A DNA stretch of 39,139 nt, taken from Caldithrix sp. (GTDB lineage: Bacteria > Calditrichota > Calditrichia > Calditrichales > Calditrichaceae). The stretch lies in NCBI GenBank assembly GCA_020720405.1, contig DYOS01000016.1:1-39139 (forward strand), in the 5' to 3' direction. Position numbers and translations under genes: made by a program. This document shows, piece by piece, positions 1 to 39,139 of the stretch. Position 1 is the stretch's first letter. Each line of letters starts with the position of its first letter. Below the pieces are notes generated by a model. The model searched no databases. It saw nothing but the letters and a program-made list of their open reading frames with translations, and was not told where the DNA came from.

Positions 1-83
1 TTTGGCGATGACACAGCAACAGATCTGGGACTCCTTCGGCGTCTGCTTATGGATTTGTGCGGTTGTTTCTGCCGCTCAGGATT
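1..83. other. Window edge, no gene assigned
   Basis: This short stretch lies downstream of the argH stop codon. On the minus strand it could lead into a further gene of the arginine operon, but too little sequence is present to see a start codon with a convincing ribosome binding site. The plus-strand frame 1 is open from the first base into argH antisense, which looks like a shadow of the argH codon structure rather than a gene. Confidence 0.4.
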
Positions 84-1451
84 TTACAGTTCGGCCCTGA
101 GCAAGGCCACCTGGCGCAGAATCTCCGGCCAGGCTGTGCCACCGGCCGAATTTCGGCGGGCCACCGATTGCCGCGGATCAAGCAAATCGGCGAGATTGGC
201 TTTTAACAAGGGATGAAATTCCCCGGCTTTTTCCGCCGTCAGCAGCGAAAAATTTCCCCCGTTTTGTTCACAGTATTGCACCACCTCAGCCACTATTTTA
301 TAGGCCTCGCGGAAGGGTACCCCATGCTGTGCCAGATAATCGGCCCAATCCGTAGCCAGACAAAAATCAGCATATAATTCTTTCTCAAAACGATCTTTAT
401 TAAACTGAGCTTTTTCAATCATTCCGGCCATTAACGAAAAACTATCCGTGGTTATGAGAACCGCATCAAACAGGGCGGCTTTGTCTTCCTGCAAATCGCG
501 GTTATAAGCGAGCGGCAGGCTGCGTACCAGGCTGAGCAGGGTTTGCAGGTCTCCTATAACCCGGGCCGACTTACCGCGGATCAGCTCTGCCGAATCAGGA
601 TTCCGTTTCTGCGGCATGATGCTTGATCCAGTGGTATGGCTTTCATCCAGCCGGACAAAATTAAATTCCGCCGCTGACCACAGCACCATTTCTTCCGCCA
701 GGCGGGACAAGCCGCTCATCGCGATGGCGCAAACGGCCGCCGCTTCCTGAAACACATCCCGGGAAGCAACAGCATCCATCGCATTTTCAACTATCCCGCC
801 AAACTCTAATTCCTGCGCCACAAAATAGCGGTCGGTCGGAAAGGAGGTTCCGGCCAGAGCACAGGCCCCAAGCGGGGAAAGATTTAGGCGTTCGGTCAGA
901 CTATTCAACCGCTGCAGATCGCGGGTCATAGGCCAGATATGAGCCAGCAGATGATGACCAAGCAAAATGGGCTGCCCGCGCTGCAGGTGCGTGTAGCCAG
1001 GCATCAGAATCTGACCATCATATTCAATTCTGTCCAGCAGGACCCCGATCAGTTTTAGCAAAGCCGCACGATATTGAGCCAATGACTTTTTGAGCCATAA
1101 ACGGACATCCACAGCCACCTGATCGTTGCGGGAACGGGCGGTATGCAGTTTTTTGCCCGTTTCACCAAGCCGCCGGGTCAGTTCAGCCTCCACCGCCATG
1201 TGGATATCCTCTTCGGTTTCATCGGGCTGCCAGTGTCCGGCCTTATAATCGGCCAGCATCTGGATCAGGCCGTCGGCCAGACTGCTGCTTTCAACGGCGC
1301 TGATTATGCCCTGCCGTCCCAGCATCCGGGCGTGAGCAAGCGAAGCCGTAATATCTTCTTCGAGCATCAGCAGGTCTGTCTCCAGCGAGGCGGCATAGCG
1401 GGCCAGTTCATCGCCGGCGGCGGATTTAAAACGGCTCCGTAAAATACTCAT
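84..1451 (-). CDS. argH: Argininosuccinate lyase
   Basis: Last step of arginine biosynthesis: cleaves argininosuccinate to arginine and fumarate in the cytoplasm. The 455-residue length is normal for the fumarase/aspartase superfamily enzyme, a homotetramer. Visible signatures are EDIHM at about residue 81, HTARSRNDQ at 103-111, YTHLQRGQP at 153-161 and the superfamily signature GSSIMPQKRNPD at 275-286, which contains the catalytic serine loop. The start codon overlaps the argG stop as ATGA, and the argG 3' end provides a GGAGG-type ribosome binding site, so the two genes are translationally coupled and transcribed together. The usual N-terminal W-G-G-R-F is reduced to L-R-S-R-F, a small deviation. 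Regulation by the nearby ArgR is likely but no box was found directly upstream of argG. Confidence 0.97.
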   Translation of the reverse strand: MSILRSRFKSAAGDELARYAASLETDLLMLEEDITASLAHARMLGRQGIISAVESSSLADGLIQMLADYKAGHWQPDETEEDIHMAVEAELTRRLGETGKKLHTARSRNDQVAVDVRLWLKKSLAQYRAALLKLIGVLLDRIEYDGQILMPGYTHLQRGQPILLGHHLLAHIWPMTRDLQRLNSLTERLNLSPLGACALAGTSFPTDRYFVAQELEFGGIVENAMDAVASRDVFQEAAAVCAIAMSGLSRLAEEMVLWSAAEFNFVRLDESHTTGSSIMPQKRNPDSAELIRGKSARVIGDLQTLLSLVRSLPLAYNRDLQEDKAALFDAVLITTDSFSLMAGMIEKAQFNKDRFEKELYADFCLATDWADYLAQHGVPFREAYKIVAEVVQYCEQNGGNFSLLTAEKAGEFHPLLKANLADLLDPRQSVARRNSAGGTAWPEILRQVALLRAEL

Positions 1452-2653
1452 TCACCCTCCGAAATCCGTTTCATGCCCAGGGTTCGCAGACGCAGCGCCC
1501 GCAGGCGGATAAATCCCGTGGCATCCGACTGATTGAACACGTCATCCGCCTCAAAGGTGGAAATGGCATGATCGTACAAGGTGTGGGTAAACGAGCGGCG
1601 CCCGGCGATGGCTACGCTGCCCTTGTATAATTTGAGCCGGGCTTCGCCATTGACCCGCTCCTGAATATGATCGAGAAAGGCCTGCAGCGCTTCCCGCTCC
1701 GGGCTGTACCACAAACCGTTGTAGGCCATTTCTGAATAGCGCGGGGTAATTTCATCCCGGAGATGATGCACTTCACGGTCCAGGGTGATTGATTCCACAG
1801 CTTTGTGGGCATGATGGAGCAGGGTTACACCGGGCGTTTCGTACACGCCGCGGCTTTTCATGCCCAGAAACCGGTTTTCAACCACATCCACCCGGCCGAT
1901 ACCGTGTTTTCCGGCGATCCGGTTTAGCTCGAGGATGAGTTCCACCGCTTCATATTCCTGATTGTTTATGCTGACCGGCAGACCTTTTTTAAAACCAATG
2001 GTTATGATTTCCGGCTGATCGGGTGCCTGTTCGGGATCAACCGTCATCTGAAACATGCCCTGCGGCGGATCGGCCCAGGGATCTTCCAGCACACCGCCCT
2101 CATAGGAAATATGCATCAGGTTGGCATCCATCGAATATTCCGGTTTGGGCGCCGAGGGCATTTCGATGCCATACTGCCGGGCGTAGGCAATCAGATCGCT
2201 GCGTCCCTTGTATTGCCATTCCCGCCAGGGGGCGATGATTTTGATATCCGGTTTCAGGGCGTAGGCGGCCATTTCGAACCGAACCTGATCGTTGCCCTTG
2301 CCGGTTGAGCCGTGGGCAATGGCCGTGGCGCCGTATTTTTCCGCTGTGCGGACAAGACCGCGGGCGGTCACCGGTCGGGCCAGGGAGGTGCCCATCAGGT
2401 AATAGCTTTCGTAAACCGCATTGGCGGCCAGCGCCGGGAAAATACATTCGGTCACAAACGCCTGGCGCAAATCTTCGACCACGGCCTCGGTTGCCCCGTA
2501 TTTGAGAGCGGTCAGTGAGGCATTGGCCACCTCGCTTTGATCCTGACCGACATTGGCGGTGTAGGTAATCACTTCGGCTTTGTATTCTTTTTGTAACCAG
2601 TGGAGGATAACCGAGGTGTCCAATCCTCCGGAGTATGCCAGAACAATTTTCAT
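1448..2653 (-). CDS. argG: Argininosuccinate synthase
   Basis: Condenses citrulline and aspartate with ATP (released as AMP and PPi) to argininosuccinate, the step before argH. The 401-residue length matches the type I family. The N-terminal ATP-pyrophosphatase P-loop is clear at residues 4-16 (VLAYSGGLDTSVI), followed by the family motif GSTGKGNDQVRFE and the citrulline/aspartate-binding region around TSLARPV. A purine-rich AAGGGG-type ribosome binding site lies about ten bases upstream of the ATG. It is the first gene of the argG-argH pair, with a four-base overlap to argH. The upstream gap to argR carries a composite intergenic repeat rather than another gene. Confidence 0.97.
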   Translation of the reverse strand: MKIVLAYSGGLDTSVILHWLQKEYKAEVITYTANVGQDQSEVANASLTALKYGATEAVVEDLRQAFVTECIFPALAANAVYESYYLMGTSLARPVTARGLVRTAEKYGATAIAHGSTGKGNDQVRFEMAAYALKPDIKIIAPWREWQYKGRSDLIAYARQYGIEMPSAPKPEYSMDANLMHISYEGGVLEDPWADPPQGMFQMTVDPEQAPDQPEIITIGFKKGLPVSINNQEYEAVELILELNRIAGKHGIGRVDVVENRFLGMKSRGVYETPGVTLLHHAHKAVESITLDREVHHLRDEITPRYSEMAYNGLWYSPEREALQAFLDHIQERVNGEARLKLYKGSVAIAGRRSFTHTLYDHAISTFEADDVFNQSDATGFIRLRALRLRTLGMKRISEGE

Positions 2654-2724
2654 CAGTGTTTCTTTCCCCTTTATAATTTGCAGTGTATTAAGTTTTTGGT
2701 TGTGGCGGTAAGTTTGTTATTACC

Positions 2725-2992
2725 TGTCATCCCGTCGGACAGGCTGTTGCATAGACAATATTTCAAAAAAAGATTTCTCCTCATTCCGGCCATGCGGAAC
2801 TATCTAAATTTTCGATCGAAGTGACGAACCCGGACACGTCATCCCGTATGAACGGGACAAGTTTTCGAGGAGCTGGCGACGAGAAATCTTTGAATCTGCC
2901 ACAGCCTGCGGAGAGGGACAAGTTCCCGAGGAGCAGGCGATGAGGAATCTATTTTTTTTGACTTATAAATTTCTCGCTCGCTCAGCATGACA
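2725..2992. repeat. Composite inverted-repeat intergenic element (copy A)
   Basis: The gap between argG and argR starts with TGTCAT (2725-2730) and ends with ATGACA (2987-2992). Inside are a left arm CTGTTGCA...AGATTTCTCCTCAT (2744-2784) and an inverted right arm GACGAGAAATCTTTGAATCTGC (from 2878), so the unit can fold back on itself. A 36-bp segment beginning GGGACAAGTT is present twice in direct orientation, at 2854-2889 and 2915-2950, with about five mismatches. Related sequence occurs at 14606-14811 and 34053-34085. No protein is encoded. It resembles the REP/MITE-like repeats that are common between genes in FCB genomes; its mobility is inferred. Confidence 0.75.
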
Positions 2993-3027
2993 GTTTGAAA
3001 GATTCTGCACCAGACTGGGACATGATG

Positions 3028-3498
3028 CTAATAATTTAAAATTTTCATCAGTTCACGAGCCAGATCCGCCCCGCCATTGACCTTTTTTGCCACGACGAGA
3101 ATTGTGTCATCACCGGCCAGCGTGGCCAGACAACCCGGCGGCGGATTGCGGTCGATAGCTGCCGCAACCGTGCTCCCGGCGCCAGCCTGGGTTTTAACAA
3201 TAGTCAGGTTCTGCGAAGAATCAATTCCGGTCACCAGCCGTTTCATCAAACCGGATAGTTCATCCGCCACCGGCATGCTTTGGTCGGCGGCAGGCAGTTT
3301 GTAAATATAATTACCGCCTCGTTCTTTTATCCGGCGTACACCAAGTGCTTTCAGATCGCGGGATAAGGTACTCTGCGTAACATGATAACCGAGTTCATGC
3401 AGACGGAGCAGCAACTCATCCTGACTGGCAATTTTTTGCGCTTCGGACAGCAGGCGGCGGAGAATCAGCCGGCGGACGGAAGTCTGTTCATCTTTCAT
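3028..3498 (-). CDS. argR: Arginine repressor
   Basis: Hexameric arginine-sensing transcription factor that represses biosynthesis and can activate catabolism. The 156-residue length is standard. The N-terminal winged helix (residues 1-70) contains the recognition helix motif TQSTLSRDLKALGV at 41-54. The C-terminal oligomerisation and arginine-binding domain contains GAGSTVAAAIDRN (106-118) and LAGDDTILVV (127-136), whose paired aspartates 130/131 correspond to the arginine-binding pair of the family. It lies upstream of argGH on the same strand but is separated from it by about 370 bp of repeat sequence, so it is probably transcribed on its own. Its promoter is overlapped by an ARG-box-like dyad, which suggests autoregulation. 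Confidence 0.95.
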   Translation of the reverse strand: MKDEQTSVRRLILRRLLSEAQKIASQDELLLRLHELGYHVTQSTLSRDLKALGVRRIKERGGNYIYKLPAADQSMPVADELSGLMKRLVTGIDSSQNLTIVKTQAGAGSTVAAAIDRNPPPGCLATLAGDDTILVVAKKVNGGADLARELMKILNY

Positions 3499-3514
3499 AA
3501 AGCATTCTTTTGTT

Positions 3515-3532
3515 TATGCGCATATTCGCATA
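3515..3532. promoter_or_regulatory. ARG-box-like operator in front of argR
   Basis: An 18-bp dyad, TATGCG-N6-CGCATA, sits 17 bases upstream of the argR start codon. It keeps the outer T-x-T-G and C-A-x-A positions of the 18-bp ARG-box consensus known from enteric ArgR, but not the inner AT pairs. It overlaps the last bases of the proposed -10 hexamer and the expected transcription start, the arrangement expected for an autorepressing site. Confidence 0.65.
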
Positions 3533-3557
3533 TTACAAAGATAATTTAATTTGTCAA
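3530..3557 (-). promoter_or_regulatory. Promoter of argR
   Basis: On the minus strand a perfect -35 hexamer TTGACA (3557-3552) is followed after 16 bases by TAATAT (3535-3530) as the -10. Transcription would begin about ten bases further on, inside the ARG-box-like dyad. Confidence 0.6.
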
Positions 3558-3691
3558 TATGGGGTTTGAGGGAAAAACCGGTGTTTAAGCCCAGTTTAAG
3601 CAATAGATTTTATAGCTCAGCATTTTTGAAAAATTGGCTGTGAAGAAATTCCAAAATTTAGTTGGTTTTGTTAACCTGATCAGTTGATGAA

Positions 3692-3796
3692 TTTGGGCTA
3701 AAGCCCGGATAGAGTGGGTTCTCATTAGCCCCTGTCCCGCAGGTGCGGGATGGGGTTATTTTGAACGCCTTGATTTTATGGAGTTTAGTCCACAAA
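3692..3796. repeat. Structured intergenic element with inverted ends
   Basis: The left end holds the palindrome GGGCTAAAGCCC (3695-3706) and the right end an inverted, diverged relative, TGGAGTTTAGTCCA (3779-3792). Between them is a strong potential hairpin built on GCCCC...TCCCGC/GCGGGA...GGGG (about 3728-3756). No open frame is convincing. This differs from the GTCAT...ATGAC family elsewhere in the window and has only this one copy here, so calling it a repeat rests on its structure and resemblance to dispersed elements in related genomes. Confidence 0.45.
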
Positions 3797-3828
3797 AAAG
3801 AGATTTTTAAATAATTCAGTTTTATTGA

Positions 3829-4818
3829 TTATTGCCCGATCCGGTCTATTTCATCCAGCTCATCTGCCGTGAAGTCTTTATTTTTTAGGGCATTCAGATT
3901 GTCGTACAACTGCTCCACCCGGCTTACACCAATCAGTGCCGAAGTTACTTCGGGCAGACGCAGCACCCAGGCAATGGCCATCTGAGCCAGTGATTGTCCC
4001 CGTTTTTCAGCGATGGTATTTAGTCGTTTTATTTTGGAAAGCAGGTCGGGGTTGATCTGTTCAGGCTGCAGAAATCCGTGCGCTTTGGCGGCCCGTGAAT
4101 CGTCGGGAATTCCATTCAGGTAGCGGTTGGTCAGCAGCCCCTGGGCCAAAGGTGAAAAAACAATCGAGCCCATACCGGTTTCGCGCAGCGTGTCGGTCAA
4201 ACCCTGTTCGATCCAGCGCTCGAACAGGTGATACTTTGGCTGGTGGATAAGCAGCGGCGTACCCAGTTCCCGCATTATCTCCGCCGCACGGCGGGTTAAA
4301 TCGGCCGGATAAGAGGAAATGCCGGCATACAAGGCCCGCCCGCTGCGCACGATAAAATCGAGAGCCTGCATGGTTTCTTCAAGCGGGGTTTCCGGGTCCG
4401 GGCGGTGATGATAAAAAATATCCACATAATCCAGTCCCATCCGTTTCAGACTTTGATCAAGGCTGGCCACAAGATATTTGCGCGAGCCGAAATTTCCGTA
4501 GGGACCGGGCCACATTTCCCAGCCGGCCTTGCTGGAAATGATCAGCTCATCACGATAGGGATGCAGATCGCTTTTCAGAATCAGACCCAGGGTCGTTTCC
4601 GCCGAGCCGGGCGGCGGGCCATAATTATTGGCCAGATCAAAATGGGTGATGCCGGCGTCAAAGGCCCGGCAAAGAATATCACGGGCCAGATCCAGCGTAT
4701 CGACCGCACCAAAATTATGCCACAGGCCAAGCGATATTTCGGGCAAAAGCAAACCGCTTCGTCCGCAGCGCCGGTATTCCATTTGCCGATAGCGTTCATT
4801 ATGTGCCTGGTAATTCAT
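3829..4818 (-). CDS. yghZ: Aldo/keto reductase, YghZ (L-glyceraldehyde 3-phosphate reductase) type
   Basis: NADPH-dependent reductase of the AKR14 type. Characterised relatives reduce L-glyceraldehyde 3-phosphate and methylglyoxal, so a detoxification role in the cytoplasm is likely. The 329-residue (alpha/beta)8 protein shows the N-terminal hallmarks NERYRQMEYRRCGRSGL and LSLGLWHNFG-like segments and FDLANNYGPPPGSAE. The catalytic tetrad is readable as Asp61, Tyr66, Lys97 (IISSKAG) and His138 (DIFYHHRPD). The NADPH-binding C-terminal motif SALIGVSRVEQL is present. A GGAGG ribosome binding site precedes the ATG. It is slightly shorter at the C-terminus than the E. coli protein. It is a single gene, divergent from the FG-GAP protein, with no visible operon partner. 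Confidence 0.92.
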   Translation of the reverse strand: MNYQAHNERYRQMEYRRCGRSGLLLPEISLGLWHNFGAVDTLDLARDILCRAFDAGITHFDLANNYGPPPGSAETTLGLILKSDLHPYRDELIISSKAGWEMWPGPYGNFGSRKYLVASLDQSLKRMGLDYVDIFYHHRPDPETPLEETMQALDFIVRSGRALYAGISSYPADLTRRAAEIMRELGTPLLIHQPKYHLFERWIEQGLTDTLRETGMGSIVFSPLAQGLLTNRYLNGIPDDSRAAKAHGFLQPEQINPDLLSKIKRLNTIAEKRGQSLAQMAIAWVLRLPEVTSALIGVSRVEQLYDNLNALKNKDFTADELDEIDRIGQ

Positions 4819-4975
4819 GCCGCCTCCGGTTTTAACCCGCTGATTTTACCAAAATCGGGTTGGTAAATAAAACAAAATCAGGAAACAACAATTCCATCAA
4901 TAATTATGTTTTTTATCAACTCTGTTATAAAATTTATGTCGCATTTTTTATTTGCAACCACCCGAAAGAAACTCC

Positions 4976-7585
4976 ATGAAAAAAACCATTCTTTTCAGCT
5001 CAGTTCTATTGCTTGCTGCAATAGCTTTTATGATGACCAAAAATCAACCATCCACACCTGCAGCTGATTGGACCAGCCGGGCTATTGCAGAAATAGCGGC
5101 GCATGAATACATCTTTCATTATTCCGATGAACTGCAGACCTGGCAATGTTTTAACCGCCGCCATCATCTGCAGTTTATTTACCAGACAAATGGTTTTAGC
5201 GTCCGGCCCTGGTCAGCAAATGAACAACCGGGAATTCCCGAATCCGGCGCTGACTGGCAGATCGATTTCCGACTGACCGGTCTTGGCCGGAATAACGGGA
5301 TTCTATCTCCCGCCGGGGAAGGTTCATGGCAGGTATCCGGCGGCGAAGCTTTGCTGCACCGGGAGAATCTGGATTTGCACTATCAAAATTCAGCACAAGG
5401 CCTGCGCCAGAATTTTATCATTACCAACCGACCGGTGGGCGAAGGTGATTTGCGTCTGCGTATGGATACTAATAGTGAACTTGGCCTTTCGGTGTTTGAT
5501 CAGGGTCTTGTTTTTAAGGACAGCAGCGCTGCCGACCGCCTGCAATATGCTGATCTGAACGTTTGGGATGCCGAAATGCGGATTATGGCTGCACATTTTG
5601 AACCGGCCGGACCCGCTGGATTTGATATTGTGATTGACGATGACTTTGCGGTTTATCCATTGACCATCGATCCTTTATCGACAAATCCGGACTGGAGCGG
5701 CGAGCCGAATCAGGCCAACGCCAGCTATGGCTTTTCCGTGGCCCGGGCCGGTGATGTCAACAATGACGGTTACAGTGATGTCATCATCGGTGCTTACAGA
5801 CATGAAAACGGCGCCCATGATGGCGGAACGGTTTTTGGATTTTACGGTTCGGCCTCCGGATTAAGCACAACGCCAAACTGGATCACGGATGTCGATAATG
5901 ATGGTGCCTGGTTTGGCTGGGCTGTGGCCTCAGCCGGGGATGTCAATAATGATGGCTATGATGATGTTATCGTCGGCGCTGTTTACTATGCCAATCAGTT
6001 TGGCGGAGCTTTTGTTTACCTGGGTTCGGCTTCCGGGCTGGCCACATCGCCGGTCTGGTCCGCCCAGGGCGATCAGGACGGTTGCCGCTTTGGGATCAGT
6101 GTTGCCTCGGCCGGCGATGTCAATAATGACGGTTATGATGAGGTCATTGTCGGCGCCCGTTTATATATCAGTGATAATGGCAAGGAGGGCCGGGCCTATT
6201 TGTACATGGGTTCGGCTGCTGGTCCATCGGCCACGGCAGACTGGATCGGTGAAGCCAACCAGACCTCTGCTGAATATGGCTACCGGGTGGCCAGCGCCGG
6301 TGATGTTAACGCCGATGGCTATGATGATGTCATGGTCTCGGCCCGGCTTTTCGATGACCCCGAATACGGAGAAGGGAAAGTCTTTTTGTACTACGGCGCT
6401 TCCGGCGGCTTGAATACCAGTCCGGGTTGGACCGCGGATGGCGATCAGGCCAGTGTCGAGTTTGGCAAAAGTATCAATGGCGCCGGTGATGTTAACAATG
6501 ACGGTTTTGATGATATTATCATTGGTTCCATCTATTTCAGTAATGGTGAAAGCCATGAAGGAAGAGCTTTTGTATATATGGGTTCGGCCAGCGGTCCCTC
6601 ACTTAATCCGGACTGGACCGCGGAAGCGGATCAGGCTGATGCCTTTTTTGGTGCCGCCGTCGCCTCCGCCGGTGATGTTAACGGTGATGGATTTGATGAT
6701 GTTATTGTCGGTGCCTATGGCTTCGATGGTGATCTGGCCGATGAGGGCAAGGCCTATGTTTATCACGGTTCGCTTAGTGGTCTTTCGGTTACACCGGACT
6801 GGACTGCCGAATCCAATCAAACCGGCTGCGAATATGCCATCGCCGTAAGTTCAGCCGGCGATGTTAATAACGACGGTTTTGCGGAGGTTCTGGTCGGCGC
6901 TGATTTATATGACAACGGACAGGCCGATGAGGGCGGGGCATTTCTATACATGGGTAGTGAGGATGATCCTTTACCGGTTGAACTGGTTTCGTTTACCGCT
7001 GCCGCCGGGAACGAGGGTGTTGTTTTAAACTGGTCCACCGCCTCAGAGCTTAATAATTACGGCTTTGAGATTTACCGCAGCAGCCAGGCCGGCACGGCCG
7101 GGGAAAAAATTGCCTTTGTCCGGGGGAATGGCAATAGCAGCGCAGAAGAGCAATATTCCTACCTGGATCAGGATGTTTTACAGGAGCAGCCCGGAACCTG
7201 GTATTACCACCTGAAACAGATCGACTTTGATGGTCAGAGCCAATTAAGCCCGGTTGTCAGCGTTGAAATACCGGCCCTGACCCATTTTGAACTTAGCCAA
7301 AATTATCCCAATCCTTTTTCCGCCGGGTCAGGTCAGTCTGCCTCATCCACCACCATTCCTTTCACCTTATCCGAAACCGGTAGCGTCCATCTGGAAGTAT
7401 TTAATACTCTGGGACAAAAAATGCTCGTGAGCAGCAAAATGTCACTCAATCAGGGCAATCATCAAATCCGGATCGATGCTTCAGACTGGCCGGGCGGGGT
7501 TTATTTTTATCGTTTGCAGGTGACTGCCGCTGCTTCGGGTCAGACCCGCTTTAGTCAGCAGAAAAAAATGCTCTTGCTAAGATAA
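4976..7585 (+). CDS. Secreted FG-GAP repeat propeller protein with T9SS sorting domain
   Basis: A surface or extracellular protein of unknown ligand. The start at 4976 (MKKTILFSS...) is preferred over an in-frame TTG at 4952 because it begins a clean signal peptide; the mature protein would be near 850 residues. After about 230 N-terminal residues come seven FG-GAP repeats of about 60 residues (nucleotides 5690-6960), each with a calcium-binding loop of the form AGDVNNDGYDDVIVGA, which should close a seven-bladed integrin-like beta-propeller. Next is a segment starting LPVELVSFTA with a fibronectin-like look, and finally a type IX sorting domain beginning FELSQNYPNPF and ending in GVYFYRLQV. 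Passage through Sec and then the T9SS is therefore expected. The repeats are also recognisable at DNA level, suggesting blade duplication. Confidence 0.9.
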   Translation: MKKTILFSSVLLLAAIAFMMTKNQPSTPAADWTSRAIAEIAAHEYIFHYSDELQTWQCFNRRHHLQFIYQTNGFSVRPWSANEQPGIPESGADWQIDFRLTGLGRNNGILSPAGEGSWQVSGGEALLHRENLDLHYQNSAQGLRQNFIITNRPVGEGDLRLRMDTNSELGLSVFDQGLVFKDSSAADRLQYADLNVWDAEMRIMAAHFEPAGPAGFDIVIDDDFAVYPLTIDPLSTNPDWSGEPNQANASYGFSVARAGDVNNDGYSDVIIGAYRHENGAHDGGTVFGFYGSASGLSTTPNWITDVDNDGAWFGWAVASAGDVNNDGYDDVIVGAVYYANQFGGAFVYLGSASGLATSPVWSAQGDQDGCRFGISVASAGDVNNDGYDEVIVGARLYISDNGKEGRAYLYMGSAAGPSATADWIGEANQTSAEYGYRVASAGDVNADGYDDVMVSARLFDDPEYGEGKVFLYYGASGGLNTSPGWTADGDQASVEFGKSINGAGDVNNDGFDDIIIGSIYFSNGESHEGRAFVYMGSASGPSLNPDWTAEADQADAFFGAAVASAGDVNGDGFDDVIVGAYGFDGDLADEGKAYVYHGSLSGLSVTPDWTAESNQTGCEYAIAVSSAGDVNNDGFAEVLVGADLYDNGQADEGGAFLYMGSEDDPLPVELVSFTAAAGNEGVVLNWSTASELNNYGFEIYRSSQAGTAGEKIAFVRGNGNSSAEEQYSYLDQDVLQEQPGTWYYHLKQIDFDGQSQLSPVVSVEIPALTHFELSQNYPNPFSAGSGQSASSTTIPFTLSETGSVHLEVFNTLGQKMLVSSKMSLNQGNHQIRIDASDWPGGVYFYRLQVTAAASGQTRFSQQKKMLLLR

Positions 7586-7813
7586 GCAATTGCTTCCGGG
7601 TGCATCGTCCAGTAGTGTTTTCAAGCTGCCGGTTCCGTTTTCAGCGCTTTTCAAAAACAGCCATCCTTTTAGATGAAAATTCGACTATTTCCAAATTCTA
7701 CCGGTTGGTTAATTTCCCATTCGTTTCAGGAATTTAAGCTATTGATGGTTTAAACTTGGTGAAACATTTTCGGAGATTATAGATTCAACTACCCATTCTT
7801 TCGGAAAAACAAA

Positions 7814-8041
7814 ATGACCGATACCATTTTAGTATCAACCTTGTGTTGTCCGGTCTGCGGGCAGAAAAAGACGGAATTGATGTCAACTAAAGCCTGTTCT
7901 TATTTTTATTCCTGTACTTTCTGCGGGGCTTTACTGCGGCCTAAGCCGGGAGATTGCTGTGTCTTTTGCTCCTTTGGCGATACTCCCTGCCCGTCCCGGC
8001 AAATTGTATCAATAAAACAACAGGGCGATGAGTCCAAATAA
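7814..8041 (+). CDS. Small cysteine-rich GDCCVxC-domain protein
   Basis: A 75-residue cytoplasmic protein with ten cysteines: C11, C12 and C15 (CCPVC), C28, C34 and C37 (CTFC), C48, C49 and C52 in the diagnostic GDCCVFC block, and C59 (TPCP). The GDCCVxC family is known from mercury and other metal-resistance neighbourhoods, and some members carry selenocysteine in this block; here all positions are ordinary TGT/TGC cysteine codons. Thiol clusters of this kind suggest metal binding or transfer, but no reaction has been established that I know of. It lies about 315 bp upstream of a copper/silver-type efflux operon on the same strand, which supports a metal-related role. A GGAAAAAC sequence upstream is a weak ribosome binding site. 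Confidence 0.8.
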   Translation: MTDTILVSTLCCPVCGQKKTELMSTKACSYFYSCTFCGALLRPKPGDCCVFCSFGDTPCPSRQIVSIKQQGDESK

Positions 8042-8223
8042 AAATAAGACTTTCAACTCATCACAGGCAATAAATCAGATGCCTGTTTAGTTCAATCTTA
8101 TTAACCGTGTCCTCAAAAAAACAGCCCGGAAATCGACAGAGGCGATTTAGAAATGCACAGAATCAACATCACGATAATCAAAGAGCCATCTTGTAATAGA
8201 AACCTTTGAAATACTCCCTGATT

Positions 8224-8315
8224 TGTCATTCTGATCCTGCCCCGGCGGGAGAAGAATCTATTAAATCTGTAAAAACGAGATATTTCTCCCCGATAAATCG
8301 GGGATCAATATGACA
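8224..8315. repeat. Inverted-repeat intergenic element (copy in front of the efflux operon)
   Basis: The unit starts TGTCATTCTGATCC and ends GGGGATCAATATGACA, giving inverted ends. Internal blocks are GAAGAATCT and, inverted, AGATATTTCTC, plus a perfect hairpin TCCCCGAT-AA-ATCGGGGA at 8287-8304. It belongs to the same GTCAT...ATGAC group as the elements at 2725-2992 and 14606-14811. The rest of the 8042-8356 gap shows no gene. The hairpin lies just upstream of the TolC-type gene and could affect read-through, which is inferred. Confidence 0.65.
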
Positions 8316-8356
8316 GAACAAGGTCAATCAAAAGGTTCTGATAGAAATGGGAAAAA

Positions 8357-9607
8357 ATGTCCAAATATTTTTTTATTTTCCTCTTAATAAGCAGTGTGCC
8401 GGCCCAGCAACCTGATCCAAAAATACTTCTTGATTCACTGATCGCCCTTAGTTTAAAAAATAATTTTCAATTACAAGGTGAGCGGGCGGGGGTTAATATC
8501 GCCAAAACTTCCATTGGCAGCGCCACCATGTGGGAGGCACCCCTGTTTTCCGTGGCCTGGATGGATATCCCCACCGCAAGCAGCAATCCGCTGGAGGCGA
8601 TGGAGCGGGTCTACGCTTTCGAACAGATGATTCCTTTCCCGGGAAAAAATTCAACCCGGCGCAACGCTGCGGAATCAGCGGCAGCCATGGCTGAAGCGAA
8701 TTATCAGGCCGCAGAGCAGAATCTGATCCTGCTGGTTAAAAAACAGTTTATTATGATATATACGGCGCAGCGCAGGCTGGAAGTCAATGCAGAAAATCAG
8801 CAGTTGGCGCGGCAAATGATCGCTGCTGTCCAGGTTAAATATGCTGTCGGTCAGAGCGGTCAGGCTGATGTGCTTCGCCTCGAAACAGAACTGTCCCTGT
8901 TGGAAAACCAAACCGCGCAGCTAACACAGGATTTGCACCGGGCGACGGCCATGCTTAATACCTTGTGCAATCAACCCTTATCCAGGGCACTGATCCGGCT
9001 TCCGGAAATTATACTTTCTCCTTTTACCCCGTTTTCGGAAGAATTACAGCAGATAGCGGTTTCCCGGCGCCGGGAATTAGCCGCTATGAACAGCGAGGTC
9101 GAAATGAACCGGGCCGAATGGCTGATGGCCCGGCAGGAGCGCTATCCCGATTGGATGACCGCCGGGTTATACCGCGAGCGGGGAGATGGAAGACCCGACA
9201 GTTGGGAGATAATGCTTGGTCTGACTCTGCCGATTGCGCCCTGGTATAACAAAAAACTACACAGCCGTATTGAAGCCGGGCGCTATCGGCTGGAGCAAAG
9301 CCAGGTGGAATGGCAAAGTATGGAAAGCATGATTCGTTTTGAAGTTCACCAGAGTTGGCTGGAGGTTAAGACTTCGAGGGAAAGGGTGGATCGTTTCCGC
9401 CAATCAATTTTACCCAATGCTCAGCAGAGCATGGAGGTGCTTCTCTCGGCCTATCAAACCGGTCAGGCTGATTTTACGACCCTACTCGACAGTTTCCGGA
9501 TGTTGCAGATGTACAAGGATGATTATTATATGGAGATTGAAAAATATCTGTCCCGGCGTTTTGAACTGGAGCGGGCGGTAGGTCAGGAGTTTGATGTTTA
9601 TTTTTAA
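8357..9607 (+). CDS. TolC-family outer-membrane efflux factor (CusC-like)
   Basis: The outer-membrane channel of a tripartite metal-efflux pump. The 416-residue protein starts with a Sec signal peptide (MSKYFFIFLLISSVPAQ) and has the two long helical OEP repeats typical of TolC proteins. These are rich in Gln, Ala and Leu heptads, for example around residues 105-185 and 330-400, with the characteristic QADVLRLETELSLLENQ and QADFTTLLDSFRMLQMYKDDY segments at equivalent positions of the two repeats. There is no lipobox, unlike E. coli CusC. It is the first gene of a three-gene operon with the CusB- and CusA-type genes: the adaptor start lies 46 bases after this stop. A GGGAAAAA sequence upstream of the ATG is the probable ribosome binding site. 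Confidence 0.88.
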   Translation: MSKYFFIFLLISSVPAQQPDPKILLDSLIALSLKNNFQLQGERAGVNIAKTSIGSATMWEAPLFSVAWMDIPTASSNPLEAMERVYAFEQMIPFPGKNSTRRNAAESAAAMAEANYQAAEQNLILLVKKQFIMIYTAQRRLEVNAENQQLARQMIAAVQVKYAVGQSGQADVLRLETELSLLENQTAQLTQDLHRATAMLNTLCNQPLSRALIRLPEIILSPFTPFSEELQQIAVSRRRELAAMNSEVEMNRAEWLMARQERYPDWMTAGLYRERGDGRPDSWEIMLGLTLPIAPWYNKKLHSRIEAGRYRLEQSQVEWQSMESMIRFEVHQSWLEVKTSRERVDRFRQSILPNAQQSMEVLLSAYQTGQADFTTLLDSFRMLQMYKDDYYMEIEKYLSRRFELERAVGQEFDVYF

Positions 9608-9653
9608 TATCCGTCCGGCTTTGCCGGGAATGGCTGCCTTAAGGAGACCTGTT

Positions 9654-11168
9654 ATGAAATTAATAATCAGTTTTTTTATATTCTTTTTGCTCTGGGCCTG
9701 CGGGAATGAACAAGCCGGACACGTTGATCACCAATCGGACAATGAAGCAGCAGAAGCCACGATTTATACCTGTCCCATGCACCCATCGGTTATCTCCGAT
9801 CGGCCGGGTGCCTGTCCGGTCTGCGGGATGGCGCTGGTCAAAAAATCCAGACCGAATGATCTGGCTGAGCAGGAACTGAAAAATCTGGAACAGGTTCGTC
9901 TTTCTCCGACCCAGCGTATTTTAGCCAACGTTTCCACCATTCCCGTGGCAGAAATCGCCCTCTCCAAAATGATTGATGTGGTTGGTATGGTTGATTTTGC
10001 CGAAAACCGCCAGGCTACATTATCGGCCCGCTTTCGTGGCCGGGTGGAAAAAATATTGGTCAGCTTTACCGGTGAATTTGTTTCTCAGGGCCAGCCACTG
10101 GTTGAAATCTACAGCCCCGATCTGGTGACATCACAGCAGGAATTCATTTTGGCTCTTGAGGCCGATCAAACAAAATTAGTACAGGCACTCCGCCAAAAAC
10201 TCAGTCAAAATTATGGTTTAACGGAAGAGCAGATTACCCGGCTGATAGAAACACGCCAGACCCAGGCTACGGTAACATTCAACTCTCCGCTTTCGGGAAC
10301 GGTGATTAGCAAGCGGGTTCAGGCCGGTCAATATGTCGATGAAGGCCTGGTTTTATACCAGATGGCTGATCTTTCAAAAGTATGGATTTATTTAGATGTT
10401 TATGAACAGGATCTGCCCTTTATTGAAGTCGGTCAGATTGCCCACATCAAAACCGAAACCCGTCCGGATCAGGAGTTCACCGGTCGGGTTACTTTTATCG
10501 ATCCGGTAATCAATGCCCAGACCCGCACGGTGCGCATCCGTACCGAATTTGACAACCGCCATGGACAGTTAAAACCACAGATGTTTGTCCGGGCCAGTTT
10601 GCACGGTGAGGGGCCTGAAGTACTGAGCATTCCATCCGGAGCTGTGTTATTTACCGGAAAACGTACCGTGGTCTGGGTCGAAACCGCTAAAAACATATTT
10701 GAACCGCGCCAGGTTACACTCGGCCAATTTAACGGAGCCGAATATGAAGTTTTGGGTGGGCTGAAGGCCGGTGAAATGATTGCCGCCAGCGGTGGTTATT
10801 TACTCGATTCCGAAAGCTCTCTGCAACAACCGGCAGTAGCCAGTCTTCATGCCGCGCATCAGGTAGCACCGGCTGCCACTCCGGATTTGACCGCACAGCC
10901 CTCGGAAAAAACCGTCGTAATCACCGTTGACGGTGACTATGAGCCAAAAGAAGTTCGGATAAAACTTGGTCAAACTATCCATCTTCAGTTTCATCGGGTA
11001 GAAGATTCATACTGTACCAGTGAGGTGGTTTTTGAAGAGCTGAACCTGCGCCGGAAACTGCCCGCTTTTAAAACAACTACCATTAGTCTGACCCCGGAAA
11101 AAACCGGACAAATCAATTTTGCCTGCGGCATGGACATGATTCATGGAAAACTGATTGTCGAAAAATAA
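9654..11168 (+). CDS. cusB: CusB-type RND periplasmic adaptor lipoprotein with metal-binding and cupredoxin-like domains
   Basis: Periplasmic adaptor linking the RND pump to the outer-membrane channel. The start at 9654 is chosen because AAGGAG lies seven bases upstream and the product begins with a lipoprotein signal (LLWAC, lipidated Cys16); a longer frame from 9591 overlaps the TolC gene and lacks support. The 504-residue protein has three parts. Residues 38-63 form a heavy-metal-binding domain (YTCPMHP...GACPVCGM). Residues 85-395 are the HlyD/CusB barrel-sandwich and beta-barrel core (IYSPDLVTSQQEF, SPLSGTVISKRVQAGQYV). Residues 418-504 form a cupredoxin-like C-terminal domain with possible ligands His447, Cys454, Cys491, Met493, Met495 and His497 (FACGMDMIHG). 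Copper or silver is the likely substrate. Confidence 0.9.
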   Translation: MKLIISFFIFFLLWACGNEQAGHVDHQSDNEAAEATIYTCPMHPSVISDRPGACPVCGMALVKKSRPNDLAEQELKNLEQVRLSPTQRILANVSTIPVAEIALSKMIDVVGMVDFAENRQATLSARFRGRVEKILVSFTGEFVSQGQPLVEIYSPDLVTSQQEFILALEADQTKLVQALRQKLSQNYGLTEEQITRLIETRQTQATVTFNSPLSGTVISKRVQAGQYVDEGLVLYQMADLSKVWIYLDVYEQDLPFIEVGQIAHIKTETRPDQEFTGRVTFIDPVINAQTRTVRIRTEFDNRHGQLKPQMFVRASLHGEGPEVLSIPSGAVLFTGKRTVVWVETAKNIFEPRQVTLGQFNGAEYEVLGGLKAGEMIAASGGYLLDSESSLQQPAVASLHAAHQVAPAATPDLTAQPSEKTVVITVDGDYEPKEVRIKLGQTIHLQFHRVEDSYCTSEVVFEELNLRRKLPAFKTTTISLTPEKTGQINFACGMDMIHGKLIVEK

Positions 11169-11246
11169 TCACGTTCTGAGAGCGGACCGTCTACCCTCTA
11201 AAAAAGTCATCAATCCAATTTCAAAACCCGATGGATGGTAAAAAAT

Positions 11247-14200
11247 ATGATTGAGAAAATTATTGATTTTTCAGCCCGTAATAAATTTATCATTCTGCTG
11301 GTCTATCTGCTGATCATCGGCTGGGGGGTTTGGGCCGTTAATCAAACTCCGCTCGACGCCATTCCCGATTTATCTGAAAATCAGGTCATTGTCTTTACCG
11401 AGTGGATGGGTCGGTCTCCACAATTGGTTGAGGATCAGATAACTTTTCCCCTGGTTACGGCTCTACAGGGCGTGCCTCAGGTCGAAGCGATCCGCGCCCA
11501 ATCCATGTTTGGCATGTCGTTTATTTATATCATCTTTGAAGAACAGGCCGAATTGTACTGGGCGCGCAGCCGGGTTTTGGAAAAACTTTCAACTATTCAA
11601 TCTACACTTCCGGCAGGAGCCAAAGTTCAACTTGGCCCCGACGGCACCGGTGTCGGTCATATTTTCTGGTACACGGTTGAAGGTAAATTTGACCCTGGAA
11701 CTCTGCGGGCCATACAGGACTGGTACATCAAGCTGCATTTGCAGGGTGTCCCCGGCGTAGCCGAAGTGGCTTCGATCGGTGGCTTTGTTAAACAATATCA
11801 GGTTGACATTGATCCGGAATTGTTAAAATCCTACGGACTATCTGTAGCCGATATCCGGTCTGCTGTAATGCGTTCCAATAACGATGTCGGCGGAAAAATT
11901 ATTGAATTGTCCGACGCCGAGTATTTTATCCGCGGCCAGGGTTATATCAGTTCAGTCAGCGATATTGAAAATATTGTGGTGGGCAGTGGCAGCCGGGGTA
12001 CCCCGATTTATGTTCGTCATGTTGGAAAGGTACAAATGGGTGGCGATATCCGCCGTGGTTCGCTGGAACGTGACGGACAAGGCCAGGTCGTTGGCGGTAT
12101 TGTGGTTATGCGCTATGGCGAAAATGCCCGGGCAGTCATTGAGCGGGTAAAAAAACGGTTGACCGAAATCTCCGCCGGTCTTCCGCCGGGTGTCCAAATA
12201 AAACCCTCTTACGACCGCAGCGTGCTGATCGAAGCAGCCGTTGATACACTGAAAAAAACATTGATTGAAGAGGCGCTGGTGGTAGCGTTGATTGTGCTGA
12301 TTTTTCTGATGCATGCACGGAGTGTGCTGCGGGTTATCATTGAAATTCCGGTCGCCGTTCTGATGGCCTTTATCCTTATGAAAATATTTGGTATCACTTC
12401 CAACATAATGTCGCTCGGCGGAATTGCCATTGCCATCGGGGTAATTGTTGATGCTTCAATTGTACTGGTTGAAAATGCTTACCGTAATGTGGCCCAGGCT
12501 CAGCAAACCAAGCCTGAACTCAGTCCACAGGAATTTATCGAAATCTCAATCATGTCGGCCAAACAGGTTGGGCCGGCTATTTTTTACTCAGTCGGCATTA
12601 TGATCATTTCATTTTTACCGGTTTTCTTGCTGGAAGGACAGGAAGGAAAACTCTTTCGCCCGCTGGCCTTTACTAAAACTTTTGTTCTGATCAGTTCAGC
12701 CTTGATCGCCATTACTCTGGTTCCGGTGCTGATGACCTTGCTCACCCGGGGCCGCTTCCGTCCGGAGCAGCAAAACCCACTAACCCGGCTGCTCATCCGG
12801 GGTTATTCGCCCATGATATTATGGGCTTTAAAATGGCGTAAAACAACCATCGGGCTAAATCTGTTGGCCTTGCTTATCGCTATTCCACTGCTGCTCAACA
12901 CCGGCTCTGAGTTTATGCCGCCATTGGATGAAGGCAGTCTGTTGTTTATGCCGGTCACCCTGCCCTCGGCCTCTATTACCGAGGTAAACCGGATTCTGCA
13001 GGTGCAGGATGCCATCATCAAATCTGTGCCGGAAGTTGCTCACGTTTTGGGTAAAGCTGGTAAAGCCGAAACTTCAACCGATCCCGCTCCATTGAGTATG
13101 ATTGAAACCATTATCCTGTTAAAACCAAAAAATGAGTGGCGGTCCGGCCTGACCAAAGACGATCTCATCGCCGAACTCGATGCAAAATTGCAAATCCCGG
13201 GGGTGCGCAATGGCTGGACGCAGCCGATCATCAACCGGATCAATATGTTGTCAACCGGGGTACGCACGGATTTAGGGATAAAAATTTTTGGAGCAGACCT
13301 CGATACGCTTGAGCAATTAGCCATCCGCACCGAACAAATTTTAAAAAACGTTCCCGGGGCTGCTGATCTTTATGCCGAGCGTACCCAGAGCGGACGATTT
13401 ATCGATATAAAAATTGACCGGGAAGCGGTAGCCCGTTATGGTATTAACATCGGTGATGTATTGGATTTTATTGAAACTGCCATTGGCGGGGAAAATATCA
13501 GTACCGTAATTGTTGGCCGGGAACGCTTTCCGATCCGGGTACGCCTGATGAAAGACTACCGGGAAAATATTGCTGCCTTAAACAGTTTACTTATACCGGT
13601 TAATCCGACCCAGGGCGGCGAAGAAATAAGTACCTTAGCTGCACCTGCCGGAGCAACACCCGCTACAACCATGACCGGAATGAGCAGCAGCCAGCCGCAA
13701 CGTGCGGCCTTCTCTCCCGCCGAACCCGGAGGAATGAGCCGTATTTCCAGCCGCATCTATGTACCGCTCGGACAACTGGCAAAAATCGAAATCAGTCCCG
13801 GCCCGCCAATGATCTCCAGTGAAAACGCCCGGTTGCGTTCCATTGTCTTTCTCAATGTGCGGGGCCGGGATATGGGCAGTTTTGTCAGCGAAGCAAAAAA
13901 AATACTTAACGAGCAGCTTGTTTTACCGACTGGTTACACCCTTCAATGGAGTGGTCAATGGGAAAACCAACTCCGTGCCCAAAAACGCCTGACCCTGCTT
14001 ATGCCTATAGTGCTGCTAATGATTTTTGTCATGTTGTATCTGGTTACCAAAAACTTTACAGAAGCCTTTGTGGTTATGCTCTCGGTACCTTTTGCTCTGA
14101 TTGGCGGGGTTTATCTGGTTTATTTGCTGGGCTATCATCTTTCTGTCGCGGTCTGGGTCGGATTTATTGCCTTGTACGGTTTAGCAGTGGAAACCGGTGT

Positions 14201-14564
14201 AGTTATGGTTGTTTATCTTCATGAGGCACTGGATAAGCGTTTATACAAATTTGAACAGGGTCAGCGCGGGCCGATTACAGAAACTGATATCAGGGAAGCA
14301 ACCATCGAAGGTTCGGTTCTTCGTCTGCGACCAAAAATTATGACCGTCTCAACCAGTCTGATTGCCCTGATTCCGATCATGTGGAGCAGCGGTACGGGCG
14401 CTGATGTCATGAAACCGCTGGCTGCACCAATGATCGGCGGGTTAGTCACTTCTACCATTCATGTTTTGATTATGACCCCGGTGCTGTTCAGCTATATGAA
14501 AGAATTCGCCTTAAAAAAAGGTCATCTGAAAAAATCAGAAATGGCCGGCTGGATGAAGGAATAG
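11247..14564 (+). CDS. cusA: CusA/CzcA-family heavy-metal RND efflux pump
   Basis: Inner-membrane proton-driven metal exporter, 1105 residues from the ATG at 11247. This start fits the family N-terminus MIE-x-IID-F and has GGATGG upstream; the in-frame ATG at 11235 adds four residues. It has 12 predicted membrane segments. TM4 carries the proton-relay aspartate in IGVIVDASIVLVENAY. Hallmarks include NTPLDAIPDLSENQV-like, LGPDGTGVGHIFWY, GKAGKAETSTDPAPLSMIE and INMLSTGVRTDLGIKIFG. The methionines in LLFMPVTLP and INMLSTG match the copper/silver Met sites of E. coli CusA, favouring Cu(I)/Ag(I). An insertion of about 51 residues (about 786-836), rich in Ala, Pro, Ser, Thr and Met, lies in the second periplasmic loop. 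It is the last gene of the efflux operon. Confidence 0.94.
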   Translation: MIEKIIDFSARNKFIILLVYLLIIGWGVWAVNQTPLDAIPDLSENQVIVFTEWMGRSPQLVEDQITFPLVTALQGVPQVEAIRAQSMFGMSFIYIIFEEQAELYWARSRVLEKLSTIQSTLPAGAKVQLGPDGTGVGHIFWYTVEGKFDPGTLRAIQDWYIKLHLQGVPGVAEVASIGGFVKQYQVDIDPELLKSYGLSVADIRSAVMRSNNDVGGKIIELSDAEYFIRGQGYISSVSDIENIVVGSGSRGTPIYVRHVGKVQMGGDIRRGSLERDGQGQVVGGIVVMRYGENARAVIERVKKRLTEISAGLPPGVQIKPSYDRSVLIEAAVDTLKKTLIEEALVVALIVLIFLMHARSVLRVIIEIPVAVLMAFILMKIFGITSNIMSLGGIAIAIGVIVDASIVLVENAYRNVAQAQQTKPELSPQEFIEISIMSAKQVGPAIFYSVGIMIISFLPVFLLEGQEGKLFRPLAFTKTFVLISSALIAITLVPVLMTLLTRGRFRPEQQNPLTRLLIRGYSPMILWALKWRKTTIGLNLLALLIAIPLLLNTGSEFMPPLDEGSLLFMPVTLPSASITEVNRILQVQDAIIKSVPEVAHVLGKAGKAETSTDPAPLSMIETIILLKPKNEWRSGLTKDDLIAELDAKLQIPGVRNGWTQPIINRINMLSTGVRTDLGIKIFGADLDTLEQLAIRTEQILKNVPGAADLYAERTQSGRFIDIKIDREAVARYGINIGDVLDFIETAIGGENISTVIVGRERFPIRVRLMKDYRENIAALNSLLIPVNPTQGGEEISTLAAPAGATPATTMTGMSSSQPQRAAFSPAEPGGMSRISSRIYVPLGQLAKIEISPGPPMISSENARLRSIVFLNVRGRDMGSFVSEAKKILNEQLVLPTGYTLQWSGQWENQLRAQKRLTLLMPIVLLMIFVMLYLVTKNFTEAFVVMLSVPFALIGGVYLVYLLGYHLSVAVWVGFIALYGLAVETGVVMVVYLHEALDKRLYKFEQGQRGPITETDIREATIEGSVLRLRPKIMTVSTSLIALIPIMWSSGTGADVMKPLAAPMIGGLVTSTIHVLIMTPVLFSYMKEFALKKGHLKKSEMAGWMKE

Positions 14565-14605
14565 CACCGGTAACTCCAAATGAATTCTCATCGGCCCAGG
14601 CAGAA

Positions 14606-14811
14606 GACGAGAAATCTTTGAATCTGCAACAACCTGTGGAGCGTGTTGGGACTTGGATGGAAAAAAAACAGATCCCGATCATCGGTCTGTTGCATCAGCA
14701 ATATTTATACTAAGATTTCTCCTCATCCCGCCGGTGCGGGATTCGTTCGAAATGACGAACTTAGACCCGCCTTTTCGAGGATATTTCGGAGAATTCTTTG
14801 AATCTGCAACA
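14606..14811. repeat. Composite inverted-repeat intergenic element (copy B)
   Basis: Downstream of the CusA gene the blocks seen at 2725-2992 recur in another order. GACGAGAAATCTTTGAATCTGC (from 14606) comes first, then CTGTTGCA...AAGATTTCTCCTCATCCCG (14687-14730) with a CCCGCCGGTGCGGG hairpin and GAAATGACGAAC. An inverted arm GGAGAATTCTTTGAATCTGC (from 14788) follows. The 14687-14811 part alone is a fold-back unit. No gene is present in the rest of the 14565-15018 gap apart from the terminator near its right end. Confidence 0.7.
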
Positions 14812-14970
14812 ATCTCTAAAACGGGGATTCGTAAGGACTTTAAATTTCGACATTTTCTCTCAGGCAGGAGATGGCGGAAAGTCATATTTCTTTTTTATTA
14901 CCGGCACTGAAAATCATTATGCCGTACTTTTGTTTTCAGGGGTAATGGCGGAGCCGGCGAAGAACTTTGA

Positions 14971-15007
14971 ATAATAAAAAAGCCGCATGGAGCGGCTTTT
15001 TTATTAT
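14971..15007. terminator. Bidirectional intrinsic terminator
   Basis: A perfect inverted repeat, ATAATAAAAAAGCCGC (14971-14986) with a five-base loop and its complement (14992-15007), gives a GC stem flanked by A and T runs on both strands. It lies between the convergent efflux operon and the minus-strand operon ending at 15019, and can serve both. Confidence 0.88.
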
Positions 15008-15018
15008 TCAGACAAAGT

Positions 15019-15597
15019 TTAGAAGGCCAGGTCGACTTCGCTGCAAATAACCGCCTCGGAAAGACGGCTGCGTTTGATGGTCAGGTATAGATCGATGACG
15101 GGTTCAAATTCGCCCTCAATCCGGCCTTTGGCCCGGGATGTAAATTCGAAAAGTGGTGCATAACCTTCAATACCATGACCTTCCACAGCCTGATGTTCAA
15201 ATGGTTGGTAATCCGCTAATTTCACCCCGGCCGGCAACTGATTAAACCATTGGCCCGCTTCCTCAGCCATGGCTTTGTTGTGAAACTCGTAGGCAAAGCT
15301 GAACGAGGCGCCGCGGATCGCCCGTTCTGATTTTATCTCCAGGCCTGTTTTTTCCTGGTACAGGGCGGCGGCAGTTTTAAAATCTGAAACCAGTGCAGTT
15401 TCCAGACAGAAATGAACATGGTTGTCCATTTCGAAAAGCTCTTTTAGTAAATCTTTTAAGGTTTCGCGGCGGATACCCGATTTGCGGTGAAAGAAGTAAT
15501 TGCTCTGCGCTTTACGCATAGCCAGAAAGCCCATAAGAAATCCCTTGACCAGCATAAACGGGCCTTCCATAACGATTTCAGTAAATGCTTTACTCAT
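15019..15597 (-). CDS. Hypothetical protein, last gene of the CYTH-TerB operon
   Basis: I do not recognise a family. The start at 15597 (MSKAFTEIV) is chosen because AAGGAG precedes it at good spacing, and it begins one base after the TerB stop codon; a longer frame to 15633 would overlap TerB. The 192-residue product has an N-terminal amphipathic or weakly hydrophobic helix (GPFMLVKGFLMGFLAM) followed by a mixed alpha/beta region with HVHFCLETALVSDFKTAAALYQEKTGLEI and a C-terminal stretch EGEFEPVIDLYLTIKRSRLSEA. There is no signal peptide cleavage site, so it is either cytoplasmic or membrane-associated. Tight coupling to the TerB-like gene suggests that the two products work together. Confidence 0.75.
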   Translation of the reverse strand: MSKAFTEIVMEGPFMLVKGFLMGFLAMRKAQSNYFFHRKSGIRRETLKDLLKELFEMDNHVHFCLETALVSDFKTAAALYQEKTGLEIKSERAIRGASFSFAYEFHNKAMAEEAGQWFNQLPAGVKLADYQPFEHQAVEGHGIEGYAPLFEFTSRAKGRIEGEFEPVIDLYLTIKRSRLSEAVICSEVDLAF

Positions 15598-15598
15598 C

Positions 15599-16069
15599 TT
15601 ATTTCTCCTTCCCGAGTCGTTTTTGGGCTTCAAGTTTGGCCTGAATCATTTCCCCGTGTTCCATTCCCAAAAGGGTAGTAATCTTTCGGATCAGGCTTTC
15701 TTCGTATTTATCCACACGGCCGTCAATATAGATTAATTCCCACAGAGAAACGAGTATTTCCTGCTTCTCCGGGCGGTCCAGTTCATTTTTAAGCAGGGTA
15801 GTGAAGCGCCATAAATCATTGCCGTTATTGCGCACCAGCCGGGCAGCCTCAATCATGCGTATGGCCTCATCCTCATCTGTTTCCAGAGTCTGGCACAGAA
15901 TTTTTTTCAGATGCACATACTCCGATGGAGATAATTCGAAATCGGCGTGAACCATTTCCAGAAACAGAACCGTGGTTGCCGTCTGCAGCGGATGAAATCC
16001 GCTTTCAGATTGACTGGCAATGGCGGAAGGAAAATTATCTTCAAAAAAACGGCGAATAATTGCCAGCAT
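15599..16069 (-). CDS. TerB-like (tellurite-resistance co-chaperone fold) protein
   Basis: A 156-residue all-helical protein with the features of the TerB/DjlA N-terminal fold: the paired helical segments LFLEMVHADFELSPSEYVHLKKIL (about residues 35-58) and LWELIYIDGRVDKYEESLIRKITTLLGM (about 108-135). The acidic D-G-x-V/L-x-x-x-E loops bind metal ions in TerB. The family is linked to tellurite resistance, stress and envelope-associated complexes, but single-domain members have no fixed function. It sits between the CYTH gene, 56 bp upstream, and an unknown gene one base downstream, so it belongs to one operon. Tellurite resistance itself should not be assumed. Confidence 0.78.
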   Translation of the reverse strand: MLAIIRRFFEDNFPSAIASQSESGFHPLQTATTVLFLEMVHADFELSPSEYVHLKKILCQTLETDEDEAIRMIEAARLVRNNGNDLWRFTTLLKNELDRPEKQEILVSLWELIYIDGRVDKYEESLIRKITTLLGMEHGEMIQAKLEAQKRLGKEK

Positions 16070-16125
16070 GTTAAACCTAAGTCCTTTCCTGAATTTTGAT
16101 CAAAAAGTTAATCCGTCTGTGCTTT

Positions 16126-16644
16126 TCAGGCAAACCCGTTTTCAAGCAGGTCAATATAAGCTTCGCCGCAAATTTGCCCGTCCCGGATACCAAGCTGTTC
16201 CATCAACTTGTGTACCTTTTCCTGATTGAGAGCCGTTTGATCAGGCTCGCCCAGTACCGCCTCGAATTCGACAAATTCACCCAAATGTTCCACCACATCC
16301 AGATGAATGCGGATATTTTCAATCAAATATAATTCCCTGGTTTTCTGAACAACGCCACGGCTGCCAAGCGTCTGGCTTAAAAGTGTTTCCAGTTTGGCGG
16401 CATCGGCCACCGTAACAACGATGTATTCAGAAAGCCGGATATCCGCCTCATCCGAACGGAGGTAAATGATCAACTGCGCCTGACCGTCTCTGATCTGGCG
16501 CAGTTTTATCCGCCCCTGCCGGGATATGAAAAAGGTATCGCGCTGAACCAGAACTGCGCTCGGTTCGATACCCCTCTGCTGCAGCAGGGTTCGGATCGGC
16601 TCAAGCCGGCTGACCCTGCATTTCACTTCAATATTTTGTGCCAT
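16126..16644 (-). CDS. CYTH-domain protein (class IV adenylate cyclase / thiamine-triphosphatase-like)
   Basis: CYTH proteins form an eight-stranded tunnel that binds triphosphate groups with metal ions. Activities include adenylate cyclase, thiamine triphosphatase and inorganic triphosphatase. This 172-residue protein begins with NIEVKCRV, the place of the ExExK signature; the first glutamate is replaced by Asn, as in many CyaB-like members. Later strands show RDTFFISRQGRIKLRQIRDGQAQLIIYLRSD, the basic KTRELYLIENIRIHLDVVEHLGEFVEFEAVL block with the E-x-E pair, and a terminal helix. It has a GGGAGA ribosome binding site and starts a three-gene minus-strand operon. It diverges from the MFS transporter across 77 bp. 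The exact substrate cannot be told from sequence. Confidence 0.85.
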   Translation of the reverse strand: MAQNIEVKCRVSRLEPIRTLLQQRGIEPSAVLVQRDTFFISRQGRIKLRQIRDGQAQLIIYLRSDEADIRLSEYIVVTVADAAKLETLLSQTLGSRGVVQKTRELYLIENIRIHLDVVEHLGEFVEFEAVLGEPDQTALNQEKVHKLMEQLGIRDGQICGEAYIDLLENGFA

Positions 16645-16721
16645 TTAAAAATCTCCCGGGTTTGGAAATATAATTTACTTGCCTCATATTTGCCCGCCCG
16701 GAAATAGAAAAAAGGAATTTT

Positions 16722-17921
16722 ATGCCCAGCCAATCCAGATCGGCCAAACTTATCATTTTCATGACCATTTTTATAGACCTGCTTGGCTTCGGCATCATCA
16801 TTCCGATCTTCCCCTTTTTTTTGCAGGATACTTTGCAGAAACCAGAGCTGATCGGCCGGACTCTGGCTTTACTGATGACCATGTTTTCGCTGATGCAGTT
16901 TATTTTTTCACCAATCTGGGGCAGACTCTCGGACCGTATCGGCCGCCGGCCGGTGCTGATGATCAGCCTCTCCGGTTCGGTTATTTCGCATATTGCCCTG
17001 GCTCTCTCCACCTCGGTTACCATGATTTTCCTGTCCCGTATCTTTATGGGCATTTTTGCGGCAACCGTTCCGACGGCCATGGCCTACATATCCGATATCA
17101 CTTCACCTGAAGAACGAACCAAAGGAATGGGTATGGTCGGCGCTGCTTTTGGACTCGGCTTTATCATCGGTCCGGCCATTGGCGGTGTGCTCAGTCCTTA
17201 CGGTTACCGGGTACCGCTTTTCTTTGCCGCCGCCCTTTCCGCCCTGGCTTTGGCCGTGGCTGTATTCAAATTAAAAGAAACGGTAAATATAAAATCCGGA
17301 CAAAGCCTAGCGGGAGATTACCGCCGTTTTAATCTGAAGAATTTGTACCTGGCCCTGCGTCATCCGCAGCTTGGATTGTTATTTTTTATTTTCCTTATGG
17401 TCACCCTGTCCTTTGCCAATCTGGAAACTATTTTCGCTATGTACACCGAGCGCCTTTTTAAATATGATGCCCGCCAGACCGGATATATTTTTGCCTTTAT
17501 CGGGGTGATCAGCGCTACTGTCCAGGGCTTGCTGATCGGCCGGTTATCGGCGCGGTTCGGTGAGGTCCGGCTGGTCACATTCTCAACACTCCTGCTTGGA
17601 ACCGCATTTTTGTTACTACCCATGCAAACCACATTGACCGGATTTTTACTAGTGGTTGGATTGATCTCGGCCAGTATCGGTACACATAATCCTTCTGTCC
17701 TTTCTCTGGTTTCAAAAAATGCCCATCGCGATCAGCAGGGCGGTATTTTGGGCATTAATCAGTCATTTTCTTCACTGGGACGGATTATCGGACCGCTTTG
17801 GGCCGGTTATTTTTTTGACACTTTCGGACCCGGACAGCCGTTCTATTCAGCCGGACTGCTCATCCTTCTGGCCTCTTTTATGTCACTCGGCTTATACCGC
17901 CGGGTGCTGGTGCAGTCCTGA
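16722..17921 (+). CDS. MFS drug/metabolite exporter (TetA/DHA1-like)
   Basis: A 399-residue, 12-segment inner-membrane proton antiporter of the DHA1 type. The family motif A lies in the loop between segments 2 and 3 (GRLSDRIGRRPVL). The antiporter motif C in segment 5 reads GAAFGLGFIIGPAIGG, which points to efflux rather than uptake. The first segment contains IDLLGFGIIIPIFPFF, as in TetA-class exporters, where the Asp-Leu-Leu-Gly-x-Gly pattern is typical. AAAAGGAA is a good ribosome binding site. It is a single gene with no neighbouring TetR-type regulator. The substrate is unknown; tetracycline resistance should not be assumed from the fold alone. Confidence 0.88.
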   Translation: MPSQSRSAKLIIFMTIFIDLLGFGIIIPIFPFFLQDTLQKPELIGRTLALLMTMFSLMQFIFSPIWGRLSDRIGRRPVLMISLSGSVISHIALALSTSVTMIFLSRIFMGIFAATVPTAMAYISDITSPEERTKGMGMVGAAFGLGFIIGPAIGGVLSPYGYRVPLFFAAALSALALAVAVFKLKETVNIKSGQSLAGDYRRFNLKNLYLALRHPQLGLLFFIFLMVTLSFANLETIFAMYTERLFKYDARQTGYIFAFIGVISATVQGLLIGRLSARFGEVRLVTFSTLLLGTAFLLLPMQTTLTGFLLVVGLISASIGTHNPSVLSLVSKNAHRDQQGGILGINQSFSSLGRIIGPLWAGYFFDTFGPGQPFYSAGLLILLASFMSLGLYRRVLVQS

Positions 17922-17958
17922 AGCGATAGAGCGGATATTAAAAATCCCAAAATAAGTC

Positions 17959-17987
17959 TTGATAAAACAAATACAGCTTTCTAATTT
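17959..17987 (+). promoter_or_regulatory. Candidate promoter of the small barrel protein gene
   Basis: TTGATA (17959-17964), a 17-base spacer and TAATTT (17982-17987) lie about 55 bp upstream of the ATG at 18043. The gene has its own strong ribosome binding site and a terminator, so a dedicated promoter is expected here. The call is based on the hexamer match only. Confidence 0.4.
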
Positions 17988-18042
17988 TACAATGTAGTAT
18001 GGCATGCAAAACAGGTCACTGGTTATTTAAAAAGGAGATTTT

Positions 18043-18579
18043 ATGAAGCGTTTATTGGTTGTGCTCATGGTTTTGGGTTTTGTCGGTTTATCTCAGGCCC
18101 AGGGATTAGATTTAGGTTTGAAGTCAATCACCGCTAATGCTGGTGTTGCTTTGCCGTCCGGCAACTGGGATACCGGTTTTGTGGTTGGTGCTGAAGCCAA
18201 TATCGGTGAAGTTTATAATGGGGTTACCCTGCATCCCAATGTAGCTTACTGGAGCTCCAGCTACAGCTGGGATTATTCCGGCAGCTCTGATACTTTTACT
18301 TTGAGTAATATCCGGATCGGTGCAGACGGCCATTATGCTATTGAGCAGGTTCCTGGTATGTTTGCAGGAGCAGGGCTGGGTATAAATTTTGTATCCTGGA
18401 ACTGGGATTACTTTGGTACATCTACGGAATATAGTGAAACCACATTCGGTTTCGATGCCGTTGCCGGTTACGAATTTATGGTGGGTAATTTCGGTGCGGT
18501 TGCCGCTGGCCGTTATTCCACAAGTTCTTATAGTACAATCGAGCTGACCCTCGGCCTTAAATTTGACATGGCCAAATAA
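18043..18579 (+). CDS. Small outer-membrane beta-barrel protein
   Basis: A 178-residue protein with a signal peptide (MKRLLVVLMVLGFVGLSQAQ) and a mature part of alternating aromatic and polar residues (YWSSSYSWDYSGS, FVSWNWDYFG), with repeated Gly and a final strand ELTLGLKFDMAK. This is the pattern of an eight-stranded OmpX/OmpA-type barrel (outer membrane protein beta-barrel domain). AAGGAG precedes the ATG, and the gene has its own promoter candidate and terminator, so it is monocistronic and probably well expressed. The function is unknown; small barrels in this group may act in adhesion or as structural proteins. Confidence 0.75.
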   Translation: MKRLLVVLMVLGFVGLSQAQGLDLGLKSITANAGVALPSGNWDTGFVVGAEANIGEVYNGVTLHPNVAYWSSSYSWDYSGSSDTFTLSNIRIGADGHYAIEQVPGMFAGAGLGINFVSWNWDYFGTSTEYSETTFGFDAVAGYEFMVGNFGAVAAGRYSTSSYSTIELTLGLKFDMAK

Positions 18580-18599
18580 ATATTCTCTTTGAATTTTTA

Positions 18600-18627
18600 A
18601 GCCCGGTTTCCGCCGGGCTTTTTTTTT
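18600..18627 (+). terminator. Intrinsic terminator of the barrel gene
   Basis: The stem GCCCGG (18601-18606), loop TTTCCG and stem CCGGGC (18613-18618) are followed by a run of nine T residues. It starts 20 bases after the stop codon at 18579. Confidence 0.92.
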
Positions 18628-18702
18628 GTTCAATGACAAACCTTAGGTTGAATCTGAAGCGCCGGACTGTTATTTTGTTTACCGTAAAAACAGGGTGTTT
18701 TC

Positions 18703-21700
18703 ATGACCAAACCATTATTTGAATTCCATATCCGCAAAGAATCCCGCCTAAAATACGAAATCGATGACAGTCTTTTTTCTCTGCGCGGCACGCTGATCCA
18801 TATCGATCTCAAATCTGCCCGGCAACTGGCGCTGCAGATGAACAAACTACGCCCGGCGGAAAGCCCGGTCATCTCAGCCGGGCACCTGATTGCCCTGGGT
18901 CTGCTGGATGAGATTTTCCATTTCGCCATACAGCATTACCGGGAAAAAGTTAATCCGGGCATTTTCAACCGGCTTGAGGCTCATCTGAATGAATCCATCA
19001 GCAAGGCCGGATTAAACCAGTTGTTCTTCGATTTTCTGAAGCAATTTCCAACTACAGCCATATACCGCGGCGCAACAACGGCCGTCCGCTACCTGGAACA
19101 GGAAACCGGCGGTTACAGCCACCGCAATGTTACCCTGGAAGAAATTCTGGTTCTTTGGCTGGATAACAGCAACCCGGCCAATCATCCTTTAAGCGAACTA
19201 ATCGATCACACCGACCTGCAGCGCGGCGGTTACTATCCCCGGGCCCTGAATCTGATGGAACAGTTTTTTAGCCAGGAACCAGCCATGGACGGGAAAAATA
19301 AAAGTCTGATCGATTTTCTCATGGCACCAATAAAGACACATCCCTTTGATATTCTGGCCCAGATCCAGGCGATCCGTCGCGAGTGGACTTTTTTACCAGC
19401 CTCGATTCTCGAAAAGCTTCTGTTCAGTCTGGATATCCTGCAGGAAGAGAACAAAGTCCGCTTTGACCCGGCCCTGTTTGGTCCGCCCCCGGCGGCGATT
19501 ACCGAATTTGGTGCCGGCGAATACGCAGAAGCCGAGCAGTTCAGCCCCGACCTGCACTGGATGCCGCGGGTGGTGATGATTGCCAAAAGCACCTATGTCT
19601 GGCTGGATCAACTGAGCCGGCAATTTCAGCGGCCTATCCGCCGCCTTGATGAAATACCCGATGAGGAGCTGCTCCGGCTGAGCACTTTTGGCTTCACCGC
19701 CCTGTGGCTGATTGGTCTATGGGAGCGCAGCACGGTTTCCCGTAAAATCAAACAGATGCGCGGCAATCCCGAAGCAGTTTCTTCGGCCTATTCCCTGGCC
19801 GATTATATTATTGCCGCAGATTTAGGCGGCGAAGAAGCCTACCTGAATCTTAAACACCGGGCCTGGCATTACGGCATCCGTCTGGCCAGCGATATGGTGC
19901 CCAATCACATGGGTATCGATTCGCGCTGGGTGAAGGAACATCCCCATTGGTTTGTGCAGAATGGATATCCGCCATTCCCCGGCTATGGTTATAACAGCGA
20001 AAACCTGAGCGATGACCCGGATTTTGGAATTTACATCGAAGACGGGTATTGGACCGAGAGTGATGCGGCCGTTGTCTTTAAATTTACTGATCAGCGCAAT
20101 GGCGAGACCCGTTTTATTTATCACGGTAACGACGGCACATCCATGCCCTGGAATGATACTGCACAGTTGAATTACCTGATGCCGGAAGTCCGGGAGGCGG
20201 TTATTCAGACCATCCTCCATGTGGCCCGCAAGTTCCCGGTTATCCGCTTTGATGCGGCCATGACTCTGGCCAAAAAACATTACCAGCGTCTGTGGTTTCC
20301 GTTACCCGGCCATGGCGGCGACATTCCTTCCCGGGCCGAGCATGCCCTGACCCAGGAAGATTTTGACCGGGCTTTTCCGGTTGAGTTCTGGCGGGAAGTG
20401 GTTGACCGGGTGGCGAAGGAAGTTCCGGACACGCTGCTCCTGGCGGAGGCCTTCTGGATGATGGAAGGTTATTTCGTCCGCACCCTGGGCATGCACCGGG
20501 TTTATAACAGCGCCTTTATGAATATGCTTAAAAATGAGGAAAATTATAAATACCGCCAATCGATAAAAAATGTCCTCGATTTTAACCCGCAGATTCTGAA
20601 ACGCTATGTCAATTTTATGAATAACCCCGATGAAGAAACCGCGGTTAACCAGTTCGGTAAAGATGATAAATATTTCGGCGTCTGTCTGCTGATGAGCACC
20701 ATGCCCGGTTTACCTATGTTTGGTCATGGCCAGATTGAAGGATTTGCCGAAAAATACGGCATGGAATATAAGCGCGCCTACTGGAATGAGCAGCCTGATC
20801 AGCACCTGATTGAGCGCCATCAGCGGGATATTTTTCCGCTGTTACGCAAACGATACCTGTTCAGTGAAGTTGAAAATTTTCTGCTGTATGATGTACACAA
20901 TTCCTTCGGACAGGTAAATGAAGATGTATTTGCCTACAGTAACAGGTATGGCGCCGAAGCAGCGCTGGTTCTGTACAATAACAAATTCGACCACGCCTCC
21001 GGCTGGGTGCGCAATGCCGCCCCGTACCGGATCGGTGATCAGGTTATTTTTATGGACCTGGCCCGCGGTCTGGGCATTGATGACGATTTCTCCGGATTTG
21101 TTATTTTCCGCGAAGCGGTCAGCGGTTTGGAATTCATCCGTCAGGCCTGGCAGATCCGGGAAAAAGGCATGTTTGTCGATCTGGCTGCCTTTAAGTACCA
21201 GGTTTTTATGGATTTCCGGAAAATTGGCTTAAACCGTGAATGGGCGGAATTTGAACAAAATCTAAGCGGCCGGGGTGTTCCCGATATGAATGCAGCTTTT
21301 CTGAGATTTCAGTACCAGCCCATTCTTGATGCCGCTTACGAAGCATTAAACCCGGGCAGTGTTCAGTGGCTTTGGAGCGAACCGGTAAATGCAGAGATCA
21401 GAGATGAGGTCCGCAAAACCTTTCTTGAAAAGAAAAAAATATGGCTTGAGGCACTTGACCAGTTTAATGCCCTGCGCCCGGTTCAGGCAGATGGAATGGA
21501 ACAGCGCTACTCCTGCTGGCGGAAACTGAGTTACCTGCTGATAAATGATAAAAGCGGTAAAATATCAAAAACCCATACCGGGCAGATCAGCAAATGGTTT
21601 GACTGCCGGCAGTCATCCACGCTGTGCACAGAAATGCTCGTTTCATTTCTTTTCATTTCTGCCATCGACATGCGGCAGGTCGATTTGCCGGCCAATATCC

Positions 21701-22101
21701 TGCTTAGGGAAGCCTGGCGGGATTATGACGACATCAGCACTGCGCTGCCTCTTTTCCAGACCCTGATCAGCCTGCCGGAGGCTATGTTCACCATCGGAGA
21801 TTACCTTTCAACCGAAAGTCTGCTTAATATCTTCAGCATCGGTGAGGTGCGCACATATCTGCAAATGCACCGCTGGCAAAATGATGTTTACGTCCATAAA
21901 GAATCCTATGAAAACCTGCTCAAGGCTTTGGCTGTTTTTAATATTCTGAACGAGGGTTTTGAGGAGACCAGCGGTAAGATTCGTCATAAAACGGTATCTG
22001 ATATTCTGCGCAGATATGAGGTACTTGTTCTTGAAGCAGGACAGGTTTCCTACAATATCAACCGCATATTTGCCGATCTGCGTCTGAACGGCAAATTATA
22101 A
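18703..22101 (+). CDS. Large cytoplasmic GH13 (alpha-amylase-family) protein with unknown N-terminal region
   Basis: An 1132-residue protein without signal peptide, acting on alpha-glucans or maltooligosaccharides inside the cell. The GH13 TIM barrel occupies about residues 325-690: region I is DMVPNHMG (397-404), region II is VIRFDAAM with nucleophile Asp517, region III is LLAEAFW with acid/base Glu582, and region IV is VNFMNNPDEE with the third acid at Asp643. In region IV the usual N-H-D is N-P-D. Phe-Gly-His-Gly-Gln-Ile follows at 673-678, as in amylosucrase- or maltosyltransferase-like members. The first 320 residues are helical and match nothing I recognise; 440 further residues follow the barrel. 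Whether it hydrolyses or transfers is not clear. The next gene starts one base after its stop, so they form an operon. Confidence 0.85.
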   Translation: MTKPLFEFHIRKESRLKYEIDDSLFSLRGTLIHIDLKSARQLALQMNKLRPAESPVISAGHLIALGLLDEIFHFAIQHYREKVNPGIFNRLEAHLNESISKAGLNQLFFDFLKQFPTTAIYRGATTAVRYLEQETGGYSHRNVTLEEILVLWLDNSNPANHPLSELIDHTDLQRGGYYPRALNLMEQFFSQEPAMDGKNKSLIDFLMAPIKTHPFDILAQIQAIRREWTFLPASILEKLLFSLDILQEENKVRFDPALFGPPPAAITEFGAGEYAEAEQFSPDLHWMPRVVMIAKSTYVWLDQLSRQFQRPIRRLDEIPDEELLRLSTFGFTALWLIGLWERSTVSRKIKQMRGNPEAVSSAYSLADYIIAADLGGEEAYLNLKHRAWHYGIRLASDMVPNHMGIDSRWVKEHPHWFVQNGYPPFPGYGYNSENLSDDPDFGIYIEDGYWTESDAAVVFKFTDQRNGETRFIYHGNDGTSMPWNDTAQLNYLMPEVREAVIQTILHVARKFPVIRFDAAMTLAKKHYQRLWFPLPGHGGDIPSRAEHALTQEDFDRAFPVEFWREVVDRVAKEVPDTLLLAEAFWMMEGYFVRTLGMHRVYNSAFMNMLKNEENYKYRQSIKNVLDFNPQILKRYVNFMNNPDEETAVNQFGKDDKYFGVCLLMSTMPGLPMFGHGQIEGFAEKYGMEYKRAYWNEQPDQHLIERHQRDIFPLLRKRYLFSEVENFLLYDVHNSFGQVNEDVFAYSNRYGAEAALVLYNNKFDHASGWVRNAAPYRIGDQVIFMDLARGLGIDDDFSGFVIFREAVSGLEFIRQAWQIREKGMFVDLAAFKYQVFMDFRKIGLNREWAEFEQNLSGRGVPDMNAAFLRFQYQPILDAAYEALNPGSVQWLWSEPVNAEIRDEVRKTFLEKKKIWLEALDQFNALRPVQADGMEQRYSCWRKLSYLLINDKSGKISKTHTGQISKWFDCRQSSTLCTEMLVSFLFISAIDMRQVDLPANILLREAWRDYDDISTALPLFQTLISLPEAMFTIGDYLSTESLLNIFSIGEVRTYLQMHRWQNDVYVHKESYENLLKALAVFNILNEGFEETSGKIRHKTVSDILRRYEVLVLEAGQVSYNINRIFADLRLNGKL

Positions 22102-22102
22102 T

Positions 22103-22582
22103 ATGCTCCGCCGGGACCGGGAAATATCCAACAAGTCTGAGATTGAGGCGATTTTACATAATTGTCTGCTGCTTCACCTGGCCATGAGCGATGGCGATCA
22201 GCCTTACCTTGTACCTCTTTCCTATGGCTTCGACGGCCAGAATATTTATTTTCATTCAGCCCGAACCGGGCGAAAGCTGGATATTCTTAAAAAAAATGCC
22301 AAGGTCTGTTTTCAGGTCGGGCAAAAAGTTGAACTGGTCACTGACACTGAAAATGCCTGTGACTGGAGTTTCCGTTACGAAAGCGTAATTGGCTTTGGCC
22401 GGGCCGAAGAATTGACCGACCCCGGTCAGCGCCAGGCTGCCCTAAACCATATTATGCAGCATTATTCGGGACGGGATTGGACTTTTCCGCAGTCCAGTCT
22501 GAACCGAACCAGTGTTTGGCAGATCCGCATTGATGAAATGAGCGGCAAACGATCTGAGGCGAAGGGCGGCGGGCAAAATTAA
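22103..22582 (+). CDS. Pyridoxamine 5'-phosphate oxidase-fold flavin-binding protein (Nim-like)
   Basis: A 159-residue split-barrel protein of the FMN-binding PPOX/NimA group. It begins LRRDREISNKSEIEAILHNCLLLHLAMSDGDQPYLVPLSYGFDG, which matches the strand-helix-strand start of the family. It continues with IYFHSARTGRKLDILKKNAKVCFQV and the SVIGFGRAEEL segment, where the flavin is usually bound. The conserved Arg/Lys pair in HSARTGRK contacts the FMN phosphate in relatives. Members include nitroimidazole reductases and heme-binding proteins, so the substrate is open. Its ATG lies one base after the GH13 stop, so it is co-transcribed. Its stop codon overlaps that of the convergent TPR gene in the sequence TTAA. 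Confidence 0.83.
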   Translation: MLRRDREISNKSEIEAILHNCLLLHLAMSDGDQPYLVPLSYGFDGQNIYFHSARTGRKLDILKKNAKVCFQVGQKVELVTDTENACDWSFRYESVIGFGRAEELTDPGQRQAALNHIMQHYSGRDWTFPQSSLNRTSVWQIRIDEMSGKRSEAKGGGQN

Positions 22583-23328
22583 GATTCGAGAATCTGCATA
22601 TAGCCGTAGTAGAACAGGTTGTCAATCCGATCCAGCTTACGCAGATCGTTACGAACCTGCTCCGAAGAGGTGTGAAAATTTATCGGATAATTTGGGTAAA
22701 GTGACGGGTTTTTCTTCGGTTTTGGCGAGACATCATTGGTCAGGTCAATCAGGTACAGGGCGTTATAAAAATAGGTCCGGGCCAGGTTAAATTCGCCAGT
22801 ATTCATTAAACAAAGGCCTTTAAGGTGGGTCAGAGCTGCCGAAGAATTATTGGCGGGCAGGGCCAGATTAAGCGCCGACAAAGCATCCTCATATCTGCCT
22901 TCTTCAAATAATATAACCGCTGCCAGATAATTAAAGTAATCATCATCCGGATATTCTCTATAGATATTCATCATATATTCCAGATAGCGGGTGCGGTATT
23001 CTTCCCAGGCAATCCGGCTGTTTATTTCAAAAATCTGGCGAACCAGTTGTTTATTGACATCCAGGTTTGTTTCCCGGGCATTCAGCTGGGAGTAAATCTT
23101 GAAGGTGCGTTCGAAATTCATCGGTTCATCTTCAAACAGGTCCGGTGCTTCCGTTTTGGGGCGGTTTTGTATTTTTTCAACTTCTTCAGGGTTATTGCGC
23201 TGAAAAACCTCGTTGCCGATTTCAAAAATTTCGTAAACCGCTTCAAGGGTGAAATTCATGCTGAACGCCCGTTTGCGGAAGGTTTCAAAAATTTCGGTGA
23301 TTGACTTATCGATGTTCAGGTTTCTCAT
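22579..23328 (-). CDS. Hypothetical TPR-containing protein coupled to the amylase lipoprotein gene
   Basis: A 249-residue protein with no signal peptide. A central run of helices around residues 125-195 reads as two or three tetratricopeptide units: PDDDYFNYLAAVILFEEGRYEDALSALNLAL and ALTHLKGLCLMNTGEFNLARTYFYNALYL. The N-terminal 120 residues are helical and charged (FEIGNEVFQRNNPEEVEKIQ). The rest is unassigned. Two ATG codons compete, 23331 and 23328; GGAAG is too close to the first, so the second is preferred. The start overlaps the end of the GH13 lipoprotein gene by more than 20 bases, indicating translational coupling. It may be a scaffold or assembly partner; that is an inference from context. 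Confidence 0.75.
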   Translation of the reverse strand: MRNLNIDKSITEIFETFRKRAFSMNFTLEAVYEIFEIGNEVFQRNNPEEVEKIQNRPKTEAPDLFEDEPMNFERTFKIYSQLNARETNLDVNKQLVRQIFEINSRIAWEEYRTRYLEYMMNIYREYPDDDYFNYLAAVILFEEGRYEDALSALNLALPANNSSAALTHLKGLCLMNTGEFNLARTYFYNALYLIDLTNDVSPKPKKNPSLYPNYPINFHTSSEQVRNDLRKLDRIDNLFYYGYMQILES

Positions 23329-25990
23329 CATCTTCCAACTTGTATAGTATGAACCCGCCTGGATTTAACAACACCTGGTTATCCCTGAGTTCTTTTCCGT
23401 TCTCTAACAGAATAGTCGAGTGGGAAAACGGAACTTTAAACAAAACAGGTCTCAACCGGTCAAAATTAATACCAACACCGACCCTGTTTTTATCTTTAAC
23501 CAGATTATAATGCCAGAATCCGCGTTCGTTATCAATAGAAAGATTGATCAATTGACCGTTGCGCACAGCCGGATTCGACTGTCGGAAATTAACCAGTGTG
23601 GTATAGAAATCAAGCCAGCGCCTGTTAATTTTGTGTTCAAACCAGGGTCGCATTTCCCGTTCCCCGGCCTCCTGACCGTAATAGAGCATGGGAGTTGCCC
23701 CGGGCAAAGAAAACATAATCACTGCCATCTGGCGGGTTATTTTTGTACCGAATCGCTGCCCGAATCTGGGTAAATCATGGTTTTCCAGGTAGCGCAGACT
23801 GCGCGCTCCGGGCGGGTAATTGGTTTTGTTTTTATCCCAGGCCAGGGCTAAGGCTGAAACCGGTTTCTGACCCGAAGCAACATCGATAACAGCACCATAA
23901 AAATCAGTATCGTATGAGACATCAAAGGCCTGCTGATGAAAATTTGCCGAACGCGGCAGAACTTCATTGATCAGAACGCAACCGGGATTGAGCTTTTTGA
24001 CTTCTCTGCGGAATTCCTGCCAGAAATCCAAAGGCACCGCCCAGGCCACATCACAACGAAAGCCATCCACGCCAAGGCTGAGCCAGAACCGGGCCGATTC
24101 CAGAATCTCCCGGCGCACAGAAAGAGAATTAAAATTCAGATTGACCAGAGTATCCCAATCATTATGGTGTTCCCACCAGCCATCCGGCCGCCAGTAAAAC
24201 CAGGGCCGGAAGGGTGAATCCGGGTTGGTCAGGGCGGCCCGGACAAAAGGATGCTGATCAGAAAGATGATTGCCGACAAAATCGAAAATGATCCTAAAAC
24301 CCTGCTCATGAGCGAGACGGATAAAATTTTTATAATCCTCCAGCCGGCCATAATCTTTGTTTAGTTCAAAAAGATCAGCCGGCGCATAGCCATGATCGGT
24401 CGGGCTGTCATAAAGCGGCATCAGCCAGAGCGTGTTTATGCCAAGCTTTGCTAAATAATCAAACTGGCGGATCAGCCCGCTCAGATTACCCTCTTCTGAA
24501 AATCTGCGGACAAATACTTCATAAATCACCGCCTCGTCAAACCAGGCCGGTGCTGCTTCGTAATCAAAAACTTCGGTCTGGTCAAAATGCCGGATCAGCA
24601 GCATCAGCGGATGAGCAGAATTAGCGGAGTGAGCATAGAAAAAATAGCTGCCCGGTTTATTACGCCGGTCAAACCAGAGCGTGTTTCGCTCCTGCCCAAA
24701 CCGGACCGGACCGTTATTCCGGTCACTGTTGATTTCAATCCGTTCAGCACCTTCAACGTCCACCCTGAATTCCGTTTCGTTTTGCCGGAACGGACCGAGG
24801 CGCAGGGAGTCTCCGGTTTCCGGTCTGATTTCCAGAACTGAATTATAACCCGAATGACCATCGGGGACGTGTTTTTGCGCGCCTGGATCGGCCAGCCAGA
24901 TCGAATCGTTGATGACAAATTTATACTCGTAAACACCACCCGGCAGCTCGGCTTGTATCTCCCAACGCCTGCCATTCGGGGCCAGCATCATCTGGTTTGG
25001 GTTCCACTGATTAAATTCACCGGCCAGGGCAACTTTGTGAACAGGAAAACTGAACTGGTCTGTTTCCAGAACAAGGCTTTGGCTTCCTGGCCGCTGGCCG
25101 GTAATTAGGACATCTGTGATATCACGGCTAACCTGGCCAAGGCGGTCGGTAACGGAAAGTTCAAAACTGTAGCGGCCGGTTTGAGCGGCTGTAAAAAATG
25201 GATTCAAAGTGGTGTCTGAAGATAGATTGACCCGGGCCGGGCCGGCGGTTTGTTTCCAGTGCAGACTCAGATTTTCTTCCCTGTCGGCATCGCAGCTCAA
25301 CCCGGCGGACAGGACGGCCTTTTCGGCGCTCCTGGTGAAGATATGATAACCGGCTTCGGCCAGCGGTGGACTATTTTCCCGGTCCATCAGCCAAAGCCCT
25401 TCACGGAGAAGCAATTGCCGGCCGCCATCAGAATGGATAGCAGCGCTGAACCGGGCCAGACCATCCTCAGTTTCGGGCAGAGCTGCTGAATACAAACCCG
25501 GGGATTTTTCTCTGAAATCAACGGGCTGACCATTTATTTTAAAAATGATCTTTATCCCCGATAGCGGTGACACGGTTATCCAAATGGAATCCTGCCCAGC
25601 GCTTATTCTGCTGCCGTCAGCCGGAAGAATTTTTATGGTCGGCTGAATTTTTTCCCCGGCATAAAAATATGAATTGGAGTGTTCACCGCCATAGTTGAAA
25701 TTTTCCGGATCTTTTAGTACCCGCTGTTGATTCAGAACAAACCGGTACTGATGCCAGCCGGTATCAACAACCACCGGCGCCGTCCAGATGCCGTCGCCAT
25801 CCGCATCAGCCAGCCGGTTCCAGCTCCGCTGCCAGCGGTTAAAGTCACCCATAACGTACAGTGAATGGATTTGCACGCTGCGCTGGCGATTATCAAATTG
25901 AAAAGTGTAAATGGTTTTCTGCTCCAGCTTGTGGCAGCCCTGGAAAAGCAAAGCCGTCAGTGCGATGAGGAGATAGTAGCGCTGAATCAT
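23306..25990 (-). CDS. Surface GH13 alpha-amylase lipoprotein with two glycogen-binding-type modules
   Basis: An 894-residue secreted amylase. The start at 25990 (MIQRYYLLIALTALLFQGC) gives a lipoprotein signal with Cys19; a frame from 26044 has no signal. In order: a CBM48/AMPK-type module (about residues 40-115, VMGDFNRWQ), a middle beta region, a PKD-like domain (about 215-310), a second CBM48-like module (about 320-395, LAGEFNQWNPN) and a GH13 catalytic domain from about 487. Catalytic residues are Asp647 (GFRCDVAW), Glu676 (LINEVLP) and Asp739 (ENHDLPR); the first region is FDFVGNHL. It should degrade starch or glycogen at the cell surface, supplying oligosaccharides to intracellular enzymes such as the neighbouring large GH13. 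The gene overlaps the TPR gene downstream. Confidence 0.9.
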   Translation of the reverse strand: MIQRYYLLIALTALLFQGCHKLEQKTIYTFQFDNRQRSVQIHSLYVMGDFNRWQRSWNRLADADGDGIWTAPVVVDTGWHQYRFVLNQQRVLKDPENFNYGGEHSNSYFYAGEKIQPTIKILPADGSRISAGQDSIWITVSPLSGIKIIFKINGQPVDFREKSPGLYSAALPETEDGLARFSAAIHSDGGRQLLLREGLWLMDRENSPPLAEAGYHIFTRSAEKAVLSAGLSCDADREENLSLHWKQTAGPARVNLSSDTTLNPFFTAAQTGRYSFELSVTDRLGQVSRDITDVLITGQRPGSQSLVLETDQFSFPVHKVALAGEFNQWNPNQMMLAPNGRRWEIQAELPGGVYEYKFVINDSIWLADPGAQKHVPDGHSGYNSVLEIRPETGDSLRLGPFRQNETEFRVDVEGAERIEINSDRNNGPVRFGQERNTLWFDRRNKPGSYFFYAHSANSAHPLMLLIRHFDQTEVFDYEAAPAWFDEAVIYEVFVRRFSEEGNLSGLIRQFDYLAKLGINTLWLMPLYDSPTDHGYAPADLFELNKDYGRLEDYKNFIRLAHEQGFRIIFDFVGNHLSDQHPFVRAALTNPDSPFRPWFYWRPDGWWEHHNDWDTLVNLNFNSLSVRREILESARFWLSLGVDGFRCDVAWAVPLDFWQEFRREVKKLNPGCVLINEVLPRSANFHQQAFDVSYDTDFYGAVIDVASGQKPVSALALAWDKNKTNYPPGARSLRYLENHDLPRFGQRFGTKITRQMAVIMFSLPGATPMLYYGQEAGEREMRPWFEHKINRRWLDFYTTLVNFRQSNPAVRNGQLINLSIDNERGFWHYNLVKDKNRVGVGINFDRLRPVLFKVPFSHSTILLENGKELRDNQVLLNPGGFILYKLEDDEKPEHR

Positions 25991-26097
25991 TTTTTCCCTT
26001 TTTTCGTCGGCTGTAAAAGTAATCACCATTAAAAGCAGTGGCAATATGAAGGCCGATCGGTTAAATTTTTAAAAGATAATTTCAGAAAGGATTAAAT

Positions 26098-26733
26098 ATG
26101 AATCGCTCCCTCCTGTTTATGGTTTTATTTCTGCTGGGCGGCATGCTGCAGGCTCAGGAAAAATTTTCGGAATTTAAGGTTGGTGTGATCGGCCCGAGCG
26201 GTGCCAAGTCCGGTTTCTTTGGTGGCGTTAATCTGGGCCGGTCGGTTGATCAGAATATCGGCGTCAGTGCTTCGATTGATCTTTACCGCAGCAGCTATAC
26301 CAAAGAAACAAAAGTAGCAACAGAAAAAGATGCCCAGGGTAATGTTATTGAAACCATTCAGACTGAGCTGGAACAGAGTACAACCATGATTCCCCTGTTT
26401 TTTAATATTTATTATCAGGGGGTTATGCCGGCTGGTTTTAACCTGCGGGCCGGCGGCGGTCTGGGATACGAATTGCTGTGGAGCAGTTTTACCAATTATG
26501 AAACCGATAAAGATGACACCCAGTTTTTCAGCGGATTCGGCTGGCATCTTGATGCCGGGATTACCTATCCGCTTAGCCAGAAGTCTGATATTTTCGGTGA
26601 AGTCCTGTATCATGGCGGCGCCCCGTCCCGGGATGAGACTGAAAACGATGAAGGTCTGCCGGTCCGTTCCGAAATCAAAATGGACGGATTAGGATTCCGG
26701 GTTGGCATCCGGCTGTATGGTCTTGGCATCTGA
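26098..26733 (+). CDS. Outer-membrane beta-barrel protein
   Basis: A 211-residue protein starting with a signal peptide (MNRSLLFMVLFLLGGMLQAQ). The mature part alternates Gly-rich turns and amphipathic strands (FFGGVNLGRSVDQNIGVSASIDLYRSSY, FNLRAGGGLGYELLW, FSGFGWHLDAGITYPLSQKSDIFGEVLYHGG) and ends GLGFRVGIRLYGLGI, as expected of the OMP_b-brl type, with a long charged loop (TKETKVATEKDAQGNVIETIQTE). It diverges from the GH13 lipoprotein across about 107 bp, AAAGGA precedes the ATG, and a terminator follows. The function is unknown; association with carbohydrate uptake is only suggested by position. Confidence 0.78.
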   Translation: MNRSLLFMVLFLLGGMLQAQEKFSEFKVGVIGPSGAKSGFFGGVNLGRSVDQNIGVSASIDLYRSSYTKETKVATEKDAQGNVIETIQTELEQSTTMIPLFFNIYYQGVMPAGFNLRAGGGLGYELLWSSFTNYETDKDDTQFFSGFGWHLDAGITYPLSQKSDIFGEVLYHGGAPSRDETENDEGLPVRSEIKMDGLGFRVGIRLYGLGI

Positions 26734-26744
26734 TTTAAAAATCC

Positions 26745-26774
26745 GGCTGTCTGTTTAAGCAGGCAGCCCTTTTT
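26745..26774 (+). terminator. Intrinsic terminator of the barrel gene
   Basis: The stem GGCTGTCTG (26745-26753), six-base loop and CAGGCAGCC (26760-26768) pair with one G-T wobble and are followed by CTTTTT. It lies 12 bases after the stop codon at 26733. Confidence 0.9.
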
Positions 26775-26835
26775 ATTTTCTCAGCTTCCCGGGCCGATTC
26801 GTTCTCAATCATTTATCAACAGACAGGAGAGAGAA

Positions 26836-28056
26836 TTGCGTTACCTCGTTTATCTTTTGATCATTTTTCTTTTTGCTGCCGGTTGCCAGTCTCTCCGCAA
26901 AGACACGGTTGCACCACAAATTCCACTGATAAAAGTTTTGTTGTCCAGCCAGTCTGAGCCCGACTCGCTAATATTTTCCGGGATCTATGAAATGCAGAGC
27001 GAAGAGGCCGTTTATGAATTTGGACGCAGCAATAATAGTGTCCAGATTCAACACCGGGATAATCAGTACATTGTTTTTAATAAAAACCGCCGTTTTATTT
27101 TCCAGCCCGGGCAATCGACTATTTTCCGGACCCGGGATGCCTCAGCTTCTTTCAAATTTGGCGGTCAGCGTTATCCGGGTGATATCCTTCTGCTTTTTAC
27201 AGCAGAGGCTAAAACCAGGTTTATAAACCAGGTTGACCTCGAACAATACATTCAGGGGGTTGTTCCGGCCGAGCTGCCGTCTTCGAAAATGTCCTATCTT
27301 GAAGCCCTGAAAGCCCAGGCCATCTGCGCCCGGACCTATGCCATAGGCCGGTTGGATCAAACCGCCGGTGCTGAATTTAATGTTTATGCCTCCGTCCGTG
27401 ACCAGGCCTATGCCGGCCTTGACCGGCAGACAACCTTTTCCCGTCAGGCCGTCATTGAGTCGTTTGGCACGGTTTTGATGTTCAGCGAAAAACCGGCCGT
27501 AATTTATTACCATGCCAGTTCGGGCGGATTACTGGAAAACGGTTCGGTTTTTGGCAGTGCCTCTTCAACAGTCTATTTAAAAGAGGGCAAAGATCAGCTT
27601 GGCAGCAAACTGCTCGGAGCCGCTTATCCCAAATTTCGCTGGAGCCAGAGTTTTAGCCTGCCTGATCTGGATAAACGATTCCGGGAGATGTTCAGAAAAT
27701 CCAGACTGAGCAAACCGGTGGCCGACACCGCACAGGTTGAGATGGCTTTTAAAATTATGGAACGCAGCCCGGGTCTGCGGGTCAGCCGGCTCTCCATTTC
27801 ATATGCCGATACCTCGGTCATTTTAAAGGATTATGAAATCCGCCGCTTTTTCACATCGGCTGAGGGCACCCTGCCCAGCAACCTGTTTTCGATGGATATT
27901 CAGGGCGATTCATTGCTTGTTTTAAATGGCGGTGGATTCGGCCACGGTGTCGGGATGAGCCAATGGGGCGCGGTCGATATGTCGGAACAGGGTTTCAAGC
28001 ACTATCATATTCTTAAAAAATATTTCCCGGATACTTATCTAAAAAAGGTTTACTAA
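26836..28056 (+). CDS. SpoIID/LytB-domain lipoprotein
   Basis: A 406-residue lipoprotein, start TTG at 26836 supported by AGGAG six bases upstream; the signal reads YLLIIFLFAAGC with lipidated Cys17. The SpoIID/LytB domain covers about residues 125-400: DLEQYIQGVVPAELPSSKMSYLEALKAQAICARTYA, a YASVRDQAYAG segment, PAVIYYHASSGG and the terminal GGGFGHGVGMSQWGAVDMSEQG, all hallmark blocks. SpoIID is a lytic transglycosylase acting on denuded peptidoglycan in Bacillus; related proteins in non-sporulating Gram-negatives are thought to act on the cell wall at division. It overlaps the next gene by one base (TAATG), so the two are coupled. The envelope is the likely site. Confidence 0.9.
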   Translation: MRYLVYLLIIFLFAAGCQSLRKDTVAPQIPLIKVLLSSQSEPDSLIFSGIYEMQSEEAVYEFGRSNNSVQIQHRDNQYIVFNKNRRFIFQPGQSTIFRTRDASASFKFGGQRYPGDILLLFTAEAKTRFINQVDLEQYIQGVVPAELPSSKMSYLEALKAQAICARTYAIGRLDQTAGAEFNVYASVRDQAYAGLDRQTTFSRQAVIESFGTVLMFSEKPAVIYYHASSGGLLENGSVFGSASSTVYLKEGKDQLGSKLLGAAYPKFRWSQSFSLPDLDKRFREMFRKSRLSKPVADTAQVEMAFKIMERSPGLRVSRLSISYADTSVILKDYEIRRFFTSAEGTLPSNLFSMDIQGDSLLVLNGGGFGHGVGMSQWGAVDMSEQGFKHYHILKKYFPDTYLKKVY

Positions 28057-28796
28057 TGAAGTATCTTTTTCTGCTGATTGCATTGGTTATGGCCGGGTGC
28101 CAGCCGGCGGCCATTGTCCGGCCCATTACCCGGGGCAGCGAAGTGGACAGCGTTTTTTATTACCGGCAGCAACCCGTTGCCGATCCCTTCCTGGACAGTT
28201 TGAGTCTTCATGATAACCGTAATCTGACCCTGCGAAAAACCGTTCTGCCTCTGCCCGCCCCAATCGATCCGTTTGACCATGCTGCGGGATTCCGGGTTCA
28301 GGTGTTTGCCGGGGCGGATTCAATAAAGGCGGTACAGGAAAAACTTCAGGCCGCTCCGGCCGTTGGTCAGGATTCGGTTTACCTGTTCCGTGAAAATGGT
28401 TTGTTCAAAGTACAGGTTGGTGATTATCCAGGTCGGCCGCAGGCGGAAGAATCCCGTAACCGGTTGAAAGCGGTTGGTTTCACCGGGGCTTGGCTGGTGC
28501 AGAGAGAAATCAATATTCCAAGAACCGTTTCCACTTCCACCGGCGGAGATATGAGCAGGGCAAGCCTTCCTGCCGGCCGATTTTACATACAGCTCCGGGC
28601 CACCGCTGATCAGGCAAAAGCTCTTGATCTGGCCGAACAGGCCGCGGCTGCTTTCAGTTTAAGCTACAAAATCATCGCCGCCGGCCAGGTCTATAAAGTG
28701 TTGCTCGGCCCTCTGCCCAACCGTTTCGAAACGGAACGCCGGCTGACCGAGGTGCGCAATGCCGGCTATCCGGATGCCTGGATTGTTGAATTGTAA
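28056..28796 (+). CDS. Lipoprotein with two SPOR domains
   Basis: A 246-residue lipoprotein; the signal MKYLFLLIALVMAGC places lipid on Cys15. Two SPOR-like repeats are visible, about residues 89-150 (FRVQVFAGADSIKAVQEKLQ...LFKVQVGDYPGRPQAEESRNRL) and about 170-246 (FYIQLRATADQAKALDLAEQ...YKVLLGPLPNRFETERRLTEV). SPOR domains bind peptidoglycan stripped of stem peptides, which marks septa. Its partner upstream, with which it overlaps by one base, is a SpoIID-type enzyme that acts on just such glycans, so a joint role in cell-wall remodelling at division is plausible. The next gene starts ten bases later. Confidence 0.85.
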   Translation: MKYLFLLIALVMAGCQPAAIVRPITRGSEVDSVFYYRQQPVADPFLDSLSLHDNRNLTLRKTVLPLPAPIDPFDHAAGFRVQVFAGADSIKAVQEKLQAAPAVGQDSVYLFRENGLFKVQVGDYPGRPQAEESRNRLKAVGFTGAWLVQREINIPRTVSTSTGGDMSRASLPAGRFYIQLRATADQAKALDLAEQAAAAFSLSYKIIAAGQVYKVLLGPLPNRFETERRLTEVRNAGYPDAWIVEL

Positions 28797-28805
28797 AGGA
28801 AGAAT

Positions 28806-29963
28806 ATGGGTAATCTAAATTTTTCTGTTCTTGATGTCTTAAAGGCGCCGCGCCTGGCTTTTTCACCGCAGCGAATTCTTATCGCAACTTTTGGTATTAT
28901 GACGGCCCATCTTCTTTTCCTGGGCGGAGCCTGGCTTAGTGCGGTTCTGAGCGGTTTGTCCTTTACAAGTTTATGGCAGACCTATGGACTTTTTTATTTT
29001 CCAGTATCCGGTTCATTCCCGCTGCTGCCCAAATTTCTTTTTCTGTTGACGGCGGCGCTGGCCTCGCTGATTTTCCTGGCCACCAATCTGGCCACGGCCC
29101 GCAGTATTTACATGGTTCTCCGGGACTATCTTTTTTATACCGGTGGCCAGGCCTGGCGCTTTGCCGGTCGCCAATTTGCTTCGCTGCTTGGCATATATAT
29201 CACCTTTATTTTTCTGATTGTGCCCTTTATTCTCGGCGCTGGTTTGATGTCCGCCCTGGGTCAGGTGGCCTGGCTGGGTGAAATCATCAATGCCCTGGCC
29301 ACCCTGCCCTATATTTTCGCCGGCATGATTCTGGTTTTTCTGACCATCGGTTTTTTTATCTCTTTTGTTTTTGGCCCGGCGATTATCGCTGTGTCCGAAG
29401 AAGATGGTTTTGGTGCGGCAACTCAGGCCCTGCATCTGACCTGGGGACAACCGGTGCGGCTGGTACTTTTTATTATTTTTACTTTTCTGGAAGTGCTTTT
29501 TGCAGTGCTCTTCTTTGCCTTTATCCTGAAAATCGGCCTGATTATTTACTCCGTTTTATTTATGCCGCTGATGCACTCACTGGCGCCAATGCTTGATCAT
29601 GCCCTGTACCAGGTACAGATCGCCATGGGCCCGGCCGATGATTTTTTACGCAACCAGCTTGGTCAGGCCGGAATAAAGGTGTTGTACCTGAAGAAAGATT
29701 ACCTGGCTTTAAGTCTGCCGGTCTCTACCGCAATAGCTTCCAATATCGTTTTTATATTCTTACTTTTTGCAGCCTATATGACCGCCGGTTATGCCATTGC
29801 CGTGGCTAATGCCGGAATTGTCATCGGTTACCTGAACCTGCAGTATTATCTGAATAATGTGAATTTACTGGAACGTAAAGATTCCGAAATTCTGAATTCC
29901 GGTGAGGCGGAGATTGAAATCAAAAAGGATGATTTTAAGATTTTACAGGAAAAGCCGGAGTAA
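28806..29963 (+). CDS. Polytopic integral membrane protein, unknown function
   Basis: A 385-residue protein with about seven or eight predicted membrane segments. These lie near residues 24-50, 76-95, 125-150, 165-195, 215-255 and 300-345, with the hydrophobic run IYITFIFLIVPFILGAGLMSALG and others. The charged C-terminal tail (ERKDSEILNSGEAEIEIKKDDFKILQEKPE) is probably cytoplasmic. The pattern GPAIIAVSEEDGFGAATQALHLTWGQP resembles a loop found in bacterial DUF-type membrane proteins with glycerophosphoryl diester phosphodiesterase-like membrane domains, which I cannot confirm. It is the last gene of the SpoIID-SPOR operon (AAGGA ribosome binding site, ten bases after the SPOR stop), and the terminator overlaps its stop codon. 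Confidence 0.75.
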   Translation: MGNLNFSVLDVLKAPRLAFSPQRILIATFGIMTAHLLFLGGAWLSAVLSGLSFTSLWQTYGLFYFPVSGSFPLLPKFLFLLTAALASLIFLATNLATARSIYMVLRDYLFYTGGQAWRFAGRQFASLLGIYITFIFLIVPFILGAGLMSALGQVAWLGEIINALATLPYIFAGMILVFLTIGFFISFVFGPAIIAVSEEDGFGAATQALHLTWGQPVRLVLFIIFTFLEVLFAVLFFAFILKIGLIIYSVLFMPLMHSLAPMLDHALYQVQIAMGPADDFLRNQLGQAGIKVLYLKKDYLALSLPVSTAIASNIVFIFLLFAAYMTAGYAIAVANAGIVIGYLNLQYYLNNVNLLERKDSEILNSGEAEIEIKKDDFKILQEKPE

Positions 29964-29976
29964 ATCCGGCTTTTTT
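29951..29976. terminator. Bidirectional terminator overlapping two stop codons
   Basis: AAAGCCGGA (29951-29959), loop GTAAA and TCCGGCTTT (29965-29973) form a perfect hairpin with a T run after it on the plus strand and TTTT on the minus strand. The TAA of the plus-strand gene lies in the loop, and the stop codon of the convergent minus-strand gene begins at 29977, so one hairpin ends both transcripts. Confidence 0.85.
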
Positions 29977-30850
29977 ATTTCTTCCCGCCAAAATTATAAG
30001 CAAAACTAACCATCGGTATAAATGGGAAGCCGGAAGTTTCAGCGCCAGCCGGGTACATAAATCCAAGATCAGCAGCCAGTTGCCTGCCAAGGAAACGGAT
30101 ACCACCGGTCAGCATCCAGACATCGCCTGTCGGCGGAATCCAGTTTTCCGTTAATAGTTTTAGTGATTTGGAAATACGCAGTTCACCACCAATCATAATG
30201 ATCGGTTCGTTGCTAACATCCTCACCGGCGACATAACCCCAGCCGGCGCCAAATGTAATCGCTTGGTCTTCACTACCATAAGTACCTACTCCATAAAGGA
30301 TTCCAACTCCGTCATAATCAAAGCTGGTCATATTGAAGTATAAAGTTCCGATAGCCACATCCAGTTTATCTGTTTGAAAAACGCCAATTTTCGGGGCAAA
30401 ATAAATTATCTGAGATTCTCCCCCCGGGAAAAGACTCATCCCGCCGGCCATGGTAAAATAGTCGGTTACACCAACTGCCACCATTGGAAAGAATATATAA
30501 TAATCGGAAAAATAACCCTGCCCACGCTTCAGCGTCCGTCCGGTGGAAGTAAAAAACAGGCGCGTGGAATTAGGGTCCTTAAAGGTGTAAATCTCCCGTC
30601 CCGGCTCAACGGTGACGTCTTCGCGGCTGACAACGCGGTCCTTTGGAATGCTCATTTCAATACCGTCTTCGGTCCGGACACGCAGCACGGCCTCGGTTTC
30701 TTCAAGAATGGTAACCAGATAAGTCTCACCATTCTGCAGTTCAAGAATGGCTTTCACTTCGCCTGCCTGCTTTCCTTCCGGAAACAATTCCTGCGCGGAA
30801 AGAAAATAAGGCAGGGTCAGAAGCAGAATAAAAAAACTTCGTTTCCACAT
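29975..30850 (-). CDS. Predicted outer-membrane beta-barrel protein with N-terminal SH3-like extension
   Basis: A 291-residue protein starting MWKRSFFILLLTLPYFLSAQ, a signal peptide. AAGGAGG sits just upstream; of the tandem ATG codons at 30853 and 30850 the second has the better spacing. The first 75 mature residues (AILELQNGETYLVTILEETEAVLRVRTEDGIEMSIPKDRV) look like a small beta domain. The remainder has Gly- and aromatic-rich strands ending in FIPMVSFAYNFGG, as in a barrel of about ten strands. The family is not known to me. It converges on the membrane-protein gene and shares its terminator. It is separated by 92 bp from the superoxide reductase gene. Confidence 0.75.
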   Translation of the reverse strand: MWKRSFFILLLTLPYFLSAQELFPEGKQAGEVKAILELQNGETYLVTILEETEAVLRVRTEDGIEMSIPKDRVVSREDVTVEPGREIYTFKDPNSTRLFFTSTGRTLKRGQGYFSDYYIFFPMVAVGVTDYFTMAGGMSLFPGGESQIIYFAPKIGVFQTDKLDVAIGTLYFNMTSFDYDGVGILYGVGTYGSEDQAITFGAGWGYVAGEDVSNEPIIMIGGELRISKSLKLLTENWIPPTGDVWMLTGGIRFLGRQLAADLGFMYPAGAETSGFPFIPMVSFAYNFGGKK

Positions 30851-30942
30851 CATAAATCCTCCTTTGGACAAAATGACCCGGCATATAATAACCGGCGGAA
30901 AATCAATACACAATGAAATTTATTTATTGATTCCCAAACCAA

Positions 30943-31323
30943 TCAAGCTGCAACTTCAACCATTTTTTCTGCACTTTGCCACAAACCGTGTTTGGTACAG
31001 AAAGACATGGCCATCAGTTTCATGTTAGCGGTCGGCACAATATTAAATTCCACTTCAATATGGCCGGGCAGATTACCAAGGCCCCCGGCGGTGAAGGAAG
31101 TCTGTGCCAGCATTTTTTCGCCATTCCACAATTGTACCCAGGCAATGTAATGATCATGCTCATCCGGATGAACATAAGCATCGCCCACTTTTACCCTGAC
31201 CGGCAGCACTTTTCCGCTTATGGCCTGATCAGCGCAGTGAATAAAGGGTGAGTGGCGGTCGATATAATCTTTTTTTGCTTCCCGTTCGATTTGGGAAATG
31301 TCTTCATAACGATTGATTTTCAT
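30943..31323 (-). CDS. Superoxide reductase, class II (neelaredoxin type)
   Basis: Reduces superoxide to hydrogen peroxide at a single Fe(His)4Cys centre; typical of anaerobes and microaerophiles. The 126-residue protein has no N-terminal desulforedoxin domain, which makes it a one-iron class II enzyme. The five ligands are readable as His24 (RHSP), His52 and His58 (VHPDEHDHYI), Cys109 and His112 (SFCTKHGLW). The active-site loop that normally reads Glu-Lys-His is Asp-Arg-His here, a conservative double change. AAGGAG lies ahead of the ATG. The electron donor is presumably a rubredoxin, which is not in this window. Confidence 0.9.
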   Translation of the reverse strand: MKINRYEDISQIEREAKKDYIDRHSPFIHCADQAISGKVLPVRVKVGDAYVHPDEHDHYIAWVQLWNGEKMLAQTSFTAGGLGNLPGHIEVEFNIVPTANMKLMAMSFCTKHGLWQSAEKMVEVAA

Positions 31324-31412
31324 ACCTTCTCCTTTTCCTGTTGAATATGTATTACGGATTAACTTACACCTGTCCCAGGCGATCGGTCCGGGATTTTAAC
31401 TATGCTTTCTGT

Positions 31413-31754
31413 TCAAGATCGGGAATTAGTTTTTCTCTTTGACTTCAGTTTTGGAAGAGGTAGTTCTTCAGCGCTGATTTTTACCAGATGGGTTAACCAT
31501 TCCCGGTCTTCCAATTGGTCTGTAATCAGAAAATATAGTTTAGCTCCGGGATAGGGCGGCGCTTCAACGGGATGCTGAATAAAGTTTTTCCCGGCCTGAG
31601 TTGGTTTTATAAATAACTGGTTATCACAAACCAGTCCGATGATCTTTCCATTATAGTAAAGGGCATATTCTCCAAACATTTTTCTGGTGGTTATTTCACC
31701 GAGGCCGTCCATTTGACCGGCAACGAATTCAACAAAGCTTAGATCTGAAGCCAT
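31413..31754 (-). CDS. TfoX N-terminal domain protein
   Basis: A 113-residue protein with the TfoX/Sxy N-terminal fold: TTRKMFGEYALYYNGKIIGLVCDNQLFIKPT (residues 22-52) followed by PYPGAKLYFLITDQLEDREWLTHLVKIS. Sxy is a competence regulator in gamma-proteobacteria, but single-domain members in other phyla have no known role. The C-terminal TfoX domain is absent. The C-terminus is basic (KLKSKRKTNSRS). It lies between the superoxide reductase and the DUF2461 gene on the same strand, with gaps of 89 and 55 bp, so loosely clustered transcription is possible. Confidence 0.87.
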   Translation of the reverse strand: MASDLSFVEFVAGQMDGLGEITTRKMFGEYALYYNGKIIGLVCDNQLFIKPTQAGKNFIQHPVEAPPYPGAKLYFLITDQLEDREWLTHLVKISAEELPLPKLKSKRKTNSRS

Positions 31755-31809
31755 TTTACACCTTTTGGTTATACTGATGGTGGCAGCCCGAAAAACCTCG
31801 GCCGTTTAT

Positions 31810-32511
31810 TTAGTACCGGTCTGAACGGGTCATGTTCAGCAGCCAGTGATGGACAGGTTCCAGCGCACTAAACTTTCTGATGACATATTCATCAAATCCG
31901 GAGCTGTATAATTGAGGACCAACCGGTTCTTCAGCCATAAAGGCCAGTCCGTCATACAACAGCCATCCAGCCTGGGGATGGCCGGCGTCAAAGCCGCGGG
32001 GCACTTTTTTATATCTTTTTTCCTGCATCCGGAACGATGGTTCTTTCTGCAGAACGGCTGCGGTGGCTTTCTCCAGAGCGGGTCCGGTTATTTCATCGAG
32101 TGCAGCTTCACGATACAACCCAAGCAGTTGCGGGGTGAAAATATGCAGACCGCCGGCGATCATAAAACTTTCTGCACTAAGTTGAAAATAAAAACCAGGA
32201 CATTCCAGCTTTTTCCCTTCACCTTCCCACATGAAAATACCCAAATGTGTTTTGTAGGGCGATTTCTCTTTGCTGAATCGGACATCCCGGTGCAAACGGA
32301 AAATGGATTTGTCTATCTTCGGAATGGCATTCAGGTTTGGGGCAATGGTCTTTCTCAGGGTGGATCCGATGACATCTACAAAATGCATGGCCGGGGTCAG
32401 AATATATTCTTCGAAATCCGGACGGTGTTCTTCAAACCATTGTTTATTATTATGGAGGCTTAGTTCGGCAAAGAACCGGACCGATTGTGCTGTGAAAAAA
32501 TTTCCACTCAT
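31810..32511 (-). CDS. DUF2461 family protein
   Basis: A 233-residue protein of the DUF2461/TIGR02453 family, cytoplasmic, function unknown. Family landmarks are FFAELSLHNNKQWFEEHRPDFEEYI (residues 13-37), the RLHRDVRFSKEKSPYKTHLGIFMW block (about 72-95), and FYFQLSAESFMIAGGLHIFTPQLLGLYREAA, followed by PRGFDAGHPQAGWLLYDGLAF. A GGAGG lies eight bases before the ATG. Length is normal. It is often found as a single gene and is conserved in many bacteria, including FCB members. Confidence 0.88.
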   Translation of the reverse strand: MSGNFFTAQSVRFFAELSLHNNKQWFEEHRPDFEEYILTPAMHFVDVIGSTLRKTIAPNLNAIPKIDKSIFRLHRDVRFSKEKSPYKTHLGIFMWEGEGKKLECPGFYFQLSAESFMIAGGLHIFTPQLLGLYREAALDEITGPALEKATAAVLQKEPSFRMQEKRYKKVPRGFDAGHPQAGWLLYDGLAFMAEEPVGPQLYSSGFDEYVIRKFSALEPVHHWLLNMTRSDRY

Positions 32512-32687
32512 AAAAATGACCTCCGGTTGAATTATAAACCAACTTAAAATATTAACAACAATTCTTCAAAGCCGGAACATTGTAATTTTCAACCGGATTT
32601 TTTGAAAATAATTGGTTTTCATAAGTATTAATTCCCTGCCGGATAGCGGGTGAAATAATAGTATTTCCAATTATTACTGTTGCAGAA

Positions 32688-33848
32688 TTACCAACCCCGA
32701 CAGAGAGCACCAACTGGTATAAGCTTAATATCATCAATATTCATGTATTCCGGACCATTGTAAAACAAATAGCATCTGACCGGCTGCCTGCTTTGTGTTT
32801 TAAAATCCTTCAGGTTTTTGATATCCCGCAGAGAGGGCTTTGATGTGTTTTTAATTTCAATGGCATGAATAAAACCATGTGCTTCAAAAATCAGGTCTAT
32901 TTTCCTGCCTGCCGAACTTTGGTAATAATAGAGGCGATCCGTATCGATCTGTCCGAGGCGACGGCGCTTTTCAATCTCGGCAACCACAAAATTTTCCAGC
33001 AATTGACCTTCGCCCACATTCAGGCTCATGCTTTGAATAATACCGTTATCAATAAAATATGTTTTTGCCGATTTAATAAGACGTTTGGCCGGCCCGTACT
33101 GATAACCATATAAACGAAAGGTCAGTTGTGCCTGCTGCAAAACATCGAGATATTTTTTTGTTGTGGCATGACTTAACCCGGCTTCACGGGCAAAATTACT
33201 GATCTCAAGATGCGAACCTATACTGCGCACCAGGTGAAGAAATATGGATAATAGTCCATCCACATTGCCTATATTGGACAATTGCATAACATCACGGATA
33301 AAATAAGTATCCCGGTAGTTTTTTAACAGGCCTGCTTTCTCTGTTTCATTTTTGGCAGACAAAATTTCGGGGAACTGACCATATTTGACGGCCATATTCA
33401 AGGCCCGTGTGGCATTCTGTAATTCAACCGGATTGAGTTCATCATCAAAAATATTGTGATTGGCCGGGCCTTCTTTCTCTCCAAAACACAGGGTCGGCAA
33501 ATGATATAAGTTGATCCGGCCGGCAAGTGTATCCGCTGAGGTGTCCATCAGGCCGATCGAACTCGATCCGGTCAGGAAAAAAATTTTATTCTGTTCATCA
33601 ATTCCATACTTAATAGCTACAGTAAATTCGGGTCGGCGTTGAATCTCATCAATAATAACTTTTGGCCCGAGTGAATTGATCAGCCCTTTGGGATCACGCT
33701 TCGCCCAATTCAGATAGTCCATATCATCAAGGGTAATGTAATGATACTCCGGGAAATTCTGTTTAAGATAAGTCGTCTTGCCGGCCCGGCGCGGGCCGAG
33801 AATCAGAGCACTTTTAGCGGGATCAATTTTAAGCCATCTGGTAAACAT
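32688..33848 (-). CDS. AAA_14/DUF4143 ATPase
   Basis: A 386-residue P-loop ATPase of the orphan AAA_14 plus DUF4143 family. Walker A is GPRRAGKTT (18-26), Walker B is VIIDEIQ (64-70), and FFLTGSSS follows as a sensor-like segment. The C-terminal half is DUF4143 with a PD-(D/E)XK-like core (KIDLIFEAHGFIHAIEIKNTSKPS). These proteins are widespread in anaerobes, lie alone, vary between strains and are suspected of mobility; their function is unknown. Its DNA looks more AT-rich than the neighbouring genes, fitting a recent arrival. There is no Shine-Dalgarno sequence ahead of the ATG. An inverted repeat (33888-33906) lies upstream. Confidence 0.87.
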   Translation of the reverse strand: MFTRWLKIDPAKSALILGPRRAGKTTYLKQNFPEYHYITLDDMDYLNWAKRDPKGLINSLGPKVIIDEIQRRPEFTVAIKYGIDEQNKIFFLTGSSSIGLMDTSADTLAGRINLYHLPTLCFGEKEGPANHNIFDDELNPVELQNATRALNMAVKYGQFPEILSAKNETEKAGLLKNYRDTYFIRDVMQLSNIGNVDGLLSIFLHLVRSIGSHLEISNFAREAGLSHATTKKYLDVLQQAQLTFRLYGYQYGPAKRLIKSAKTYFIDNGIIQSMSLNVGEGQLLENFVVAEIEKRRRLGQIDTDRLYYYQSSAGRKIDLIFEAHGFIHAIEIKNTSKPSLRDIKNLKDFKTQSRQPVRCYLFYNGPEYMNIDDIKLIPVGALCRGW

Positions 33849-33887
33849 GGATTTAATTTAGCATGGCAATTTTAAAAATCAATGTTG

Positions 33888-33906
33888 AAAATTGTCATGC
33901 AATTTT
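33888..33906. promoter_or_regulatory. Inverted repeat upstream of the AAA_14 gene, possible operator
   Basis: AAAATTG-N5-CAATTTT is a perfect seven-base dyad about 40 bp upstream of the ATG at 33848. The right half, in CATGCAATTTTAAAA (33896-33910), recurs almost exactly closer to the gene as GCATGGCAATTTTAAAA (33861-33877), about three helical turns away. The set could bind a regulator, possibly the gene's own product; nothing else supports this. Confidence 0.3.
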
Positions 33907-34052
33907 AAAACTCCACTGCTTGTGGACTAAATTAACGTCTGAGGAACTGTTTTAGTGCCGGCTCAAAAATTATGCACAAAAAATAAAAATAGAAGAAAAA
34001 ATTTGGTCGCTCTATCTCCATCTTCTCAAGATGTTACAGAACCCCTTAAAAC

Positions 34053-34085
34053 CGTCATCCCGTCTGCACGGGACAGGTTTTCGAG
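34053..34085. repeat. Truncated copy of the GTCAT intergenic element
   Basis: Thirty of 33 bases match positions 2837-2869: CGTCATCCCG, a CCCG/CGGG hairpin, and GGTTTTCGAG where the other copy has AGTTTTCGAG. It lacks the other arm, so it is a fragment. It lies in the 33849-34145 gap between the ATPase and the M13 peptidase, which otherwise holds only the dyad and the terminator. Confidence 0.65.
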
Positions 34086-34105
34086 CGCAGAAAAATAAAA
34101 TGGTG

Positions 34106-34132
34106 GGAAAAAGGCTGTCGGCCGACAGCCTT
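34106..34132 (-). terminator. Intrinsic terminator of the M13 peptidase gene
   Basis: A perfect 22-base palindrome built on AAGGCTGTCGG and its complement (34111-34132) lies 14 bases beyond the stop codon at 34146 on the minus strand, and is followed there by a short T run. Confidence 0.85.
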
Positions 34133-34145
34133 ATATAAAAAACAT

Positions 34146-36155
34146 CTACCAGATAATGATCCGCTCTTCGGGTGTACGGTAAAGTTTATCGCCTTCCTGT
34201 ACGCCAAAGGCCTGGTAAAATTCCGGAATGTTTGAGACAATACCGATCACCCGGTATTCGCTTGGCGAATGGGGATCGGTCAGTACCCGGCGGCGCAGTT
34301 CATCATCGCGGTACTTGCGGCGCCAAACCTGAGCCCAGCCCATAAAAAAGCGCTGCTCCCCGCTGAATCCGTCAATGACCGGGGCAGTTTTACCGTGCAG
34401 TGAATTCTGATAGGCGTGATAGGAAATGGTTAAACCACCGAGATCGGCGATATTCTCGCCAAGGGTCAGTTTGCCATTCAGATGCATGGTGTCGATCGGG
34501 GAATAGGTTTCATATTGGGCAGCTAATTTGTTAGCCCGTTCATCAAATCGACTCCGGTCTTCTTCCGTCCACCACATATTCAGATTGCCATTACCATCAT
34601 ATTTACTACCCTGATCATCAAAACCGTGGGTAACTTCATGACCGATTACGGCGCCGATTCCGCCATAATTAACGGCATCGTCTGCTTCCATATTAAAGAA
34701 TGGCGGCTGAAGAATAGCAGCCGGGAAAACGACTTCGTTCCGGGTGGCTGAATAATAAGCATTTACCGTCTGCGGCGTCATACCCCATTCGGTAGGATCA
34801 ACCGGCTGACCCAGTTTGTTGCGGTTAAAATTAAATTCAAATTCACTGGCCTTCATCATATTGGCAACCAGGTCAGCCCGGTCGATGCTCAAATCGGAAT
34901 AGTCCCGCCATTTATCCGGGTAACCTATTTTCGGTTTGAATTTGTCGAGTTTGGCCAGCGCCTGTTTTTTCGTATCCGCACTCATCCAGTCTAATTGCTG
35001 AATGCGCCCGCGGTAGGCTTCAATAAGATTCTCTACCAGAACTTTCATCCGCTCTTTGGCTTGCGGCGGGAAGTGTTTTTCCACATATATTTTCCCGACC
35101 ACTTCACCCAAAACACCATCGATGGCATCCACGGCGCGCTTCCAGCGCAGTTGTTGTTTCTCTGTACCACTCAGAGTTTTCCCATGAAAGGCAAAATGCA
35201 GATCATCAAAATCGGGACTCAGGGCACCGGCATAACCATCTAAAAGTTTGAAAGTAAGATAACTTTTCCAGTCCGCAAGCGGAACGGAGGTAAACATTTT
35301 TCCAAAAGCTTCCATAAACCCGGGCTGGCGGACAATAATATCGGTTTCTCCGGAAACACCAAGCCCATCCAGAAAACGCTGCCAGTCATAACCGGGAGCA
35401 AGACTGTCCAGGCCGGTGATAGCAAACCGGTTATAGGTTTTGTCGGGATCACGGTTTTCAACACGGGTCCATTGAACCTGAGCCAGGGCAGTTTCCAGCT
35501 TTAGAATCATCTCCGCCTGTACTGCTCCGTTTTCCATCCCGGCCAGGGCAAACAAATCCGCAATGTAACGGACGTAACTTAGGCGGATGTCTGCAAATTT
35601 CTGATCGGCCTTGAAATAATAATCACGGTCGGGCAGACCAGTGCCGCTTTGATTGAGGAAAGAAATATGGCGGTCCGATTGTTTAAGATCCTGGGCGACA
35701 AAAAATGCCACCGGGGTCTGTACACCAATTTTTCTAAGGTGAACCATATAATCAACCAGCTCTTCTTTGGTTGTTAATTGGTTGATTGCAGCCAGCTCAG
35801 CCTGTAGCGGTTTAAGCCCTTTGGCTTCAATAGCCGTGGTATCGAGAAAGCTCAGATAAAAATCGCCGACTTTCTGCTTGTCGCTCCCAGCCGGATAAGA
35901 CCCTGCGGCGGCTTCCTCGATAATTACTTTAAGGTCTTCCCGGGCCTGATCGGCCAGTGCTGTAAATATCCCATAATTGGATTTATCGGCCGGAATTTCT
36001 GTCTTTTCCAGCCAGGTTCCGTTTACATAACGGAAGAAATCCTGCTGCGGCATAACATTTTTATCCATGCCCGGCAGATCAATCCCGGATTGCATCTGTT
36101 TCGTGGTGCAAGCCAGGGTTAAAAGTGAAAATAAAAGGACAGTCAGATACTTCAT
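34146..36155 (-). CDS. M13-family zinc metallopeptidase lipoprotein (PepO/neprilysin-like)
   Basis: A 669-residue envelope endopeptidase of oligopeptides. The start at 36155 (MKYLTVLLFSLLTLAC) is chosen for the GGAGG seven bases upstream and for the lipobox TLAC; the longer frame to 36296 adds 47 residues without a signal. The zinc site is VIGHEVTHGFDDQGS with His506, Glu507 and His510, and the third ligand glutamate is in GENIADLGG. The family blocks NAYYSATRNEVVFPAAILQPPFF and YRVIGIVSNIPEFYQAFGV are also present. Length is standard for M13. It stands alone, divergent from the EamA gene, and is followed by a strong terminator. Confidence 0.93.
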   Translation of the reverse strand: MKYLTVLLFSLLTLACTTKQMQSGIDLPGMDKNVMPQQDFFRYVNGTWLEKTEIPADKSNYGIFTALADQAREDLKVIIEEAAAGSYPAGSDKQKVGDFYLSFLDTTAIEAKGLKPLQAELAAINQLTTKEELVDYMVHLRKIGVQTPVAFFVAQDLKQSDRHISFLNQSGTGLPDRDYYFKADQKFADIRLSYVRYIADLFALAGMENGAVQAEMILKLETALAQVQWTRVENRDPDKTYNRFAITGLDSLAPGYDWQRFLDGLGVSGETDIIVRQPGFMEAFGKMFTSVPLADWKSYLTFKLLDGYAGALSPDFDDLHFAFHGKTLSGTEKQQLRWKRAVDAIDGVLGEVVGKIYVEKHFPPQAKERMKVLVENLIEAYRGRIQQLDWMSADTKKQALAKLDKFKPKIGYPDKWRDYSDLSIDRADLVANMMKASEFEFNFNRNKLGQPVDPTEWGMTPQTVNAYYSATRNEVVFPAAILQPPFFNMEADDAVNYGGIGAVIGHEVTHGFDDQGSKYDGNGNLNMWWTEEDRSRFDERANKLAAQYETYSPIDTMHLNGKLTLGENIADLGGLTISYHAYQNSLHGKTAPVIDGFSGEQRFFMGWAQVWRRKYRDDELRRRVLTDPHSPSEYRVIGIVSNIPEFYQAFGVQEGDKLYRTPEERIIIW

Positions 36156-36296
36156 GAATAGGCCTCCATATAAATTTTGTAAGGTAAAAACCGCTGTTAC
36201 GTGACCTTTATAAATAAGTTTAACTCCCATTAAAATTTGTTGTTTAGGTGAAAAATTGTAAGTTGCCAACTTAATTGTGGGAAGGGCAGGTTTCAA

Positions 36297-37184
36297 ATGT
36301 ACCGGGTGGCTTTTTTAGCCGTTATGCTGGCCGCTGTTTTCTGGGGCATAGATGGTATTGTGCTTCGCCCGGCACTATTCAGCCTGCCGGTGGCCCTGGT
36401 TGTCTTTGTCGAAAGCTCGATTGTTGCTGTTCTGCTGACGCCGTTAATGCTGCGCCGGGTTTCCTGGTTGAAGGAGCTTCAGGCCAAGGACTGGCTGGCT
36501 TTTCTCGGGCTGGCTCTGCTCGGCGGGGCGGTGGGCACCATGGCCATCACTAAAGCGCTGTTCTACGTCAATTTCATCAACTTATCCATTGTCGTACTGA
36601 TTCAAAAGCTGCAGCCGGTTTTTGCCATCTTTCTGGCTGCGGTGCTGCTCCACGAACGTCCCCGGAAGAGATTTATTTTATACGCCGCCGCCGCTGTTTC
36701 CGGCGCCTACCTGATGACTTTCGGCTGGCATTTACCGGTCCTGCAGGGCAAGATCACCGCTGCGGCAACTTATGCTTTGGTTGCTACTTTCAGTTTTTCC
36801 GCCAGCACGATTTTGAGTAAACGGGCCCTGCGCAACGCAGAATTCAAACAGGCTACTTACCTGCGTTTTGCCCTGACAGCGATTATTATGCTGGTGATTA
36901 TCCTTTCTTCCGGTCAGGTCGTGCAAATCAGCGAGATCAGCGGAAAACAATGGCTGATTTTTCTGTTGATTGCTTTTACTACCGGCGGGCCGGCAATTTT
37001 TCTTTATTACTTTGGCCTGAGGCATATTAAAGCCTCACAGGCCACCATTGCCGAACTGGCTTTTCCCTTAACCGCAATGATACTGGAATATTTTATACGC
37101 GGCAATCTGCTGCACGGTGAACAATGGCTCGGTGTTATCCTGCTACTCGTTTCGATTACGCTTATTGCCCGGGAGCAGAGTTAG
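36297..37184 (+). CDS. EamA/DMT-family transporter
   Basis: A 295-residue inner-membrane protein with ten predicted helices formed by two EamA repeats, residues 5-140 and 150-292. The first contains AVFWGIDGIVLRPALF and ends in the INLSIVVLIQKLQPVFAIFLAAVLLHERP block; the second ends in KASQATIAELAFPLTAMILEYFIRGN. The proline and glutamate in these equivalent segments are typical of the family. DMT exporters move amino acids, nucleobases or drugs; the substrate is not visible. It diverges from the M13 peptidase across 141 bp with no operon partner. Confidence 0.9.
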   Translation: MYRVAFLAVMLAAVFWGIDGIVLRPALFSLPVALVVFVESSIVAVLLTPLMLRRVSWLKELQAKDWLAFLGLALLGGAVGTMAITKALFYVNFINLSIVVLIQKLQPVFAIFLAAVLLHERPRKRFILYAAAAVSGAYLMTFGWHLPVLQGKITAAATYALVATFSFSASTILSKRALRNAEFKQATYLRFALTAIIMLVIILSSGQVVQISEISGKQWLIFLLIAFTTGGPAIFLYYFGLRHIKASQATIAELAFPLTAMILEYFIRGNLLHGEQWLGVILLLVSITLIAREQS

Positions 37185-37214
37185 GCGGGATTGACTGTTC
37201 ATTGACATTCCCGG

Positions 37215-37757
37215 TTAATTCTGCGCACGGTGTCTTTTTAAAATTAGCTGATCTACTATCTGGTAGAAAATCAGCACAGACAGGGCAGAAAAATAAACCA
37301 GCCATGATTGCAGTTTTGAAAACAGGCCATCCAGATATTCCTGAAAAGTTTGGAGAAAATCAGGACGGACGGACACCATATCCCGGGTCAGGTTGAAAGG
37401 TTTTTCCAGCCATTCCGGCGCTAAAAGCCGGGGCAGGGTAGGGGGCATCCGGAGATGGCCATTATAAACAGCGAAAATAGAGACCAAAGCCAGAACGGCA
37501 AGTGCAGCATAAAACAAAAGGTCTGCTCTTCCTTCGGGGACAATCCGCCGCAAGCGGTAGTAAATCTGTTTTTTAACCGGACTGCGCAGAATTCTTGGCG
37601 CCAGGTGCAGCAAGGTCTGCTCGGTTTCCCGGCAGCCGGCCAGTTCAGCCTGGCATTCCCGGCACCGGCCGAGATGTTCCATTTCATCTAAACTGAGGCC
37701 GCCACCATTGTGACTGATATAGTCAAAAAGGCTTTCGGTTGTCAGGTGTCCACTCAT
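37215..37757 (-). CDS. Anti-sigma factor with zinc-binding (ZAS-type) domain and two membrane segments
   Basis: A 180-residue protein following the ECF sigma gene with a four-base ATGA overlap. Residues 1-45 contain His28-x3-Cys32-x2-Cys35 (EHLGRCREC), the zinc anti-sigma signature that binds sigma in the cytoplasm. Hydrophobic segments near residues 80-98 and 151-173 would leave a loop of about 50 residues outside the membrane, which may be the sensing part. The usual response is release of sigma on envelope stress. The signal is unknown. It is the second gene of the sigma operon and should be produced together with its target. Confidence 0.88.
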   Translation of the reverse strand: MSGHLTTESLFDYISHNGGGLSLDEMEHLGRCRECQAELAGCRETEQTLLHLAPRILRSPVKKQIYYRLRRIVPEGRADLLFYAALAVLALVSIFAVYNGHLRMPPTLPRLLAPEWLEKPFNLTRDMVSVRPDFLQTFQEYLDGLFSKLQSWLVYFSALSVLIFYQIVDQLILKRHRAQN

Positions 37758-38302
37758 ACCAGTTCCTCTATAGAATAATGTTTTTCCAGATTTTTCTTCA
37801 GATTGATCCGTCCCCGGTGTAGATGCGTTTTAACTGTATTTTCCGGGATTTCCAGCAGGACGGCAATTTCCCCGATCTGGAATTGCTGCAGATAAAAAAG
37901 CGTCAAAACCAACCCTTCTTCCATTTTCAGAGCATCAATATATCGCCATAATATCTGCCGTGTATCCTCTTCCGTTTCCGGCGCCGGTCCGGTTATCCAG
38001 TCCGCTTCAGTGTCATTATCCAGCGAAACTTGTTCCGGATACTGATGCTGTGACCGGTAGTTCAGACAGTAACGGTAGGTAAGGCTGTACAGCCAGGTTG
38101 AAAAACGGGATTGTCCGTCAAACAGATTAATTTTCTGATAAACCCGCAGGAAAACATCGTTGGTTGCTTCTTCTGCCAATCCGTGATTTTTCAGGATCTG
38201 TACAGCCAGGGAATAGACATAGTCGGAATATTTTTCGATCAGCATTTTGAGAGCCCGGTTTTCACCACGGCGCAGCCCGGCTACTAAAGTTTTTTCATCC
38301 AT
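37754..38302 (-). CDS. ECF (group IV) RNA polymerase sigma factor
   Basis: A 182-residue sigma factor from ATG 38302 (MDEKTLVAG). Region 2 is seen in ALKMLIEKYSDYVYSLAVQILKNHGLAEEATNDVFLRVYQKINLF and FSTWLYSLTYRYCLNYRS; region 4 with its helix-turn-helix is VLTLFYLQQFQIGEIAVLLEIPENTVKTHLHRGRINLKKNL. No region 3 is present, as expected for ECF types. An upstream ATG at 38311 lies inside the proposed -10 element of its own promoter, so the shorter start is preferred; the mRNA would then be nearly leaderless. Autoregulation is inferred from the divergent promoters. Confidence 0.92.
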   Translation of the reverse strand: MDEKTLVAGLRRGENRALKMLIEKYSDYVYSLAVQILKNHGLAEEATNDVFLRVYQKINLFDGQSRFSTWLYSLTYRYCLNYRSQHQYPEQVSLDNDTEADWITGPAPETEEDTRQILWRYIDALKMEEGLVLTLFYLQQFQIGEIAVLLEIPENTVKTHLHRGRINLKKNLEKHYSIEELV

Positions 38303-38310
38303 ATGCAGCA

Positions 38311-38373
38311 TATGACAGGTGAAAGTGCTTCCGGGTTTCAATCTGAAACCTTTTTTTTTAAACACCTGTCATA
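38311..38373. promoter_or_regulatory. Mirror-image pair of ECF-type promoters
   Basis: Plus strand: -35 TGAAACC (38344-38350), 16 bases, -10 TGTCATA (38367-38373), aimed at the DUF6249 gene. Minus strand: -35 TGAAACC (38340-38334), 16 bases, -10 TGTCATA (38317-38311), aimed at the sigma gene. Both elements and spacers are identical in both directions, around an axis near 38342; the spacers themselves are not symmetrical. The -35 resembles GAAAC-type elements of several ECF groups, and the -10 has the G-T-C core that ECF sigma factors often use. Confidence 0.7.
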
Positions 38374-38399
38374 GTAGCAAACAAACCAGGGAGGTCAAA

Positions 38400-38744
38400 A
38401 TGCAGGAAGAAATTTTTATACCCATCGTCATGTTTCTGGTCGTCGGGATTGTTGTTTACCAGTACCTGAAGAATCGGCATGAGGAGCGATTGGCGCTGAT
38501 TGAGAAAGCGGATATTTCACCGGAGCTGAAAAATGTGTTGCGCATCCGGCCGGTTTATCCGGTAAAAGCTGTGGTAAAATGGGCTTTTCTTATACTTGGG
38601 CTGGGTCTGGCGCTGGTCATCGGCGGATTTATCGAACCCTATGTCGATGAGATGGTTGTGGGCGGATTGATTTTCGGCTTGCCGGGAATAATGCTGCTGG
38701 TCTATTACAAAATGTACGGGAAACTTGATAACCCTTCTCAATAA
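38400..38744 (+). CDS. DUF6249-type small membrane protein
   Basis: A 114-residue protein; the start at 38400 (MQEEIFIPIVMFL) has GGGAGG seven bases or fewer upstream, so the longer frame from 38319 is rejected. There are three hydrophobic segments: residues 6-22 (IPIVMFLVVGIVVYQYL), about 60-80 (AFLILGLGLALVIGGFIE) and about 86-103 (VGGLIFGLPGIMLLVYY). The conserved K-N-R-H-E-E-R-L-A-L-I-E-K block after the first segment identifies the DUF6249 family. In FCB genomes such genes often neighbour ECF sigma operons. Its promoter matches that of the sigma gene, so it is a likely member of the regulon. Confidence 0.82.
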   Translation: MQEEIFIPIVMFLVVGIVVYQYLKNRHEERLALIEKADISPELKNVLRIRPVYPVKAVVKWAFLILGLGLALVIGGFIEPYVDEMVVGGLIFGLPGIMLLVYYKMYGKLDNPSQ

Positions 38745-38770
38745 GGCCGGGAGGGTTGGCCGGGTTTTTC

Positions 38771-38803
38771 AGGCTGCCTGAGCTGTCGGGCAGCCTTTTT
38801 TTT
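38771..38803 (+). terminator. Intrinsic terminator of the DUF6249 gene
   Basis: AGGCTGCC (38771-38778) and GGCAGCCT (38789-38796) form a stem followed by eight T residues. It lies 27 bases after the stop codon at 38744. Confidence 0.88.
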
Positions 38804-39139
38804 GACCCGGAATAAAAACCTGGCCGCGGCCGGAGGCTGTTTGAAAGTAAAATCCATAATTTCAGCGGTATAAATTTTATCTACTGACCAACAAAACGAT
38901 CAGATTTTCCTTCTTCCCAAAAAGAATTTTTTATCCGGCCTTCAATAATTTTTCAGATACAACCTGGTTTTAAGCTGGCGATACATAGAAGGCGCCTGCT
39001 CAAGTTCAGGACAGACGATATTTTTTGGCAGAAATAATATTTTGAAATACCCGTTTTTTATCTTGTAGTTTGAAAATAAATATGTTTATACTTGGGCAGT
39101 ACAGCACAATATCAAAAAATGATCATCCTGCGATGGAAG
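38804..39139. other. Gene-free stretch at the window edge
   Basis: An AT-rich region of about 335 bases. I see no open frame with a ribosome binding site on either strand, no repeat copy of the GTCAT family and no hairpin terminator. It may be the upstream region of a gene lying beyond the window. Confidence 0.5.

Follow-up and report, generated by a model that had tools for sequence, protein, structure and literature searches.

Autoregulated ECF sigma factors encoded in an operon with their anti-sigma factor are textbook systems. The -10 element of SigW from Bacillus subtilis is usually given as CGTA and the SigW regulon is large, while the RseA protein of the Escherichia coli RpoE/RseA system has no zinc motif. 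Approximately 55% of known ECF sigma factors are predicted to be autoregulated, and AAC is the common core of the -35 element (PMC8103513). Crystal structures have T171 of SigW in contact with A and S172 of SigE in contact with G at the third -35 base (PMC6713349), S182 of Mycobacterium tuberculosis (Mtb) SigH likewise contacting G (PMC6411747), and for SigZ of B. subtilis a pairing of C with S is noted (PMC6713349). The locus described here is ordinary in kind and unusually well supported. It comprises two mirrored sequence blocks that, judged from the sequences compared below, are very probably back-to-back promoters for the neighboring ECF sigma factor, with the consensus TGAAAC-N17-TGTC-NTA and with autoregulation. 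As in other autoregulated ECF systems, a sigma and anti-sigma operon would stand under its own promoter (PMC8103513); unlike such systems generally, the locus has a single divergent target, a DUF6249 gene with a matching promoter, that is kept across phyla, and in the Calditrichales a predicted leaderless sigma start.

The best PDB match of the sigma factor is SigW, and the locus resembles SigW/RsiW in having T at the recognition position of sigma and a TGAAACC-T-tract -35 element; the -35 DNA of the SigW co-crystal, ATTGAAACCTTT, shares TGAAACCTTT with the right-hand promoter (PMC6713349). It differs from SigW in scoring below the cut-off of the NCBIfam SigW equivalog NF007223 (94.4 bits vs. 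209), in its TGTC-NTA -10 element, and in a likely regulon of one locus. With RpoE/RseA and Mtb SigH it shares the sigma4 contact logic and a GTC-like -10 element, and its 17-bp spacer is the SigH optimum (PMC6411747), whereas the regulons of those two systems are broad and their third -35 base is G.

The window, by which we mean the whole 39,139-nt stretch analyzed, is one contig of a 3.3-Mb draft genome. Its minus strand encodes the ECF sigma factor (37754..38302; 182 aa), in which Sigma70_r2 (PF04542, residues 21-86) and Sigma70_r4_2 (PF08281, residues 116-166) both exceed their cut-offs and TIGR02937 scores 84 bits (cut-off 42.9). The protein has sigma2 and sigma4 domains only, joined by a short linker, as is characteristic of ECF (group IV) factors. 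Its stop codon overlaps the ATG of a second minus-strand gene (ATGA; 37215..37757) for a 180-aa protein with one clear and one weaker predicted transmembrane (TM) helix and the zinc-type motif HLGRCREC at residues 28-35, the HxxxCxxC signature of ZAS proteins, in an N-terminal cytoplasmic helical domain. H28, C32, and C35 are invariant across 25 aligned rows, those from outside the Calditrichota having been chosen for possessing the motif, and an anti-sigma factor with HxxxCxxC is present in all 18 Calditrichota loci in which the caller found the open reading frame. The protein has no Pfam match and reaches 21.7 bits against an NCBIfam antisigma cut-off of 100. Its structure model shows membrane helices and an N-terminal domain predicted with confidence, and the most relevant matches in a fold search were RseA and MucA chains, both weak (E 1.2 and 9.5). 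By its motif it is a putative zinc-type anti-sigma factor, predicted to bind and inhibit its cognate sigma.

On the plus strand, the DUF6249 gene (38400..38744) encodes a 114-aa membrane protein matching PF19762 over residues 6-105 (43.5 bits, gathering cut-off 33). Three TM helices are predicted, and the structure prediction (pLDDT 81.5) has three long helices (3-36, 55-78, and 84-110) with a short conserved ER..xIEKG stretch after the first; fold searches with this model found no relative. The gene is preceded by a Shine-Dalgarno sequence, GGGAGGT (38389..38395), a GGAG-type site being present in 10/10 relatives, and is followed by an intrinsic terminator (38771..38803, plus strand; 11-bp stem, then a T-run), so DUF6249 is monocistronic.

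The gap between the sigma and DUF6249 genes measures 97 bp (38303-38399), not the 90 bp given in the original prediction. Within it, TGAAACC-N16-TGTCATA occurs in both orientations without a mismatch, at 38344-38373 on the plus strand and 38340-38311 on the minus strand, precisely where it had been placed. A motif search of the window found no further exact copy, the other matches having three mismatches and being about as numerous as chance would give. The sigma/anti-sigma operon promoter thus consists of a TGAAAC -35 element (38335..38340, minus strand) and a TGTCATA -10 element (38311..38317, minus strand), and the DUF6249 promoter of TGAAAC (38344..38349, plus strand), followed by a C and a T-tract (TGAAACCTTTTTTTTT), and TGTCATA (38367..38373, plus strand); the core of the DUF6249 -35 element is that of the SigW co-crystal DNA (PMC6713349). 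AAC in the -35 element, a GT-type -10 element, and a rigid spacer (17 bp from GAAACC to GTC) are the features of ECF-type promoters, and both sides have them. The seven-base blocks that were originally described are exact, although the full outer arms (TATGACAGGTG, 38311-38321, and CACCTGTCATA, 38363-38373) extend beyond that figure, being fully complementary over 11 nt. The assertion that such a pair had a very low probability of arising by chance was overstated for one sequence, as 222 (1.1%) of 20,000 versions of the gap shuffled by dinucleotide contained some exact mirrored 7+7 arrangement with a spacing of 15-19. A lone sequence is the weaker argument, and the reality of the pair is settled by its conservation in the gaps of relatives. 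A sigma70-like site, TTGACC-N16-TACTAT with TG before its -10 element, is also present at 38398-38371 on the minus strand at chance level, and could be a source of basal sigma transcription.

Outward-facing TGAAAC-N17-TGTC on both strands was found in the sigma/DUF6249 gap of all nine tested relatives from the same family or order that have a sigma of the same clade as the window's (L007, L008, L011, L012, L017, L018, L019, L023, and L030), TGTC being conserved in 10/10 sequences on either side. The comparison with relatives called for in the original prediction retains the motif pair, while spacer and flank sequences vary freely. When ~85,000 species were scanned blind for the mirrored arrangement, 14 loci emerged, five of which are sigma/DUF6249 gaps (four Calditrichota, one Ignavibacteria); a sixth is a Planctomycetes gap adjoining a sigma, where the DUF6249-like match is weaker, and the remaining eight have no adjoining sigma homologue. 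Plain palindromes from outside the Calditrichota in the mirrored scan (GTTTCACGTGAAAC; Streptomyces and Isoptericola), which we take to resemble parS, were rejected because no sigma homologue lies beside them. The same-family relatives and the named records that carry the locus are Calditrichaceae/Calditrichota, and searching the proteins of named genomes with sigma alone yielded nothing.

DUF6249 was present in 66 of 385 genomes, and the loci fetched comprise 51 divergent sigma/DUF6249 gaps and four same-strand arrangements. In four DUF6249-positive genomes the sigma orthologue scored 126-164 bits, and in a fifth (G004) it is in two pieces of ~73 bits each (41 and 49% identity), the overall range being 41-49% identity. 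Ten DUF6249-negative genomes of the same family or order have no close orthologue, their best sigma reaching at most 76 bits and 28-33% identity. Tandem DUF6249 paralogues adjoining an ECF sigma or in its vicinity were observed in two loci, three copies in L096 (G183) and two in L105 (G084). In another genome, one DUF6249 copy (L084/L098, G229:C81) has an in-frame TAG and the second (C132) is intact. The gene 3' of the DUF6249-linked sigma in three loci of one family (L101, L113, and L118; G108, G249, and G378) does not encode a zinc-type anti-sigma factor, its product beginning nitroreductase-like (DRRSxxxF). L122, L124, and L125 have a two-TM protein without HxxxCxxC at the anti-sigma position; the promoters in L124 and L125 are of the TGTAAC type with a CCTC-like -10 element.

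The center of the gap could also be read as RNA, with GGTTTCA-ATC-TGAAACC and the nine T residues behind it forming an intrinsic terminator or structured RNA in which the matched letters reflect base pairing. A terminator scan does mark 38333-38351 as terminator-like, and the concordance of the mirrored hexamers reported below resembles compensatory pairing. However, the distance between the -35 hexamers, which would be the loop, ranges within the Calditrichales from 3 nt in the window to 42 nt in L008 and reaches 266 nt in other lineages, the T-run is common to the window, L007, and L008 only, and Rfam gave no match. A hairpin also leaves unexplained the outer TGTC blocks with their fixed N17 spacers and the covariation with sigma residue 159, and we rejected it as highly improbable on the grounds of loop variation, loss of the T-run in relatives, and sigma covariation. 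The perfect arms about a single axis, 11 bp for the outer and 7 bp for the inner pair, would also suit a dyad operator bound by a dimeric repressor or activator. Such a site is extremely unlikely, since the distance between half-sites shifts by non-helical amounts among relatives and sigma was the only DNA-binding regulator found at the locus.

Outside the Calditrichales the -35 element is often TGCAAC or TGTAAC instead of TGAAAC. Under an objective pairing rule, an outward TGNAAC pair was present in 35 of the 51 divergent gaps and absent from 16, and the rule is therefore not universal. The third base was the same in both promoters in 34 of these 35 gaps, which span many phyla, compared with a mean of 14.9 and a maximum of 26 in 50,000 permutations, values that are not strict probabilities as the lineages share ancestry. 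Among all columns of the sigma alignment, the best predictor of this base was residue 159 (counted from ATG 38302), which in the window is a T (codon 37826..37828, minus strand) in the recognition helix TVKTHLHRGR. T goes with A in 14/15 loci, S or N goes with C in 13/14, and V with T in 3/3. Among loci beyond the two main pair sets the rule holds in 16/19, although the tree still assigns three of these loci to the C clade. L022, L130, and L107 break the residue rule. T159 aligns with SigW T171 and SigE S172, its SigH equivalent being assigned by eye from the residue names in PMC6411747. The residue/base code is already known, and its operation across the sigma/DUF6249 module is the new part.

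The sole discordant pair, in L112 (G117), has TGCAAC rightward and TGAAAC leftward, and its sigma helix, GTIKSHLFRSR, is a hybrid with a C-type-like S followed by an A-type-like H, possibly a transitional state. The sigma tree unites the A-type Calditrichales with the Ignavibacteria (94/83) and gathers most C-type loci in a second group (99/91). G008 (L029) belongs to the family of the window's genome but pairs a sigma from the second main clade with TGTAAC/CGTAAC promoters, indicating that promoter type goes with the sigma and not with the host; its module has probably been replaced by transfer.

Concordance and residue-159 covariation tie both promoters to the neighboring sigma and set aside the hairpin and the operator, the blocks of which moreover have ECF -35 and -10 content and spacing. 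Calditrichota genomes do contain several ECF paralogues (28-33% identity), any of which might read these promoters and have the neighboring sigma as its target. This is very doubtful given that promoter type tracks residue 159 of the neighboring sigma across phyla, that DUF6249-negative genomes also lack the orthologous sigma, and that the motif is confined to the sigma/DUF6249 gap. The original prediction of an ECF promoter pair is thus upheld for the neighboring sigma by conservation in orthologous gaps and by covariation of the -35 element with a base-contacting sigma residue (PMC6713349, PMC6411747), and the same two lines of evidence support its proposals that the sigma is autoregulated and that DUF6249 is a direct target.

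The expectation of genome-wide enrichment was not borne out. TGAAAC-N17-TGTC-NTA gave 18 matches in 10 genomes (~38 Mb), of which 16 are at the sigma/DUF6249 gap, against five for the reversed control, and with one mismatch allowed there was no excess (138 matches, sites at the gap included, vs. 191). A broader regulon was ruled out on these counts, the strict motif outside the gap being at background. One outside match (G000:C7:259) is inside an open reading frame; the other (G016:C11:3912-3941, L057), an intergenic full consensus, precedes by ~43 nt the ATG of a gene for a predicted secreted protein (MSTRITVLTLLLVSGLFAQPG...), which may be a second target in G016 only. Because the motif is confined to the sigma/DUF6249 locus, we consider the regulon local rather than broad, and it is likely to be the locus itself, namely sigma, the zinc-type anti-sigma factor, and DUF6249.

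In Mtb SigH, GTT occupies positions -11 to -9 (PMC6411747). We infer transcription and its start sites from this ECF register: with the C of TGTC (38314) at -9 or -10, the sigma operon would start at 38304..38305 (minus strand), giving a 2-3 nt leader before ATG 38302, and DUF6249 at 38379..38380 (plus strand), giving a leader of 20-21 nt. Either start would then lie 6-7 nt beyond TGTCATA, within the 5-9 nt originally proposed. The distance from the C of TGTC to the sigma ATG is 9-12 nt in 10/10 Calditrichales and, as read from the gaps, likewise 9 nt in L009 and L010 from other Calditrichota; family f5 differs. The stretch before the sigma ATG is itself the -10 region and has no Shine-Dalgarno sequence. 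Since the ATG is so close to TGTC, the sigma mRNA of the Calditrichales is predicted to be leaderless, with a leader of 0-4 nt if GTC lies at -11 to -9 or one base upstream, and to undergo leaderless translation.

We infer a circuit in which the membrane-bound zinc-type anti-sigma factor, translated from the sigma operon through the ATGA coupling, would keep sigma inactive until some signal, probably stress on the membrane or envelope, releases it. Sigma-RNA polymerase would then fire leftward, making more sigma and anti-sigma, and rightward, making DUF6249, a small three-helix inner-membrane protein and the only high-consensus output of the circuit, which may act on the membrane or feed back on the anti-sigma factor. 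A role of DUF6249 in membrane stress, for which the grounds are its membrane topology and position, is tentative and somewhat short of an even prospect. In a variant of this circuit that is a little less probable, DUF6249 would not be the effector but would take part in feedback by aiding the recapture of sigma by the anti-sigma factor, making the system a purely self-limiting sensor. DUF6249 being the sole conserved partner and sole target would fit this, as would its purely membrane-embedded nature, its conserved stretch, and its co-occurrence with sigma, but the tandem copies in some lineages would suit an effector as well.

The ECF literature searched contained no link between DUF6249 and a sigma factor, an absence that is not proof of novelty, and the DUF6249 single-target module appears undescribed there. 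The locus may represent a self-contained ECF circuit that crosses phyla, with DUF6249 as its only output besides itself, promoters that shift in step under a one-residue/one-base code, a leaderless sigma mRNA in the Calditrichales, and DUF6249 as a membrane-state effector or feedback element in a membrane-homeostasis loop; we hold this full picture to be nearly as probable as not. DUF6249, a domain of unknown function, thereby gains a regulator and a testable role. The loci also provide a natural mutagenesis series across phyla, with A, C, or T at one -35 base set against T, S/N, or V at one sigma residue, which supports sequence-based prediction of ECF promoters for uncultured bacteria and points to compact, orthogonal pairs of sigma factor and promoter.
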